Origin: Thermonema rossianum DSM 10300
Lineage (GTDB): Bacteria; Bacteroidota; Bacteroidia; Cytophagales; Thermonemataceae
DNA length: 64,000 bases
Reading direction: 5' to 3'
Assembly: GCF_000426825.1 (NCBI RefSeq)
Contig: NZ_AUGC01000006.1
Coordinates: 62,001-126,000 of the forward strand
Shown here: positions 1 to 64,000 of the stretch, one piece after another
How the letters are laid out: each line of letters begins with the position of its first letter
Position numbering within the stretch: position 1 is the stretch's first letter
Translations under genes and position numbers: made by a program
The notes under the pieces: generated by a model
What the model saw: only the letters and a program-made list of their open reading frames with translations
Database searches by the model: none
What the model was told of the DNA's origin: nothing

Positions 1-1150
1 GCGCATCGAAGGCAATACCATTCGCGGCATAGAAAAAGGCTATGTAGCCCCCAAGGCGGGCGAAAAGGTCATTGACCTGCGTAGCCGTTATGTGCTTCCC
101 GGCTTGATGGACATGCACGTGCACCTCGAGTCGGAAACCAATCCGCACAATACGCTCGAGCGCTTCATACTGAACCCCGCCGATATCGCCTACCGTTCGG
201 TAGGTTATGCCCGCAAAACGCTGATGGCAGGCTTCACCACCGTGCGCGACTTAGGTGGCACAGGCGTCAATATTTCACTACGCAATGCCATCAATGCAGG
301 CCTGATAGACGGACCGCGCGTGTTTACCGCCGGCAAGTCCATTGCTACTACAGGCGGCCATGCCGACCCTACCAACGGTTACCGCAAAGACCTGATGGGC
401 GATCCCGGTCCTTATGAAGGCGTGGCCAATGGTCCGGATGAGTGCCGCAAAGCCGTACGACAGCGCTATAAGAACGGCGCCGACCTCATAAAAATCACGG
501 CTACCGGTGGTGTCTTAAGCCTTGCCAAAAGTGGCACAGCCCCGCAATTCACCGATGAAGAGCTGCGCGCCATTGTGGAAACTGCCCGCGATTACGGCAT
601 GAAAGTAGCCGTGCATGCCCATGGTGCCGAAGGTATGAAAAGAGCACTGCGCGCCGGCGTGCATTCTATTGAGCACGGCACCTATATGGACGACGAAGCC
701 ATTGAGCTCTTCAAGAAGACCGGCGCCTACTATGTGCCTACCATCTTGGCAGGACGCACCGTTGCCGACTCAGCCAAAGTGCCCGGCTACTATGCCCCCA
801 TAGTGGTGCCCAAAGCCTTGGCGGTAGGTCCGCAAATACAAAAGACTTTTGCCAAAGCCTATAAGTCCGGCGTAAAAATCGCTTTTGGCACTGATTCAGG
901 CGTGTCGGTGCATGGGCTCAATGCCATAGAGTTTGAGTTGATGGTAGAAGCAGGCATGCCCCCTCTCGAAGCCATCCGTTCGGCTACACTGAATGCTGCC
1001 GACCTGTTGGGCGTCAATAACCTCGGCAGCATAGAAGCAGGCATGCTGGCCGATGTGATTGCTGTAGAAGACAACCCATTGGAAAACATTTCTACCTTGC
1101 GTAAGGTGGTTTTTGTGATGAAAGACGGCAAAGTGTATAAGCAAGAATAG
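1..1150 (+). CDS. Amidohydrolase family metal-dependent hydrolase (5' end missing)
   Basis: The reading frame is open from base 2 with no stop, so the gene begins before the window; the GTG at 92 is internal. The visible protein carries the amidohydrolase (imidazolonepropionase/Xaa-Pro dipeptidase-like) metal signature. It shows HVH just after the PGLMDMH segment, a lysine in DLIKIT suited to carboxylation, the histidines of VAVHAHG and SIEHG, and the aspartate of AFGTDSG. Enzymes of this family hydrolyse C-N bonds of cyclic amides or dipeptides using one or two metals. The substrate cannot be told from the sequence, and any signal peptide would lie outside the window. It ends in a short polar tail followed by a terminator. 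Confidence 0.9.
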
Positions 1151-1157
1151 TGAGAGC

Positions 1158-1180
1158 ACAGGGGCATGTCCCCTGTTTTT
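1158..1180 (+). terminator. Rho-independent terminator of the amidohydrolase gene
   Basis: A perfect 7-bp stem (ACAGGGG/CCCCTGT) with a 5-base loop is followed directly by TTTT, seven bases after the stop codon. Confidence 0.8.
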
Positions 1181-1221
1181 ATTACTTCTCCATGTCGATC
1201 TATACTCTTTTTTCACCACAC

Positions 1222-1479
1222 CTCTGTGGCACTCTGCGCCCCCTGTGGTGAGTACCCCTTTTTCTTTACCACAGAGAACACAGAGAGACACGGAGTATAA
1301 CCCATTCCTCTATGGTACTCTGTACCCCCTGCGGTGAGTACCCCTTTTTCTTTACCACAGAGAACACAGAGGGACACAGAGTATAACCTACTCCTCTGTG
1401 GTACTCTGCGACCTCTGTGGTGAGTATTCCTTTTTCTTTACCACAGAGAACACAGAGAGGCACGGAGCCACCTCACTCT
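1222..1479. repeat. Three tandem 86-bp units rich in CTCTGTGG/CCACAGAG
   Basis: The units start at 1222, 1308 and 1394, exactly 86 bp apart, and differ by scattered substitutions. The third diverges at its end. Each unit pairs a CTCTGTGG...CCTGTGGT arm with an ACCACAGAGAACACAGAG arm across a C/T-rich spacer (CCCCTTTTTCTTT), so each can fold into a long imperfect hairpin. Because 86 is not a multiple of 3, reading frames are not kept from unit to unit, which argues against coding. Similar CCACAGAGA/ACACAGAG elements recur in intergenic DNA of many unrelated bacteria. No gene is seen in the rest of the 1181-1601 gap. Confidence 0.9.
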
Positions 1480-1601
1480 CTTTCGTAAGAACTATTTTAT
1501 AACGGCTTTATATTTCAATTTGGCACCCCACTCCTGCCGGATTCGCCCTTGATGATTTACCAAGCAAAAGCCTATATCCGGTTCTTTTCATGGCTTTTTC
1601 C

Positions 1602-1642
1602 GAAAAACAAAAACCCGGCAAGGACGAATACTTACCGGGCTT
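1602..1642 (-). terminator. Terminator of the TldD/TldE gene pair
   Basis: Read on the minus strand, a GCCCGGTAAG...CTTGCCGGG hairpin (one mismatch) is followed by TTTTTGTTTTT. It lies about 35 bp beyond the stop of the last gene. Confidence 0.8.
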
Positions 1643-1675
1643 TGAAGGTGTCACACGGACTTGTGTTATTTGGGG

Positions 1676-2992
1676 CTATATAGCATCGGAAAGGCTGGTA
1701 AAGGTGAAGTCACGAATCTTCATAGGCGGCACCAGGCTGCCGTTGATGCGCTGAGGTTTGCCCAGCTCCTCCAGATTGTTGAGCATGATAACAGGGCTTT
1801 CGTTGAAACGGAAGTTCTTCACCGGGAACATGATTTTTCCGTTTTCTATGTAAAAAGTGCCGTCGCGTGTCAATCCCGTATAGAGCAAAGTTTGAGGATC
1901 GACCGTGCGGATATACCACAAGCGCGTTACCAAAATACCACGCTTGGTAGAGCGAATCATCTCTTCTATACTCTTGTCACCGCCCAGCATGATGCCGTTG
2001 GCAGGTGGCGGAATGGCTTTCACGCCTTTTTTGGCAGCCCAATAACGCGAATAAAACACGTTTTGCACTACACCGTTTTTCACCCAATATACTTTTTCCC
2101 GGGGGCGCCCGTCGCCTGCCCAAGGTGAAGCGGGCACTTCCGGATGCGCCGGGTCAGAATAGATGGTTACGCGCTCGTCGAAGAGCTTTTCCCCTACGCG
2201 TGTACCACCGCCCGGCTTACTCAAGAAACTGCGCCCCTCATCGGCACTGCGCGCATCCATGTTGGAAAGCATGTTTTGCAGCAGGTCCACGGCTGCCGCC
2301 GGCTCCAGAATCACGGTGTATTTGCCCGGCTCCAAAGCTTTCGGATTGCGCGAATCCAATGCCTTTTGAGCAGCAATGCGGGTGGCTGCCTCTATGTCGA
2401 ACTTGGCTACATCGTTGAAGTCCTGTACCACATAGCCCGAGCCGGTGCCGTCGGTAGTGCGCACTGTCAGTGAAAAATCCACGCCTGTGGAACGGTTGTA
2501 GGCAAACAGGCCCTTCGAGTTCATGAGTGCCGAAAAGCCGGCATTATCTAAAAAGAAGCCGGCGGCAATCAGGTCTTTGTTTTTACAATAAGCAATGCTT
2601 TTGCCGGCCACGTCGGCGCGGTAGTCGGCAGTAATTTGTGCCGTGCGGTCCACAAAAGTGGGGGTTTCTATGTATTGCTGCGGCTCAAGTACCGGCATAT
2701 GCTCGGGGTTCTCGGGTGCCAAACGGGCCAGCTCTTCGGCGCGACGCACCGCCTTGGCAATGGATTCGTCGTCGAACTCATTGAAGGTTACTGTGCCGGA
2801 GCGCTTGCCAAAGTAGGCAGTAAACGAAGCCCCCAGGTTTTCTACTTGCCCACTGGTGGTTACGGTATTGCGGGCATAGCGTATGTTGCCTTCCTGCCCA
2901 CCGCTCAGGCTGGCTTCGCACTCATCGGCTTTCGAGTAGGATATGATTTTTTCAAGCAACTGCTTGGCTTCTTCTTTTGATAGAATTCTCAT
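1676..2992 (-). CDS. TldD/PmbA family protein, TldE-like
   Basis: This 438-residue protein belongs to the TldD/PmbA family, whose paired members form a TldD-TldE heterodimeric metalloprotease that trims unfolded peptides. It lacks the HExxxH zinc motif seen in its upstream neighbour, as expected for the non-catalytic TldE/PmbA partner. The ATG at 2992 (MRILSKEEAK) is preferred: the longer frame to 3040 would overlap the upstream gene and uses a poorer start. The gap to the upstream gene is 19 bp, so the two are almost certainly cotranscribed. No signal peptide is seen, although the partner has one, which makes the location of the pair uncertain. Confidence 0.9.
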   Translation of the reverse strand: MRILSKEEAKQLLEKIISYSKADECEASLSGGQEGNIRYARNTVTTSGQVENLGASFTAYFGKRSGTVTFNEFDDESIAKAVRRAEELARLAPENPEHMPVLEPQQYIETPTFVDRTAQITADYRADVAGKSIAYCKNKDLIAAGFFLDNAGFSALMNSKGLFAYNRSTGVDFSLTVRTTDGTGSGYVVQDFNDVAKFDIEAATRIAAQKALDSRNPKALEPGKYTVILEPAAAVDLLQNMLSNMDARSADEGRSFLSKPGGGTRVGEKLFDERVTIYSDPAHPEVPASPWAGDGRPREKVYWVKNGVVQNVFYSRYWAAKKGVKAIPPPANGIMLGGDKSIEEMIRSTKRGILVTRLWYIRTVDPQTLLYTGLTRDGTFYIENGKIMFPVKNFRFNESPVIMLNNLEELGKPQRINGSLVPPMKIRDFTFTSLSDAI

Positions 2993-3011
2993 AGTCGTTT
3001 GCGGCTTTAAA

Positions 3012-4658
3012 TTAAATCTTACGAGCTGTGTTGATGACATTCACGCCATTGAAGCGGGTGGTAGCGCTTCCGTGCGATACCGAACTGATTTGCGAAGGCT
3101 GTCCTTTGCCATCGAAGAACGAACCAAAGAGACGGTAGTCTCTTTCATCACAAATGGCTGCTACCGAGTTCCAGAATTCCTGTGTATTGGACTGGTAAGC
3201 CACATCATTCACTATGCCGGTAATTTTACCGCCCTTGATTTCGTAAAAGACCGTTCCGCCGAATTGGAAATTGTAGCGCTGCTGGTCTATAGAGTAAGAG
3301 CCGCGCCCGGCAATGTAAATACCTTTGTCCACGTCGCGAATCATCTCATCCACGGAATAGGGCTTTTTGCCCGGCTCCAACGATACATTGGGCATGCGTT
3401 GAAATTGAACGGAACTCCAGCTGTCGGCATAGCAGCAGCCATGCGACTCTTTGTGCCCCAAGATATGTGCCTGGTCACGGATGGCCTGATAATCTACCAG
3501 AATGCCGTCTTTTACCAAATACCATTTCTTGGTTTTTACCCCCTCATCGTCATATCCCACGGTGCCCAAGGCATAAGGCTGGGTTTTGTCGGCATAAAGG
3601 TTGACCAGCTCGTTGCCGTAGTTGAAATTGCCTGACTTCCATTTGTCGAGGGTGGCAAAGCTGGTGCCCGCATAGTTGGCTTCATAGCCCAACACACGGT
3701 CAAGCTCGAGGGGGTGCCCCACCGACTCATGGATGGTAAGCCCCAAATGATTGGGTTCCAAAACCAAATCATATTTTCCCGGCTTAATGGAAGGTGCCTT
3801 CAACATTTCCTTGGCTTGAATAGCCGCCTGCGTGGCATCTTCTATCATGTCGTAGTATTGGTAGTACATGGTCATGCCGGTGCCTTCGGGTCCTTTGATT
3901 TTGCCTTCGGGGCGGGCAGACAAATACTCGTAGCCCATGCCCATGGGGGCACTCATTGCCTGGCGGCTCTTGAACTTACCTTCTTTGGGATTGATGGCCG
4001 TAACGTTGAAAGTAGGCCATATGCGGTGAATGTCCTGGTCCACGTAGTTGCCGTCGGTAGAAGCAAAATATTTTTGCTCATTGACTATAAAAAGTGCCGA
4101 GTTCACAAAGTTGGCGCCGTTTTTCATAGCAGCGGCATTGGCACTCAATAGTAGTTCCACTTTTTCGGAAATAGGCACCTCCAAGGCATTCTTTTCGATG
4201 GGAGTTTTCCACGACACTTCGCCGTAAGTAGGCACAGGTGCCAACCGCACGGGCTCGGTCTGATAACGTGAATTGGCTTTGGCTATGGCCACGGCACGCT
4301 CTGCCGCCCGCTTCACGCCATCGGGGGTGACCTCATCAGTAGCGGCAAAGCCCCAAGTGCCATTCACTATCACACGAATGCCCACGCCAAACGACTCGGT
4401 GTTCACGATGTTTTGCACCTGCGCCTCACGTGTGAAGATGTACTGGTTCAGCGAGCGCTGAATGCGCACATCGGCATAGGTGGCTCCGCCTGCCTTGGCA
4501 GTGTTGAGCACAATGTCAGCCAATTTTCTTTTGTCGGCTCTGCTCATGCGTGGCATCAACAGAGCTTCCAAGGGCACAGGTGTTCCCATCAGTGGGATGG
4601 ACAACAAGGAAGCACCTAAGCCCATTCCTGCCAGTTGTATAAATTCTCTCCGTTTCAA
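3012..4658 (-). CDS. TldD-like zinc metalloprotease with twin-arginine signal
   Basis: This 548-residue protein has the HExxxH protease motif (HESVGH, about residue 309) of the catalytic TldD subunit. The N-terminus, KRREFIQLAGMGLGAS, is a twin-arginine (Tat) signal followed by a hydrophobic stretch, suggesting folding in the cytoplasm before export or membrane anchoring. The start is TTG at 4658: no ATG exists between the in-frame stop 7 codons upstream and the RR motif. Length is greater than the roughly 480 residues of E. coli TldD because of this leader. It is followed at once by the TldE-like partner. Natural substrates are unknown. Confidence 0.9.
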   Translation of the reverse strand: MKRREFIQLAGMGLGASLLSIPLMGTPVPLEALLMPRMSRADKRKLADIVLNTAKAGGATYADVRIQRSLNQYIFTREAQVQNIVNTESFGVGIRVIVNGTWGFAATDEVTPDGVKRAAERAVAIAKANSRYQTEPVRLAPVPTYGEVSWKTPIEKNALEVPISEKVELLLSANAAAMKNGANFVNSALFIVNEQKYFASTDGNYVDQDIHRIWPTFNVTAINPKEGKFKSRQAMSAPMGMGYEYLSARPEGKIKGPEGTGMTMYYQYYDMIEDATQAAIQAKEMLKAPSIKPGKYDLVLEPNHLGLTIHESVGHPLELDRVLGYEANYAGTSFATLDKWKSGNFNYGNELVNLYADKTQPYALGTVGYDDEGVKTKKWYLVKDGILVDYQAIRDQAHILGHKESHGCCYADSWSSVQFQRMPNVSLEPGKKPYSVDEMIRDVDKGIYIAGRGSYSIDQQRYNFQFGGTVFYEIKGGKITGIVNDVAYQSNTQEFWNSVAAICDERDYRLFGSFFDGKGQPSQISSVSHGSATTRFNGVNVINTARKI

Positions 4659-4864
4659 GGTAGTATTTAGTTTGGTTTACACTCAATTTAAAAAAACTTC
4701 ATTTCATGTAACGAAACGGGCTCAACATTTAGTATGCCGGCAAGGCAATATGGTGTGCCCGGTATCTCTCTTGCTCATACAACTTTATGATTAAGTTTAT
4801 TATAGTTCTGTTTTGAAATGCCTGTTGAAATGTGCACTTTTGCAAGCGAAAAAAAAGAAAAGAA

Positions 4865-5290
4865 ATGGCTGGAAAACGTACATTCTCTATGATTAAGCCC
4901 GATGCCGTAGCAGCCGGCAACAGTGGGGCTATTTTGAAAATGATTGAAGAAGCTGGTTTCCGCATCGTAGCAATGAAGATGACCCGCCTTACTCTTGAGC
5001 AAGCCGGTGCTTTTTATGCAGTGCACAAAGAGCGCCCCTTCTATCAAGACCTTTGCCAATACATGTCTTCGGGTCCTATCATTGCCTTGGTGCTTGAAAA
5101 AGAAAATGCAGTCGAAGACTTCCGCAAGTTGATTGGGGCTACCGACCCTGCCAAAGCAGAAGAAGGCACCATCCGCAAGTTGTTTGCCAAGTCAATTGAG
5201 GCCAACGCCATCCACGGCTCTGACTCCGACGAAAATGCAGCCATCGAAAGCGCTTTCTTCTTTTCTAAACTTGAAGAAGTGAACGCCTAA
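4865..5290 (+). CDS. ndk: Nucleoside diphosphate kinase
   Basis: This cytoplasmic enzyme transfers the gamma phosphate of ATP to nucleoside diphosphates and so balances NTP and dNTP pools. The 141-residue protein begins [15 protein letters not shown], the conserved N-terminal strand, and carries the phospho-histidine active-site segment NAIHGSDS near the C-terminus. The frame is open upstream to 4832, but the extra KRKKRK peptide is not part of the family, so the ATG at 4865 is chosen. The gene stands alone, divergent from the TldD gene, with its own terminator. Confidence 0.97.
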
Positions 5291-5324
5291 GGGCTCGTGC
5301 ATACAAGTAGCTTACACCTTATAG

Positions 5325-5355
5325 GCCGTACTGCCATGGTACGGCTTTCTTTTTT
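5325..5355 (+). terminator. Terminator of ndk
   Basis: A perfect GCCGTAC/GTACGGC stem with a 7-base loop is followed by TTTCTTTTTT. Confidence 0.9.
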
Positions 5356-5437
5356 CATTGATGCTCATCATTGGAAAGCCTTCGCAAACTTTCTTTATTT
5401 ACTTTTTGAGTAAAACCATTGCATCAAAAAAAGTCCC

Positions 5438-6652
5438 ATGGATTTTTTTCAGAAAGCGTGGCGCCTAAGCGGTGGCATTTTGGTGGTGGCAGCCCTCATA
5501 GGGGTGGTGCTTCGGTTATATCCCTTCTATTCATTTGATTTTGTGTACAAACATTTGCTGCATGCCCACTCTCATGTGGCAGTGCTGGGGTGGCTGTTTG
5601 CCGGTTTTTACTTGTTTATGGTTTGGCTGTTTGTGCCCGAAACCGCACAGGTTCCCTTCCGTCGCTTGTTTTACGCTATGCAGTTGGCTGTTGCCGGCAT
5701 GCTTTTCACTTTCCCGGTACAAGGATATGGCCCGCTGTCCATTCCTTTTTCCACGCTGCATATACTGCTTTCCTATGTAGCCATTTACCGTTTGGTGCCT
5801 TTTATACGCACAGCCAAGCAGGCGGCGGTGCTGCGCTATGGCAGCCTGTTGGCACTGGCTTTTCACTTTTTGGCTACGCTGGGCACCTGGGCGCTGGCAA
5901 TAGTGATGGCCAAAAAGCTCAAGCAAACACCTGCTTATGACCTGTCTATCAAGTGGTATTTGCACCTCGAGTTTCAAGGATGGTTTTTTATGGCTGCTTT
6001 TGTGGTAGCTGCTTACTTTTTATTGCGTCAAAAAACCAAGCTGCATGGCTGGCGCATAGCCCTGTCGCTTTGGGCACTGGCTGTTTTGGGCAGCTACAGC
6101 CTTTATCCTGCATGGCACGGCATTGCCATCGAACCATTGATGTTGGTTCACCGGTTCAGTGTTGCTGCCGAAATGATTGCAAGCATCTGGTGGTTCCGCC
6201 AAATATGGCGCAACAGGACTTACCTCCGCGCCCGCACACCTTCCCGGCTGTTGATGGCTATTGCCTTGCTTGCGTTTGCCGCACGGCAGTGCATAGTGGC
6301 TATGTTGTGGCATGAGCCGCTGGCCTTACAAAGCATGGGCTACCGAAGTGCCATCATCGGTTTTTTACACCTGATGCACCTGGGCATATTTACACATGTG
6401 CTGTGGGGATGGGCAAGCAGCCTTTTTGCGGTCAAGCGACTGCCTTTTTACATAGGCTTGGGCTGTTTTCACTTGGGCTTTGGCTTGCAAGAGTTCTTGT
6501 TGTTCGCACAAGCGCTGCCGCTTATCGGGCAACAAGGGCTTTTTTTATCACCCCGGTGGTTGGCCGGTGCTGCCCTTCTGTTGGCTTTGGGCAGTGCCCT
6601 GCTTATTACCTCTTTTTCGAAAACCAATCATAAAAAGCTCCAAACTATTTAG
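5438..6652 (+). CDS. Polytopic membrane protein, cytochrome oxidase subunit I-like
   Basis: The 404-residue protein is almost entirely hydrophobic, with about 11-12 predicted membrane helices. It has conserved-looking histidines at helix ends: LHAHSHVAVLGW near residue 43, YLHLEFQGW near 172, HRFS near 238 and HLMHLG near 312. Such HxH and HLxF-GW patterns recall the haem-binding helices of haem-copper oxidase subunit I and NnrS-like proteins, and related proteins are widespread in Bacteroidota as unnamed membrane proteins. Metal or haem binding is inference. No oxidase partner genes lie nearby. It starts at ATG 5438, about 80 bp after the ndk terminator. Confidence 0.75.
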   Translation: MDFFQKAWRLSGGILVVAALIGVVLRLYPFYSFDFVYKHLLHAHSHVAVLGWLFAGFYLFMVWLFVPETAQVPFRRLFYAMQLAVAGMLFTFPVQGYGPLSIPFSTLHILLSYVAIYRLVPFIRTAKQAAVLRYGSLLALAFHFLATLGTWALAIVMAKKLKQTPAYDLSIKWYLHLEFQGWFFMAAFVVAAYFLLRQKTKLHGWRIALSLWALAVLGSYSLYPAWHGIAIEPLMLVHRFSVAAEMIASIWWFRQIWRNRTYLRARTPSRLLMAIALLAFAARQCIVAMLWHEPLALQSMGYRSAIIGFLHLMHLGIFTHVLWGWASSLFAVKRLPFYIGLGCFHLGFGLQEFLLFAQALPLIGQQGLFLSPRWLAGAALLLALGSALLITSFSKTNHKKLQTI

Positions 6653-6684
6653 CCCCACCGGGCTTTGAAAAACCTTGGTGGGGC
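6652..6684. terminator. Hairpin between convergent genes
   Basis: A GCCCCACC/GGTGGGGC stem lies between the convergent stops of the membrane protein and relA/spoT genes. Its U-tracts are weak in both directions, so terminator activity is likely but not certain. Confidence 0.55.
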
Positions 6685-6714
6685 CGGTTCTTTGCTGTTG
6701 AGCAGGCATTTGTT

Positions 6715-8997
6715 CTAATAATCCAAGCGTTTCACCTCTTCCACGCCGGGTATGGCCTTCAGCTTTTCTATCAGCTGTTTCAGGGCTTCGGTATTGGCCA
6801 CCATCACCGTACAGGTGCCTTCAAACAGGGTGTCGCTAGTGTCAATGGCAATGGAACGCATGTTTACCTTCAGGTCGTTGGATATTACTTTCGACACATC
6901 GTTGACGATACCCACGCGGTCGGTGCCTTTGATGTATAAGCCCACCAAAAACGATTCTTCTGCTACCGACGCCCACGTGGCTTTTATTACACGGTTGCCA
7001 TGCTTCGAAAGCAATTCCGTGGCATTGGGGCAGGTAGTCCGGTGAATTTTGATGCCTTCGTTGGCAGTAGCAAAGCCAAAGATTTCATCCCCGGGAATAG
7101 GGTTGCAGCATTTTGCCAAGGTATAAGGCACATGCATGTAGTCATCGCCAATGAGAATGCTGTCGCTTGGCTGTTTTTTCTTGGGCGGCTCCGGTTGCTC
7201 TGCGCCGTCTTTGTTTTCTTTTTTTACAGGCATCTGCTGCACCTGCCCTTTCCGTGCCCCCTTGGTCTCCAATATTTCTTTGAAGCGCTTGAGCTCCGTA
7301 ATGGGCAGCTCGCCGCTTCCTATATGGTAAAACAGGTCGGCTACGGTCTTCTCATTAAAGAAAGCACGCATTTGCTCATAGGTGCGATCGTTGCATGGAA
7401 CGCCCCACTGTTGCAGTTTTTTATTGGCCATCTCCCGCCCCAACTTCATGAAAGCCCGCTTTTCCTCGCGCAGGGCTTCCTTGATTTTATGCTTGGCTTT
7501 CGAAGTCTTTACAAAACTTAGCCAATCGATACTGGGTTTTTGTTTGGCAGAAGTGAGAATTTCTACCTGATCGCCGTTTTTTAGTTCGTAGTTGATAGAC
7601 ACCAACTTGTTGTTCACCTTCGCCCCAATGCAGGTTTTGCCTATGTCGGTATGTATTTCGAAAGCAAAATCGAGAGCAGTTGCGCCTTGTGGCAATACTT
7701 TCAAGTCGCCTTTGGGGGTAAAGACATAGATTTCATCGCTGAAAAAGTTGCTGCGGAAGTCGTCGATAAACTCAATGGCACCGGTGCCATTTTTTTCGAG
7801 CAGCTCACGCACACGGTTGAGCCACATTTCCAGCCCGGTTTCAAGCGACTGCTTCCCCCCTTTTTTCACCTGCACACCCGATTCTTTGTAGCGCCAATGT
7901 GCAGCGTAGCCCCGCTCGGCGATGTCATCCATGCGGCGTGTCCGTATTTGCACTTCTACCCACTGCCCGGTGCGGCTCATGACCGTCGTGTGCAAAGACT
8001 CATAACCATTGGCACGGGGCGTGCTTATCCAGTCGCGCAGGCGGTCCGGGTTGGGCAGGTAAAAATCCGTGACTATGGAATACACCTTCCAACAGGCCGC
8101 TTTTTCTTGCTGGGGCGGCACGTCATCAAGAATGATGCGAATGGCGAAAAGGTCATAGACCTGTTCGAAAGGTATTTTCTGCTTTTGCATCTTTTGATAA
8201 ATGGAAAAGACGGACTTCATCCGCCCTTTGATTTCAAACTTATAGCCTTCTTCCTTCAGTGCTTTGCGAATGGGGCGTATAAAATCACGGATAAACTTAT
8301 CCCGGCTGGCTTTGGTTTGTTCTATCTTTTCCACTATTTCGTTATACACCGAAGGACTGGTATAACGCAAATACAGGTCTTCCAACTCCGATTTGATAGA
8401 ATACAAACCCAAGCGGTGCGCCAAGGGCGCGTAAATATAGATGGTCTCCGAAGCTATTTTCAATTGCTTGTGCTTGGCCATGCTTTCAAGCGTGCGCATA
8501 TTGTGCAGGCGGTCGGCTATTTTGATAAGAATCACGCGCACGTCTTCGGCAAGTGTGAGTATTACCTTTTTGAAGTTTTCGGCTTGGGAAGAGGTAACAC
8601 TATCTTCTACATCGGTAATTTTGGTGAGGCCGTCAATGATGCGGGCTATTTTACTGCCAAACTCCCGCTCTATTTCTTCCAAGGTAATGTCTGTGTCTTC
8701 CACCACATCGTGCAGCAAAGCGGCGGCAATAGAGGTAGCCCCCAAGCCCATCTCTTCCACACATATTTGGGCTACTGCCAAAGGGTGAAAAATATAAGGC
8801 TCGCCGCTCTTACGGCGCATGTCTTTATGCGCCTCGGCAGCCATTTTAAAAGCCCGCTTAATCAAGCCGGCATCCCCTTCTTTCAAATAGGGCTTGGCAA
8901 TGCGCATCAGCTTACGATAGCGCTTCAAAATTTCACGGCGTTCTGCTTCTTCATCTATGCCGTTCAAGTTAGGTTTGTTGGTTTCGATAGGCTTCAT
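6715..8997 (-). CDS. RelA/SpoT bifunctional (p)ppGpp synthetase/hydrolase
   Basis: The 760-residue enzyme makes and degrades the stringent-response alarmone. The N-terminal HD hydrolase domain has its histidine at 71 and the HDVVEDT motif at 96-102, so hydrolase activity should be intact. The synthetase domain (about 240-390) keeps the GRMKSVFSIYQKM and RANGYESLHTTV segments. A TGS domain follows (about 425-490), then a CC-containing zinc-finger-like region (LAKCCNPIPGDE) and a C-terminal ACT domain. This full Rel-type architecture is normally the single long RSH enzyme in Bacteroidota. It stands alone and diverges from the tRNA-Leu gene. Confidence 0.97.
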   Translation of the reverse strand: MKPIETNKPNLNGIDEEAERREILKRYRKLMRIAKPYLKEGDAGLIKRAFKMAAEAHKDMRRKSGEPYIFHPLAVAQICVEEMGLGATSIAAALLHDVVEDTDITLEEIEREFGSKIARIIDGLTKITDVEDSVTSSQAENFKKVILTLAEDVRVILIKIADRLHNMRTLESMAKHKQLKIASETIYIYAPLAHRLGLYSIKSELEDLYLRYTSPSVYNEIVEKIEQTKASRDKFIRDFIRPIRKALKEEGYKFEIKGRMKSVFSIYQKMQKQKIPFEQVYDLFAIRIILDDVPPQQEKAACWKVYSIVTDFYLPNPDRLRDWISTPRANGYESLHTTVMSRTGQWVEVQIRTRRMDDIAERGYAAHWRYKESGVQVKKGGKQSLETGLEMWLNRVRELLEKNGTGAIEFIDDFRSNFFSDEIYVFTPKGDLKVLPQGATALDFAFEIHTDIGKTCIGAKVNNKLVSINYELKNGDQVEILTSAKQKPSIDWLSFVKTSKAKHKIKEALREEKRAFMKLGREMANKKLQQWGVPCNDRTYEQMRAFFNEKTVADLFYHIGSGELPITELKRFKEILETKGARKGQVQQMPVKKENKDGAEQPEPPKKKQPSDSILIGDDYMHVPYTLAKCCNPIPGDEIFGFATANEGIKIHRTTCPNATELLSKHGNRVIKATWASVAEESFLVGLYIKGTDRVGIVNDVSKVISNDLKVNMRSIAIDTSDTLFEGTCTVMVANTEALKQLIEKLKAIPGVEEVKRLDY

Positions 8998-9028
8998 ATG
9001 GAATAGAAAAAAATTTAGTGCATACCTA

Positions 9029-9057
9029 TTGCAATATAAAAATTTTGCCTAAATTTG
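9029..9057 (+). promoter_or_regulatory. Bacteroidota-type promoter of tRNA-Leu
   Basis: TTG at 9029-9031, an 18-bp spacer and TAAATTTG at 9050-9057 match the Bacteroidota -33/-7 consensus (TTTG/TAnnTTTG). The tRNA starts 45 bp downstream. Confidence 0.75.
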
Positions 9058-9101
9058 CAATCCAATCGACAGAAAACAGCCCTGTGGTTGAGCAAGGGAA
9101 G

Positions 9102-9183
9102 GCGGGTGTGGCGGAATTGGTAGACGCACTAGACTTAGGATCTAGCGCCGCAAGGCGTGGGGGTTCGAGTCCCTCCACCCGCA
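9102..9183 (+). tRNA. tRNA-Leu (anticodon TAG)
   Basis: The acceptor stem GCGGGTG/CACCCGC closes a class II tRNA with a long variable arm. The anticodon arm CTAGA-CTTAGGA-TCTAG gives anticodon TAG, reading CUN leucine codons. The T arm GGGGG-TTCGAGT-CCCTC is canonical. The 3' CCA is not encoded: the gene is followed by ACA. Confidence 0.96.
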
Positions 9184-9247
9184 CAAGCAAGCGTAAGGCG
9201 CAAACAATGGTTTGCCCTTATGAAACGAAAGTAACAATACACAGCGA

Positions 9248-9281
9248 AGCCCTCGCCGGTTTGTACGGTTGAGGGCTTTTA
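9248..9281 (+). terminator. Terminator downstream of tRNA-Leu
   Basis: AGCCCTC (9248-9254) pairs with GAGGGCT (9271-9277), with an inner CCG/CGG pairing and a TTTT tail. It lies before the trigger factor gene, so the two are probably separate transcripts or joined by read-through. Confidence 0.75.
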
Positions 9282-9319
9282 ACTATGGAATCAATGGTTG
9301 TACCAAAATAAGTAGCGCC

Positions 9320-10750
9320 TTGGAAATCAAATTTGAAAAACAAAATCCTACCTTAGGGCACCTGAGCGTAGTCTTGGAAAAAGACGATTACATGCCCGCA
9401 GTAGAGCAAAAGATTAAAGAGTACAGCAAAACGGCTGTTATCAAGGGTTTTCGGAAGGGCAAAGTGCCTGCATCGCTCATCAAAAAGCTCTACGGTAAAA
9501 GCATCTTGGCTGAGGAGGTATATCGCAAGGCAGTGCAAAGCATGTATGACTACATACGCGAACAGCAGCTGCCTATGGTAGGCGAGCCTCTGCCCAAAGA
9601 AGACGCCGACTTAAGCCTGGACCTCGACAACCCGGGCACCTTCACCTTCGACTATGAGGTGGGCTTGCACACCGAAATCAACTACAAAGACGTAGTAAAC
9701 AAAGACACCCAACTGGATGCCTACAAGGTGGAGGCTACAGACAAAGACATAGAGGAAGTCATTGAGAACCTGCGCAAACAATTTGCTCAGACCGAGCACC
9801 CGGAAAGCAGCCAAGAAGGTGACTTCTTGTATGGCAAGATAGAAAGCATCGTGGAAGAGGGCAGCGAAATAGAGCCTATCGTGATGGACAACACCGCGCT
9901 GCCGCTCAATCAGGTAAAAGAAGAAGCGCGCGCGCAATTTGTCGGCTTGAAAAAAGGCGATGAAATTACCTTTAAGCTGGATGTGCTTGCCGACGACAAA
10001 ATGGCAGGCTACCTGCTGGGCATCTTCGAAGAAGGGCGCGTAGAGCAATACAAGGACGTTGAGTTCCGCTTTACCATCACCGACATTGTGCGCCAGGTAC
10101 CGGCCGAACTGAACGAAGAGTTGTTCAAAAAAGCACTGCCCAACCGCGACGACATTAAGGACGAAGCAGCTTTCCGCGCCGCTATCAAGGAAGAAATCGA
10201 AAAGATTTACGAGAAAAACACCAACGACCTGCTGGCTGACAGCATTGCCGAAACACTGCTCGAAAAAATAAAGATTGACCTGCCGCACGACTTCCTCAAA
10301 CGCTGGCTCAAAGCCAACAACGAAAGCTTGAGCGAAGAGCAAATCGAGCAGGAATATCCTCGCTTTGAAGAGTTTTTGCGCTGGTCGCTCATCAAGCAAG
10401 CCATTGCCAAAGACGAAAACATAGAAATAAGCGAAGAAGAAATCTTCGAAGAAGCCAAAGCGCGCTTACAGCGCATGTTCGAGCAGCAAGGCTTGCCGCT
10501 GCATATGATGAATATTGACTTAGATGCCATCACCCGCCGCTATCTCATGGACGGCGAGGGCAAAAACTATCGCGAAGTGCGCGACGAAGTCATGCAGCGT
10601 AAACTGATTGAGCGCATCAAAGACAAAATATCTTTGAATGTGAAAACCATCAGCACCGACGAATACAAAGCGTTGGTGGATGAAATCAACGCCAAGCAAG
10701 AAGAAAAAGCCAAGAAGCTGGCTGAAAAAGCCGCTCAAAGCGCTGAATAA
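9320..10750 (+). CDS. tig: Trigger factor, ribosome-associated chaperone
   Basis: Trigger factor binds the ribosome near the exit tunnel (protein L23) and shelters nascent chains. The N-terminal domain has the ribosome-binding signature GFRKGKVPASLIKKLYG (near residue 40). A degenerate FKBP-like peptidyl-prolyl isomerase segment and a long helical, highly charged C-terminal region follow. The start is taken at TTG 9320 (LEIKFEKQNPTLG), which aligns with the family N-terminus. The frame extends to a TTG at 9269, but that codon is inside the tRNA terminator stem. The one nearby ATG (9285) is in another frame and stops after eight codons. Length is 476 residues. Confidence 0.93.
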   Translation: MEIKFEKQNPTLGHLSVVLEKDDYMPAVEQKIKEYSKTAVIKGFRKGKVPASLIKKLYGKSILAEEVYRKAVQSMYDYIREQQLPMVGEPLPKEDADLSLDLDNPGTFTFDYEVGLHTEINYKDVVNKDTQLDAYKVEATDKDIEEVIENLRKQFAQTEHPESSQEGDFLYGKIESIVEEGSEIEPIVMDNTALPLNQVKEEARAQFVGLKKGDEITFKLDVLADDKMAGYLLGIFEEGRVEQYKDVEFRFTITDIVRQVPAELNEELFKKALPNRDDIKDEAAFRAAIKEEIEKIYEKNTNDLLADSIAETLLEKIKIDLPHDFLKRWLKANNESLSEEQIEQEYPRFEEFLRWSLIKQAIAKDENIEISEEEIFEEAKARLQRMFEQQGLPLHMMNIDLDAITRRYLMDGEGKNYREVRDEVMQRKLIERIKDKISLNVKTISTDEYKALVDEINAKQEEKAKKLAEKAAQSAE

Positions 10751-10775
10751 TCACACATCCATCAAGCATAACACA

Positions 10776-10812
10776 CAGCCCTTTGCACGATGCGCAAAGG
10801 GCTGTTTTTTTT
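10776..10812 (+). terminator. Terminator of tig
   Basis: An 11-bp perfect stem CAGCCCTTTGC/GCAAAGGGCTG is followed by eight T residues. Confidence 0.95.
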
Positions 10813-10841
10813 GGCTTAGCCGGCGTTGCGAAGATGTTCCC

Positions 10842-10878
10842 GGAAAACCGGGCAGTGCTGCGGGGCAAAACTGCCCGC
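10842..10878 (-). terminator. Probable terminator of the ABC exporter gene
   Basis: On the minus strand a GGGCAGT/ACTGCCC stem is followed by a short GGTTTTCC tail, immediately downstream of the stop codon. The U-tract is short. Confidence 0.5.
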
Positions 10879-10883
10879 AGGGC

Positions 10884-12707
10884 TTACAGTGCCTGCATCT
10901 CTACCAAGCGCTTATAAAGCCCTTCGGGCTGCTGTATCAAGTTTTCATGCGTACCGCGTTCCACAATGCGCCCCTGCTGAATCACCAAAATTTCGTCGGC
11001 TTCTTGAATGGTGCTCAAGCGATGCGCAATCACCAAGGCCGTGCGGTGCTTCATCAGCTTATTGAGTGCTTCTTGCACCAAGCGCTCCGACTCCGTATCC
11101 AAAGCTGAAGTGGCTTCATCCAAAATCAGAATATCCGGATTGCGCAGCACTGCCCGCGCAATGCTGATGCGCTGGCGCTGTCCTCCCGAAAGCTTTACGC
11201 CGCGGTCGCCTACTACTGTTTGGTATCCTTCGGGCAACGCCACAATAAAATCATGTGCATTGGCAATGCGTGCTGCTTCCTCTACCTGCTCGGGCGTTAC
11301 GTTCATTCCAAAAGCTATATTGTTGAAAATGGTATCGTTGAAAAGAATAGACTCTTGCGTAACGATGCCCATTTTGGCACGCAGGCTTTTGAGTGTATAA
11401 TCCCGCAAGTCGACACCGTCCAGGGTAATCCGTCCGCCCGTGGGGTCATAGAAGCGTGGAATCAGGTCGGCAATGGTTGACTTCCCCCCGCCTGACGGAC
11501 CTACCAAAGCAATGATTTTACCTTTGGGAATGCTAAAGTTCAAGTTCTGGAGCACAGGTACGCCTTCTTCATAGGCGAAAGACACCTGCTCGAAGCGTAT
11601 TTCTTTTTCAAACACCTTCAACTCCTTGGCACCGGCTTTGTCTTTCACAGCCGGCTCGGTGTCTATCAGCTCAAAAATACGCTCTGCAGAGGCCATGCCA
11701 CGTTGTACGGCACTCACGGCATTGCCTATCTCTTTGATAGGCTTGGTAACCTGGGAAAGCACAGCCAAGTAACCCAAAAATAGCGGGGCAGAAATGGATT
11801 GCTCTACCAAAATGAGGCTTCCGCCATACAACAACACACCGCACATGACCGCTACCCCCATGAACTCGGAAACCGAAGGTGCCAATTCGCGACGGAAGGC
11901 GATTTTCCGTACAAAATGACGATACTGCCAGTTTTCTTTGTGAAACTTCTGCTGCATATAGTCTTCGGCATTGAAGCCTTTGACGATGCGAATCCCACCA
12001 AATGCCTCATCAATCACGCTGGTTAAGTTGCTCAGTACAGCCTGCAGGCTCATAGCCGAATGGCGCAACCGCTTGATGATGCTTCCTATCATCAAGCCCG
12101 ACACAGGAATAAACAGCAAAGCAAAGAGGGTCAGCTTCACAGAAATAGAGAACAGTATGGTAAAAGAAATAATCAAGATAAAAGGCTCTTTAAGAAATGC
12201 CTTCAAAGAGTTAGCCACGGCATACTCCACCTCTATCACATCGGAAGTGATGCGTGTAATCAAATTTCCTTTTCTTTGGTTGGAAAAGAAGTCCAAATGC
12301 AGGCGTACCACATTGCGAAACACATCGTCACGCAAACGCGCCACCAAATCGGCACGCATGCCTTCCAAAATACGCTGTGTGAAGTAACGGAAGGTATTGG
12401 ATAAAAACACAGATACCAACACGGCACCACACACAAACTGCAGGGCACTTAGTTTGCCCTTGGCTTGCAAGAAATGCGACAAATAATAATTGAACAAGTC
12501 GGCAAAATACTGCGTAGATAATTCGAAAGCCGGCAGTTGCTCTACCACATTCAAAGGTTTGTCGTAAAAGAGCACTTCCAGCAGCGGAATCACGAAGGTA
12601 AAATTGATGACACCAAAAAGGCTTCCAAAAAATGAGCTCAGGAAGAAAGGAACAACGTAACGGCTTACAGGGCGCAAATAGCCCAATAATCTCCAATAGG
12701 TTTTCAT
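10884..12707 (-). CDS. ABC exporter, fused permease and ATPase (MsbA-like)
   Basis: A 607-residue half transporter. Six membrane helices (about residues 15-320) form the permease. They are followed by an ATPase domain with Walker A GPSGGGKST (about 398), signature LSGGQRQR (about 502) and Walker B ILILDEATSALD (about 525). It should act as a homodimer in the inner membrane. The family exports lipids, including lipid A core, or drugs; an MsbA-like lipid flippase role is plausible but not proved by sequence alone. The gene stands alone and is divergent from the MBOAT gene. Confidence 0.93.
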   Translation of the reverse strand: MKTYWRLLGYLRPVSRYVVPFFLSSFFGSLFGVINFTFVIPLLEVLFYDKPLNVVEQLPAFELSTQYFADLFNYYLSHFLQAKGKLSALQFVCGAVLVSVFLSNTFRYFTQRILEGMRADLVARLRDDVFRNVVRLHLDFFSNQRKGNLITRITSDVIEVEYAVANSLKAFLKEPFILIISFTILFSISVKLTLFALLFIPVSGLMIGSIIKRLRHSAMSLQAVLSNLTSVIDEAFGGIRIVKGFNAEDYMQQKFHKENWQYRHFVRKIAFRRELAPSVSEFMGVAVMCGVLLYGGSLILVEQSISAPLFLGYLAVLSQVTKPIKEIGNAVSAVQRGMASAERIFELIDTEPAVKDKAGAKELKVFEKEIRFEQVSFAYEEGVPVLQNLNFSIPKGKIIALVGPSGGGKSTIADLIPRFYDPTGGRITLDGVDLRDYTLKSLRAKMGIVTQESILFNDTIFNNIAFGMNVTPEQVEEAARIANAHDFIVALPEGYQTVVGDRGVKLSGGQRQRISIARAVLRNPDILILDEATSALDTESERLVQEALNKLMKHRTALVIAHRLSTIQEADEILVIQQGRIVERGTHENLIQQPEGLYKRLVEMQAL

Positions 12708-12829
12708 GATGGTTTTGCTTCATTTGAATGCACAAAGCTACAAAAAGGCTATTGAAGATGTCGCTTTTTTAGTAGCTTGCATGCGTTTTTCACTTATTGT
12801 AGCTCATCCGGTTTAGACTTATTACAATT

Positions 12830-14674
12830 ATGTTGGATTGGACAAACCTCATCAGCCAAGCATTTGTATATAACCCGCAAAAGCCCCTGATTTTTACCAC
12901 CGCTTTATTTTGGATTTTTTTTGGTTTTGTCTTGCTTACCTATCAGTTTATTTACAAAAGCCGGAAAATAAAGATTGTATTTCTCACACTGTTCAGCTTG
13001 TTTTTTTACTATAAATCCAGTGGCTTTTATTTTCTGCTGCTTATTTTCAGCACCTTGGTAGATTACAGCATAGGCGAGCGTATTTACCGCAGCCGTAATC
13101 AAACACTGCGTACCTTCCTGCTGGTGGTAAGTTTGGTTGTAAATTTAGGCTTGCTGGCTTATTACAAATACGCTTACCTGCTCACCGACTTTATCAACTA
13201 CTTGTTTCAAACAGACTTTAAAGCCATAGACTACCTGGCCCTAACTATCAACCGGCTGACAGGTACCGACTTGGATTATACCTCTATTTTTCTGCCCGTC
13301 GGCATTTCGTTTTTTACCTTTCAGACCATCAGTTACTCGGTTGATATTTATCGCGGCAAATTGGAACCGGTCAAGAGCATCGTCGATTTTGCTTTTTATG
13401 TGTCCTTCTTTCCACAATTGGTTGCCGGTCCCATTGTGCGTGCTTCGGAGTTTGTACCTCAAATATACCGGCCCTACCGGCTCAGCAAAGAGCAATATGG
13501 GCACGCCTTGTTTTTAATACTGAACGGCTTGGTAAAAAAGATGCTTATCTCTGACTACATATCCATCAACTTTGTGGACAGGGTTTTTGAAAGTCCCACC
13601 AGCTACACCGGCTTGGAAAACCTGCTGGCGGTTTACGGCTACGCCCTGCAGATTTACTGCGACTTTTCGGGCTACACCGATATAGCCATAGGGGTAGCCT
13701 TGTTATTGGGTTTTCAACTGCCGCTCAACTTCAACTCTCCCTACAAAGCCCAAAGCATCACCGATTTCTGGCGACGCTGGCATATTTCCTTGTCTTCGTG
13801 GCTGCGCGACTACTTGTACATACCGCTGGGCGGCAACCGCAGCGCCTCGCTGTTCACTTATATGAGCGTGCCCTTGAGCCTGTCGCTGCTCATGCTTGCC
13901 GAGCGTATGCCTTGGGAAAGTTTTATGTGGTTGTTTACCTGCCTCTTGCTGTGGCTGGCTTGGTATAAGAGCGGCGTGGCTTGGCTGGGCTATATAGGTA
14001 CCCACCTGGTGTTGCTCATGGGTATTTATGCTTTTTATCTGCAGGCCTGGAGTAGTGGTGTTTTGTGCGTTGCCATTGTGGTGGGGTGGTGCCTGGTGCT
14101 GCTTCGCCCTGAAAAAAGCCGTGCTATTGCCAACTATCTAAACCTGATGCTTACCATGGTATTGGGGGGCATTTGGCACGGAGCACATCTTCGCTTTTTA
14201 ATATGGGGCTTCTTGCATGGCTTGGCCTTGGCTATCCACAAACTTTGGATGGAAATACGCCAAGGCGACAGCAAAGAGCGGCCTGCACATGGGCTTTATC
14301 GCTTCTTTGCGCAGTTTCTTACCTTTCACTTTGTGTGCCTCTGCTGGATTTACTTCCGCGTCAATGATATTCCCGTAAATGAAACACTCACTTTGTCGGC
14401 TATGGATATTGCCCGGCAAATGCTGCATCAAATCGCCTTTAACTTTCAAGCTCAATTGTTGCCCGAAGTCATTCAGAGCTACCGCCCGGTGATGCTGCTC
14501 ATGCTGATGGGATACTTTATCCACTGGCTGCCGGGGCATTGGAAACAAAATATAGAAAGCCGCTTCATTGCACTGCCCGATGCCGTCAAAGCTGTTATTT
14601 TCGTATTGGCAGCTTTGGGCATTTATCAAGCCAGCTCTGCCGAAGTGCAGCCTTTCATTTATTTCCAATTCTAA
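12830..14674 (+). CDS. MBOAT family membrane-bound O-acyltransferase
   Basis: The 614-residue protein has about 12 membrane helices and the two MBOAT hallmarks. One is RRWHISLSSWLRDYLYIPLGG (about residue 314); the other is GGIWHGAH (about 446), with the proposed catalytic histidine. Relatives such as AlgI, PatA and DltB acylate polysaccharides or teichoic acids from a membrane acyl donor. No AlgJ/AlgX-like SGNH partner or polymer synthesis cluster is adjacent, so the substrate is unknown; an envelope glycan is the natural guess. It begins about 120 bp from the divergent ABC exporter. Confidence 0.92.
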   Translation: MLDWTNLISQAFVYNPQKPLIFTTALFWIFFGFVLLTYQFIYKSRKIKIVFLTLFSLFFYYKSSGFYFLLLIFSTLVDYSIGERIYRSRNQTLRTFLLVVSLVVNLGLLAYYKYAYLLTDFINYLFQTDFKAIDYLALTINRLTGTDLDYTSIFLPVGISFFTFQTISYSVDIYRGKLEPVKSIVDFAFYVSFFPQLVAGPIVRASEFVPQIYRPYRLSKEQYGHALFLILNGLVKKMLISDYISINFVDRVFESPTSYTGLENLLAVYGYALQIYCDFSGYTDIAIGVALLLGFQLPLNFNSPYKAQSITDFWRRWHISLSSWLRDYLYIPLGGNRSASLFTYMSVPLSLSLLMLAERMPWESFMWLFTCLLLWLAWYKSGVAWLGYIGTHLVLLMGIYAFYLQAWSSGVLCVAIVVGWCLVLLRPEKSRAIANYLNLMLTMVLGGIWHGAHLRFLIWGFLHGLALAIHKLWMEIRQGDSKERPAHGLYRFFAQFLTFHFVCLCWIYFRVNDIPVNETLTLSAMDIARQMLHQIAFNFQAQLLPEVIQSYRPVMLLMLMGYFIHWLPGHWKQNIESRFIALPDAVKAVIFVLAALGIYQASSAEVQPFIYFQF

Positions 14675-14719
14675 ATCAAGGAGTTATTATTAAAGGTAAA
14701 AATAATAGACCTCAAAAGC

Positions 14720-14750
14720 TTGACACTTTTAAGAAAACACACTACATTTG
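14720..14750 (+). promoter_or_regulatory. Bacteroidota-type promoter of tRNA-Ser
   Basis: TTG at 14720-14722, a 20-bp spacer and TACATTTG at 14743-14750 match the -33/-7 consensus. The tRNA begins 20 bp downstream. Confidence 0.8.
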
Positions 14751-14769
14751 CATCACCATTCGAAAGCAT

Positions 14770-14860
14770 GGAGGGTTGGCAGAGCGGTCGAATGCGGCGG
14801 TCTTGAAAACCGTTGTGGGTGATGAGCCCACCGGGGGTTCGAATCCCTCACCCTCCGCCA
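14770..14860 (+). tRNA. tRNA-Ser (anticodon TGA)
   Basis: The acceptor stem GGAGGGT/ACCCTCC encloses a class II tRNA with a long variable arm. The anticodon arm CGGTC-TTGAAAA-CCG gives anticodon TGA, reading UCN codons. The T arm GGGGG-TTCGAAT-CCCTC is canonical. The 3' CCA is encoded (14858-14860), unlike in the tRNA-Leu of this window. Confidence 0.96.
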
Positions 14861-14865
14861 AGCCA

Positions 14866-14898
14866 AAAGGACAGTCACAGCGGCTGTCCTTTTTTGTT
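14866..14898 (+). terminator. Terminator of tRNA-Ser
   Basis: AAAGGACAG/CTGTCCTTT stem with a 9-base loop followed by TTTGTTTTT. Confidence 0.9.
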
Positions 14899-15121
14899 TT
14901 TCACGGCCTCTATTTAGGTCACCTCTCAAACACAAGTGACAAGGATACACAGCTTAGCAGCCCCAAAGTAGCTTTGTTGCGCCTCACATTTCAAGCTGCC
15001 TTTGGTATAGTATTTGCCCATTCCTGACAAAGGAAAAAAGAAAAAAATAAAGTTACCTTTATTCCTATAGCCGTATTTAATAGTAGAAAAGGTAAAAAAA
15101 CATCAGAATACCCAATCAAAA
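14899..15121. other. Intergenic stretch with nothing recognised
   Basis: Between the tRNA-Ser terminator and the promoter of the PFG-peptide gene. No credible reading frame, tRNA or strong hairpin is seen; the second half is A/T-rich. Confidence 0.6.
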
Positions 15122-15153
15122 TTTGGCAATTTCATTAAAATTTATTACATTTG
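15122..15153 (+). promoter_or_regulatory. Consensus promoter of the PFG-peptide gene
   Basis: TTTG at 15122-15125, a 20-bp A/T-rich spacer and TACATTTG at 15146-15153 give a full match to the Bacteroidota -33/-7 consensus. Initiation is expected near 15160, leaving a leader of about 27 nt. Confidence 0.85.
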
Positions 15154-15171
15154 TTGACATCATAAAAAGCA

Positions 15172-15178
15172 AAGGAGG
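15172..15178 (+). promoter_or_regulatory. Perfect Shine-Dalgarno sequence (AAGGAGG)
   Basis: AAGGAGG ends 8 bases before the ATG at 15187, the ideal spacing. It is striking because Bacteroidota genes, including those in this window, generally lack Shine-Dalgarno sequences. Confidence 0.85.
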
Positions 15179-15186
15179 GCATTATT

Positions 15187-15264
15187 ATGAAAGCTCCATT
15201 TGGAAATCCGTTCGGTTCACCCTTTGGTTCGCCTTTTGGCAGCCCATTTGGGAATCGCCTGTAA
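15187..15264 (+). CDS. 25-residue PFG-repeat microprotein
   Basis: A tiny complete gene encodes MKA, then five PFG units at a strict four-residue period separated by N or S (PFGN, PFGS three times, PFGN), then RL. It has its own consensus promoter, an ideal Shine-Dalgarno sequence and a terminator, giving a transcript of about 150 nt. Synonymous codons vary among the repeats: proline uses CCA, CCG, CCC, CCT; glycine GGA, GGT, GGC, GGG; serine TCA, TCG, AGC. Repeat DNA has therefore diverged while the peptide stayed uniform, as expected under selection on the protein. No signal peptide or known domain is seen. The function is unknown. A role as a regulatory RNA remains possible but would not explain the codon pattern. 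Confidence 0.75.
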   Translation: MKAPFGNPFGSPFGSPFGSPFGNRL

Positions 15265-15283
15265 TCAAAGGGATGATACCCAC

Positions 15284-15315
15284 AAAGGCACCTCAGAAGG
15301 GTGCCTTTTCTTTTT
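15284..15315 (+). terminator. Terminator of the PFG-peptide gene
   Basis: AAAGGCACC (15284-15292) pairs with GGTGCCTTT (15300-15308), followed by TCTTTTT. It lies 20 bp after the stop codon. Confidence 0.92.
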
Positions 15316-15381
15316 AAAACCCAAACTAAGTCTTCTACTTTTTCGTTTGTAAGTAATAGTAAAGCAATTCAGCATACATTC

Positions 15382-15795
15382 ATGACGCGGCTATTTTTTA
15401 TTCTGCTTTGGCTTTCGTTGGTTTCTGCTTCTTGCGTACAAGCTCAAAAGGTGTATCCTCATCAATTGTGGGGCAGTTGGGAAGAAATAACAACAGCGGC
15501 ACAAGCAGCCAGCGACTTGCAAAGCATAGTGAGTTTTCAAAAGGATGGCACTTACCGCCTGCAAGTAGGCAATGTAGTAGGCGAAGGCAAGTGGCGCTTG
15601 ATACGCCGCAAGCAACGCATCAAAGTGAAGCGTTTTCATTACATTGGCACACACACCCAAAATCAAGAGCCACCTTATGATTTTGAGCTCGGTGTGCAGA
15701 TGCCCAACGACTCCACCTTAGTGCTTACAAGGAAACGCCATGGCAAAACGTATCAAGCAACTTACAGGCGCCGCCGGCCTGCTACTATTGATTAG
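15382..15795 (+). CDS. Small exported protein, lipocalin-like in form
   Basis: A 137-residue protein with an N-terminal signal peptide (MTRLFFILLWLSLVSASCVQAQ). Cleavage is likely after AQA or near the cysteine, but the lipobox is not classical. The mature part has LWGSWEE near its start and GTYRL, GEGKWRL and STLVLTR strands, a pattern resembling lipocalin-like domains that open with a GxW motif. The frame is open upstream to 15301, but the signal peptide marks ATG 15382 as the start. Its last 56 bases overlap the next gene in another frame, suggesting cotranscription. No specific function is recognised. Confidence 0.75.
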   Translation: MTRLFFILLWLSLVSASCVQAQKVYPHQLWGSWEEITTAAQAASDLQSIVSFQKDGTYRLQVGNVVGEGKWRLIRRKQRIKVKRFHYIGTHTQNQEPPYDFELGVQMPNDSTLVLTRKRHGKTYQATYRRRRPATID

Positions 15796-16618
15796 TATGT
15801 TTTTTCTCGAAAGCTGTATGCAATTTAGAGTGCCGGACAAAAAACTCAAGCGTCAATTCAGTAAGCGGGGCATTCCGCTACAAGTCAACTATACGCAAGC
15901 CGGTGAGTACCGCTTGCGCAGTGTTGTTGTAGGTGACACCTCCCTCCCGCCTGTCTTCTGCGTGCATGGCTCGCCCGGCTCTTCCCGCGACTTTTTGTCT
16001 TATGCACAAGACACTGCTTTGCTTGACAAAGTATGCTTTGTATTGATAGATCGCCCCGGTTACGGTTACTCTTCTTTTCATCTACCCCCACCCTCTATTG
16101 ACTACCAAGCCCGCCTGTTACTTCCTCTCTTACAACAAGCTGCCCAAAAACACAAAGCCCTTGTGGTAGGCTATTCCTATGGCGGACCTGTTGCTGCCCG
16201 GCTGGCTATGCTTGCCCCCACGCATGTGCAGGCGCTGATATTGGCAGCGCCCGCCCTGGATCCCGACAATGAGAAGTTTTTTTGGTTTAATCGCCCGCTG
16301 GAACATATCCGTTGGATACTGCCCACGGCACTCGAGCATGCACAAATAGAAAAAATGCGGCATGTGGAAGACCTGCGGCAAATACAAGACGGATGGCAGG
16401 CTATTCAATGCCCGGTCACTCTGATTCACGGCAAAGCGGACAAGATAGTACCAGACAACAGCCGGTTTGTCAAGGAAAAATTGGGGCATGTGCCCCTACA
16501 ACTCATCACGCCCGACGATATAGGACATCTGTTTGTGTTTAAAAAACCGGTGTACCTGAAAAATGCCATTTTGCATTACGTAACCTCCCCGGCTACTCCA
16601 CCGGCGGAATCGGAATGA
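15740..16618 (+). CDS. Alpha/beta hydrolase, probable lipoprotein
   Basis: The 292-residue protein has an alpha/beta-hydrolase core. It shows the oxyanion-hole segment CVHGSPGSS (about 74-82), nucleophile elbow GYSYGG (serine near 145), an acid in HGKADKIVP (near 235), and the histidine of DIGHLF. The N-terminus is a hydrophobic signal ending in FFLESC, a plausible Bacteroidota lipobox, so the enzyme is probably membrane-tethered. It overlaps the 3' end of the preceding exported protein gene. Its own 3' end overlaps the convergent DUF1987 gene by 26 bp. The substrate is unknown. Confidence 0.9.
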   Translation: MAKRIKQLTGAAGLLLLISMFFLESCMQFRVPDKKLKRQFSKRGIPLQVNYTQAGEYRLRSVVVGDTSLPPVFCVHGSPGSSRDFLSYAQDTALLDKVCFVLIDRPGYGYSSFHLPPPSIDYQARLLLPLLQQAAQKHKALVVGYSYGGPVAARLAMLAPTHVQALILAAPALDPDNEKFFWFNRPLEHIRWILPTALEHAQIEKMRHVEDLRQIQDGWQAIQCPVTLIHGKADKIVPDNSRFVKEKLGHVPLQLITPDDIGHLFVFKKPVYLKNAILHYVTSPATPPAESE

Positions 16619-17000
16619 TGGAAAACTGCAGTTGACTGATACGGCGAAAGTCTTCCCCTAAAAGACGCATGTCTTCGTCGTCTTCTTCATAATACCAATT
16701 CACCGATACATCAAATCCTGCTTGATTAATCTTGCGCAGCCGCCGCAACATCTCGGCAATGTACATCGATGAGCTGGTGTTGCAATAGGTAATGTTAAAA
16801 GAAGCAATGGTTTTTGGACGTGGCTGTTTGCTGTACTCATCTATCCACTGCAACAAAGGCGCAAAAAACTTATGAGTGTCCTCAGGAATGGCCACCCCTT
16901 CTATTTCTATTTTTCCTAAGCCGGCATCCAACAACACCCGAGGTGTCAGTTCCGTGCTATCTATTTGCAGTTTACTCACCGTACGTTTATTTACATCCAT
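16593..17000 (-). CDS. SiaC-family (DUF1987) regulatory phosphoprotein
   Basis: The 135-residue protein matches the DUF1987/SiaC family: TPRVLLDAGLGKIEIEGVAIPED and FFAPLLQWIDEY form the N-terminal core. NITYCNTSSSMYIAEML holds the serine/threonine segment phosphorylated in Pseudomonas SiaC. There SiaC is phosphorylated by SiaB, dephosphorylated by the PP2C-type SiaA, and controls a diguanylate cyclase. The ATG at 17000 is chosen over a TTG at 17021. It follows the MATE gene by 65 bp on the same strand. The SpoIIE-type phosphatase at 22714 is a possible partner (inference). Confidence 0.88.
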   Translation of the reverse strand: MDVNKRTVSKLQIDSTELTPRVLLDAGLGKIEIEGVAIPEDTHKFFAPLLQWIDEYSKQPRPKTIASFNITYCNTSSSMYIAEMLRRLRKINQAGFDVSVNWYYEEDDEDMRLLGEDFRRISQLQFSIIPIPPVE

Positions 17001-17065
17001 AAAATCCTTTTCATTAAGCAAGGATGATTAAATATAAGAAAGATTCAGAAATAAAAGTATAAGGA

Positions 17066-18445
17066 TTAAACTTTATTTGCTCTTTTCTTCCGCACGGCCA
17101 ATAAAAGATAGAACCTAACACACAAAAAAACAGCAGCCAAGGTAAGCCCTACAAGCAGGCCTATCCACACGCCCCATGCCCCCATTTGCTTGTAAATACC
17201 CAAGTAATAAGCCACAGGAAGCGCTACCACCCAATAGGCAATAAGTGTGGCTATGGTTGGATAGAGCACATCTTGCAAACCACGTAAAATACCCAGACTC
17301 ACCGCCTGAATGCCATCGGAGAGCTGGAAAAAAGCGGCAATTAAAAGTAAATCCACAGCTACCGCCAGCACTTCGACTTCACGTGTATAAAGTGAAGCTA
17401 AAAAGTCCGGGAACAGCCAAAAGAGCACACCCCCGCCGGTCATCACCACAATGGCTGCCAACAGAGCGGCCGTACCGGCACGTGCCACACGGTGCCATTG
17501 GCGACGCCCCAAGGCATTGCCCACACGTATAGCACCGGCAGCGGCAATACCCGTAGAAATCATATAGGTTATGCTGGCCATATTCAAGGCAATCTGATGG
17601 GCAGCCAGCTGTGTGTCGTTGACCCATCCTATCATAATGGCTGCCAAAGCGAAGGTAGCTACTTCGAAGAAATGTTGCAGGCCTGTACCTAAGCCCTTGG
17701 TCACGATACGCAAACACGCTTGGCGGCAGGCTTTCATCTGCACCTGATGGCGCTTAAGAAAGGCAAAGGCAGGCAGGCGCAGCAAAAAGAAGAACAAGAT
17801 AAAGGTCATAGCCCAGCGCACCCCCCAGGTAGCCCAAGCAGCCCCGGCAAGCCCCAATGCAGGCAACCCCCAATGGCCAAATATCAACAGATAATTCAAA
17901 AAAATATTCAACAGCAAGCCCACCAAAGTAGCATACATCGACAAATGAGGCATAGCCATGCCGTCAGTAAAATGGCGCAGGCATAAAAACCAGTACATGG
18001 GGAATAAAGAGCTCAACAAAATGGTCATGTATTCGCGCGATAAGGCAGTCACTTCCGGCGATTGCCCCAGCTTGTCAAAATGCCAAATCACTACCCCCAT
18101 GACACTGCCCAGCACCAACGCACAGGCAGTGGCAGCCCAAAAGCCCCCCACCAACAATGCTTTCAGATTTTGTGGTATGCGCCGGGCTTGTGCTTCGGCT
18201 ATCATGGGCGACAAGATATTGAGCAGGCCAATACCCAGGATGGCTATTAAAAAAAAGACGGCATTGCTTACTCCTGCCGCTGCCAGGGCTTCTTTACCCA
18301 CCCGGCCAATCATGGCGGTATCGACCACCCCCATCAATACGATGCCCAGCTGCCCCACAATAATAGGAATGCTTAAACGCACCGTAGCGATAAAGTCAAA
18401 ATAAAGAATATGGTTTGGGCGCTTGTCTTTTGTTCCGCTTGCCAT
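17066..18445 (-). CDS. MATE family multidrug/Na+ efflux transporter
   Basis: A 459-residue inner-membrane protein with about 12 helices in two repeated halves, each opening with the MATE pattern. The first has SIPIIVGQLGIVLMGVVDTAMIG, with the aspartate of VDTAMIGR; the second contains GLGTGLQHFFEVATFALAAIMIG. MATE proteins expel cationic drugs or metabolites in exchange for Na+ or H+. The family assignment is clear, the substrate is not. It could be cotranscribed with the downstream DUF1987 gene. Confidence 0.93.
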   Translation of the reverse strand: MASGTKDKRPNHILYFDFIATVRLSIPIIVGQLGIVLMGVVDTAMIGRVGKEALAAAGVSNAVFFLIAILGIGLLNILSPMIAEAQARRIPQNLKALLVGGFWAATACALVLGSVMGVVIWHFDKLGQSPEVTALSREYMTILLSSLFPMYWFLCLRHFTDGMAMPHLSMYATLVGLLLNIFLNYLLIFGHWGLPALGLAGAAWATWGVRWAMTFILFFFLLRLPAFAFLKRHQVQMKACRQACLRIVTKGLGTGLQHFFEVATFALAAIMIGWVNDTQLAAHQIALNMASITYMISTGIAAAGAIRVGNALGRRQWHRVARAGTAALLAAIVVMTGGGVLFWLFPDFLASLYTREVEVLAVAVDLLLIAAFFQLSDGIQAVSLGILRGLQDVLYPTIATLIAYWVVALPVAYYLGIYKQMGAWGVWIGLLVGLTLAAVFLCVRFYLLLAVRKKRANKV

Positions 18446-18650
18446 ACAGTCTCCTGCTTAACTATTTCAGGCTCGCAAGTTAGTGGTAAAATTCCTTTTG
18501 AAGGCAGTAAGGCTGCACTTTTCTTGCCGTGCACCTGCATATGGCTTTGAAATAACGACCTATTGCTTCTTGCTGCACAAGTATTTGTTTTGACAGTGCA
18601 TATTTATTTTTTATGATTGTAGAAAAACTTTTGAAATTGGCTTTCCTTAT

Positions 18651-19499
18651 ATGACTCCCCACTTCGAAATCATAGACTCTGTGCCGCCCGCCGCGCTTCA
18701 TACGCTGTTGCCCGGCATACAGCCCCTGAAAGACATTCCATCACAAGGCAACTTCTCGTTAATTTTAGCTCAAAACGCCGAACACCAAACTGTGGCTTTC
18801 AGCCTGTTGCATCACTTGTCTGCTGCCGGGGGCAAAGCGCGCATTTTACGCCTACATGCACATGAACAATATTATTCGCTTTTTCCTGCACTGATAGAAC
18901 AAAGTGAATTGTTGGCTAAGAAGCACCGGCATAACAAACTACTGTTTCTGCTTTCTGATGCAATCCCGGAATTTTCGCTCATCAAACAAGCGCTTCTTCA
19001 TCGTCTGTGGACGCTTCCCGCCCGCGCTTTGAGCTGGGGCATTATACCTAAAAAACAGCTATTGCAAGCTTCCTGGATGCAAATGAAGCCACATGGCACA
19101 AACCCGCTGCGTTTACAACTATGGAACGAGCTTCCGCAAGACATCCGGGATAAAATCAACACACTTAGCAGTAAGGTGTTGGCACTGGCACCGCCACTTC
19201 CTATTGACCCGGCACACAGTTTTGCCATCTACCACCATGACACCCCCTTCGGCTGGTGCCTCACTCAGCGCCTGCGCGACAATACACTCCTGATAATATC
19301 GCTTCGTGTCAAGCGAGCCCATCCTTTTTTGTTTTCCTTACTGGCAAAACATCTGCACGAAAGCCACGACATAGAAGAAGTGGCGTACTATTACCCTCTA
19401 TCCGGTGCGCCAAGCATTCGTTTCTTTGAAAAACGCTTACGCCCCATTTCGCGTGAGGCTCACCGCCTGTACTTGAGTATGAAATCCCTGCATACCTGA
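18651..19499 (+). CDS. Conserved-looking protein of unknown function
   Basis: A 282-residue soluble protein without signal peptide or membrane helices, and with an even spread of hydrophobic and charged residues typical of a real globular protein. The C-terminal stretch (EEVAYYYPLSGAPSIRFFEKRLRP) faintly recalls the end of GNAT acetyltransferases, but no acetyl-CoA motif was found, so no function is assigned. It starts at ATG 18651, 205 bp from the divergent MATE gene, and is followed by a perfect 20-bp palindrome before the peroxiredoxin gene. Confidence 0.7.
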   Translation: MTPHFEIIDSVPPAALHTLLPGIQPLKDIPSQGNFSLILAQNAEHQTVAFSLLHHLSAAGGKARILRLHAHEQYYSLFPALIEQSELLAKKHRHNKLLFLLSDAIPEFSLIKQALLHRLWTLPARALSWGIIPKKQLLQASWMQMKPHGTNPLRLQLWNELPQDIRDKINTLSSKVLALAPPLPIDPAHSFAIYHHDTPFGWCLTQRLRDNTLLIISLRVKRAHPFLFSLLAKHLHESHDIEEVAYYYPLSGAPSIRFFEKRLRPISREAHRLYLSMKSLHT

Positions 19500-19513
19500 A
19501 CACGGTTTCTGCC

Positions 19514-19533
19514 AATGTCAGCATGCTGACATT
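19514..19533. promoter_or_regulatory. Perfect 20-bp palindrome, possible operator
   Basis: AATGTCAGCA is followed directly by its reverse complement. It lies 53 bp upstream of the peroxiredoxin-like gene and 14 bp after the preceding stop. The absence of a following T-run argues against a terminator. A dimeric repressor or activator site is the simplest reading; the regulator is unknown. Confidence 0.5.
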
Positions 19534-19585
19534 ACAATTGCCGGCAAAGTGTGTTCTTTAAGGTGAAATTAAACCCAAAGAAACC

Positions 19586-20203
19586 ATGATGGAAAAAGTA
19601 TTTCTATTTGGCAGCCTGCTGCTTTTCATAGCAGCTGTTCAAGGATGGGCACAAGCCGACAAAGCCGATGAGGTATGCCCCATTTTAGTAGGCGAAACCA
19701 TTCCCGACGTAAAAGTACACACCGTAGAAGGCAATGCCGTACGTCTTTTAGACTTGGTCAAGGAAAAGCCTGCCGTTATCATCTTCTACCGCGGCGGATG
19801 GTGCCCTTACTGCAACCGCCATTTGGCTGAACTGCGCAAAGTAGAAGACGCTCTACTCAAAAAAGGCTATCAAATTTTGGCTATCAGCCCCGACTCACCG
19901 GCTTCCATCAAACAAACATTGGAAAAGCAGAAACTCAACTACACCCTGCTTTCAGACAGTAAGCTGGAAGCCATTCATGCTTTCGGTCTGTCGTTCCGCC
20001 TCGACCCCGAAACACTTAAAAAATATGCCACCTACGGCATTGACTTGGTAGAAGCATCCGGCGGCACCAATGAAGACATACTACCCACCCCTGCTGCTTT
20101 TGTGGTAGATAAAAAAGGCGTGGTACGCTTTGCGTATGTCAATCCAAACTACAAAGAGCGTATCAAAGCCGAAACGCTCATGGCGGTCATAGATACCTTG
20201 TAA
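19586..20203 (+). CDS. Exported peroxiredoxin-like (AhpC/TSA) protein
   Basis: A 205-residue thioredoxin-fold protein with an N-terminal signal peptide ending near GWAQA. It has the redox motif FYRGGWCPYCN (cysteines about 73 and 76), followed by the LAISPDSP segment typical of Bcp/AhpC-TSA proteins. These reduce peroxides or act as thiol-disulfide carriers; the CxxC here rather than the usual TxxC makes the exact reaction uncertain. The mature enzyme should work in the periplasm. A perfect palindrome lies just upstream and a strong terminator just downstream, so it is probably a single-gene transcript. Confidence 0.88.
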   Translation: MMEKVFLFGSLLLFIAAVQGWAQADKADEVCPILVGETIPDVKVHTVEGNAVRLLDLVKEKPAVIIFYRGGWCPYCNRHLAELRKVEDALLKKGYQILAISPDSPASIKQTLEKQKLNYTLLSDSKLEAIHAFGLSFRLDPETLKKYATYGIDLVEASGGTNEDILPTPAAFVVDKKGVVRFAYVNPNYKERIKAETLMAVIDTL

Positions 20204-20220
20204 ACATAGTTCATCCATGC

Positions 20221-20255
20221 AAAAAAGCTGCCCCTTCATTCAGGGCAGCTTTTTT
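20221..20255. terminator. Bidirectional terminator between peroxiredoxin and hppD genes
   Basis: AAAAAAGCTGCCC pairs perfectly with GGGCAGCTTTTTT over 13 bp, giving a U-tract on both strands between convergent genes. Confidence 0.93.
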
Positions 20256-20283
20256 ATTGATTATTGTTCCGGCAAAAGTTCGC

Positions 20284-21381
20284 TTACAAATTACCACGGC
20301 GCGCCTGCTCTCGCTCAATGGCTTCAAACAAAGCTTTAAAGTTGCCTTTACCAAAGGAAGTAGCCCCCTTACGTTGAATAATCTCGTAGAACAAAGTGGG
20401 GCGGTCTTCCACCGGCTTGGTGAATATCTGCAACAGGTACCCTTCGTCGTCGCGGTCAACCAGGATATTCAACTCCTTCAGCTTTTCCACATCTTCATCT
20501 ATGTTGCCCACACGCTCTTTCAAATCCTCGTAATAGGTTTCGGGCACATAGAGAAACTCTACCCCACGGCGGCGCAGCTCACTGACAGTATGCACGATGT
20601 CGTCAGTAGCTACGGCAATATGTTGCACACCCGGACCATGATAAAATTCCAGATATTCTTCTATTTGCGACTTGCGCTTTCCTTCTGCCGGTTCGTTTAT
20701 AGGGAATTTGATATAACCGGTTCCATTAGAAACCACCTTTGACATCAAAGCCGAATATTCGGTAGAAATATCCTTGTCGTCGAAGGTAACCAGCAGTTTA
20801 AAGCCCATCACGTCTTGATAGAAGCGCACCCATTCGTTCATTTTGCCCAGCTCTACATTACCCACACAGTGATCTACATATTTCAAGCCGATGGGCTCCG
20901 ACTTCACGGGGCTTTCCCATTTCTGATAGCCGGGCATGAAGGGACCGCGATAGTTTTTGCGCTCTACGAAGGTGTGTATGGTGTCGCCATAGGTATGAAT
21001 AGAAGCCACCTTCACTTCGCCGTATTCGTCGGTCAGTGTTTTAGGCTCACCGGCAGAACGCGCCCCCCGTTTCATCGTTTCATAATAAGCCATCTCGGCG
21101 TCATCGACCCACAAAGCCAAGACCTTCACGCCGTCGCCATGCAATTTCACATGCTCGCTGATTTCAGAAAAAGGATCTAAGGAAGCCGTCAGGACAAGGC
21201 GTATTTTTCCCTGCTCCAACACATAAGAGGCGCGGTCACGCACACCGGTTTCGGGACCGGCATAAGCCACCAGCTGAAAGCCGAAGGCTACCTGATAAAA
21301 GTAGGCGGCTTGCTTGGCATTGCCTACGTAGAACTCAATATGATCGGTACCGTTGATAGGAAGAAAATCTTGCTCTGCCAT
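20284..21381 (-). CDS. hppD: 4-hydroxyphenylpyruvate dioxygenase
   Basis: This Fe(II) enzyme converts 4-hydroxyphenylpyruvate to homogentisate in tyrosine breakdown. The 365-residue protein has two vicinal-oxygen-chelate halves. The iron ligands are visible as the histidine of YVDHCVGNV, the histidine of GVQHIAVAT and the glutamate of [10 protein letters not shown] near the C-terminus. Length and motifs are standard. A consensus promoter lies about 50 bp upstream of the ATG. The 3-hydroxyanthranilate dioxygenase gene nearby suggests local grouping of aromatic amino acid catabolism; homogentisate 1,2-dioxygenase is not in the window. Confidence 0.96.
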
Positions 21382-21428
21382 AGTTTTTTCCGTTTTGAAT
21401 ATGGTGATGAAATGCTTTCTTTTTCATA

Positions 21429-21459
21429 CAAATTTACACATACGCCCCGGTAAAACAAA
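21429..21459 (-). promoter_or_regulatory. Consensus promoter of hppD
   Basis: On the minus strand TTTG (21456-21459), a 19-bp spacer and TAAATTTG (21429-21436) match the Bacteroidota consensus exactly. Confidence 0.85.
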
Positions 21460-21504
21460 AAAGATTCTTAGCAAAGTGTAATTCTATAAACCTCAAATTG
21501 TTCG

Positions 21505-21512
21505 TATCTTTG
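21505..21512 (+). promoter_or_regulatory. Probable -7 element for the 139-aa gene
   Basis: TATCTTTG followed by C fits TAnnTTTG, 49 bp before the ATG at 21561. No good -33 element is seen. Confidence 0.5.
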
Positions 21513-21560
21513 CAACATCGCTCAATTAGTTATTTTTTAAAACCAAACAGAGGCCTCCCT

Positions 21561-21980
21561 ATGTCTATCGATTATTCAGCCATAAACCAATTACTCATAC
21601 ACATCATTGAGCAACGCAGGAAGCTAAGCACACTTAACTACGACGATCCCAAATATGACGACCTGGAGGAAGAACTTCATGATATGGAAGATGAATTCAC
21701 CGAAGAATATGGGGACTTCCTGGAAGATATTTTGGTAGATGTGCACGAAGAGGTTTGTCCGGAAGTGGAAGTGTTTGCCCCGGTTTCATATATTCCCCGT
21801 GAGGTATTGGTAGAAAAGAAAGGCAAACAGCAGCACTTCATCAGCCCCTACGGACAAGGCGTGTGGATTGAGCGTGACCATGAGGGGAAAGAAGCTTATT
21901 TGGTTATGCTGCCCAACCCCTTGCGCATTGAGCTGGTACACTCACCCGATGAACGCCGCACGGTGTGGCAAGAAAAATAA
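21561..21980 (+). CDS. Acidic protein of unknown function
   Basis: A 139-residue soluble protein. The N-terminal half is a highly acidic helix (about residues 20-65, with repeated D/E pairs such as DLEEELHDMEDEF). The second half looks like beta strands ending in LPNPLRIELVHSPDERRTVW. The frame is open to 21498, but the ATG at 21561 follows the promoter and starts a normal protein. It lies between hppD and the 3-hydroxyanthranilate dioxygenase gene, convergent with the latter. No family is recognised with confidence. Confidence 0.75.
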   Translation: MSIDYSAINQLLIHIIEQRRKLSTLNYDDPKYDDLEEELHDMEDEFTEEYGDFLEDILVDVHEEVCPEVEVFAPVSYIPREVLVEKKGKQQHFISPYGQGVWIERDHEGKEAYLVMLPNPLRIELVHSPDERRTVWQEK

Positions 21981-22013
21981 TTTACTTGTTTTATAATATT
22001 TCCCACCTATGGC

Positions 22014-22048
22014 AAGCCGGATGAAGTTTAATATTTCATCCGGCTTTT
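22014..22048. terminator. Terminator hairpin between convergent genes
   Basis: AAGCCGGATGAA pairs with TTCATCCGGCTT over 12 bp and is followed by TT. It lies between the 139-aa gene and the convergent dioxygenase gene. Confidence 0.8.
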
Positions 22049-22061
22049 GATTACGGTGCCA

Positions 22062-22574
22062 TCAGGGCAGCTCCAATACTGAGCCGCAATTGCGACATTT
22101 GTGTAGCTCCTTGTTTTCTTTAAATGCCTTGAAGACTTCCGGCAGTTGTTTTTCTATGTCTTCAAGTTTCAAGTACACCTCATGCAGCTTTTCATGGCAG
22201 TTATCACAGTACCAAATAAAACCATCGGTTTGTTCCGGGCGGCGGCGCTCTTCGATGACCAAGCCCACCGTGCCGGCCGGGCGCTGCGGTGAATGCGGAA
22301 TGCGGCGGTTGAGCATGTAAATCTCCCCTTCCCGGATGGGGATGTCGCGAAACTCGCCATCTTCAACGACCTTCAACACAATATCGCCCTTAATCTGATA
22401 GAAAAATTCCGGACCTTCGTTGAAGTGGTAGTCTTTGCGGGCATTGGGACCTGCCACCACCATTACAATGAAGTCGCCATCAGGATAAATCTCTTTATTA
22501 CCCACCGGCGGCTTCAATACATCCTTATGGGCTTCTACCCATTGCATCAGATTGACAACGTTCATCTTTGCCAT
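22062..22574 (-). CDS. 3-hydroxyanthranilate 3,4-dioxygenase
   Basis: A cupin dioxygenase that opens the ring of 3-hydroxyanthranilate in the kynurenine pathway, leading to quinolinate and NAD or to complete tryptophan breakdown. The 170-residue protein has the catalytic iron ligands in DYHFNEGPEFFYQ (His and Glu) and PHSPQRP (His). It also has the C-terminal rubredoxin-like second iron site made by the CDNC and CRNC pairs, the bacterial form of the enzyme. No other kynurenine genes are in the window. It is 62 bp downstream (minus strand) of its ATG partner region with no clear promoter. Confidence 0.95.
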   Translation of the reverse strand: MAKMNVVNLMQWVEAHKDVLKPPVGNKEIYPDGDFIVMVVAGPNARKDYHFNEGPEFFYQIKGDIVLKVVEDGEFRDIPIREGEIYMLNRRIPHSPQRPAGTVGLVIEERRRPEQTDGFIWYCDNCHEKLHEVYLKLEDIEKQLPEVFKAFKENKELHKCRNCGSVLELP

Positions 22575-22713
22575 AGCTAATTGCTTTTAGTTTTAAAACG
22601 CTTCAAGTTATACCTTTTATAGTTTTTTTTTCATAAATTCAATACATTTCCTACATAAACACAATTTTATCGCAATTAATTTCTATATTTTGAAAGCTTG
22701 GCAACTCTAAAAT

Positions 22714-24900
22714 ATGCTTATGATACAACGCACTTTACTCTTCTCCCTGCTTTTCTTTACATTTTGCTTCGGGAGTCACGCCCGGCAAGAAACAGTGGCT
22801 ACCCTCCGGGATGACAGCCGCACCATTGATGTCAGCAGTTACTTTTCTTATTGGATAGACGAAAGCGGCCACGCCTCTTTAGAGGATGTTATGCAAGCCG
22901 ACCAAAAGGGGCAATTTCAAAAACATGCAAAAAAAGTTATCAACTTGGGCTTCCTGGACAAGCCCGTATGGCTTAAACTGCAATTGAGCAACCAAGCACA
23001 ACGCACCAAGGAGTGGCTGCTGGAGTTGAACTATCCGCTGTTGGACAGCATCACGCTTTACCAGCAGGACGAAGCCGGACGTTGGTTGTCCGAAACCATT
23101 GGTGACCAAGTCCCCTTTGACCGGCGTGAAATACATTTTCGCAATCCCACTTTTCCCTTGTATCTATATGACAACAGCCGTGTCTATACCATTTATATCC
23201 GTGTAAAAACCAGCAGCTCGGTACAGCTACCTGCTAAAATATACACTTCCAATGCATTCCAAGAATACACCATTAAAAGTGACTTGGCATTCGGCTTTTT
23301 CTATGGTTGCATGTTAGTCATGCTTTTTTATAACCTGTTACTTTTCGCGGCATTACGCAACCTCAACTATGCCTACTATTGTGTGTATGTCATTGGTTAC
23401 ACGCTGGCACAAGCAGGCTTGCAAGGGCATGGTTTTCAATACCTTTGGCCCAATAGTTTGTTTTGGACGAACGTATCCATTCCCGTATTGATTTCTTTGG
23501 GGCTAATAGGAGCAGTACTTTTTGCCAATCGCTTTCTTTACACCAAACGCTATGCCCCACGCATGAGAATAGTGCTCTGGGTGCTCTTTGGCATCAATGT
23601 ATTGAACATTCTCCTCAGCTTTTTCTTGCCCTACCAAACTATGATCAAACCGGTGGTTTTAAGTATCATTGTGGACTCCGTGCTCATTATCGCCGCCGGT
23701 ATTGTGGTTTATCGCGCAGGCAACAAAGCCGCGCAGTATTTTATTATTGCTTGGTTGGCTTTCTTACTGGGGCTTATCGCTACGGCATCGGAGGCTTTTG
23801 GTTTGCTGCCACGTACTTTCATCTTCCACTACGGGCACCTGTTTGGGGCAGTCATAGAAGTGGTGTTCTTGTCACTTGCCTTGGCTGACCGCATCAACGT
23901 CATTCGCAAACAACGCGAAGAAGCACAGGCGCGTGCTTTGGCTATGGCTCAAGAAAATGAGCGCATCATACGAGAACAAAATATCATATTGGAACAGAAG
24001 GTGCGTGAGCGAACGGCCGAACTCCAGCAAAAACAAGAGGAAATACTCACTCAAAACGAAGAACTGCAACAACAAAGGGAAGAGATTCTTGCGCAAAGGG
24101 ACTTTATCGAACGGCAAAACCAAGAGTTGCAGGCTATCAATGAGCACTTGAACAAAAGCATTCAATATGGCGACCGTATTCAGCGTGCCATGTTGCCTTC
24201 CAAAGAAGAAATCCTTCAATATGTACGTGACTTCTTTGTTATTTATTTGCCGCGCGACGTGGTGTCCGGCGATTTCTACTGGTTTAGCGAACGAGAAGGA
24301 CATCTGTTTTTTGCCGCCGTTGACTGTACGGGACACGGGGTGCCCGGTGCCTTCATGTCTATGATAGGCAACACACTGCTCGACGAAATCATCAATGAAA
24401 AACATCTTTACAATCCCGCCTTCATATTGGAGGCTTTAAATGATGCCGTTTTTAAAGCGCTGCGACAAGATGAAACGGGCAATGCCGACGGCATGGATGT
24501 GGCACTCTGCCGTATAGACAAAATAGATGAAGAGACTTTTGAACTGACCTTTGCCGGCGCACGCCGCCCGGCTTATGTGGTCAAAGATGGTGCCTTGGTA
24601 GAACTGAAGGGCAACCGCCGTGGGATTGGTGGCAGCATGAGCCAAAAGCTGGAGCAGTTCGAAAACCATCAGTTGATACTTCATGCCAACGATTGCATTT
24701 ACATTGGCAGCGACGGCTTCACCGATGCAGCCAACCCCGAACGGGAGAAGTTCGGCACCAAACGTTTAAAAACACTGCTGCAGCTTTACTACAAAGAGCC
24801 CATGGAGCGGCAGCGCCAATACTTGATAGAAGAGTTGGAAAACTTCACCAAGGGCACGCCCATGCGCGACGATGTGCTGCTGATGGGCATCAGGCTGTAA
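22714..24900 (+). CDS. 7TM-DISM receptor with SpoIIE-type PP2C phosphatase domain
   Basis: The 728-residue membrane protein starts with a signal peptide (to about residue 24). An extracytoplasmic 7TMR-DISMED2-like beta domain follows (about 40-180), then seven membrane helices (about 195-400). A Q/E-rich coiled coil (about 405-490) leads to a C-terminal SpoIIE/PP2C phosphatase domain. Metal-binding aspartates are visible in VSGDFYWF, AAVDCTGHGVPGAF and MRDDVLLMG. The design implies sensing of an outside ligand, often a carbohydrate, coupled to dephosphorylation of a regulator. Candidate targets are an anti-anti-sigma-type or SiaC-type protein; a SiaC homologue lies 6 kb upstream. Confidence 0.92.
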   Translation: MLMIQRTLLFSLLFFTFCFGSHARQETVATLRDDSRTIDVSSYFSYWIDESGHASLEDVMQADQKGQFQKHAKKVINLGFLDKPVWLKLQLSNQAQRTKEWLLELNYPLLDSITLYQQDEAGRWLSETIGDQVPFDRREIHFRNPTFPLYLYDNSRVYTIYIRVKTSSSVQLPAKIYTSNAFQEYTIKSDLAFGFFYGCMLVMLFYNLLLFAALRNLNYAYYCVYVIGYTLAQAGLQGHGFQYLWPNSLFWTNVSIPVLISLGLIGAVLFANRFLYTKRYAPRMRIVLWVLFGINVLNILLSFFLPYQTMIKPVVLSIIVDSVLIIAAGIVVYRAGNKAAQYFIIAWLAFLLGLIATASEAFGLLPRTFIFHYGHLFGAVIEVVFLSLALADRINVIRKQREEAQARALAMAQENERIIREQNIILEQKVRERTAELQQKQEEILTQNEELQQQREEILAQRDFIERQNQELQAINEHLNKSIQYGDRIQRAMLPSKEEILQYVRDFFVIYLPRDVVSGDFYWFSEREGHLFFAAVDCTGHGVPGAFMSMIGNTLLDEIINEKHLYNPAFILEALNDAVFKALRQDETGNADGMDVALCRIDKIDEETFELTFAGARRPAYVVKDGALVELKGNRRGIGGSMSQKLEQFENHQLILHANDCIYIGSDGFTDAANPEREKFGTKRLKTLLQLYYKEPMERQRQYLIEELENFTKGTPMRDDVLLMGIRL

Positions 24901-24927
24901 ATTTTTCTACTTTTGAAAGAAAAAAAC

Positions 24928-25716
24928 ATGCTCAACATTGATCTACAAGGGCGAACGGCACTCATTGGTGGCGCAAGCCGGGGAATTGGGCGTGCCTGTG
25001 CCGAAGTGTTGGCACAAGCAGGCGCACGCCTCATTTTACTGTCACGCAACCCAACCGACCTGCAAGCCTTGAAAGCAAGCCTGCCCCATGCCGAACAGCA
25101 CCATATTCTGGCAGTGGACTTATCCAATGCAGCGCAAAGCAGCCAAGCACTGCAAACACTGCTTCAAACAGAAAAGCTGGATGTGCACATATGGGTAAAC
25201 AACAGCGGAGGACCTGCCCCGGGACCTGCTCATACTGCCTCTGCTGATGCTTATCGCCAAGCCTTCGAGCAACATGTGGTGGCTTCTCAAATGATACTGC
25301 AGGTGCTACTGCCTTCCATGCGCAAACACCAATACGGGCGCATTATCAATATTATCTCGACCTCGGTCAGAGAGCCCATTCCTAACCTGGGCGTATCGAA
25401 CACCATACGTGCGGCCGTAGCCAACTGGGCAAAGACACTCTCGCGCGAGCTGGCACCTTGGGGCATTACTGTCAATAACATTTTGCCCGGCTTTACACAA
25501 ACCGAGCGTTTGGCACAAATCATTCAAAAACGCGCCGAGCAGGCAGGCTGCACTTTCGACGAAATGGCACGGCAGCTAAGTGCACAGGTACCGGCCGGCC
25601 GCTTTGCCCGCCCCGAAGAGATCGCCTATGCCGTGGCTTTTCTTGCATCGCCACTGGCTTCTTATATCAACGGTGTACACTTGGCAATAGACGGCGGACG
25701 TCTGCATTCTGCATAA
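24928..25716 (+). CDS. Atypical short-chain dehydrogenase/reductase
   Basis: A 262-residue Rossmann-fold protein. The cofactor motif GGASRGIG is near residue 11, NNSGG near 92, the SDR helix IINIISTS follows, and ITVNNILPGFTQTERL lies before a C-terminal GVHLAIDGGR. The usual catalytic YxxxK is replaced by SNTIRAAVANWAK: no tyrosine is in place, as in a known subgroup of FabG-like proteins with an SNxxR motif. Activity is therefore uncertain. ATG 24928 is preferred to a TTG at 24913. It follows the phosphatase gene by 27 bp and may be cotranscribed. Confidence 0.9.
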   Translation: MLNIDLQGRTALIGGASRGIGRACAEVLAQAGARLILLSRNPTDLQALKASLPHAEQHHILAVDLSNAAQSSQALQTLLQTEKLDVHIWVNNSGGPAPGPAHTASADAYRQAFEQHVVASQMILQVLLPSMRKHQYGRIINIISTSVREPIPNLGVSNTIRAAVANWAKTLSRELAPWGITVNNILPGFTQTERLAQIIQKRAEQAGCTFDEMARQLSAQVPAGRFARPEEIAYAVAFLASPLASYINGVHLAIDGGRLHSA

Positions 25717-25726
25717 GCTGAAAAAA

Positions 25727-25766
25727 AAGCTCAAGAGGGCGCCATCATTGGCACCCCCTTGAGCTT
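25727..25766. terminator. Bidirectional terminator between SDR and AsmA-like genes
   Basis: AAGCTCAAG...GGCGCC pairs with GGC...CCCCTTGAGCTT over about 15 bp. It is flanked by an A-run on the left and TT on the right, and sits between convergent stops. Confidence 0.85.
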
Positions 25767-25789
25767 TGCTGCACACAGGCAATCAAGTT

Positions 25790-28756
25790 CTATGGGAACT
25801 TAATGGGCAACTTGTCCTTCACTTTATCTTTCAACTTATCTTTTGCCTTGTCGGCTTCTTCTTTTACCTTTTCTTTCACTTCTTCCTTCACCTTCTCAGC
25901 TTCTTCTTTTACTTGCTGCTCCACTTCTTCTTTTTTCTCTTCTACTGCCTGTTGGATGGCTTCTTTCTGCTTTTGCAATTCTTCTTTAGCCACTTCTTTC
26001 ACCTCTTCCTTGGCTGTGCCGCGCGGTTTTACTTTTATCTTCGGTTTGTCGTAAGTGCCTTCTATTTCCACGTCGAACAGCAGACGATCGCCACTTAGCG
26101 CATTGGTGCCCGTCAGCTGATTGACAGCCCCTTGAACGGCTTGCCCTGCGGCGCCTGCCGGCACATCCATTGCCAGGGTAAAGTCGAGACTACCATCAAA
26201 ACCGTTGCTGCCACTCACCGTTATCACGCGGTCGCCACTTTTCACTACAAAAGGCTCATAATTGACGCGCCCCTTGTCTATTTTGATTTTCATGATGACA
26301 TCCTGCAGGCTCATGGGGGCTAAGTCTTTCATTTTGGTCAGGCTGCTGATTTTAGACAGCACCGGTGTATCCTGCAGTGCGGCTTGCGCTATGGCTATCA
26401 AGCCGCCCCCACTCAATGTTTCAAATTTGGGCATAAGATCGCTGCCCAACACGCCGGCCAGGCGCAAGTCAGAAGAGCAGGTCCCCTGCATGGCAGCAGC
26501 CAAGGGCGCCATGCGCTGCACCGTTACAATGCTTTTGTATGCTTCGGGGATTTGTATGTTGGCTACTTTCATTGCAAAATCAAAAAATGGCTTATAAGGG
26601 TCGGAAGTATCGTACACACCACTCAGCAGCAATTGCCCCCCCAAGGTATGGGTACTTACATTTTCGAACACCACCTTGCCTTCACGCATAATGATTTTGC
26701 CTACCAAGTCTTTCAAAAGCAAGTTATCATAAACCACTTCTTGTATTTTGGCATCGAACACAAAATCGAGGTTTTTAGGAATGGCAATGGCTGCCAAATC
26801 TACCGTATCGGCTCCGGCAGCTGCAGCCGTGCCGGTTGTTTCTGCTGCTTCTTCTTCCGTCATCCACTCGTTCACATCAAAATGCTTGGATTCCATATGC
26901 ATCTTGCCACGCAACACAGCATCGTGAAAGGTGTAAGCCATATAATTGGCAATGGTACCTACCAATCGGAAGTCGGACTTGCCGGCGCTGCCGGTCATTT
27001 GCTCTACAATAATTTCGCGGGGCGAAATGCGGGCTGCCGCCTGTTGTATGCGCACCTCTGGCATGTCGCTTGTCATATAGCGAAAGTCTGTCATGCGTGC
27101 ATAGCCCGAAAAATCGAGTTGGTCATATTTTTCTTGTTCAATCAAAGCCATATTGCCTTTTGCGTGCAGGTCGGCGTCTATTTTACCAGCCAGCTGCATG
27201 CCTTCCAAGGGGTAGAGGCGTGTTAACTTTTCAAGGTCGGCTTTGCCTTTGGCATTGACGTCAAAGTTCACTTTATCGAAATCTTGAATGAGAGCACTCA
27301 CTTCTATTGGCTCGCCATCGAAGAGCATGGTAAACTGCCGGAGGTGGAAAGTAGAGCCGGGCAATGAGCCATCGCTTTGCAGGGTGGCAGCCAAGTTCAG
27401 CTTTTCCAAAGGCTTAGGCACTTCGGCGGTCTTTATATAACCGTCTGCAAGGCTCATCTGCGCATTTACCACGGGCATTTGCCGGTCATTGTAGGTGCCT
27501 TCTACCTTGGCATCCAGCGAAAAGGTGCCTTTCAACTGCATGCCCTCCATGGGAAATATAGTTGCCATATCGGCTAAATTCAAACGAGCCTTTGCATCTA
27601 CATACATGTCTATGGATTCCAGCCCCCGGAAATTGGCGCGCATGTCTATGGGGTTTTTGCCCAAATCCATATGGAAGCGCTTCAGGTCGAGCAGCGTATT
27701 CTCAAGATTTCCATCCGGGTTTTCCAGCTCTACATTCAGCTGCACGTTCTTCACTTCCGCAGGCATACCGGGGTACTGAAAATGGCCGTCTTTCACTTCC
27801 AATCGCAAACCAAACCCCGGCATCTGCACCGCATTGTATGTGCCTTTTACCACGCCTTCGAACTGAACACTACCCGATGCCTTCAAGTCATTGAAAGAAG
27901 AGGAATAAACACCCGGCACCAACGAAAGCAGCTGTTTGAAGCCCGTTTCCGGAGCGTTGTATTTCAAATCCAACACAATATTGGTATCGGGCATGGCAAT
28001 GCTTCCCTCAAAATGCAAAGGGAACTCGTTTATTTTCAGAATATTGTCTTTGAAAGTGTAGCGGCTTTGCGCCAAATCCATGCCCATGGTGATGCCGGCA
28101 CTTACTTTCTTATTGCTTATATACTCCACACCGTCATAGGCAACGGAAGTAGCCGCTATTTCGGTTTGTGTAATCATATCGAACACATCGGCCTGCAAGT
28201 TGCCCGAACCGGTATGATTGACCCCCGTCAAACGCACATATACCGGCAGGCTGCGGTCGTCATAAACGATATAGCCGTTTTCGATGCGCCATTCGTCAAT
28301 AGCCAAAGAAAGAGGTGCTGCCTCTTCCTCTTGAAGCGTATCGGCCGGCTGTTCCAGGAAAATATCCCAATTGGCTTGGCCTTCTGCGTTGACCAGGGCG
28401 TGAATGCGTGGTTCAATGAGTTGCACCGAGCGTATTTTCATTTCATCGCCAAAGAGCACACTCCACAGATCAAGGCTTAAGCGAAACGAACACACCGATA
28501 AGAGCGTATCGCCGGCAAAGGGGGCACGGTTCACTACCCCAAAGTCATCCAAACGGGCATTCAGGTGCGGGAAATCCCGCAACAGACTTACCGAAAAATT
28601 ATCGGTATCGAAAAACACATCAGCAGCCACATATTGTGCTATCTGCTTACGCACGGCTGCTTGTATGTTGTCTTTAAAGACAAGCGGAATCAGTGCTATG
28701 CAAAGTGCCAACACAAGCAACAAAGCACCGGCGGCAATGAGGATTTTCTTTTTCAT
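25790..28756 (-). CDS. AsmA-like envelope protein with charged coiled-coil tail
   Basis: The 988-residue protein has one N-terminal membrane helix (about 5-28), an AsmA N-terminal domain and a long repetitive beta region. Repeated strands of the EGMQLxGxxDxDxxxxG type are visible, and an AsmA C-terminal domain (residues about 600-900) follows. The last 80 residues are almost only K, E, A, V and D and form a predicted charged coiled coil. AsmA/TamB-like proteins form long hydrophobic-grooved bridges that move phospholipid between inner and outer membranes; that role is inferred here. It is a single gene, convergent with the SDR gene. Confidence 0.9.
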   Translation of the reverse strand: MKKKILIAAGALLLVLALCIALIPLVFKDNIQAAVRKQIAQYVAADVFFDTDNFSVSLLRDFPHLNARLDDFGVVNRAPFAGDTLLSVCSFRLSLDLWSVLFGDEMKIRSVQLIEPRIHALVNAEGQANWDIFLEQPADTLQEEEAAPLSLAIDEWRIENGYIVYDDRSLPVYVRLTGVNHTGSGNLQADVFDMITQTEIAATSVAYDGVEYISNKKVSAGITMGMDLAQSRYTFKDNILKINEFPLHFEGSIAMPDTNIVLDLKYNAPETGFKQLLSLVPGVYSSSFNDLKASGSVQFEGVVKGTYNAVQMPGFGLRLEVKDGHFQYPGMPAEVKNVQLNVELENPDGNLENTLLDLKRFHMDLGKNPIDMRANFRGLESIDMYVDAKARLNLADMATIFPMEGMQLKGTFSLDAKVEGTYNDRQMPVVNAQMSLADGYIKTAEVPKPLEKLNLAATLQSDGSLPGSTFHLRQFTMLFDGEPIEVSALIQDFDKVNFDVNAKGKADLEKLTRLYPLEGMQLAGKIDADLHAKGNMALIEQEKYDQLDFSGYARMTDFRYMTSDMPEVRIQQAAARISPREIIVEQMTGSAGKSDFRLVGTIANYMAYTFHDAVLRGKMHMESKHFDVNEWMTEEEAAETTGTAAAAGADTVDLAAIAIPKNLDFVFDAKIQEVVYDNLLLKDLVGKIIMREGKVVFENVSTHTLGGQLLLSGVYDTSDPYKPFFDFAMKVANIQIPEAYKSIVTVQRMAPLAAAMQGTCSSDLRLAGVLGSDLMPKFETLSGGGLIAIAQAALQDTPVLSKISSLTKMKDLAPMSLQDVIMKIKIDKGRVNYEPFVVKSGDRVITVSGSNGFDGSLDFTLAMDVPAGAAGQAVQGAVNQLTGTNALSGDRLLFDVEIEGTYDKPKIKVKPRGTAKEEVKEVAKEELQKQKEAIQQAVEEKKEEVEQQVKEEAEKVKEEVKEKVKEEADKAKDKLKDKVKDKLPIKFP

Positions 28757-28889
28757 AAGTACCGTGATTTAGAAAGTGATTTTGTTAAGCTAAAGTAATA
28801 CATTTTTTTGAGCTTAAAGCGGTTTGCGTTATATTTACCTGTCTAAAAAGCAAAAGGGCACCATTTTACACACATGTAAGTAGTATCCC

Positions 28890-29768
28890 ATGAAAGGAAT
28901 CATTTTAGCCGGCGGTTCAGGTACCCGCCTCTACCCTATTACACAAGGCATTAGCAAACAACTGATGCCCATTTACGATAAACCAATGATCTACTACCCG
29001 CTTTCTACTTTGATGATGGCGGGCATTCGCGATATCTTGATTATTTCCACCCCTCAGGACCTGCCCCGCTTCGAACAGCTGCTGGGCGACGGCAGCCGCA
29101 TCGGTTGCCATTTTCAATATGCCGTGCAAGAACGCCCCGAAGGCTTGGCGCAAGCTTTCATCATTGGCGAATCCTTTATAGGCAACGATAAAGTAGCCCT
29201 TATTTTGGGCGACAACATATTCTATGGTACGGGCTTGTCACAAACGCTTAAGTCTTGCAATGACCCGGAAGGGGGCATCATCTTTGCCTACCACGTGCAA
29301 GACCCCGAACGTTACGGCGTGGTTACTTTCGACAAAGACATGCGCGTGCTTTCCATTGAAGAGAAGCCCCAAAAGCCCAAGTCCAACTACGCCGTGCCCG
29401 GTATCTATTTTTACGACAACCGGGTGATAGACATAGCCAAGGCGCTCAAGCCCTCGCCCCGTGGCGAATACGAAATTACGGACGTAAACAAAGCCTACCT
29501 TGAAATGGGCGCCCTGACAGTGAAGGTAATGAACCGTGGCACGGCTTGGCTCGATACAGGCACCTTCCAATCGCTTATGCAAGCCTCTTTGTTTGTGCAG
29601 GTGATAGAAGAGCGCCAAGGGCTCAAGATAGGATGCATCGAAGAGGTGGCTTACCGCAATGGCTTTATCGATGCCGAACAGCTGGAACGTATAGCCCAGC
29701 CGTTACTAAAAAGCGGATATGGACAGTATTTGTTGCAAATCTTACAACAAGAAAAAATCCACCAATAA
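28890..29768 (+). CDS. rfbA: Glucose-1-phosphate thymidylyltransferase
   Basis: This enzyme makes dTDP-glucose from dTTP and glucose-1-phosphate, the first step to dTDP-L-rhamnose and other deoxysugars of surface glycans. The 292-residue protein has the nucleotidyltransferase signature [11 protein letters not shown] near its start, and LGDNIFYG and GTAWLDTGT further on, all typical of RmlA/RfbA. The other rml genes are not adjacent. It is divergent from the AsmA-like gene and is followed by an M23 peptidase gene 72 bp downstream on the same strand. Confidence 0.95.
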
Positions 29769-29840
29769 ACCCGCCTCCGGGCTTTTCGTATAAGAAGCAA
29801 GGCGGTTGGAATTCAGATAAGGCGAGACGGATACAAACGC

Positions 29841-30737
29841 ATGAGAAAGAAAAAAGAAACACTTTACACTTGGCTGACCCACCCCTATCGCCTGGTGATG
29901 CGGGATGAAGAGCGACTGGCTGATTATAAATCCTACCCCATCACGCGGGCGAAGATACTGGCCATTACGGTGCCGCTCATACTATTGGTGTTTGTGGGAG
30001 GCTTTTGGCTGTCTTCCTATCTGCACGAGCATGGCAGCTTTGGCAAGCAAGAAACCCAAACCGTCAAGCGTGAGCTTATTCAGCTTTATCAGACCATCGA
30101 CTCTTTGGAGATAGCACTTCAGTACAATGAGCAGTACATACAAACCCTTCACCAAGTCATCCGTGGCGACGTAGCACCCTGGAAAGAAGAAGCAGAAAAG
30201 GCCCGGGCCGGTAAGAGCGAAGAGGTAAAGATAGCGCAGACCGACAGCATAGACTTGGATTATGTTTCCGAAGCAGAGCTGGCATTGCGTAGCGAATATG
30301 AACAAGAAGCCGATCAAGCAAACGCTACTACTTATTATCAAGTGGCGAACCAAGCAGGCAGTGCCTCTATAGGTATTTTGTTTCCCCCCTTGCAAGGCAT
30401 CGTTTCCGGGCGTTTCAGCATGGAACAAAAGCATTATGGCATTGACATAGTGGCCAAAGCCAATGCCCCCATTCATAGCATTGCCGACGGGACTGTCATC
30501 TTCGCCGGATGGACCGACGAAACGGGCAACGTCATTGCCATACAACACAGTGGCAACTTGATTTCTGTTTATAAACACAATGCCAAATTGCTCAAGCAGG
30601 TAGGCGACATCGTAAGCTCCGGCGAAGCCATTGCCATTATCGGTAATACAGGTAAGTATAGCACAGGACCACATCTCCATTTTGAGCTCTGGCTCAAGGG
30701 AAATCCTGTAAATCCTGAACAGTTGATTGCATTTTAG
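29841..30737 (+). CDS. Membrane-anchored M23 (LytM) peptidase
   Basis: The 298-residue protein has a cytoplasmic N-tail, one membrane helix (about residues 38-58), a helical stalk and a C-terminal LytM domain. The zinc motif is visible as HYGIDIV (His about 196, Asp about 200) and GPHLHFELW (about 275), so it should cleave peptidoglycan cross-links in the periplasm. The next gene, 33 bp downstream, is a bactofilin. The same pairing is known in Helicobacter (Csd1/CcmA) and other bacteria, where the cytoskeletal bactofilin positions the hydrolase to shape the cell. Confidence 0.92.
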   Translation: MRKKKETLYTWLTHPYRLVMRDEERLADYKSYPITRAKILAITVPLILLVFVGGFWLSSYLHEHGSFGKQETQTVKRELIQLYQTIDSLEIALQYNEQYIQTLHQVIRGDVAPWKEEAEKARAGKSEEVKIAQTDSIDLDYVSEAELALRSEYEQEADQANATTYYQVANQAGSASIGILFPPLQGIVSGRFSMEQKHYGIDIVAKANAPIHSIADGTVIFAGWTDETGNVIAIQHSGNLISVYKHNAKLLKQVGDIVSSGEAIAIIGNTGKYSTGPHLHFELWLKGNPVNPEQLIAF

Positions 30738-30770
30738 TTGTAAGTGGAAAAATATTAAACAGGAAGAATT

Positions 30771-31238
30771 ATGTTCATGGCCGTATTTAGTAGCACTCCC
30801 AGCAAAGGGAACGAACCGCAAGACCTTCATGCCAACACCCATATTGGTGCCGGCACACATTTTACCGGCAATGTAGAGGCTTCGGGCAACATACGTATTG
30901 ACGGGCGCGTAACCGGCGACGTCATCAGCAAAGCGAAGATAGTAACCGGTACCAAGTCCATTGTGCAGGGCAATGTGGTTGCCGAAAATATGGAGGTAGA
31001 AGGCGAAATTATTGGCAAGGTAGTAGTCGCTGATACACTGGTGCTCAAAAGCACCGCACAAATTACCGGTGACATCTACACGCGCAAGCTCATCATAGAA
31101 GCGGGCGCCGTCTTTACCGGTACCTGCTCCATGGGCGATGAAAAGATCATCAAAGAAGCACGCAGCAGCATTGTAAAAGATACGCCCAAAGACAACACCT
31201 CTTTGCCTAAAGAGCAAGTTAAGGTAGAAACTAAATAA
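30771..31238 (+). CDS. Bactofilin (polymer-forming cytoskeletal protein)
   Basis: A 155-residue protein whose central part (about 25-120) is a right-handed beta helix of short repeated turns, such as GNIRIDGRVTGDV and AQITGDIYTRKLIIEAGAVFTGTCSM. Flexible ends with a lysine/glutamate-rich C-terminus flank it. Bactofilins assemble into filaments without nucleotides and recruit cell-wall enzymes. It lies directly after an M23 peptidase gene, supporting a joint role in cell shape, and 11 bp before the ATP synthase F0 genes. Confidence 0.95.
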   Translation: MFMAVFSSTPSKGNEPQDLHANTHIGAGTHFTGNVEASGNIRIDGRVTGDVISKAKIVTGTKSIVQGNVVAENMEVEGEIIGKVVVADTLVLKSTAQITGDIYTRKLIIEAGAVFTGTCSMGDEKIIKEARSSIVKDTPKDNTSLPKEQVKVETK

Positions 31239-31249
31239 GCCCCAACGCT

Positions 31250-31477
31250 TTGTCAAAGAACGAAAAAAAACCCCGCTCCAAGCCACTGCACGATTATATG
31301 CGCTATAGTGGCTTGGGCATTCAAATGCTGGCAACCATAGGCATCTTTTTGTGGATAGGTATGCAAATAGACCGGAAGCTCTCATGGGAGTTCCCGGTAT
31401 TTACCATTATCTTTGTGCTGATAGGAATCGTTGGTTCTATCATCTCTCTGATAAAAAACCTATCCCAAGACTCATGA
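31250..31477 (+). CDS. AtpZ/AtpI family ATP synthase accessory protein
   Basis: A 75-residue protein with two membrane helices (about 22-42 and 48-70) and the GLGIQMLATIGIFLWIGMQID pattern of the AtpZ/AtpI family. Members are encoded at the head of ATP synthase operons and help c-ring assembly or ion supply. The start is TTG at 31250, 11 bp after the bactofilin stop; an internal ATG would remove the charged N-terminus. Its stop overlaps the next start (ATGA). Confidence 0.85.
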   Translation: MSKNEKKPRSKPLHDYMRYSGLGIQMLATIGIFLWIGMQIDRKLSWEFPVFTIIFVLIGIVGSIISLIKNLSQDS

Positions 31478-31848
31478 AACAATCGTGGAAAACTTCTCTG
31501 GCATTAAGTCTTTTTGCTGCCGCCTTTTTCCTGCTGGGCGAGCACTATCAATGGAGCTGGTTACCTGCCGAAAAATGGTGGATTTTGATTTTTATATTGG
31601 CTATTTCACTGCTTAGCGCTCTTTTACACAGCTTAGGCGTAAAAGAAAACGACCCCCATACTTTACAAAAAGCCTTTTTCACCAGTCTCACCTTGCGCAT
31701 GTTCTTGTCGCTTGCTTTCATAGGCATTTTTCTGTGGCAAGGTGTCAGCCGGCCCTTCCACTTCGTAGTCCTCTTCTTTGTCTTATACTTTCTATTCGTT
31801 GGATTTGAAATTTACCATCTATTGACTAACTTGCGAGCCGATTCTTAA
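31474..31848 (+). CDS. Small membrane protein of the ATP synthase operon
   Basis: A 124-residue protein with four predicted membrane helices and short charged loops. It starts at ATG 31474, overlapping the AtpZ stop by four bases, and ends 15 bp before atpB. Its position matches that of AtpI-like proteins in Bacteroidota F0 operons. The sequence is too plain to be assigned beyond this, so the functional link rests on context. Confidence 0.8.
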   Translation: MKQSWKTSLALSLFAAAFFLLGEHYQWSWLPAEKWWILIFILAISLLSALLHSLGVKENDPHTLQKAFFTSLTLRMFLSLAFIGIFLWQGVSRPFHFVVLFFVLYFLFVGFEIYHLLTNLRADS

Positions 31849-31863
31849 ATATACGGATAAACC

Positions 31864-32988
31864 ATGAAATCAATCAAGGCTATACTTCTGATTTTCATTG
31901 CTTTGTTGGGCTTGCAGCTGTCTGCCTATGCCAATCCGCAACCGGAAGAAGAAGAGTTCAATGCAGGTGAGACCATCTTCCACCACTTAAGCAACTCTCA
32001 TGAATGGCACCTCTTCTCCATTGGCGACACACACGTAAGCATCCCTTTGCCTGTTATCTTATATACCCCCAATGGTTTAGACGTGTTTCTGTCGAGTGAG
32101 TTCCATCATGGGAAAGTTACCGAAGAAGGCATTATGCTGGAAAGAGGAAAAAACACTTATATTATAGAGCATGACCATATCAAATTAGCCGGTCACGAAG
32201 AAGCTGCGGTCTATGATTTTTCTATTACCAAGAACGTAGCCTCCATGTTCTTGAGCGTGGTGCTGCTCTTTATTATCTTTGGAAAGGTGGCAAAGTCTTA
32301 CCAAACAGACAAGCCGCAAGCGCCCAAAGGACTTGCCGGGCTTGTAGAGCCGGTGATTCTCTTCGTACGCGATGAGATTGCCGTTCCTGCCATCGGCAAA
32401 GACAAGTACGAGCGCTTCATGCCTTACTTGCTGACCGTCTTTTTCTACATCTGGATAAACAACCTGCTTGGCTTGTTGCCGGGCGCTGCCAACCTCACCG
32501 GCAACATCACCATCACCGCCACTCTTGCCGGCTTCACTTTGATGATGATTCTTTTCAATGGCAACAAAAACTACTGGGGACACATATTTGCGCCCCCGGT
32601 GCCTACTTGGCTCTACCCTATCATGATTCCCATTGAGATAGTAGGTATTTTCACCAAACCCTTTGCCTTGGCTATCCGTTTGTTTGCCAACATTACCGCC
32701 GGCCATATCGTTATCTTGAGCCTCCTTTCTCTTATCTTCATATTCAAAAGCTTTGCCGTAGCGCCTATCAGTGTGGGCTTTGCCCTCTTTATCAATGGCT
32801 TGGAATTGCTGGTGGCGTTTATTCAGGCATTCGTATTTACGCTGCTTAGTGCCCTCTTTATCGGGCAAGCCGTAGAAGAGCATCACCACGAAGAGCACGA
32901 AGCGCACCACCCTGCACATGAAGAAGCCAATCATGCAGAGAAGCCCGCACAGGCAGAAATAAAAGAAGAGGTGGCTGTAACGGCTTAA
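31864..32988 (+). CDS. atpB: ATP synthase F0 subunit a
   Basis: Subunit a forms the two half-channels for the coupling ion beside the c-ring. The 374-residue protein begins with a signal-like leader and a periplasmic domain (HHLSNSHEWHLFSIGDTH) typical of Bacteroidota. It continues with the membrane core, including the essential arginine in FALAIRLFANITAGH (about residue 275). It ends in a histidine/glutamate-rich tail (HHHEEHEAHHPAH). It is third in the F0 gene set and precedes atpE. Confidence 0.97.
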   Translation: MKSIKAILLIFIALLGLQLSAYANPQPEEEEFNAGETIFHHLSNSHEWHLFSIGDTHVSIPLPVILYTPNGLDVFLSSEFHHGKVTEEGIMLERGKNTYIIEHDHIKLAGHEEAAVYDFSITKNVASMFLSVVLLFIIFGKVAKSYQTDKPQAPKGLAGLVEPVILFVRDEIAVPAIGKDKYERFMPYLLTVFFYIWINNLLGLLPGAANLTGNITITATLAGFTLMMILFNGNKNYWGHIFAPPVPTWLYPIMIPIEIVGIFTKPFALAIRLFANITAGHIVILSLLSLIFIFKSFAVAPISVGFALFINGLELLVAFIQAFVFTLLSALFIGQAVEEHHHEEHEAHHPAHEEANHAEKPAQAEIKEEVAVTA

Positions 32989-33037
32989 TGCCATAAAACT
33001 AAAACAAAGGCTTTCATTCACTTAAACAATAAAAACT

Positions 33038-33286
33038 ATGTTAGCAACTCTGATTGTATTCTTGTTGGAAGGTCTGGTAGGTTTGGGCGCCGGCTTGGGT
33101 GCCGGTGTAGTAGCCTTGGGCGCCGGTTTGGGTATCGGTCGCATTGGTGGTCAAGCTATGGACGCCATTGCACGTCAGCCCGAAGCCGGAGCTAAGGTGC
33201 AAACCGCTATGATTATTTCTGCTGCTCTTATCGAGGGTGTAGCCCTCTTTGGTGCAGTAGTGTGCTTGTTGCTGGCACTTTCCTAA
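33038..33286 (+). CDS. atpE: ATP synthase F0 subunit c
   Basis: An 82-residue hairpin of two membrane helices joined by the polar loop ARQPEA. The first helix has an extended glycine motif (GAGLGAGVVALGAGLGIGRIGG), needed for tight c-ring packing. The second carries the ion-binding glutamate in SAALIEGVALFG. The motif fits a proton-type c subunit, though Na+ use cannot be fully excluded from sequence. A strong hairpin follows the stop. Confidence 0.97.
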   Translation: MLATLIVFLLEGLVGLGAGLGAGVVALGAGLGIGRIGGQAMDAIARQPEAGAKVQTAMIISAALIEGVALFGAVVCLLLALS

Positions 33287-33297
33287 TTATCAGGTAT

Positions 33298-33339
33298 GGC
33301 AAAGCTCCCTGAACCGCGCTTGGCGGCAGGGGCTTTGCC
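33298..33339 (+). promoter_or_regulatory. Hairpin between atpE and atpF
   Basis: GGCAAAGC-CCCTG (33298-33311) pairs with CAGGGGCTTTGCC (33327-33339), followed by TCCTTTCTTG. It may act as a partial terminator or 3' stabiliser that raises subunit c yield over downstream subunits. Confidence 0.7.
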
Positions 33340-33405
33340 TCCTTTCTTGCTTAGTCTAACAGATTTTAGATATACCCTGATTACCATTTAAAACACAAAC
33401 GAACT

Positions 33406-33900
33406 ATGCAACTGCTTACCCCTGAACTCGGTTTGTTTTTCTGGCAGCTCGTCACTTTCCTCTTGGTGGTATTCCTGCTTACCAAATATGCATGGAAGCC
33501 CATCTTACAAGGCATCAAGAAGCGTGAAGAGGAAATCACTCACGCCTTGGCTGCTGCCGAAAAAGCACGCGAAGAGATGCAGCGTATCTCTGCCGAGAAC
33601 GAAAAGCTGCTTCAAGAAGCACGTATTGAAAAAGACCAAATCCTGAAAAAAGCACAAGAGACTGCCCGTCAGTTGGTGGATGAAGCAAAAGAAAACGCCA
33701 AGAAAGAAGCTAACCGCATGATTGAAGATGCCCGCCGCATCATTGAATCAGAGAAAAATGCGGCATTGAGCGAAATCAAAGCTCAAATAGCTACGCTTTC
33801 TGTACAAGTAGCCGAACGTATTCTTAAAAATCAACTCTCAGAAGAAGCCAAGCAAAAGGCTTATATCGAAGAGTTATTGAAAGATATTAAACTAAACTAA
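33406..33900 (+). CDS. atpF: ATP synthase F0 subunit b
   Basis: The peripheral-stalk subunit: one N-terminal membrane helix (about residues 8-26) followed by a long, strongly charged helix rich in A, E, K and R that dimerises and reaches up to delta and alpha. At 164 residues it has the usual length. It starts 119 bp after atpE, beyond a hairpin, and is separated from atpH by a single base. Confidence 0.95.
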   Translation: MQLLTPELGLFFWQLVTFLLVVFLLTKYAWKPILQGIKKREEEITHALAAAEKAREEMQRISAENEKLLQEARIEKDQILKKAQETARQLVDEAKENAKKEANRMIEDARRIIESEKNAALSEIKAQIATLSVQVAERILKNQLSEEAKQKAYIEELLKDIKLN

Positions 33901-33901
33901 G

Positions 33902-34444
33902 ATGTCTGCACAACGAGTCGCCAAACGCTATGCCCAAGCCCTGCTGGATTTAGCTGTGGAACACAACGCGCTGGATGCTGTTTACCATGACATGGAAGCC
34001 GTTGAGCAGTTCCTCAAGCAAAACAAGCAGGTAGAGGCTATTCTCAATAACCCTATCATCTACAGCTATAAAAAACTGGCCATACTGAAAGCCATCTTCG
34101 AGAAGCACGTGCACCCGCTTACCATGAAATTTATGGAGGCACTCTCGAAGCGCAACCGTGAAAAGATACTTTATGAAATAGCGCTTGCCTTTGAAAAGCT
34201 TTATGAAGAAAAGCAAGGCATTCAGCGGGCATATGTGCAATCAGCTGTAAGCTTGGACGACAAACTAAAAGCAAGCCTCACCGGCTTGGTGGCGAAGGCG
34301 TCCAACAGCAAGCAGGTTCGATTGTTCGAGCAAGTAAACCCTGAATTAATCGGCGGCTTTGTATTGCGTATCGAAGACACCCAACTGGATGCATCGGTAC
34401 GTAGTAAACTGCGCCAAATAGAGATGGAGCTTACCCATGCCTAA
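33902..34444 (+). CDS. atpH: ATP synthase F1 subunit delta
   Basis: The 180-residue delta subunit caps the F1 head and binds the b stalk. It shows the family opening RVAKRYAQALLDLA and the C-terminal signature NPELIGGFVLRIEDTQLDASVRSKL. In most Bacteroidota atpA and atpG follow directly; here a terminator and dapA follow instead, and atpA-atpG lie at 61-63.7 kb on the other strand. Confidence 0.96.
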   Translation: MSAQRVAKRYAQALLDLAVEHNALDAVYHDMEAVEQFLKQNKQVEAILNNPIIYSYKKLAILKAIFEKHVHPLTMKFMEALSKRNREKILYEIALAFEKLYEEKQGIQRAYVQSAVSLDDKLKASLTGLVAKASNSKQVRLFEQVNPELIGGFVLRIEDTQLDASVRSKLRQIEMELTHA

Positions 34445-34475
34445 GTCTTAGAAGCTTCGTTTTTTTTAATAAATT

Positions 34476-34510
34476 GCCATATGCAACTGCCCGTTGTATA
34501 TGGCTTTTTT
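34476..34510 (+). terminator. Terminator of the F0 operon
   Basis: GCCATAT pairs with ATATGGC, with an inner GCAAC/GTTGT extension, followed by TTTTTT. Confidence 0.9.
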
Positions 34511-34539
34511 GTTTGAAACAACATAAAAACACATTCCCT

Positions 34540-35421
34540 ATGAAAGCACTTCAAGGTGTTGGCGTGGCACTGGTTACCCCCATGCATGCTGACGGCAGTA
34601 TCGATTGGGCTGCCTACGAACGTCTTTTAGATTATACGCATCAAATAGGCGTTGACTATTGGGTAGTACAAGGCACTACCGGCGAGTCGCCTACCATCAC
34701 TGCCGAAGAAAAAAAACGACTCTTAGAGGTAGCCAAACAGCACCCGGCACAAAAACCCGTAGTATTTGGCATAGGTGGCAATAACACACAAGCCGTAGTA
34801 CGACAGCTGAAAGAGATAGATCTCAGTGGTGTCAGCGCCATCTTGTCGGTATGTCCATATTACAATAAACCTTCACAAGAGGGCTTATACCGGCACTTTA
34901 CGGAAGTGGCAGAACACAGCCCCGTACCGGTGATTCTCTACAACGTGCCGGGGCGTACCGGCTGCAACCTGCAGGCTTCCACCACCTTGCGGCTGGCACA
35001 GCATCCCAATATAGTAGCAATCAAAGAAGCTTCCGGTGATTTGATGCAGATTATGCAGATAGCAGTAGAACGCCCGGAAGGCTTCTTACTGCTCTCCGGC
35101 GACGACCTTTTGACCCCCGCCATGGTTGCCGTAGGTGCCGAAGGTGTGATATCGGTGATGGCAAATGCCTTCGCCTCTTTTAATGATATGGTTCATGCTT
35201 CCCTTGCAGGCGAAAAAGACAAGGTAAAGCAGCTATTGGGGCAGTTGATAGGCATCAACGAGCTGCTATACAAAGAAGGGAACCCCGTAGGGATTAAATG
35301 TGTGCTTAAACATATGGGCATCTGCGAAGAGCACGTGCGCTTGCCTTTGGCACCTGCTTCTGCGTCCTTGTCAAAAGCTATAGAAGATACTCTGAAAAAA
35401 CTAAGCCTTTTGACGCAATAA
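34540..35421 (+). CDS. dapA: 4-hydroxy-tetrahydrodipicolinate synthase
   Basis: This enzyme condenses pyruvate with aspartate semialdehyde in the lysine/diaminopimelate pathway and so feeds peptidoglycan synthesis. The 293-residue TIM barrel shows GTTGESPT, the tyrosine of LYNVPGRTG (about 132) and the Schiff-base lysine of AIKEASGD (about 161). The open frame reaches back to 34474 through the terminator, so ATG 34540 is taken. Its last 21 bases overlap the convergent bshB1 gene. Confidence 0.96.
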   Translation: MKALQGVGVALVTPMHADGSIDWAAYERLLDYTHQIGVDYWVVQGTTGESPTITAEEKKRLLEVAKQHPAQKPVVFGIGGNNTQAVVRQLKEIDLSGVSAILSVCPYYNKPSQEGLYRHFTEVAEHSPVPVILYNVPGRTGCNLQASTTLRLAQHPNIVAIKEASGDLMQIMQIAVERPEGFLLLSGDDLLTPAMVAVGAEGVISVMANAFASFNDMVHASLAGEKDKVKQLLGQLIGINELLYKEGNPVGIKCVLKHMGICEEHVRLPLAPASASLSKAIEDTLKKLSLLTQ

Positions 35422-36156
35422 AAGCGGCAGCGATGATACGGCAAGGGGTTTGGTGGCAACTAAGCCTTCGCCATAATCGGCACCTATGAAGTGCCCCATT
35501 TCCTTGCCCCTTGCTTCTATACGCTCCATAAACCAAGGTGTGGAGATGTAGGTCTCCGGCTCGTTGCTTCGCTTTTCAGAAACTCCGGGCACATAAAACT
35601 GCGAAGCAAAAGCTGCAATGGCGCGTTTTTTAACTTCCCAAAAAGGACTTACATCCACTACAAAGGTGGGGGCTATAAATTCATCTTGTATCACATGGAA
35701 TACTTCCTTAGGGCGCCATGCTTCCTGTTCCTGCCCGTTCCGGGAAGTAGAGATGCGTCGTAAGCCGGCATAAAAACAGGCTTCTTTAACCAGCTGTGCA
35801 GCCCTTCCGTGGTCCGGATGGCGGTCGTGCAGAGCATTGGTAATTACAATGTCGGGGCGGTAATGGCGTATAAGCTCTATAACGCGCAAGGTAGCCATGT
35901 AGTCCAAACGAAAGAAAGCATCAGCCAAACGCAGATTCTCCCTTGCCACTACTCCCAATATCCGGGCTGCTTCTTCTGCCTCCCGGATGCGCAAAGCAGC
36001 GTTGCCTCTTGACCCCATTTCACCGGCGGTGAGGTCTGCCATAGCCACACGGTAGCCCTGTGCCACCTGCGATGCGATGATGCCGGCACACGACAACTCG
36101 GCATCGTCGGGGTGTGCCATAATGACCAATATATCTACTTTCTGTGTGCTCTCCAT
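35401..36156 (-). CDS. bshB1: Bacillithiol biosynthesis deacetylase BshB1
   Basis: A zinc-dependent LmbE-family deacetylase that removes the acetyl group from GlcNAc-malate in bacillithiol synthesis. The 251-residue protein has the metal motif AHPDDAE (about 14-20) and the second-site segment HDRHPDHGRA. These fit BshB1, and bacillithiol is known in Bacteroidota. ATG 36156 (MESTQKVD) is preferred over TTG 36162. It lies 11 bp after the M23/LysM gene and ends 21 bp inside dapA on the opposite strand. Confidence 0.9.
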   Translation of the reverse strand: MESTQKVDILVIMAHPDDAELSCAGIIASQVAQGYRVAMADLTAGEMGSRGNAALRIREAEEAARILGVVARENLRLADAFFRLDYMATLRVIELIRHYRPDIVITNALHDRHPDHGRAAQLVKEACFYAGLRRISTSRNGQEQEAWRPKEVFHVIQDEFIAPTFVVDVSPFWEVKKRAIAAFASQFYVPGVSEKRSNEPETYISTPWFMERIEARGKEMGHFIGADYGEGLVATKPLAVSSLPLLLRQKA

Positions 36157-36167
36157 AAGCAAATTAT

Positions 36168-37184
36168 TTAGCGTATGCGCAAGCGCTGTCCCGGTCGTAT
36201 GATGCTGCGGGGTCCCAATCCGTTCATTTTCATCAAGTAAGAAACAGAAACCCCGTAACGACGCGCAATGTGACTAAGCGTATCACCGGAGCGTACGACA
36301 TACCACACCTGCTGTCTGACAGTGGCACCCAAGTGCCTGAAGTGCTGAGGCAACAAATAAAACCATTCGCCTTTTATGGATTGGCTTGGCGCAGTGTGAA
36401 AGTCAAAGATTTCTTCGGGATTGAAAGAGTTGCCGGCATAACGGAATTCAAAGTGCAAATGTGGTCCTGTGCTTCGCCCGGTGGAGCCTCCCAAGCCTAT
36501 GACGTCGCCCGCCTTCACCTCTTGCCCCACCTTGCAAAGGATTTTACTCATATGGGCATAGAGCGTCTCCAAGCCGTTGTAATGGCGCAACACTACATGA
36601 TAGCCATAGCCCCTATCGTAGCGGGCTATCCGCACGATTCCGTCGAAGGTAGCATGAATGGGGTCGCCTGTGCGCAGGGCTAAATCGGTGCCATGATGAA
36701 AACGCCCCCAACGATAACCAAACGAAGAGGTTTTCCAATAGGAATCCAAAGGCGGAAACCAATAGTGTTGGCGCGTACTGTCATACAAGTGGATAGGGAT
36801 GGTATCTTTGAATGTAGAAGGGTCTATTTTGTAGGGATTGATGTATTCCGAACTCCAAATGGAATAGTACTCGGCAGCTTTGACCCATACGCAGTCTATC
36901 TTTAAAAACTCTGACACCTGCACCAAAGCAGGTTCTTCATATTTCAGGGAGTTGGTGTCTTCGCTTACTACCGACAAAGCACGCGATGGCACAAAGGTAG
37001 TGTCTTTGTTCGCGGCGCTATCGCCTGCAGTTGTTGTATCTTTGCGGACAGCCGAAGAGTCTTTCTGTTGATTCACCGGAGGCTTGACCGTCAGTTTATC
37101 TTGCTTCACCGGTTCCTCCTGAGCCCACGCCATCCCTTGCAAGCCTATACCCAGGCAAAGCAACAAAACGATACGTAACAGCAT
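36168..37184 (-). CDS. Secreted M23 peptidase with C-terminal LysM domain
   Basis: The 338-residue protein has a signal peptide (to about residue 21) and a low-complexity S/T/K/D linker. A LytM domain carries the zinc ligands HHGTDLA (about 166) and [10 protein letters not shown] (about 236), and a C-terminal LysM domain (about 292-338, opening [19 protein letters not shown]) binds peptidoglycan. It should cleave or remodel the cell wall in the periplasm. It is distinct from the membrane-anchored M23 protein beside the bactofilin. It is probably cotranscribed with bshB1. Confidence 0.93.
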
Positions 37185-37271
37185 GCTTTTGCTTTTATTT
37201 TAAAAAAATTCCTTCACCTTGCTCACCTCTTCCTTTTGTTTTTCAAAAAAAGGAAGGAGAGCATGCAACTG

Positions 37272-37279
37272 CAAAGGTA
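37272..37279 (-). promoter_or_regulatory. Probable -7 element for the M23/LysM gene
   Basis: TACCTTTG followed by CA on the minus strand fits TAnnTTTG, about 90 bp before the ATG. No clear -33 element. A CTTCCTTTT/AAAAGGAAG hairpin (37229-37256) lies in the resulting leader. Confidence 0.5.
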
Positions 37280-37338
37280 GCTAAAAAGATGCAGTATTGC
37301 AGTCTCTCCTTTCAACAAGTATGTGAGAAAAGAGCTGT

Positions 37339-38289
37339 TTAATTGCTTTCTGCCATCACCTCTTTTTCTGCCAGATAGCGCTCGGCATCCAAGGCTGCCA
37401 TACAGCCCGAACCTGCCGCCGTTACAGCCTGACGGTATATTTTATCCTGCACATCGCCACAAGCAAATACTCCCGGTATGTTGGTGCGTGTGCTGCCTTT
37501 TTCAGTAATCAGGTAGCCGGCTTCATCCATCTCCAACTGCCCTGTAAATAAATCGGTGTTAGGTTTATGCCCAATGGCTACAAAGAAGCCTTGAATTTTC
37601 AGCTCTTTGGTTTCGCCTGTTTTGGTATTGCGCAAACGCACGCCTTCTACTTCCTGTTCTCCCAAGATTTCCTCTGTTACATGATTCCAAAGGATTTCTA
37701 TATTGGGAGCATTCAACACACGCTGCTGCATGATTTTAGATGCCCGCATTTCATCGCGGCGTACAATCATATACACTTTGTTGCATATCTTAGACAAGTA
37801 GCTTGCTTCTTCACAAGCGGTATCGCCCCCGCCTACTACTGCCACATCCATCCCCCGGAAGAAGAAGCCATCGCAGACGGCACAGGCAGACACTCCTTTA
37901 CCGTTGAGACGTTGCTCAGATTCAAGTCCCAACCACTTGGCAGAGGCACCCGTGGCTATAATGATGGTATCGGCTTCCCACTCAGTGCCGTCTTCTGCTT
38001 TGGCATAGTGCTTTCCGCCTTCTTTATTAAGGCGCACTTCCACAATCATGCCGGTGCGTATATCAGTATTGAAGCGGGCAGCTTGACGCTCAAAGTCCAT
38101 CATCATTTGTGGTCCTTGAACACCATCCGGGTAACCCGGATAGTTCTCTACTTCTGTAGTAATGGTCAGCTGACCGCCGGGCTGTGAACCTTTATACAAA
38201 ACGGGCTTCATACCTGCACGTGCTGCATAAATAGCGGCAGTATAACCGGCAGGTCCCGAACCGATGATAAGACATTTGGTGTGTTCCAT
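37339..38289 (-). CDS. trxB: Thioredoxin-disulfide reductase
   Basis: A flavoprotein that passes electrons from NADPH to thioredoxin. The 316-residue protein has the FAD motif GSGPAGYTAAIYAARAG near the start and the redox pair ACAVCDG (cysteines about 136 and 139). An NADPH motif, GGGDTACEEA, follows, and a C-terminal FAD-binding segment, GVFACGDV. Everything is standard for TrxB; bacillithiol-disulfide reductases are related but differ at the CxxC. It stands alone between rpoD and the M23/LysM gene on the same strand. Confidence 0.95.
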   Translation of the reverse strand: MEHTKCLIIGSGPAGYTAAIYAARAGMKPVLYKGSQPGGQLTITTEVENYPGYPDGVQGPQMMMDFERQAARFNTDIRTGMIVEVRLNKEGGKHYAKAEDGTEWEADTIIIATGASAKWLGLESEQRLNGKGVSACAVCDGFFFRGMDVAVVGGGDTACEEASYLSKICNKVYMIVRRDEMRASKIMQQRVLNAPNIEILWNHVTEEILGEQEVEGVRLRNTKTGETKELKIQGFFVAIGHKPNTDLFTGQLEMDEAGYLITEKGSTRTNIPGVFACGDVQDKIYRQAVTAAGSGCMAALDAERYLAEKEVMAESN

Positions 38290-38366
38290 AGATTTATTTT
38301 TTTATAAGGTCTGAAAAACTCTTTTTCATAACACAAAAAAAGGCAAAAAAGGTCGGGCATAAAAAA

Positions 38367-38397
38367 ACAATGACACTGCAGACGGCAGTGCCATTGT
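38367..38397 (-). terminator. Terminator of rpoD
   Basis: On the minus strand a 13-bp stem (ACAATG-CACTGC type, one mismatch) with a 5-base loop is followed by TTTTTTT. Confidence 0.92.
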
Positions 38398-38416
38398 TTC
38401 GCTTCAAAAGGAGGAA

Positions 38417-39280
38417 TTAACCTAAATAGGGTTTCAAGGCTTTGCTGCGCGATGCATGACGCAGACGACGGATAGCCTTCTCCTTGATTTGACGTACCCG
38501 TTCACGGGTCAGGTTAAAGCGTTCGCCTATTTCTTCAAGAGTCAATGGATGTTCTCCATTGAGTCCAAAGTACAGGGTTATCACATCTGCTTCGCGCTCA
38601 GAGAGCGTAGAGAGTGCGCGCTGTATTTCGCGGCGCAGTGATTCATTGACCAAGCCGGTATCGGGCGACTCTTCCGAGTCGTTTTCCAACACATCGAGCA
38701 GGCTGTTTTCTTCGCCTTGCACAAAGGGGGCATCTACCGACACATGGCGCCCCGAGATTTTCAGGGTGTCTATTACTTCATCGGGTGATACCTCCAGTTC
38801 TTCTGCCAGCTCCTCGGGCGAGGGTTCACGCTCGTAGCGCTGTTCCAGCTCTGAGTAGGTCTTCGATATTTTGTTGAGTGAGCCCACACGGTTCAAAGGC
38901 AAGCGCACAATACGTGATTGTTCTGCCAAAGCCTGCAATATAGATTGGCGGATCCACCATACGGCATAAGAGATGAACTTAAAGCCACGGGTTTCGTCGA
39001 AGCGCTGCGCGGCTTTAATAAGTCCCAAGTTGCCTTCGTTAATCAGGTCGCCCAGCGAAAGCCCTTGGTTTTGGTACTGTTTTGCCACCGACACGACGAA
39101 ACGCAAGTTCGCCTTAGTGAGTTTTTCCAGTGCCAACTGGTCCCCCTCACGGATTCGTTTAGCAAGCTCTACTTCCTCTTCAGGCGTAAGCAGGTCCACC
39201 TTGCCGATTTCCTGCAAGTACTTGTCTAACGACTGGCTTTCACGATTGGTAATTTGCTTGCTAATTTTCAGCTGTCTCAT
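38417..39280 (-). CDS. rpoD: Primary RNA polymerase sigma factor (sigma-70/SigA)
   Basis: The 287-residue protein has regions 1.2 to 4.2 but no region 1.1, the short form normal for Bacteroidota. Region 2 contains [15 protein letters not shown] and the [13 protein letters not shown] segment for -10 contact. Region 4.2 has the helix-turn-helix [20 protein letters not shown]. This factor recognises the unusual -33 TTTG/-7 TAnnTTTG promoters found throughout this window. It is followed by a strong terminator. Confidence 0.95.
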
Positions 39281-39335
39281 CCGGCTTTTTATTTTAGTTT
39301 TTGATGAAGTTCTAATCGCATTAAGACAAACGAAA

Positions 39336-39380
39336 ACAAGGCTTTATGAGTTCAAAAAGATGAAGCTCCAAAGCCTTGTT
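39336..39380 (-). terminator. Probable terminator of pnp
   Basis: On the minus strand ACAAGGCTTT pairs with AAAGCCTTGT across a long loop and is followed by TTCG; it lies about 100 bp beyond the pnp stop. The 39381-39483 stretch contains no convincing gene. Confidence 0.6.
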
Positions 39381-39483
39381 GAGTAAAATGTTCGCTTATT
39401 TGACTAAATACATATGTTTTCCTGCCATTGCTTTAGTAGAACGCAACTCACTATCAGAAAGTTCTGCTTTCAAAGCTGTTTTT

Positions 39484-41670
39484 TTATGAGCGGCGTCCTC
39501 CGGAGCGACGGTTGTTGTTGTTTTTATTCTTGGGACGCTCTTTGTAGCCCTCGGGCTTCGGCAGCAAAACCTTGCGCGACAGACGGTATTTGCCCGTACG
39601 TTCATCTACTTCGATAAGCTGCACCATCACCTCCTCACCGGGTTCAATTACGTCCTCTATGTTTTCTACACGCTCCCATTTGATTTCAGAGATGTGCAAC
39701 AAACCTTGCTTTCCGGGCATAAACTCCACTACCGCACCAAAGGGCAATACTTCTTTGACCACACCGGTGTAGGTCTCGCCTACTTCGGGCACGGCAATGA
39801 TATTGCGCACGGCTTCAATGGCTGCATCCATTGCTTCTTTGTCGGAAGCAAAGATGTTGACCACACCAAATTCGCCTTTATCTTCCAGCACTACGGTAGC
39901 ACCGGTATTGCGCTGAATTTCTTGCACCACTTTTCCGCCGGGTCCAATCACGGCGCCAATCATGTCCCGATCAATGGTAAGGGTAGCTACACGCGGGGCA
40001 TGCGGCTTCAATTCGGGGCGGGGCTCGCTGATAACCTCATTCATGATGCTCAATATATGCAAGCGCCCTTCTTTTGCTTGGTGCAAAGCTTTGCGCAATA
40101 CTTCAAAGTCAAGGCTTTTCACTTTAATATCCATCTGCACGGCTGTGATACCGGCAGAAGTACCGGCTACTTTAAAGTCCATGTCGCCCAAGTGGTCTTC
40201 ATCGCCCAGGATGTCGGAGAGCACCACATAGCGGCCGGTTTCTTCGTCAGAAATCATGCCCATGGCAATGCCCGAGACTGCAGCACGCACGGGCACCCCG
40301 GCATCCATCAAAGCCAAAGAGCCGGCGCAAACCGTAGCCATAGAGGAAGAGCCATTGGACTCTAAAATATCGGATACCACACGTACTACATAGGGATATT
40401 CTTCTTCATCGGGCATCACTGCTTTCAAAGCACGCTGCGCAAGGTTACCATGTCCTATTTCACGACGGCTGGGACCACGGTTGGGCTTGATTTCGCCGGT
40501 AGAAAAGGCAGGGAAGTTGTAATGCAGCATGAACTTATCTACCCCTGTGATGATGGCGCCATCGATGATTTTTTCATCCAGCTTATTGCCCAGTGTAACG
40601 GTAGTCAACGACTGCGTCTCACCACGGGTAAACACTGCCGAACCGTGCACCGCAGGCAAATAATCCACTTCGCACCAGATGGGGCGGATGTCGGTAGGTT
40701 TGCGGCCATCCAAGCGTATGCCTTCATCCAAAGCAAGGTTCCGGCAAGCCATACGCTGCATTTCATCGAAGTATTTGCTTGCGAGGTTTACATCCACGGT
40801 AGTGTCTTCGGGAAGGCTGTTGAGGTATTCTTCTTTGATGGCTTTAAATGCCTCTTTACGCTCATGTTTATTTTGAATGGCGCTTTTGGCTACTGCATAC
40901 ATGCGCTCATAGTAGGCATCCCATAGTTGCTTGCGCAGCTCCTCGTCTCCTGCCGGAGGTGTAAAGGGGCGTTTTTCCTCCTTGCCTACTTTCTTGGTCA
41001 GCTCATTCAGGCCGGCACACAAGTTCTTTATTTCCTCATGGGCAAAAGCCAAAGCTTCGAGCAGTTCGTCCTCACTCACTTCGCTCATTTCGCCTTCCAC
41101 CATCACGATACTTTCGGCCGAGCCCCCCACGATGATATCCAGCGTAGCACGCTCTAAGTCAGAAGCCAAGGGGTTTACTTGCAGTTGGCCGTCAATTTTT
41201 GCCACACGCACTTCGGCAATGGGTCCATTGAAAGGAATGTCAGAAACGGCCAAAGCAGCACCGGCAGCCAAGCCGGCCAAGGCATCGGGCAGAATTTCAG
41301 TATCTGCCGAAATCAAGTAAATATTGATTTGTGTTTCTGCCAGGTATCCTTCGGGGAACATGGGGCGCAAGGCGCGGTCCACCAGCCGGCTAATGAGCAC
41401 TTCGTAATCGGACAGGCGCCCTTCTCTTTTAAGAAAACCACCGGGAATGCGTCCGGCAGCTGCAAATTTTTCTTGATAGTCAACAGAGAGGGGGAAAAAG
41501 GCAGCGTCTTCTTTAATTTCTTTGGCAGAGACAACCGTAGCCAGCAGCATGGTTTTGCCCATGCGCACTACTGCGGCTCCGTCGGCTTGGCGAGCCAGCT
41601 TGCCGGTTTCAATGGTTATTTCTCGTCCGTCGCGTAGCGTAATCGTATGGACGACAGCTTGATTCATCAT
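39484..41670 (-). CDS. pnp: Polyribonucleotide nucleotidyltransferase (PNPase)
   Basis: The 3'-5' phosphorolytic exoribonuclease of mRNA decay, working as a trimer. The 728-residue protein has two RNase PH domains, the second with [23 protein letters not shown] domain ([22 protein letters not shown]) and an S1 domain ([28 protein letters not shown]) follow, and a basic R/N-rich tail ends the protein. It lies directly after rpsO, the conserved rpsO-pnp order, with a strong hairpin between the two genes. Confidence 0.97.
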
Positions 41671-41759
41671 AGTTCTTTAATTCTTTTAATCTTTCATTGT
41701 TGAAATGCACTGCAACAAAGCAGAGGGTATTCGTTTGAACAGGTGCATAAGATATGAAA

Positions 41760-41792
41760 AATCAAGGGAATTCACATGGAATTCCCTTGATT
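41760..41792 (-). terminator. Hairpin between rpsO and pnp
   Basis: A perfect 14-bp inverted repeat (AATCAAGGGAATTC and complement) with a 5-base loop is followed by TTTC on the minus strand. It can stop part of the transcription after rpsO and may be a processing site, as the rpsO-pnp intergenic region is in E. coli. Confidence 0.85.
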
Positions 41793-41810
41793 AAATGACT
41801 GTTTTGTAGC

Positions 41811-42080
41811 TTACTTACGAATACCTAATTCTGCAATCAGGCTACGGTAACGCTCTAAGTCCTTCTTTTTCAAATACTCAAGCAGGCGCTTACGCTGACC
41901 TACCATACGAAGCAACCCCAAACGAGTAGAAAAGTCCTTCTTGTGGATTTTCAAGTGTTCAGTCAAGTGGTTGATCCGGTAAGTTAATAAAGCGATTTGC
42001 GCTTCGGGAGAACCGGTGTCGTTCTTCCCTTTGCCATACTTTTCAAATAATTCTTGCTTCTTTTCGCTCGTCAAGTACAT
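41811..42080 (-). CDS. rpsO: 30S ribosomal protein S15 (uS15)
   Basis: An 89-residue 16S rRNA-binding protein of the 30S platform. Diagnostic segments are [22 protein letters not shown] and [16 protein letters not shown]. It stands first in the rpsO-pnp unit behind a probable promoter. Confidence 0.97.
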
Positions 42081-42153
42081 GCTTTTATCAATTTTAATTG
42101 ATATACCCTCTGTTTTAAACAGAATGCAATATTAAGACTTTTTATTTGAATAT

Positions 42154-42161
42154 CAAATTTA
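42154..42161 (-). promoter_or_regulatory. Probable -7 element of rpsO
   Basis: TAAATTTG on the minus strand matches the -7 consensus, about 74 bp before the rpsO ATG. No TTTG was found at the -33 position. Confidence 0.5.
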
Positions 42162-42222
42162 TAGCTATGCTTTTTTGCGAAGAGGACAAGCAAGCCTTCC
42201 TTTGCCTCACGAGCAAGGTGTC

Positions 42223-43344
42223 TTATGAGGCATACAAAACGCCATTTTTTATCAGGTTCATAAACTCATCGAAGAGATAGGTGGCATCATGCGGACCGGG
42301 CGAGGCTTCGGGGTGGTACTGCACGGAGAAGGCAGGGCAGTCCTTGCGGCGAATGCCTTCTATGCTGCCGTCATTCAGGTTGACATGCGTAATTTCCACT
42401 ATTTTGCTTTTCTCTATATCCTCACGATTGACGCCAAAGCCATGATTTTGGGAGGTCACTTCACAGCGCCCGGTTATCAGGTTTTTCACGGGGTGGTTAA
42501 GCCCTCTGTGTCCATTGTGCATTTTGTGGGTGCCTATACCGCTGGCCAAAGCCAAGATTTGATGCCCCAAGCAAATGCCGAAAAGAGGCTTGCCCGTTTC
42601 AAGCATCTTTTGCACGGTAGCCACTGCATAAGGCATGGCCGCAGGGTCGCCGGGTCCATTGGAGATGAAATAGGCATCGGGGTGCCAGGCTTCTATTTCT
42701 TCAAAAGATGTTTTGGCAGGAAACACCTGCACTACTGCCCCTCTTTTTTCTAAATGCCGCAGTATGTTGCGTTTTACGCCCAAGTCCAAGGCTGCTATCT
42801 TGGGACCTGTATTTCCTTCGCCTACAAAGTAAGGGCTTGGAGTGGTTACCTTGGAAGACAATTCCAAGCCTTTCATGGAAGGTGTTTCGGCAAGGTATTG
42901 CTTTAGCTTTTCTATGTCGAACTCTTCGGATGAAATGATGGCATTCATGGCACCTTTATGGCGTATGTGTGTAACCAGCGCACGGGTATCTACGCCGGCA
43001 ATGGCTACCACACCATGTTTTTCGAGGTATTCCTGCAAGCCGGCATCTGCCAATTTGCGCGAATAGAACTCGGAAAAGGCATTGCACACCATGCCGCTGA
43101 TTTGTGGTGCGGCCGATTCCTCGTCTTCGGCAATCACTCCATAGTTACCGATATGAGCCGTTGTATTTACAATGATTTGCCCGTAGTAAGAGGGGTCCGT
43201 ATAAATCTCTTGATAGCCGGTCATGCCGGTATTAAAGCATATCTCCCCGGTGGTAGTGCCTATTTTGCCTACGGCATAGCCACGCCACAGGGTTCCATCT
43301 TCAAGAAGCAGAATAGCCGGGTGCTCAAGCGCTCTGTTTTTCAT
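42223..43344 (-). CDS. carA: Carbamoyl phosphate synthase small subunit
   Basis: The glutaminase subunit that supplies ammonia to CarB for carbamoyl phosphate, feeding pyrimidine and arginine synthesis. The 373-residue protein has the N-terminal CPSase domain (TGMTGYQEIYTDPSYYGQ). Its class I glutamine amidotransferase domain carries the catalytic cysteine in GICLGHQ (about 257) and the His-Glu pair in QYHPEASPGP. It lies downstream of rplQ, an arrangement common in Bacteroidota, but a terminator separates the two. carB is not in the window. Confidence 0.97.
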   Translation of the reverse strand: MKNRALEHPAILLLEDGTLWRGYAVGKIGTTTGEICFNTGMTGYQEIYTDPSYYGQIIVNTTAHIGNYGVIAEDEESAAPQISGMVCNAFSEFYSRKLADAGLQEYLEKHGVVAIAGVDTRALVTHIRHKGAMNAIISSEEFDIEKLKQYLAETPSMKGLELSSKVTTPSPYFVGEGNTGPKIAALDLGVKRNILRHLEKRGAVVQVFPAKTSFEEIEAWHPDAYFISNGPGDPAAMPYAVATVQKMLETGKPLFGICLGHQILALASGIGTHKMHNGHRGLNHPVKNLITGRCEVTSQNHGFGVNREDIEKSKIVEITHVNLNDGSIEGIRRKDCPAFSVQYHPEASPGPHDATYLFDEFMNLIKNGVLYAS

Positions 43345-43395
43345 TGTTGAATGGGAGTTTGGAAATTGAAAAAAGCGGTGAATACAAAAAGGGTA

Positions 43396-43427
43396 TAAAA
43401 AAAAGGAATAGCAAATGCTATTCCTTC
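43396..43427 (-). terminator. Terminator of the ribosomal protein cluster
   Basis: AAGGAATAGCA pairs with TGCTATTCCTT across two bases and is followed by a run of eight T on the minus strand, about 50 bp after the rplQ stop. Confidence 0.93.
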
Positions 43428-43479
43428 GCTTAGATGCAATTTCTTGCCTCTATGCTGAGTATGAAAAAAGAAGGTGTTT

Positions 43480-44004
43480 TTATTCTTCTTCTGAGCTTGC
43501 CTCATTGTTGCCGGCGGCTTCTTCTTTTGTTTCTTTGGTTTCTACCTCGGCAGCTGCTTCGGTCGTTTTTTTGCTTTTACGACGCGTGCGTTTCTTCTTG
43601 GCAGAGCTCTCTTGCAAGAGGGTTTCGTTGAAGTCAACCAGCTCAATCAGGCACATTTCGGCGGCGTCGCCATAGCGCTGCCCCAGTTTAATGATGCGGG
43701 TATATCCGCCAGGACGATCGCCTACTTTTTCGGCTACGGTGCTAAAGAGCTCTTTCACACCTTCCTTGTTGCGCAGGTAAGAAAACACCACACGGCGGTT
43801 GTGTGTTGATCTTTCGATGGTGGTGTTGTTTTCTGCCTTAGCGCGGGTAATCAACGGCTCTACATATTTTTTCAAAGCCTTGGCTTTGGCTACGGTCGTC
43901 TTGATACGCTTATGTAAGATGAGCGAAGTAGCCATGTTTGCCAACATCGCTTTGCGATGCGAAGCAGTCCGCCCCAAATGATTTACTTTTTTTCCGTGTC
44001 TCAT
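43480..44004 (-). CDS. rplQ: 50S ribosomal protein L17 (bL17)
   Basis: The core (residues 1-120, opening [20 protein letters not shown]) is standard L17. The 174-residue protein carries an extra 50-residue tail of first K/R and then E/A/T residues, as often seen in Bacteroidota. It is the last gene of the large ribosomal cluster, 34 bp after rpoA. Confidence 0.96.
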
Positions 44005-44038
44005 TGCTTTTCGGTTTAAAGTATTGCCTCACGGCAAA

Positions 44039-45028
44039 TTAGTCTTCGTCTAATCGATATTTAGATACATCCATACCAAAGGTAAGCCCCTTAGAAGAGA
44101 TAAGCTCTTCAATTTCGGTCAATGATTTTTTACCGAAATTGCGGAATTTCATCATATCGGAAATTTCGAGGCGCACCAGGTCTCCGAGGGTTTTGATGTT
44201 TGCCGAGCGGAGACAGTTGTAGGCACGCACCGAGAGGTCGAGCTCAGAAAGCGGGGTTTTGAGCAGTTTGCGCATGCGCAATACTTCCTCATCCACCACG
44301 GCAGCTTCTTCTTCTTGCACTGCCTCGAAGGTCATGGTTTGGTCTGAGAAGAGCATGAAATGCTGAATCAAGATATGAGCGGCGCCTTTCAAAGCCTCTT
44401 CGGGATGGATGGAACCATCGGTCTCCACTTCCAGCAAGAGCTTTTCGTAGTCAGTTTTTTGTTCTACACGGGTGTTTTCTACCTGGTATTTTACATTGCG
44501 TATAGGAGTAAAGATAGAATCGACGGCAATGTAATCTACGGAGCGCTCGCCCAAGTCATGCTCTTCGGCAGGCACATAGCCACGCCCTTTGGTGATGATG
44601 AGGTCCACGGTCAGCTCTTTGCCCGGGTCAAGCTCACAAATCACCAAGTCGGGGTTCAATACTTGAAAGTTAGAAGATACCTCGGTAATATCTCCGGCTT
44701 TAAAGGCTTCTTTACCTTTGATTTTGATGGTTACGTGCTCTTCTGTTTCTTCACCGATGCGCTTAAAGCGTACTTTCTTGAGGTTCAACACAATGCCTAC
44801 CATGTCTTGCACAACCCCTTCAATAGGAGAGAACTCGTGAAGCACGCCGGGGATGCGCACCGCTTTAATGGCATAGCCCTCTAATGAAGAAAGGAGCACA
44901 CGACGCAGTGCATTCCCAATCGTTACTCCATACCCGGGTTCGAGTGGTTTGAATTCGAAAAGACCGACAAAGTCGTCGGATTTTTCAACCACTACTTTTT
45001 CGGGCATTTGAAAGGTTAAAATAGACAT
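44039..45028 (-). CDS. rpoA: RNA polymerase subunit alpha
   Basis: The 329-residue subunit nucleates RNA polymerase assembly. The N-terminal dimerisation domain includes [22 protein letters not shown]. The C-terminal domain (about 245-325) has [24 protein letters not shown] and the [14 protein letters not shown] helix that contacts DNA and regulators. It is preceded by a 178-bp spacer with a hairpin and a -7 element, so it may be transcribed partly on its own. Confidence 0.97.
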
Positions 45029-45131
45029 AACGTATGTGTTTTATTAGGGTTTACGCTGCCAAATAAACAGGTGCCCTTTCATCAAGGGCTTGGTCTTTTG
45101 CCACAAAGACAAAAGCGCACTGTTGACAATG

Positions 45132-45139
45132 CAAATATA
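45132..45139 (-). promoter_or_regulatory. Possible internal promoter -7 element before rpoA
   Basis: TATATTTG followed by CA on the minus strand fits TAnnTTTG. A TTTG lies only 15 bp further upstream, shorter than the usual spacing, so strength is uncertain. Confidence 0.45.
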
Positions 45140-45145
45140 CAATAT

Positions 45146-45194
45146 TTTGTGCTGCAAACCCATAAGCCGGAGCCTACGGGTTCTACAGCACAAA
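45146..45194 (-). terminator. Long hairpin between rpsD and rpoA
   Basis: TTTGTGCTG...GAACCC pairs with GGGTTTG-CAGCACAAA (one bulge) around a G/C-rich loop. Only a weak U-tract follows on the minus strand. It may be an attenuator dividing ribosomal protein and polymerase subunit expression. Confidence 0.6.
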
Positions 45195-45206
45195 GAAAGG
45201 GTTTTA

Positions 45207-45812
45207 TTATTTAGAGTACAATTCTACGATGAGCTGCTCTTGTATGTTCTCGGGGATTTCTTCACGAGCCGGCAGGTTCATGAACTTACCGGTCATAGAA
45301 GCTTTGTCCCACTCGAGCCAGCTGTAGCGCGATACGCTTGACTTAGCCAAGCTGTCGGTAATCAATTCCAGCGATTTCGATTTTTCACGAACGGCTACTT
45401 GATCGCCGGGGCGCAGCGTATAGGAAGGTATGTTAACCACCTCGCCGTTTACGAGGATATGCTTGTGCAATACCAGCTGACGTGCAGCACGGCGCGAGGG
45501 GGCAATGCCCAAACGATACACCACGTTGTCCAAGCGGGCTTCGAGCAATTGCAAAAGGATTTCACCGGTTACCCCTTGCTTGCGTGATGCTTTTTCGAAC
45601 AGGTTACGGAACTGACGCTCGGTCAAGCCGTAGATGTATTTAGCCTTTTGCTTGGCAGCCAACTGCACGGCATATTCCGACTGCTTGCGGCGACGGTTAC
45701 GCCCGTGTTGTCCGGGAGGATAGTTTTTCTTTTGTACGTACTTGGCTGCGCCTAAGATAGCCTCACCGAATTTTCTTCCGATTTTAGCTCTGGGTCCTCT
45801 ATATCTTGCCAT
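45207..45812 (-). CDS. rpsD: 30S ribosomal protein S4 (uS4)
   Basis: A 201-residue primary 16S rRNA-binding protein with the N-terminal [19 protein letters not shown] and the S4 RNA-binding domain [22 protein letters not shown]. In many bacteria S4 represses the alpha operon in which it lies. Here a 178-bp spacer follows before rpoA. No cysteine zinc-finger set is seen at the N-terminus. Confidence 0.97.
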
Positions 45813-45827
45813 AATTCTTTATCAGTT

Positions 45828-46208
45828 TTAGACTCTTCTACGTTTGGGGGGACGACAACCGTTGTGCGGAAGCGGAGTTACGTCTTTGATAGAAGTAACT
45901 TCGATACCGGAATTATAGATGGTACGGATAGCCGCCTCACGGCCGGACCCCGGTCCTTTCACAAACACTTCTGCTTTGCGCATGCCAAGGTCGTACGCTT
46001 TTTTAGCACAGTCTGCAGCAGCCACTTGTGCGGCATATGGGGTGTTCTTTTTTGATCCTCTGAATCCCATTTTTCCTGCAGACGCCCAGGTAATCACTTC
46101 CCCATTTTTGTTGGTGATGGTGATGATGATGTTGTTGAAGGTGGCTTTGATGTGCACCTGCCCTTCAGCATCTACGTGTACTTTCTTCTTTGTATCTTTC
46201 TTAGCCAT
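45828..46208 (-). CDS. rpsK: 30S ribosomal protein S11 (uS11)
   Basis: 126 residues of the 30S platform; hallmark segments [20 protein letters not shown] and [14 protein letters not shown], and the C-terminal [13 protein letters not shown]. It lies 15 bp before rpsD. Confidence 0.97.
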
Positions 46209-46246
46209 GGTTCGTCGATTTAATAGCTACTGTGAGTCAGTAGTTC

Positions 46247-46624
46247 TTACTTAGTAGCTTTCTTCTTGTTTGCTACGGTCTTACGTTTACCTTTACGAGT
46301 ACGAGCGTTGGTGCGGGTTCTTTGTCCACGCACAGGCAAGCCTTTGCGATGGCGCAGCCCACGGTAGCAACCGATGTCCATCAATCGTTTGATGTTGAGC
46401 TGCACTTCCGATTTTAGCTCACCTTCTACTTTGTAGTTGCTCGTAATCTCGTTACGAATGGCTACAGACTCTTCGTCTGTCCAGTCCTTCACCTTTTTGG
46501 TGGGGTCCACGCCCACTTTTTCCAAGATCTTGAGGGCAGATGAGCGCCCAATCCCGTAGATATAAGTGAGCGCAATACGTCCTTGTTTGTTGTCGGGGAT
46601 GTCAACACCTAAAATCCTTGCCAT
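46247..46624 (-). CDS. rpsM: 30S ribosomal protein S13 (uS13)
   Basis: 125 residues of the 30S head, contacting P-site tRNA and the 50S subunit. It starts [22 protein letters not shown] and ends in a basic tail after [22 protein letters not shown]. Confidence 0.97.
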
Positions 46625-46627
46625 AGA

Positions 46628-46744
46628 TTATCCTTGTCTTTGTTTGTACTTTGGATTCTTTTTGTTGATTACATATACGCGCCCTTTGCGGCGAACGATT
46701 TTGCAATCAGCACTGCGTTTTTTTACCGAAGCTCTTACTTTCAT
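46628..46744 (-). CDS. rpmJ: 50S ribosomal protein L36 (bL36)
   Basis: A 38-residue basic protein reading [20 protein letters not shown] and continuing with [18 protein letters not shown], typical bL36 of the Bacteroidota type. Only one cysteine is present, so it is the zinc-free form. It sits between infA and rpsM. Confidence 0.95.
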
Positions 46745-46763
46745 AACTCGTTCGTTTAAGACC

Positions 46764-46985
46764 TTATGATTTGTAACGATACACAATTCTACCTTTGGTC
46801 AGGTCATAAGGCGACATTTCGAGCTTGACCTTATCGCCGGGTAGAATTTTAATATAGTTCATGCGCATTTTGCCGGAGATATGAGCAATCACCTCGTGCC
46901 CGTTTTCCAACTGCACACGGAACATGGCATTGGAAAGGGCTTCAGTAACTACTCCGTCTAATTCAATGGATGGTTGTTTCGCCAT
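46764..46985 (-). CDS. infA: Translation initiation factor IF-1
   Basis: A 73-residue OB-fold protein that occupies the ribosomal A site during initiation. It shows the segments [20 protein letters not shown] and [21 protein letters not shown]. Its start overlaps the end of map by 23 bp, suggesting translational coupling. Confidence 0.97.
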
Positions 46986-47760
46986 GGTTTTGATTTATGA
47001 TTTGTTCTATGTATTCAAAGGTAGTCAATGGCTCTGCTTTTCCTTTTCTGACGACCACCGTATGCTCATAGTGAGCCGAGGGCAAGCGGTCAGCTGTGCG
47101 GATGGTCCAGCCATCGCCTTCTTCCACGATGTGGTGTTTGCCCATATTGACCATGGGCTCGATAGCCAAGACCATACCTTCTTTCAGCTTGATGCCTTTG
47201 CCTCTTTTGCCGTAATTGGGCACTTCGGGTTCTTCATGCAAGGAACGTCCGATGCCATGTCCTACCAACTGACGCACTATGGAGAAGCCATGGGCTTGTG
47301 CATAGTGCTGAATGGCAAAGCCTATATCTCCAATGCGGTTGCCCTCTACGGCTTGTTCTATGCCTTTGTAAAGGGCTTCTTTGGTTACTTGTAACAGGCG
47401 TTTGACTTCCTCACTCACCTCACCTACGGCGTAGGTATAGGCACTGTCGCTATGGAAGCCGTTTTTAAACACCCCACAATCAATAGAGACGATGTCTCCA
47501 TCTTTCAGGGTGTAGTTGCCGGGGATGCCATGCACCACTTGCTCGTTTACCGAAATGCAAAGAGATGCAGGGAATCCATTATAGTTTTTAAACGAAGGGA
47601 TAGCACCATGATCACGGATGAAGGCTTCGGCGATGGCATCGAGTTGCGCTGTAGTAACCCCGGCTTTCACATGCTTGGCTACTTCGGCATGTGCTTTTGC
47701 CAGGATTTGCGCACTCTGACGCATCAACTCTATTTCTTCTTCTGTTTTTAAGTAAATCAT
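46963..47760 (-). CDS. map: Methionine aminopeptidase, type I
   Basis: Removes the initiator methionine from nascent proteins. The 265-residue protein carries the metal ligands of the pita-bread fold: [14 protein letters not shown] (two Asp), [16 protein letters not shown] (His), and the C-terminal glutamates of LAIEPMVN and [11 protein letters not shown] 47760 ([13 protein letters not shown]) is chosen over an upstream start that would run into the secY stop. It ends inside infA. Confidence 0.97.
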
Positions 47761-47764
47761 AGTG

Positions 47765-49090
47765 CTATGCCACATCTATTGTACCGCCAACGGGCGAGCT
47801 TATTTGCCCGCTTTTCATCAGCGATTCGTAACGTTTTTGAATCAAGTAAGCATCTACCTGTTGCACGGTGTCGGCTACCACACCCACCATAATCAAAAGT
47901 GAGGTGCCGCCATAGAACTGTGCAAAATCACTTGATACACCAAAATACTGCACGATGGCAGGAATGATGGCTACGATAGCCAGGAAGATAGAGCCCGGCA
48001 AAGTGATTTTTGACAAGATGCTGTCGATATAATGAGCGGTGGGTTCACCGGGTTTTACACCGGGAATAAAACCGCCACTTCTTTTCAGGTCTTCTGCTAT
48101 CTGACGCGGGTCAATGGTGATGGCTGTATAGAAGAAAGTGAACAGGATGATCAGAATACCAAACACCAGGTTGTATTGCCAGGTGAAAGGATTCGAAAAC
48201 ATACCTATGGTAACAGCCAAGTCGCTATCGGGGCTTGCAAACAAACCGGCAAGCATGGCAGGCAGGAACATCAACGACTGCGCAAAGATGATAGGCATCA
48301 CCCCTGCGGCATTGAGACGCAAAGGCAGCATTTGGCGGCGTCCGCCCCACACTTTGTTGCCCACCACTTGTTTGGCATACTGCACCGGCACATTACGTAC
48401 GGCTTGTGTAAGCATGACAATGCCCATCACGACCAAAATCAACACTACTGCTTCCAAGAGCAGTTTCAGCTCGCCACCAACACCCACCAATGAAGTTTCT
48501 ATCTCTTGATAGATGGCTTGGGGGAAGCGCGAGATGATACCAATCATGATAAGCAGGGATATACCGTTGCCAATCCCCCGCTCTGTGATGCGTTCACCCA
48601 GCCACATACAGAAGATGGTGCCGGTTGTCAGCAAGATAACAGAAGAGAAGGTAAAGAATGAACGGCTCACCACCAGTGCGTCGCTATTGATAGTAGCCAA
48701 GAAAGCAAAAGACTGCACCAGGGTGATGGCGATGGTCAGCAGGCGTGTGATGCGGGTCAGCTTTTTGCGTCCCGCTTCCCCTTCTTTGCGCTGCATCTTT
48801 TGGAATTCGGGCAGTGCCACAGTGAGCAGCTGCACCACAATAGAAGCAGAGATGTAGGGCATAATACCCAACGCAAAGATGGAGGCACGCCCGAAAGCCC
48901 CACCCAAGAAAGTATCGAGCAGCCCCCGGATGTCGTCAAAAGAGGACTGTAGCTTGGTGGGGTCTATCCCGGGTAACACCACATAAGAACCTAAACGGAA
49001 CACCATCAACAACAAGATGGTGTTGATGATGCGCCGCTTAAGTTCGGGGATAGAGAATATATCCTTAAATGTATTGATAAGCTTCTTCAT
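47765..49090 (-). CDS. secY: Protein translocase subunit SecY
   Basis: The pore of the Sec translocon. 441 residues, ten membrane helices, opening RRIINTILLLMVFRLGSYV, with the conserved GERITERGIGNGISLLI loop and the RSGGFIPGVKPGEPTAHYID cytoplasmic loop. It lies two bases after rplO and just before map, the usual spc operon order. Confidence 0.97.
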   Translation of the reverse strand: MKKLINTFKDIFSIPELKRRIINTILLLMVFRLGSYVVLPGIDPTKLQSSFDDIRGLLDTFLGGAFGRASIFALGIMPYISASIVVQLLTVALPEFQKMQRKEGEAGRKKLTRITRLLTIAITLVQSFAFLATINSDALVVSRSFFTFSSVILLTTGTIFCMWLGERITERGIGNGISLLIMIGIISRFPQAIYQEIETSLVGVGGELKLLLEAVVLILVVMGIVMLTQAVRNVPVQYAKQVVGNKVWGGRRQMLPLRLNAAGVMPIIFAQSLMFLPAMLAGLFASPDSDLAVTIGMFSNPFTWQYNLVFGILIILFTFFYTAITIDPRQIAEDLKRSGGFIPGVKPGEPTAHYIDSILSKITLPGSIFLAIVAIIPAIVQYFGVSSDFAQFYGGTSLLIMVGVVADTVQQVDAYLIQKRYESLMKSGQISSPVGGTIDVA

Positions 49091-49092
49091 GA

Positions 49093-49545
49093 TTATGATT
49101 CAATAAGCGTAGCTGTTCCACCTAAATTTTCGATAGCGGCTTTTGCCGAAGCAGAGAAAGCATGAGCTGTTACGTTCAGCTTGGCTTTCAGTTCGCCACG
49201 TCCCAAGATTTTCACCAAGTCTTTCTTGGAAGCCAAGCCGTGCTCTCTCAGCGTATTGATATCGATGGAGTCGAGGTTGTAGGTTTCAGCCAACGATTGC
49301 AGGGTGTCCAAGTTGATGGGCTTGTATTCTACACGGAAGGGGTTTTTGAAGCCAAACTTGGGCACACGGCGCTGAAGGGGCATTTGTCCGCCTTCGAAGC
49401 TCAGTTTTTGAGAATAGCCTGAGCGGGACTTATGTCCTTTGTGTCCGCGGGTAGAGGTTCCGCCACGTCCGGAGCCGGGACCACGTCCGATGCGCTTTCT
49501 TTTTTTGATAGCGCCCTTTGCAGGTTTTAGAGTGTGTAATTTCAT
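49093..49545 (-). CDS. rplO: 50S ribosomal protein L15 (uL15)
   Basis: 150 residues. The glycine/arginine-rich N-terminus (KRIGRGPGSGRGGTSTRGHKG) threads into 23S rRNA, and the C-terminal globular part follows. Two bases separate it from secY. Confidence 0.97.
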   Translation of the reverse strand: MKLHTLKPAKGAIKKRKRIGRGPGSGRGGTSTRGHKGHKSRSGYSQKLSFEGGQMPLQRRVPKFGFKNPFRVEYKPINLDTLQSLAETYNLDSIDINTLREHGLASKKDLVKILGRGELKAKLNVTAHAFSASAKAAIENLGGTATLIES

Positions 49546-49590
49546 ATTTTTTTCTGTTTAACTCGCTTTCGCTGAACGCTAAAAACGATA

Positions 49591-49773
49591 TTAAGACAAA
49601 TGTTCTACTTCGATAAGATGAGCCACTTTACGAATCATTCCTTCAATGGCAGGGTTCAATTCGTGCTCAACAGTTTTGTTGATTTTACCTAACCCCAGCG
49701 CTTCGATGGTTTGGCGCTGTTTTTTGGGGCGGTTAATCAAGCTTTTTACTTGTTTGATTTTAACTCTTGCCAT
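49591..49773 (-). CDS. rpmD: 50S ribosomal protein L30 (uL30)
   Basis: A 60-residue protein with the typical KIKQVKSLINRPKKQRQTIEALG segment and a C-terminal beta strand. It lies between rpsE and rplO. Confidence 0.96.
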   Translation of the reverse strand: MARVKIKQVKSLINRPKKQRQTIEALGLGKINKTVEHELNPAIEGMIRKVAHLIEVEHLS

Positions 49774-49778
49774 TTCTT

Positions 49779-50291
49779 TTATCCGTTAAATACTTTGTCC
49801 AAAGTTACGCCACGGTGCATAGCTACCACATGAGGAGCACGCAGCTTCAACAAGGCATCGAAGGTAGCCTTGATGGCGTTGTGCGGGTTAGTAGAACCCA
49901 ACGATTTAGCCAATACATTGTGAATACCGGCACTTTCGAGCACGGCACGCATGGCACCACCGGCAATAACCCCGGTACCGTCGGAAGCAGGGCGCAGCAT
50001 CACGCGGCTGCCGTCGTATTTGCCATACACATCGTGCGGGATGGTACCTTTAATCACCGGTACTTCGATGAGGTTTTTCTTGGCATCTTCTATGCCTTTG
50101 GTGATGGCATCGGTTACTTCCGAGGCTTTACCCAAGCCGTAACCTACAATGCCGTTTTCGTTACCTACCACTACGATAGCAGCAAAGCTGAAACGACGAC
50201 CACCTTTTACCACCTTGGCAACGCGTTTGATAGCCACCACGCGATGCTTAAGGTCATCGTTGCTTATACGTATAGTTTTTTTATTAGCCAT
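49779..50291 (-). CDS. rpsE: 30S ribosomal protein S5 (uS5)
   Basis: 170 residues, a decoding-fidelity and mRNA-helicase protein. [22 protein letters not shown] forms the double-stranded RNA-binding domain, and [21 protein letters not shown] the second domain. The frame is open to 50342, but ATG 50291 ([10 protein letters not shown]) avoids overlap with rplR and matches the family start. Confidence 0.96.
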
Positions 50292-50313
50292 TGTCCTTTC
50301 TATCTGTTTTAGG

Positions 50314-50673
50314 TTAGAATTCCAAACCTCCTTCACGAGCACCTTCAGCCAAGGCTTTCACACGCCCGTGGTACAGGTAGCCGTTGCGGTCAAAAACCAC
50401 TTTCTTAATGCCGTTGGCTACGGCACGCTCTGCTATCAGTTTACCTACTTGCTTTGCTACCTCTACGTTCAAGGAGTCGCTTTTGAGGTCATAAGAAGAG
50501 GCGGCTGCCAAGGTAACGCCTTGCTCATCGTTGATGATTTGTGCGTAAATACGTCTGTTGGAACGGAAGACGCACAAGCGCGGGCGCTCGGCAGTACCAC
50601 GGATACGTTTGCGCAAGCCTTTTTTGATGCGTGCTCGACGCTCTATTTTCTTAAGTTGCTCTTTTGTAGCCAT
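50314..50673 (-). CDS. rplR: 50S ribosomal protein L18 (uL18)
   Basis: 119 residues binding 5S rRNA, with [23 protein letters not shown] and the C-terminal [22 protein letters not shown]. Standard length and position in the spc gene order. Confidence 0.97.
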
Positions 50674-50678
50674 AATGA

Positions 50679-51236
50679 TTATTTTTTAGCTGCAGCTTTA
50701 CCTGCTTTTCTTCTAATTTGTTCACCCACAAAACGAATACCTTTTCCTTTGTAAGGCTCCGGCTTACGGAAGGAGCGTATTTTGGCAGCTACATGCCCCA
50801 ACAGTTGTTTGTCGATGCTTTCGAGAGTAAGCGTGGGGTTTTTCCCTTTTTCGGCTGTTGCCGTTGCTTTCACTTCGGGAGGCAACACAAAGAAAATGGG
50901 GTGCGAATAACCCAAAGCCAACTCAATAACATTGCCATTGACGGTGGCGCGATAACCTACCCCCACCAGTTCCATTTCTTTTTTGTAGCCTTCGGTTACT
51001 CCTATCACCATGTTGTTCAGGAGCGAGCGGTACAAGCCATGGTAGGCGCGCATTTGCTTGCTGTCATCGGGGCGCTTGAGCACGATGGTGTTGTCCACCA
51101 CCTCTACGGTGATGGCAGGGTTCACCTGCTGCGACAGCTCTCCTTTGGGTCCCTTAATGGTGACTACGTTTTCAGGCGAAACGGTAACAGTCACCTTGTC
51201 AGGTATTGCGATTGGTTTTTTGCCTATTCTTGACAT
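50679..51236 (-). CDS. rplF: 50S ribosomal protein L6 (uL6)
   Basis: 185 residues in two similar domains near the factor-binding site. It starts [17 protein letters not shown] and has the C-terminal signature [22 protein letters not shown]. Confidence 0.97.
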
Positions 51237-51257
51237 CTTCTTTCTTTACATTTGAGA

Positions 51258-51656
51258 TTAGTACACGTAGCAAAGCACTTCGCCACCTACATTGAGTTTG
51301 CGTGCTTCTTTGTCAGACATTACACCTTTCGAAGTAGAAAGGATGGCAATTCCTAAGCCGTTCAATACACGCGGCAGCTCCGATGCTTTGGCATACTTGC
51401 GCAAACCGGGTTTACTGATGCGCTTGATATCCACGATAGCCGGTTCTTTGGTCATCGGGTGATATTTCAAGGCTATTTTGATGGTGCCTTGCGGGGTGCT
51501 ATCGTCGAATTTATAATTCAAGATATAGCCTTTATCGAAGAGCACCTTGGTGATTTCCTTCTTCAGGTTCGAAGCAGGTATTTCCACGATGCGGTGCCCT
51601 GCACGTACCGCGTTACGAATACGCGTTAGGTAATCGGCAATTGGATCGGTATGCAT
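51258..51656 (-). CDS. rpsH: 30S ribosomal protein S8 (uS8)
   Basis: 132 residues; [23 protein letters not shown] and the C-terminal [21 protein letters not shown] mark S8, an early 16S rRNA binder that represses the spc operon in E. coli. ATG 51656 is chosen over the longer frame at 51683. Confidence 0.97.
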
Positions 51657-51736
51657 ATTGCTTGCGTTTTTCTCTTTTTTCAAAATTGGCTTGCAAATAT
51701 ATGAAATGCCATTGAAAAATCCAATAAATCATTGGA

Positions 51737-52006
51737 TTACCAACTGGCTTTGGTTACTCCGGGTATTTTACCTTCTGAAGCCAATTTGCGGAACATGTTA
51801 CGGCAAAGGCCGAATTTACGCATATATCCGCGGGGGCGTCCGGTAATAGAACAACGGTTGTGAAGGCGTACCGGAGAAGAGTTGCGCGGCAGCTTGTCGA
51901 GTGCTTCCCAGTTACCTTCTTCTTTCAGGCGCTTGCGTTTTTCAGCATAGCGCGCTACCATCTTTTCTCTTTTTCGTTCTCTGGCTTTTATTGCTTCTCT
52001 TGCCAT
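51737..52006 (-). CDS. rpsN: 30S ribosomal protein S14 (uS14)
   Basis: 89 residues, the longer S14 form; the zinc-binding CxxC pairs of the short form are absent. The C-terminal [20 protein letters not shown] motif is clear. An 80-bp gap separates it from rpsH. Confidence 0.97.
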
Positions 52007-52014
52007 AGTCTATC

Positions 52015-52590
52015 TTATTTTTTGTGAGCGTTTGCGAAAGGCATTCCTAATTCTTTGAGGAGTTCGTAAGCTTCCTCGTCGGTTTCGGCAGTAGTCACGA
52101 AGGTGACATCCATACCTGAGATTTTGTTCACCTTGTCGATGCTAATCTCAGGGAAGATAATCTGCTCTTTTACACCCAGGGTGTAGTTGCCGCGTCCATC
52201 GAAGCCACGGTCGTTCACGCCCTCGAAGTCACGCACACGGGGCAGAGCCACCATAATCAAACGCTCGAGGAACTCATACATGCGGTCGCCACGCAAGGTC
52301 ACTTTGGCACCAATAGGCATGCCTTCGCGCAGTTTAAAGTTTGATACCGATTTTTTGGCAATGGTGGGCACTGCGCGCTGCCCGGTGATAGCCGTCAACT
52401 CTTCTATGCCTTGGTCTATGAGTTTTTTGTCGGCTACAGCGGCCCCTATCCCCTTGTTGATGACGATTTTCACCAAACGGGGAGCTTGCATCACTGATTT
52501 GTAGTTGAATTTCTTCATCAGTGCGGGCACTACTTGTTCTTTGTAGTGCTTCTTCAAGTTGGGCGTGTAATTTGCAACTTTATTTCCCAT
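52015..52590 (-). CDS. rplE: 50S ribosomal protein L5 (uL5)
   Basis: 191 residues of the 5S rRNA complex and the bridge to the 30S head. Marked by [22 protein letters not shown]-like [15 protein letters not shown] and [24 protein letters not shown]. Confidence 0.97.
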
Positions 52591-52591
52591 C

Positions 52592-52933
52592 TTAGTCTAT
52601 GAATTCGTTAGTTTTCTTTGAATATCTTCTCAACTTACCGTTTTCGTCACGACGACGACCTACACGGGTAGGTTCCCCGGTTTTGGGGTCAATCAGCATC
52701 ACATTGCTGATGTGGATGGGGGCTTCCATTTCAATGATACCGCCTTGGGGGTTTTGTGCCGACGGTTTCACGTGTTTTTTCACGATGTTGAGCCCTTCCA
52801 CAATCACACGCTGCTCTTTGCGGAGCACTTGTTTTACCACACCTGTTTTACCGCGCTCGTCACCGGCAATCACTTTTACTTGGTCGCCGGTTTTGATGTT
52901 GAGCTTAGGTTGCTTATTGTATTTTCTTTCCAT
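52592..52933 (-). CDS. rplX: 50S ribosomal protein L24 (uL24)
   Basis: 113 residues with the KOW motif [23 protein letters not shown], an assembly initiator of the 50S subunit. It abuts rplE by one base. Confidence 0.97.
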
Positions 52934-52935
52934 AA

Positions 52936-53304
52936 TTACAGTACTTCAGGAGCCAATGAAACGATTTTCATGAATTGCTTTTCACGCAGTTCGCGTGCTA
53001 CGGGTCCGAAGATACGGGTACCGCGCATTTCCCCTTGGTTGTTGAGCAATACTACGGCGTTGTCTTCGAAGCGAATATAAGATCCGTCTTTGCGACGTAC
53101 TTCTTTTTTGGTGCGTACAATCACCGCTCTGGATACCATACCTTTTTTGGCGGTACCGTTGGGGGTGGCTGATTTTACGGTGACCACGATTTGGTCGCCT
53201 ACGGTAGCATATTTTTTGCCGCTACCACCCAATACACGAATGCACAGTACTTCTTTGGCACCGGTATTATCGGCTACTTTGAGTCTTGACTCTTGTCTTA
53301 TCAT
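52936..53304 (-). CDS. rplN: 50S ribosomal protein L14 (uL14)
   Basis: 122 residues at the subunit interface; starts [20 protein letters not shown] and ends [12 protein letters not shown], with [20 protein letters not shown] between. Confidence 0.97.
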
Positions 53305-53306
53305 GA

Positions 53307-53576
53307 TTACTTAGCCTTTTCAATGATTTCAACTAATCTCCAGCGTTTTCTTTTGCTCAAGGGGCGGCATTCCATGATGCGCACGGTATCGCCGATGCCG
53401 CACTCGTTTTTCTCGTCGTGGGCCATAAATTTGGTAGTCTTGAGCATGAACTTACCGTAGATAGGGTGTTTTACTTTACGCTCAACGGCTACCACAATCG
53501 ATTTATCCATTTTGTTGGATACGACTTTGCCCACACGTTCTTTGCGTCTATTTCTTACGACTTTTGTTGTTTCCAT
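53307..53576 (-). CDS. rpsQ: 30S ribosomal protein S17 (uS17)
   Basis: 89-residue OB-fold 16S rRNA binder with [20 protein letters not shown] and [20 protein letters not shown]. Two bases from rplN. Confidence 0.97.
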
Positions 53577-53581
53577 AGGTC

Positions 53582-53794
53582 TTATTCAGCTTTTGAAGGT
53601 GCGATGCCCAATTCGCGTGCACGCAGTTCGGTCAGGATGCGCGCGATGAGCTTTTTGGTTTCACGGATTCTCATGGGGTTCTCTATAGGCGAGACAGCGT
53701 TGGCAAAGCGCAGTTTTTGAAGGTTGCGCTTTTCCTCTTTCAGCTTAGCTTGCAGCTCTTCTGTGCTCAATGCCCGTATTTCTTGCATTTTCAT
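53582..53794 (-). CDS. rpmC: 50S ribosomal protein L29 (uL29)
   Basis: 70 residues, two helices near the tunnel exit, with the [25 protein letters not shown] segment (shown in part) and a [12 protein letters not shown] end. Five bases from rpsQ. Confidence 0.96.
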
Positions 53795-53813
53795 AATACT
53801 TGCTCTTTTAGAA

Positions 53814-54233
53814 TTAACCTACATAATCACGGCGTACGACGAACTTGGTACGGATAGGCAGCTTCTGAGCTGCTAAGCGCAAAGCTTCTTGTGCCAGCTC
53901 GGGTTTTACGCCATCAATTTCGAACAAGATAGTTCCGGCTTTCACAGGAGCTACCCAGTATTCGGGGTTACCTTTCCCCTTACCCATACGCACCTCTGCG
54001 GGCTTTTTGGTGATGGGCTTGTCGGGGAAGATGCGAATCCAAACGCGACCTTCACGCTTCATGGCACGGGTCATGGCAATACGAGCCGCTTCTATTTGGC
54101 GGGCGGTGATCCATCCGGGCTCAAGGGCTTTGATAGCGAAGTCGCCAAAGTCGATGTTGAAACCGCGCGTAGCGACTCCTTTGGTGCGCCCTTTCTGCTG
54201 CTTTCTATATATAGTTCTTTTAGGCTGTAACAT
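53814..54233 (-). CDS. rplP: 50S ribosomal protein L16 (uL16)
   Basis: 139 residues helping to bind A-site t[22 protein letters not shown] opens the protein, and [15 protein letters not shown]-like [21 protein letters not shown] is diagnostic. Confidence 0.97.
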
Positions 54234-54266
54234 GATTCTTTCGTTTTAATTCGAGTAATCCGTCGC

Positions 54267-55001
54267 TTAGTTGTTGCGCTTTCTTCTACGAGGACGACGC
54301 GCACGTCCGTCACCGGCTCTTCCACCTCTTCTACGCTGCTTCTTGTCTTCGTCCAAGTTGTAGAAGTCGGGTTTTTCGTACACCTCGCCTTTGAATATCC
54401 ACACTTTCACACCAATGATACCGTAGGTGGTCAAAGCTTCGGCAAGGGCATAGTCGATATCGGCACGGAGGGTATGCAAAGGCACACGTCCGTCTTTATA
54501 TTCTTCGCTGCGCGCCATTTCGGCACCACCCAAACGACCGGAGAGACGGATTTTGATACCTTCGGCACCCACACGCATGGCGGCTTCGATGGCCTGCTTC
54601 ATGGCACGGCGGTAAGATACACGCGCACGCAGCTGCTGTGCGATGGATTCGGCCACCAGGCGGGCATCCAACTCAGGGCGTTTGATTTCGAAGATGTTGA
54701 GTTGGATTTCTTTACCGGTCAGTTTTTTCAGTTCTTCGCGCAGCTTATCTACTTCTGCACCTCCTTTACCGATGATAACACCGGGGCGGGCAGTATGGAT
54801 AGTGATGGTTACACGCTTGAGCGTGCGCTCGATCACAATCTTCGAAATGCCACCTTTGGGCACACGCGCTTCGATGTATTGACGGATCTGATAGTCTTCG
54901 TATAATTTATCCTTGAAGTCGCGTTTATCGGCGTACCAGTTGGACTCCCAACCTTTTACGATACCGAGTCGTAAGCCTATTGGATTAACCTTTTGTCCCA
55001 T
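54267..55001 (-). CDS. rpsC: 30S ribosomal protein S3 (uS3)
   Basis: 244 residues at the mRNA entry channel. The N-terminus is [13 protein letters not shown], a KH domain holds [18 protein letters not shown], and the C-terminal domain includes [12 protein letters not shown]. An arginine-rich tail ([19 protein letters not shown]) extends it slightly. Confidence 0.97.
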
Positions 55002-55004
55002 GTT

Positions 55005-55397
55005 TTATGCTTCAGTTTCGTTGTTTACCTCTTCTGCAGGGCTGTCTTGGGCTTGTTCGCGTGCAGCCACTACAATAGTTACATGATTTGAACGCTTACG
55101 GATACGGTAAGCACGTCCTTGCGGAGCCGGTCTGAGACGCTTGAGGATGCGCCCGCCATCTACACGGATTTCTTTTACATACAGGCCGGCTTCTTCGATA
55201 TCAGCCTCGGGGTATTTTTGTTCCCAGTTGGCGATGGCTGACAACAAGAGTTTTTCGAGTCTGCGTGCGGCATGCTTGGGGCTGTATTTGAGCACAGCCA
55301 AGGCATGAGTCACCTCCATTCCTCTGATGAGGTCAGCCACCAAACGCATCTTGCGAGGCGAGGAAGGTTCGTTTTTCAGTTTTGCGATTGCTTCCAT
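55005..55397 (-). CDS. rplV: 50S ribosomal protein L22 (uL22)
   Basis: 130 residues lining the exit tunnel, with [16 protein letters not shown] and the beta-hairpin region [23 protein letters not shown] 55397 is used; the frame's TTG at 55403 adds only two residues. An acidic tail of 15 residues is present. Confidence 0.96.
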
Positions 55398-55440
55398 AGT
55401 CAATTCTTTTCCGAGTAATAGGTAATGCTACTCGTTCGTT

Positions 55441-55719
55441 TTACTTTTTCTTTTTGTCTTTCTTGTCAGCGTGCCCTCTGAAGTTACGGGTAGGGGCAAA
55501 TTCACCCAGCTTATGTCCTACCATTTGTTCGGTGACATAAACAGGGATGTGTTTGTTTCCGTTATGCACGGCGAAGGTATGTCCAATAAACTCGGGGGAG
55601 ATGGTAGAACGACGCGACCAGGTTTTGATAACGGTTTTCTTCCCCGATGCATTTATTTTTTCAATCTTTTTCAAAAGACGAAAATCAACGTATGGTCCTT
55701 TTTTTAGAGAACGTGCCAT
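55441..55719 (-). CDS. rpsS: 30S ribosomal protein S19 (uS19)
   Basis: 92 residues of the 30S head; [40 protein letters not shown] and [15 protein letters not shown] are diagnostic. Lysine-rich C-terminus. Confidence 0.97.
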
Positions 55720-55730
55720 AGGTACTTAGC

Positions 55731-56555
55731 TTATTTTTTTCTTCTACTGATGATTAGGCGGCTTGAAGCCTTCTTCGGATTGCGGGTTTTCTTACCTTTC
55801 GCATACAAGCCGGTGCGAGAGCGCGGATGTCCACCGGAAGCACGCCCTTCACCACCACCCATTGGGTGATCGATGGGGTTCATAGCCACACCACGGGTGC
55901 GCGGACGGCGTCCCAACCAGCGAGAGCGGCCTGCTTTACCCAGTGTTACGTTCATATGGTCGGGGTTGGATACAGCCCCTACGGTAGCCATGCAGGCAGC
56001 CAAGACCATGCGCATTTCACCGGAAGGCAGCTTCAAAGTGGCATATTTGCCTTCTTTTGCCACCAGCTGAGCATAAGTACCGGCACTACGTGCCATGACG
56101 CCACCTTTGCCGGGTTTCAGTTCGATGTTGTGCACGATGGTACCCAGCGGTATGTTTTTCAAAGGCAAAGCGTTGCCTACTTCGGGGGCTACATTTTCAC
56201 CTGCCACGATGGTTTGGCCTACTTGCAGCCCTTGGGGGGCAATGATGTAGCGCTTTTCGCCATCTTTATACACCACCAATGCAATGCGTGCACTGCGGTT
56301 GGGGTCGTATTCGATGGTTTTCACCGTAGCGGGGATATCCCATTTGTCGCGCTTGAAGTCGATGACACGATACATGCGCTTGTGACCACCACCGATATAA
56401 CGGGCACTGCGGCGGCCTTGGTTGTTACGGCCACCGGTTTTCTTCAAGGGCTTGATCAAGCTCTTTTCCGGGGTGTCGGTGGTGATATCGTCGAAGACAG
56501 GCGCAATACGGTGGCGCTGTCCGGGAGTTATCGGTTTTAATTTTTTTACTGCCAT
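55731..56555 (-). CDS. rplB: 50S ribosomal protein L2 (uL2)
   Basis: 274 residues near the peptidyl transferase centre. [20 protein letters not shown], the OB/SH3 core and the C-terminal [21 protein letters not shown] with the functionally important histidine are all intact. Confidence 0.97.
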
Positions 56556-56602
56556 TGTTTCTTCTTTATCAGTGAAGCACTATAGGTTTTCTACAGGCTG
56601 TG

Positions 56603-56899
56603 TTATACTTCGTAGATGTCGATAAAATCACCTTCTGCCACTTGCACCAGCGCTTTCTTGAAAGCAGGCGTGCGGCCTGTCAATACTTGCGATTTGGTGT
56701 AGCGAGTTTTCAATTTACCTTGATAACGCAGGGTGCGCACCGACTTCACGGTTACGCCGTACATTGCTTCTACGGCTTTTTTGATTTCCACCTTGTTGGC
56801 TTTATCGCTGACGATGAAGGTGTACACACCTTTTTCGTGCAGCTCGGTAGCCTTTTCAGAGAGGTGGGGTCTTATGATAATATCAGTTAGCTCTTTCAT
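56603..56899 (-). CDS. rplW: 50S ribosomal protein L23 (uL23)
   Basis: 98 residues at the tunnel exit, the docking site for trigger factor and SRP. DIIIRPHLSEKATELHEKGVYTF opens it (in part) and the VKSVRTLRYQGKLKTRY segment follows. Confidence 0.96.
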   Translation of the reverse strand: MKELTDIIIRPHLSEKATELHEKGVYTFIVSDKANKVEIKKAVEAMYGVTVKSVRTLRYQGKLKTRYTKSQVLTGRTPAFKKALVQVAEGDFIDIYEV

Positions 56900-56907
56900 G
56901 ACTCATC

Positions 56908-57537
56908 TTAGGCATTTAAGGTGTTCTCGATTTTTTCGATGGCGCCTTCGCAAATCACCAGCTTCTCGGCATTCAAGATGGCATAGGTATTGACTTGCTC
57001 AGCGGGCAACACTTGTGCTTTGGGCAGGTTGCGAGCAGAGAGGTAAACCACCTTGTCCAAACCGGGCAGCACCACCAAAGTCTTGCTGTTGTCCAAGCCC
57101 AACTTTTGCAAGATGGCCAAGAACTGCTTGGTTTTGGGCTGCTCGAACTGAATGTTTTCCAAGACAAGGATATTGCCCTCTTGTGCCTTATAAGTCAAAG
57201 CTGACTTACGCGCCAAACGGGTTTCTTTTTTATTCAGCTTGAAGCTATAGTCGCGCGGTTTGGGACCAAACACACGGCCACCACCACGCAACAAAGGCGA
57301 CTTGATATCACCAATACGCGCAAAGCCGGTGCCTTTTTGTCTTCTCAGCTTGCGAGTAGAACCGGCGATTTCGTTGCGCTCCTTGGCTTTGTGAGTACCT
57401 TGGCGTTGATTTGCCAAGTAACGTTTTACATCCAAGTAGATGAGGTGGTCGTTGGGTTGAATACCGAAGACCTCATCAGACAGGGTCACTTTGCGCCCTG
57501 TGTCTTCCCCATTGATATTGTATACTGTTAACTCCAT
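56908..57537 (-). CDS. rplD: 50S ribosomal protein L4 (uL4)
   Basis: 209 residues. The tunnel loop [20 protein letters not shown] and [20 protein letters not shown] are diagnostic. In E. coli L4 represses the S10 operon; nothing here shows that mechanism directly. Confidence 0.97.
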
Positions 57538-57541
57538 GATG

Positions 57542-58162
57542 TTACTTCTCTAATATGACAAACGAATTTTTAGCACCGGGTACAGACCCACTCACCAGGA
57601 TGAGGTTTTTCTCAGGGTAGATTTTCAAGACGCGCAGGTTTTGGATGGTCACGCGGTCGTTACCTGTGCGGCCGGCCATGCGTTTCCCTTTGAATACACG
57701 AGAAGGGAACGAAGAAGCACCGATAGAACCGGGAGCACGCACGCGGTTGTGCTGACCGTGAGTAGTTTCACCCACACCGGCAAAGCCATGGCGTTTTACA
57801 ACCCCTTGGAAGCCTTTACCCTTAGAAGTACCTACTACGTCCACGTACTCGCCTTCCTCGAAGACGTCTTCGACACGTACTACATCACCCAACTTAAACT
57901 CTTTTTCGAACTCCTTGAATTCAACGAGCTTCATTTTGGGAGTAGTACCTGCTTTTTGGAAATGACCCAACAGAGGCTTGGGGGTATTTTTCTCTTTACG
58001 CTCCCCAAAACCCAGCTGAACGGCTTCATAGCCGTCCTTCTCGATAGTCTTCACTTGCGTTACCACGCAAGGACCAGCTTCTATCACTGTGCATGGGATT
58101 ACCTCCCCATTGGCACCGTAGATGCTAGTCATGCCGATTTTTTTTCCAATAATTCCTGGCAT
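57542..58162 (-). CDS. rplC: 50S ribosomal protein L3 (uL3)
   Basis: 206 residues with [20 protein letters not shown] and the long extension [21 protein letters not shown] reaching the peptidyl transferase centre. It is the first gene of the cluster, with a canonical promoter 59 bp upstream. rpsJ, which normally precedes it, is absent. Confidence 0.97.
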
Positions 58163-58193
58163 CTGTTTGGTTTTTATACAACATAGTTAAGGC

Positions 58194-58212
58194 TTGCACG
58201 CACTCCGTGCAA
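58194..58212 (-). promoter_or_regulatory. Small hairpin in the rplC leader
   Basis: TTGCAC/GTGCAA stem with a 7-base loop, within the roughly 50-nt leader between the rplC promoter and ATG. It could be a control element for the ribosomal cluster. Confidence 0.45.
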
Positions 58213-58220
58213 ACGAGGTG

Positions 58221-58251
58221 CAAATTTAGACATTTTTTTCATCTTTGCAAA
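58221..58251 (-). promoter_or_regulatory. Consensus promoter of the ribosomal protein cluster
   Basis: On the minus strand TTTG (58248-58251), a 19-bp spacer and TAAATTTG (58221-58228) match the Bacteroidota promoter exactly. It drives rplC and presumably the 29-gene cluster. Confidence 0.88.
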
Positions 58252-58336
58252 CCCTTTTTACAGCTTATTGCCTTTTTTTCAGGACGCTAAGCGAGAGGGA
58301 AAAGCGCGTGTTGCGGAAGCTGCCAACAGGGGGCTT

Positions 58337-59383
58337 TCAGAAAAGTGCATCATGCGGGCATACATGCGCATAGGCAGGTACACTTTCAGCGGAGCGTAAG
58401 CGGGTGGCTTCGTGTGGGCGAACAGGCACTTTCGGGGCTTTCTCCCACTCTTCTTCTTCTTTTTTCATTTGCTCCAGCTCTTCGGGGGTAAACTCAAAAT
58501 CGAGCAGCTCGCGCAGGTCAGGTTGTCCGGCATCGACCCAGCAAGTAAACCAAAAGTCTGCCACCATTTTTATGGATGCCCGCAAACGACGCTCCACTTG
58601 TCCGGCAAGCAGGCGGTGAAACAAATCACAGAAATCATAAGAGTAGGTGCGCACGGTGATGCCGTTGCGCTCGATGAAGGAATATTTTTTGTCGGGAGGC
58701 ATCATTTCGGTGGCTTTGCGCTCAAAAACAAAAACCGAGTCCACGGCTTCGTGTGCCAACACCACGCCCTGCCATATGTGTAGTTGGGGTTTTTGAATAT
58801 ATTCGGCTTTACCCACCCATAGGTCGTAATCATCGAAGAAAAGCTCGGGCAGGCGGCTTTCCCACAAGCCGTGAATGCCTCTTTGTCCGGTCAGCTGCCC
58901 GTTATAGTTTTCGGTTGTGTGCAAAGGCACATTGGCATCGGCAATGTAGTGCCCTATGTCCGCCGAAAGGCGCAATATCTCACGCGCATCCTTGCGGCGA
59001 AAAGCCTCTGTCAAGCGGTAACGCATGCGCTCTACGTGCCAAGGCACGATGCCGTATGCCTGCAGGGTGTCTTCGCTAAACATAGCCACGGCTTCACTCC
59101 AGAAGCGGGGCATTTTATAAACGGCGCTGTCGTTAAAGTATTTGTCATACACATCCACATCTATGTAGTGACGCGGCGCCTCGCCCTCCACGGCATAGCG
59201 GCGTTTGTCGGGGTTTACCGCTTTTTCAGTAATGTAAACAATGTGCTTTTTGAAGAAAACAATCATTTCGGGCGGCAGGGAAAAAACAGCCTGCCGGTTG
59301 ATGCGCTGGTGCGCAAAAAAGCCCCAAGAGTAGGCCGCCGTAATTGAAAGTGTGAACAAGAAAAGCGCTAAGCGATACTTCAT
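58337..59383 (-). CDS. S1/P1 nuclease or zinc-dependent phospholipase C-like protein
   Basis: A 348-residue secreted protein. The mature N-terminus after the signal peptide is WGFFAHQRINRQAVF, where Trp and His are zinc ligands in this fold. SADIGHYIADANVPLHTTENYNG (in part) and IHGLWESRLPELF supply further His, Asp and Glu ligands for a three-zinc centre. It could cleave nucleic acid or phospholipid head groups. ATG 59383 (MKYRLALFLF) gives a proper signal peptide; the longer frame does not. The C-terminus is E/K-rich. Confidence 0.88.
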   Translation of the reverse strand: MKYRLALFLFTLSITAAYSWGFFAHQRINRQAVFSLPPEMIVFFKKHIVYITEKAVNPDKRRYAVEGEAPRHYIDVDVYDKYFNDSAVYKMPRFWSEAVAMFSEDTLQAYGIVPWHVERMRYRLTEAFRRKDAREILRLSADIGHYIADANVPLHTTENYNGQLTGQRGIHGLWESRLPELFFDDYDLWVGKAEYIQKPQLHIWQGVVLAHEAVDSVFVFERKATEMMPPDKKYSFIERNGITVRTYSYDFCDLFHRLLAGQVERRLRASIKMVADFWFTCWVDAGQPDLRELLDFEFTPEELEQMKKEEEEWEKAPKVPVRPHEATRLRSAESVPAYAHVCPHDALF

Positions 59384-59456
59384 AATTCGGCAATAGTACG
59401 CTTTAAAGATACAAGAAAAATAAGAAATGATGCATAAAAATATGCTCCGTTTAGTC

Positions 59457-59855
59457 TTAAGCAGTGCGCAGCCATACACGAATGGCGATGCGCTTCCATG
59501 GGTTGGATGACTCACGCAGACGGCTCACTTCTGCCTCTATGGTTTCGCCCCGGTCCAGCAACTGGGCAAGCACGCTGTTGTCCACGCGGGGTATATAGCC
59601 CAATTTGTGTTTTTTCCAGAATACCTCTATGGCCTTTTCGTCGTAAGGATTGGAAGGTTCACGACGCAATGTCAGTGCATCCCCTTCTTTGAGTTGATGC
59701 CATACCCTCTCCCCTTCATAGTAAGAAAAGCCGGCAAGCACGCTATCGAGCAGCAATATCCGGCGGCGGGTGGCCGGTGTTTCTGTTTTGGCAAACGGAG
59801 TTGTAAAGGGCAATAAAGCCGCAAAAAGACCGCGAAAGAAATGACGCCGTTTCAT
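59457..59855 (-). CDS. Exported HIRAN-domain protein
   Basis: A 132-residue protein made of an N-terminal signal-like segment (MKRRHFFRGLFAALLPFTTPFA, in part; with an RR pair suggesting Tat) and a single HIRAN domain (about 35-130). Key pattern: LAGFSYYEGERVW, LTLREPSNPYDEKAIEVFW-like LRREPSNPYDEKAIEVF, and KLGYIPRVDNSVLAQLLDRG. HIRAN domains are usually fused to SNF2 helicases or nucleases and bind DNA ends; a lone exported one is unusual. ATG 59855 is chosen over 59882. It lies 73 bp before the nuclease-like gene on the same strand. Confidence 0.85.
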   Translation of the reverse strand: MKRRHFFRGLFAALLPFTTPFAKTETPATRRRILLLDSVLAGFSYYEGERVWHQLKEGDALTLRREPSNPYDEKAIEVFWKKHKLGYIPRVDNSVLAQLLDRGETIEAEVSRLRESSNPWKRIAIRVWLRTA

Positions 59856-59920
59856 GATTTCAAAGATTTGATGCTCACGCATTTAGTGTTTTTTCATGAA
59901 AAAAGGTAGCGGTTAGTAAA

Positions 59921-59946
59921 CAAAAAAAGCGCTCCGGTTGAGCGCT
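59921..59946 (-). terminator. Terminator of the PhnD-like gene
   Basis: AGCGCTC/GAGCGCT stem with a 5-base loop followed by TTTTTT on the minus strand. Confidence 0.9.
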
Positions 59947-59982
59947 CCTTCTTCCAAAATGCAAGAGATTTTTACGACAAAC

Positions 59983-60900
59983 TCAGTTGGCATACAAAGA
60001 CACCAACAAAGCCAGCTCTTCCATGGAGGAAGCTATTTCGCGGATATAATCATACAGTTGGTCGTTGGCACGTATGTAACGCACCGTTTGCCCTTGTGTG
60101 TTGTGCCAAAGGTGTACCACTTTTTCATGCAAAGCAGGATTTTTTTCCGGCATTGTTTCAAAGGCAAGGGCTATTTTTTCCTTTATTGCCGGAGACAGGG
60201 AAGCCCGCACGGCCACCGGTCCGTTGATAATGGGCTCTGATTTCCACAGTATTTTCACTTGTGAAGAATCTATTTCGCCGGCTGCTATCATGGCTTCCAA
60301 GTCGGTAAACGAGCAGGCGCCTACCAAAAACTTGCCTTCTGCTATGAGGCGGGCAGTACTTTTATGGTCGCCGCCAAAAGCGATGTCTTGGAAAACAAAC
60401 TCCGGTTCCAAACCTAAGCGTTTCAGTTGAAGGCGCGGAATAAGGTGCCCGGAAGTGGAGCCCGGATTGACAAACAAAAACACCAGCCCGCTGCCTTTGG
60501 CTGCGAGCTCATCGACAGCGTGTATATTGCTTTGTGCATGAGCCAACAGACAGCTACGGTAGCCGATGGGCTCACCGCCGGCGCCGGCTACTACCAAGAG
60601 CGGCTCTATATCCAATTGATACTTTGCCAGCACATAGCCAAAGGTATTGACCAAGCCGATATCTATTTGTTGGGTACGGCAAGCCTCTACAAAAGCCCCT
60701 GCCCCTTTGGTCATCACCGGATAAACCGGCAGCTGCAACTCCTCGGCCAGGTAAGTACACAAACCGGCTACCAGTGACTTGGTTTGTTCCGATTGGTCAA
60801 TGTTCGAGCCAAAAGCAATGTAAAGGGTGTCTTGTGCTTTGGCAAATAAGGTAAAGAGCGTAAGAGCAAGCCATAGTAAAAGAAGTGCCAGACGTTTCAT
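59983..60900 (-). CDS. PhnD-like phosphate/phosphonate-binding protein
   Basis: A 305-residue periplasmic substrate-binding protein of the PhnD/SsuA superfamily with a signal peptide ending in AKAQ (about 22). The family pattern includes the N-terminal LYIAFGSNIDQ strand and VNPGSTSGHLIPRLQLK, whose STSG loop typically contacts the ligand phosphonate/phosphate. No permease or ATPase gene is adjacent, so it may act with distant partners or as a sensor protein. A possible -7 element (TAACTTTG, 60936-60943) lies upstream. Confidence 0.88.
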   Translation of the reverse strand: MKRLALLLLWLALTLFTLFAKAQDTLYIAFGSNIDQSEQTKSLVAGLCTYLAEELQLPVYPVMTKGAGAFVEACRTQQIDIGLVNTFGYVLAKYQLDIEPLLVVAGAGGEPIGYRSCLLAHAQSNIHAVDELAAKGSGLVFLFVNPGSTSGHLIPRLQLKRLGLEPEFVFQDIAFGGDHKSTARLIAEGKFLVGACSFTDLEAMIAAGEIDSSQVKILWKSEPIINGPVAVRASLSPAIKEKIALAFETMPEKNPALHEKVVHLWHNTQGQTVRYIRANDQLYDYIREIASSMEELALLVSLYAN

Positions 60901-60935
60901 AATTCAGTGTGTTGAGTGTTTGTGTTTTGTTGGTT

Positions 60936-60943
60936 CAAAGTTA
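60936..60943 (-). promoter_or_regulatory. Possible -7 element of the PhnD-like gene
   Basis: TAACTTTG on the minus strand fits TAnnTTTG, about 36 bp before the ATG; no -33 element. Confidence 0.4.
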
Positions 60944-61032
60944 GCACTCGCCACACGCTGTTGTCTTACGGGAAAGTTAAATTTTGCCTATATAAAGATG
61001 AATTTTTGCCGTGTTTCCGCTGCTTCATCTTC

Positions 61033-61075
61033 ACACAAAAAAGAAAACAGGGCTCCACCACATAGTGAAACCCTG
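61033..61075 (-). terminator. Terminator of atpA-atpG
   Basis: On the minus strand CAGGG...CACTATGTGGTG...CCCTG forms a two-part stem followed by TTTTCTTTTTT, 33 bp after the atpG stop. Confidence 0.85.
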
Positions 61076-61107
61076 CTGTTGTTTTATTGAGAGCCAAAAG
61101 CCGGATG

Positions 61108-62004
61108 TTAGGCTTCTTCGAGTGCACTGGCACCGCTCACAATCTCGATAATTTCTTTGGTAATCACCGCCTGACGGGTACGGTTGTAGGTAAGGCGCAG
61201 TTCGCGCAGCAATTCGCCGGCGTTTTCGGTTGCCTTATCCATAGCCATCATGCGGGCGCCATGCTCGGCAGCATTCGACTCGAGCAGCGCTTTGTAGAAT
61301 TGTATTTTGATGATTTTGGGAATCAAATCGGTGACAATCGCTTCGGCCGAAGGCTCGAGGATGTACTCCATGGAAGCTTCGGCGCTGCTTGTATCTTCGG
61401 CCATGTCGGCAGAAGCAGGCAAGAGCTGCTCTTGTCGCGGAATTTGCGTAGCTACGTTTTTAAACTCGTTGTAGAAGATATCGATGCGGTCGTACACCCC
61501 TTGCTCGTACCAGCTCAACAACTGCTCGCCTACGGTCAATACGTGGTCGAAATCCAAGCGGGTAAAAAGGTCGGTATGCTCCGGATGCACTACCGAATAC
61601 CCCCGGCGCTCAAAATACTCGTATCCTTTTTTACCGATGCAAAGCAGGTCGAGTTTGCCGGCTTGGTACTGCGCTTCGTATTGCTGATGGATGGCCTGTT
61701 GAGCGGCTTTTGCCAAGTTGTTGTTGAAAGCACCACACAAACCACGGTCAGAGGTGACTACAATCAAAAGCACACGCTCTACAGGACGCTCCTCCAAGTA
61801 AGGGCTTTGTATTTGCGAAGCGTCTAAGTTTGCCGAAAGATTTTGTAAGATACCTTTCAAAGACTGAGCATAAGGGCGCATCCGCAGGATACGGTCCTGA
61901 GCACGGCGCAGCTTGGCAGCCGCCACCATTTTCATGGCTTTGGTGATTTGCTGCGTCGAGATGACCGAACGGATTCTATTTCGTATCTCTTTTAAACTCG
62001 CCAT
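61108..62004 (-). CDS. atpG: ATP synthase F1 subunit gamma
   Basis: 298 residues forming the rotating central shaft. The N-terminal helix (LKEIRNRIRSVISTQQITKAMKMVAAAKLRRAQ, in part) and C-terminal helix (ENAGELLRELRLTYNRTRQAVITKE, in part) are diagnostic, as is SDRGLCGAFN. It follows atpA by 74 bp. A terminator follows; atpD and atpC are not adjacent. Confidence 0.97.
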   Translation of the reverse strand: MASLKEIRNRIRSVISTQQITKAMKMVAAAKLRRAQDRILRMRPYAQSLKGILQNLSANLDASQIQSPYLEERPVERVLLIVVTSDRGLCGAFNNNLAKAAQQAIHQQYEAQYQAGKLDLLCIGKKGYEYFERRGYSVVHPEHTDLFTRLDFDHVLTVGEQLLSWYEQGVYDRIDIFYNEFKNVATQIPRQEQLLPASADMAEDTSSAEASMEYILEPSAEAIVTDLIPKIIKIQFYKALLESNAAEHGARMMAMDKATENAGELLRELRLTYNRTRQAVITKEIIEIVSGASALEEA

Positions 62005-62078
62005 AATATTCTGTCTTTCCGGTTTGGGAAAAAGAGAGAGGGCGCTGCCTCTCTCTGTGTGTATAGGTTAAAATGCCC

Positions 62079-63662
62079 TTAGGCTGCAAACTGTTTCGCC
62101 AATCGACGCGCCAACTCTTCCATTTTCTGCGTGTCGGCGTCTTCGAGTTTACCGGCTTTTAAGTTTGCCAGGATGTCTTTGTGCTCGGCGCGCATCAATT
62201 GCAAGAATTCTTTTTCAAATTCGCGCACTTTGGGCACCGGCACTTCATCCAGGCAGCCTTTGTTTGCCACATAGATAATGGCTACTTGCTCTTCTACGGG
62301 CACCGGCGAGTACTGAGGCTGTTTCAATATTTCGAGGTTGCGGCGTCCACGCTCAATGATAAGCTTGGTAGCGGCATCCAGGTCAGAGCCGAACTTGGCA
62401 AAAGCTTCCAGTTCGCGGAACTGCGCTTGGTCCAGCTTCAAGGTACCGGCTACCTTTTTCATTGATTTAATTTGAGCCGAACCACCTACGCGCGATACCG
62501 AGATACCTACGTTAATAGCAGGACGGATACCGGCGTTGAACAAGTTCGATTCAAGGAATATCTGACCGTCGGTAATAGAAATCACGTTGGTCGGGATATA
62601 AGCCGACACGTCACCGGCTTGGGTTTCAATGATAGGCAGCGCCGTCAGTGAGCCGCCCCCTTTCACCTTGCCTTTCAAAGATTCGGGCAGGTCGTTCATT
62701 TGGGCAGCAATTTCATCCGATTCGATGATTTTAGCCGCACGTTCCAAGAGGCGCGAGTGCAGGTAGAAGATATCACCGGGATAAGCTTCACGTCCGGGAG
62801 GACGGCGCAGCAAGAGCGATACTTCACGGTAAGCCACCGCTTGCTTCGACAAGTCATCGTACACTACCAAGGCATGACGGCCGGTGTCGCGGAAGTACTC
62901 ACCAATAGCCGCACCGGTGAAGGGCGCAAAGAACTGCATGGGCGCGGGGAAAGAAGCAGGCGCAGCCACCACAATGGTGTAAGGCATGGCGCCGTATTTT
63001 TCAAGCGTAGCCACTACCTGTGCAATGGTACTTGCTTTCTGTCCGCAAGCCACGTAAATACAGTACACAGGCTCGCCACGCTCATAGTATTCTTTTTGGT
63101 TGATGATGGTATCGAGCGCTACGGCAGTTTTACCGGTCTGACGGTCGCCAATAATCAACTCGCGCTGCCCACGACCTATGGGAATCATGGCGTCAATTGC
63201 CTTGATACCGGTTTGCAAAGGCTGCTTTACCGGCTGACGATAGATAACCCCCGGGGCTTTGCGCTCGAGAGGCATTTCTACCAACTCACCTTCGATAGGT
63301 CCTTTGCCGTCGATAGGCTCACCCAAGGTGTTTACCACGCGCCCGAGCATGCCCTCGCCTACTTTCACGCTGGCAATACGCTTGGTGCGTTTTACTGTGT
63401 CGCCTTCTTTTACGGTGCCTTCTCCCAACAATACAGCCCCCACATTGTCCTCTTCCAAGTTCAATGCTAAGGCTTTGATTCCATTCTCAAATTCGAGCAA
63501 TTCACCGGCTTGAACTTTGGTCAGTCCATAAATGCGGGCTACACCATCGCCTACTTGAAGGACGGTACCTACCTCTTCGAGTTCAGCCTCTGTTTTTACA
63601 TTCGAGAGCTGTTCACGCAAAATGGCAGAAATCTCGTCCGGTCTTAATGTTATGCTTGCCAT
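62079..63662 (-). CDS. atpA: ATP synthase F1 subunit alpha
   Basis: 527-residue non-catalytic nucleotide-binding subunit with Walker [10 protein letters not shown] (about 171), the arginine-finger region [15 protein letters not shown] and a full-length C-terminal domain. It pairs with atpG and is preceded by a likely promoter. Usually it follows atpH directly; here atpH lies 27 kb away on the other strand. Confidence 0.97.
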
Positions 63663-63714
63663 AAGTAATTTATTTACTATGAACGATATACTGTTTTGTA
63701 TTCATTACCGGGTG

Positions 63715-63722
63715 CAAAGGTA
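63715..63722 (-). promoter_or_regulatory. Probable -7 element of atpA-atpG
   Basis: TACCTTTG followed by CA on the minus strand fits TAnnTTTG, 53 bp before the atpA ATG. The A/T-rich upstream region has no clear TTTG at -33. Confidence 0.55.
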
Positions 63723-63843
63723 CTAAGTTTTTTAAAAAATGCTTCACTGACACTCAAATAAATTCAGAAGAACATATGGGTGTACAACAAACTTTCGTTT
63801 TTAGAATGCTTTTTTGTATTTTTAAGCACAAAAATAAGCAGTT

Positions 63844-64000
63844 ATGAAAAAAATCATTGGGGCACTGTTTGTGTTGATGGGGTGCGCCCTGCTTCAAGGG
63901 CAAGCGCAAGGCATTTCTTTTCCACTGACAGGTTATGTGATAGACAAAGAAACCGAAAAGCCCCTGGTGGGCACAACCATCTTGATACCGTCTGCCAAAA
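63844..64000 (+). CDS. N-terminus of an exported receptor-like protein (truncated by window)
   Basis: The first 52 residues are visible: a signal peptide (MKKIIGALFVLMGCALLQGQAQ, in part) followed by FPLTGYVIDKETEKPLVGTTILIPSA. The latter is the start of a carboxypeptidase-regulatory-like beta-sandwich domain. In Bacteroidota this domain most often opens SusC/TonB-dependent outer-membrane receptors, but other surface proteins also carry it. The gene continues past the window. Confidence 0.8.
   Translation, partial: MKKIIGALFVLMGCALLQGQAQGISFPLTGYVIDKETEKPLVGTTILIPSAK

Follow-up and report, generated by a model that had tools for sequence, protein, structure and literature searches.

The 64,000-nt stretch of Thermonema rossianum DSM 10300 DNA that we analyzed (the window) contains a very short open reading frame (ORF) on the plus strand at 15187..15264, with the ATG at 15187 and the stop codon at 15262-15264. 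Direct reading of the sequence gives a peptide of 25 aa followed by a stop, MKAPFGNPFGSPFGSPFGSPFGNRL, in which five PFG units recur with a period of four residues. The ORF belongs to a transcription unit at 15122-15315 that comprises a promoter, a Shine-Dalgarno sequence, the ORF, and an intrinsic terminator. The promoter consists of a -33 element, TTTG (15122..15125, plus strand), and a -7 element, TACATTTG (15146..15153, plus strand; consensus TAnnTTTG), separated by a 20-nt spacer, and transcription would be expected to start at about 15158-15161. The combination of TTTG and TAnnTTTG is the -33/-7 type of promoter used with the primary sigma factor in Bacteroidota. A scan for promoters of the Escherichia coli type retrieved TTGGCA-N17-TACATT with a score of 9 out of 12; this reading was dropped, since the Bacteroidota type fits the homologues. 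The Shine-Dalgarno sequence AAAGGAGGG (15171..15179, plus strand) ends 7 nt 5' of the ATG, and its core GGAGG (15174-15178) lies 8 nt 5' of it. The terminator, AAAGGCACCTCAGAAGGGTGCCTTT followed by TCTTTTT (15284..15315, plus strand), has a stem of ten pairs (15284-15308) and a T-run, and the unit ends at about 15315. The upstream neighbor is a tRNA-Ser(TGA) gene (14770..14860, plus strand) that has its own promoter-like site and its own terminator (14865-14893); the PFG gene is therefore a separate unit. These data bear out the preliminary description of the locus, which had proposed a stand-alone gene with promoter, Shine-Dalgarno sequence, and terminator for a 25-residue peptide with five PFG units. 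Its codon count was likewise exact: the five repeats employ four Pro codons (CCA, CCG, CCC, and CCT) and four Gly codons (GGA, GGT, GGC, and GGG), and the spacer Ser residues are encoded by three (TCA, TCG, and AGC).

To define the taxonomic range of the gene, we used the pattern ATG-N6-CCNTTYGG-N4-CCNTTYGG, which corresponds to ATG, two codons, and PFGxPFG. Homologues were found in all eight genomes of the family (four genera, including Raineya orbicola; completeness of 81-99%), one of which contains two, giving nine genes that encode peptides of 16 to 25 aa. Thermonema has been described as the nearest genus of Raineya (PMC5982127). Apart from the window genome (G000), the peptides are MKAPFGNPFGMPFGSPFGNRL in G001, MNNPFGNPFGSPFGHPFGDKI in G002, MKTPFGNPFGMPFGSPFGMPFGTK in G003, MKSPFGNPFGMPFGTK in G004, MNQPFGNPFGNPFGNK and MNTPFGNPFGSPFGNK in G005, MKSPFGNPFGKPFGTK in G006, and MKSPFGTPFGMPFGTPFGSK in G007; in several species of genus g4 the microprotein has just 16 residues. 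A DNA search of relatives matched the ORF in G001, G006, G002, and G004. Among 382 other genomes of the Cytophagales, a single one (G343, locus L032) matched the pattern, with an unrelated, non-repeat ORF of about 67 aa that has only two units, and we took this match as chance. With a triple-repeat pattern, a class sample of 395 genomes gave no match other than the own genome; besides the latter, this sample contains 15 genomes of the order and 379 further ones of the class, and no other family member. In a scan of public genomes, four contigs matched, of which one is named Raineya orbicola and the others are metagenome-assembled genomes. The triple-repeat scan of viral contigs returned 39 loci, none of them a short MKxPFGxPFG-type ORF, and a phage origin was rejected on this basis. 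Pfam profile searches with three members gave no match at an E value of 10 (peptides this short seldom score), and neither a PDB sequence search nor a literature text search with the repeat strings retrieved a relevant match, in agreement with the initial statement that no known family was recognized.

The comparison of the nine genes indicates that selection acts on the peptide. The frame is kept in all of them and broken in none, the number of repeats ranges from 3 to 5 and changes by whole units, and differences in length consist of whole units plus short tails. P, F, and G are retained, and the spacer residues vary freely. The search pattern itself demands P, F, and G in units one and two, so part of their constancy at these positions is built in; the later units, as well as the presence of one to two copies per family genome versus none elsewhere, are free of this effect. 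When the 34 PFG units were pooled, all four Pro codons (CCT 15, CCA 12, CCC 5, and CCG 2) and all four Gly codons (GGA 13, GGT 9, GGC 8, and GGG 4) were used, together with both Phe codons (TTT 26 and TTC 8), and 16 distinct 9-mers were present. Over the first 10 codons shared by the nine homologues, the pooled pS was 0.66 and pN 0.085, resulting in a pN/pS of 0.13, a value that derives from few codons and from pairs that are not independent. When the frame is shifted by one base, each of the nine genes begins with a TGA stop, and the other frames are not open throughout the set. Based on these sequence comparisons, the PFG gene very probably encodes a translated microprotein under selection. 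The early claim of selection on the protein rather than on the DNA repeat was thus upheld, and none of the findings named at the outset as contrary to it (a lost frame, frameshifts, or conservation of RNA structure alone) was encountered.

The same comparison bears on the possibility that the locus specifies an RNA with a regulatory or dual function whose ORF would be incidental. A compact unit of about 150 nt with a promoter and a terminator would suit such an RNA, as would its fold z-score of -2.1, which is in part due to the terminator itself. However, conservation tracks the codons and not an RNA structure, the nine homologues share no transcript sequence beyond the promoter and the ORF, and a scan of the window for structured-RNA families detected two tRNAs only, with no Rfam family at the PFG unit. 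An antisense RNA is conceivable in the four g4 copies, in which the gene stands tail-to-tail with ridA (in four of four g4 genomes), but we regard an RNA function as very improbable.

We found no neighbor gene that is constant across the nine copies. In G000 and G001, genes for a lipocalin-like protein and a hydrolase lie downstream, and the same pair is located 4 kb downstream in G002, which makes this the probable ancestral locus in the genera of these three genomes. The G003 copy and the second G005 copy occupy other genomic locations with other neighbors; the latter is convergent with a pheS-like gene (L051, 8667-9704; identified by eye). This gene order largely refutes an attenuator leader peptide that senses the charging of Phe, Pro, or Gly tRNAs, a reading suggested by a short ORF rich in these residues that is followed by a terminator. 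The downstream genes differ by genus and are convergent in five copies (four with ridA and one with the pheS-like gene), so that there is no single conserved, co-directed target; furthermore, P, F, and G are kept equally instead of a single amino acid, and no anti-terminator was seen. Among the explanations considered, we find this one the hardest to credit.

A secreted or externally acting peptide, such as a bacteriocin, a signal, or a precursor of a ribosomally synthesized and posttranslationally modified peptide (RiPP), is somewhat less implausible than either of these but still quite improbable. Repeats of a short core recall some RiPP precursors, but the PFG peptide has no leader or signal sequence, and no modifying, transport, or export gene is constant beside the nine copies. 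There is also one housekeeping-type gene in every species. The window peptide contains no hydrophobic membrane-spanning run such as a type I toxin or a small membrane protein would have, and each unit carries both Pro and Gly. For the secreted signal raised in the preliminary description, neither a signal peptide nor a membrane segment is visible in the sequence.

The promoter is widely shared: TTTG-N19-22-TAnnTTTG with at most one mismatch was found 24 to 41 nt 5' of the ATG in eight of the nine genes, the promoter of G002 being uncertain. A terminator of its own is visible in about half of the gene copies, with a stem and T-run comparable to those in the window following the ORF in G001, G002, G003, and one of the two G005 copies (G005b). 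The distribution of the Shine-Dalgarno sequence is narrower. Strong versions are limited to G000 and G001, which represent the genus of the window; G002 has a weaker AAAGGA, and none is present in genera g3 and g4. In samples of about 400 kb, on which the ORF statistics for Shine-Dalgarno sequences and single PFG motifs are based, just 3 of the 368 ORFs sampled from the own genome had GGAGG near the start; the site of the PFG gene is thus unusual there. A purine-rich, Shine-Dalgarno-like tract precedes rpsU in seven of the eight family genomes, which otherwise have no such tracts (loci L183-L189), and another, AAAAAGGAGGA, precedes grpE of G000 (L181:12523). Genes with Shine-Dalgarno sequences are rare in Bacteroidia; rpsU is autoregulated via one, and Flavobacterium johnsoniae ribosomes without bS21 gain the use of messages that carry them (McNutt et al., PMC9976891).

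These observations raise the possibility of a translation-coupled element, in which the early PFG codons or the nascent chain would act in the ribosome (by stalling, start-site tuning, or sensing of the ribosome state through the Shine-Dalgarno sequence) and the finished peptide would be idle. In the microprotein, as in most of the longer proteins that carry it, the motif lies near the start codon, the genus of the window uses a strong Shine-Dalgarno sequence in a genome that almost never does, and the rpsU and grpE tracts, together with the behavior of ribosomes lacking bS21, would provide a context. Nevertheless, the Shine-Dalgarno sequence is missing from the gene in g3 and g4, there is no conserved downstream gene to regulate, the third codon positions are free, and the number of units varies between 3 and 5. 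We therefore judge this explanation unlikely, although it deserves more weight than the other alternatives to a functional peptide. The ribosome-state reporter proposed initially does not fit the family, because the strong Shine-Dalgarno sequence is limited to one genus; coupling to the ribosome state within the genus of the window alone is a fair minor hypothesis.

The PFGxPFG motif is not confined to the microprotein. It occurs at 10 further loci in the eight family genomes (1.25 per genome), versus 50 matches in 186 other Cytophagales genomes (0.27 per genome). This is an enrichment of about five times over background that corresponds to about seven independent events and is suggestive. Eight of the 10 loci are in plausible coding frames, most of them near an N-terminus; the other two (L089 and L090) look like chance. 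The DUF1573 proteins of G004, G005, and G007 contain PFGxPFG in the n-region of the signal peptide, directly in front of its hydrophobic core, and a large secreted protein of G004 carries it in the same place. In G003 the motif is found in a small membrane protein and in an N-terminal extension of ClpP, and in G004 and G006 a 33-aa ORF ends with PFGSPFGSGNC. Almost all of the loci that were inspected in genomes outside the family lay antisense to a gene or out of its frame, and none was N-terminal in a plausible gene. The window's own genus has no second PFGxPFG protein, and an N-terminal enrichment of single PFG motifs in Raineya was absent once two preselected loci were set aside.

Several further observations were made at these loci. 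The DUF1573 gene that has the N-terminal PFGxPFG in G004, G005, and G007 is broken by frameshifts in G006 (L119/L122, G006:C35). Single-domain DUF1573 genes of several family genomes are preceded, about 60 to 80 nt 5' of the start, by TTGGAACACCTTTTGC or a similar sequence with the arrangement GG-N10-GC, which resembles a sigma-54 promoter (L097-L099, L101, and L103). In three g4 genomes, a 33-aa ORF (..KREVFMPFGSPFGSGNC) is followed by a terminator-like stem and lies upstream of a 63-aa ORF, MENLIKTNKCPTIWLGVD... (L251, L252, and L253). Tandem DUF1573 proteins have a conserved C-terminal PF tail: they end in NPFGF, NPFGL, or NPLGF throughout the family, and often in VPFK or NPFK at the corresponding position in other families of the order (L289-L295 and L298 vs. 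L296-L317). The NPFGF tail was considered as the motif that the microprotein might mimic; this candidate was rejected, as xPFK-like tails occupy this position in other families of the order that have no microprotein.

With such a composition, the peptide probably does not form a folded domain. It might act alone as a structural, assembly, or condensate-forming peptide, since Phe is present at every fourth residue together with Gly and Pro and the length is variable, but several g4 species make do with 16 residues, and the strict retention of P, F, and G suggests specific recognition over bulk stickiness; such a role appears improbable, if a little less so than secretion. The retention of x-P-F-G, the free spacers, and the variable copy number favor instead a cytosolic multivalent docking ligand or competitor, which we propose tentatively as the most plausible function. 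According to this proposal, the housekeeping sigma factor would direct transcription of the gene, and the translated product would remain in the cytosol, where each x-P-F-G unit may form a beta-turn to which a family-specific partner docks. The repeats would supply avidity, making the free peptide a multivalent ligand or competitor for this partner, and a few longer proteins of the family, with PFGxPFG at their cytosolic N-termini, would be read by the same partner. Because the genus of the window has no second protein of this type, it is the sister genera that support this shared-receptor step. A more elaborate version, in which PFGxPFG would be a lineage-specific N-terminal address for a putative cytosolic receptor of this thermophile-containing family and the microprotein the free multivalent ligand that sets receptor occupancy, and would thereby decide whether a few tagged proteins are targeted or degraded, is speculative, and we consider it slightly less probable than the translation-coupled element. 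Should the docking idea be true, the PFG repeat would offer a defined peptide for fishing out the putative receptor.

The repeat recalls several known systems. The G/F-rich linker of E. coli DnaJ contains Phe-Gly repeats with a four-residue period; the PFG microprotein has no J domain, however, and the three DnaJ proteins of the family that we read contain no PFG unit in their linkers, for which reason a mimic of the DnaJ linker was rejected. Eukaryotic NPF and FG short linear motifs occur in tandem and likely form beta-turns, and the resemblance of these systems to the PFG repeat is limited to the motif; we know of no bacterial reader of the NPF/FG kind. The gene is similar to those of the rpsU (bS21) type (PMC9976891) in having, in the genus of the window, a strong Shine-Dalgarno sequence where the genome has very few, but it differs in that this sequence is absent from g3 and g4, even though rpsU of g4 keeps one. 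The gene also resembles those of the lineage-restricted bacterial microproteins (<50 aa), with which it shares a tiny monocistronic gene with its own promoter and terminator, purifying selection, and a narrow range. ORFs as short as this one are usually discarded by annotation pipelines, and no paper or Pfam family describing it was found, so that it is apparently an undescribed and unusual member of this broad kind. Unlike its counterparts, it is a nearly pure tetrapeptide repeat of variable unit number, with no membrane segment and no recognized family (Pfam, and PDB by sequence), and it thus provides a clean case near the lower size limit of protein genes, in which an almost pure motif repeat is present in every family member examined.
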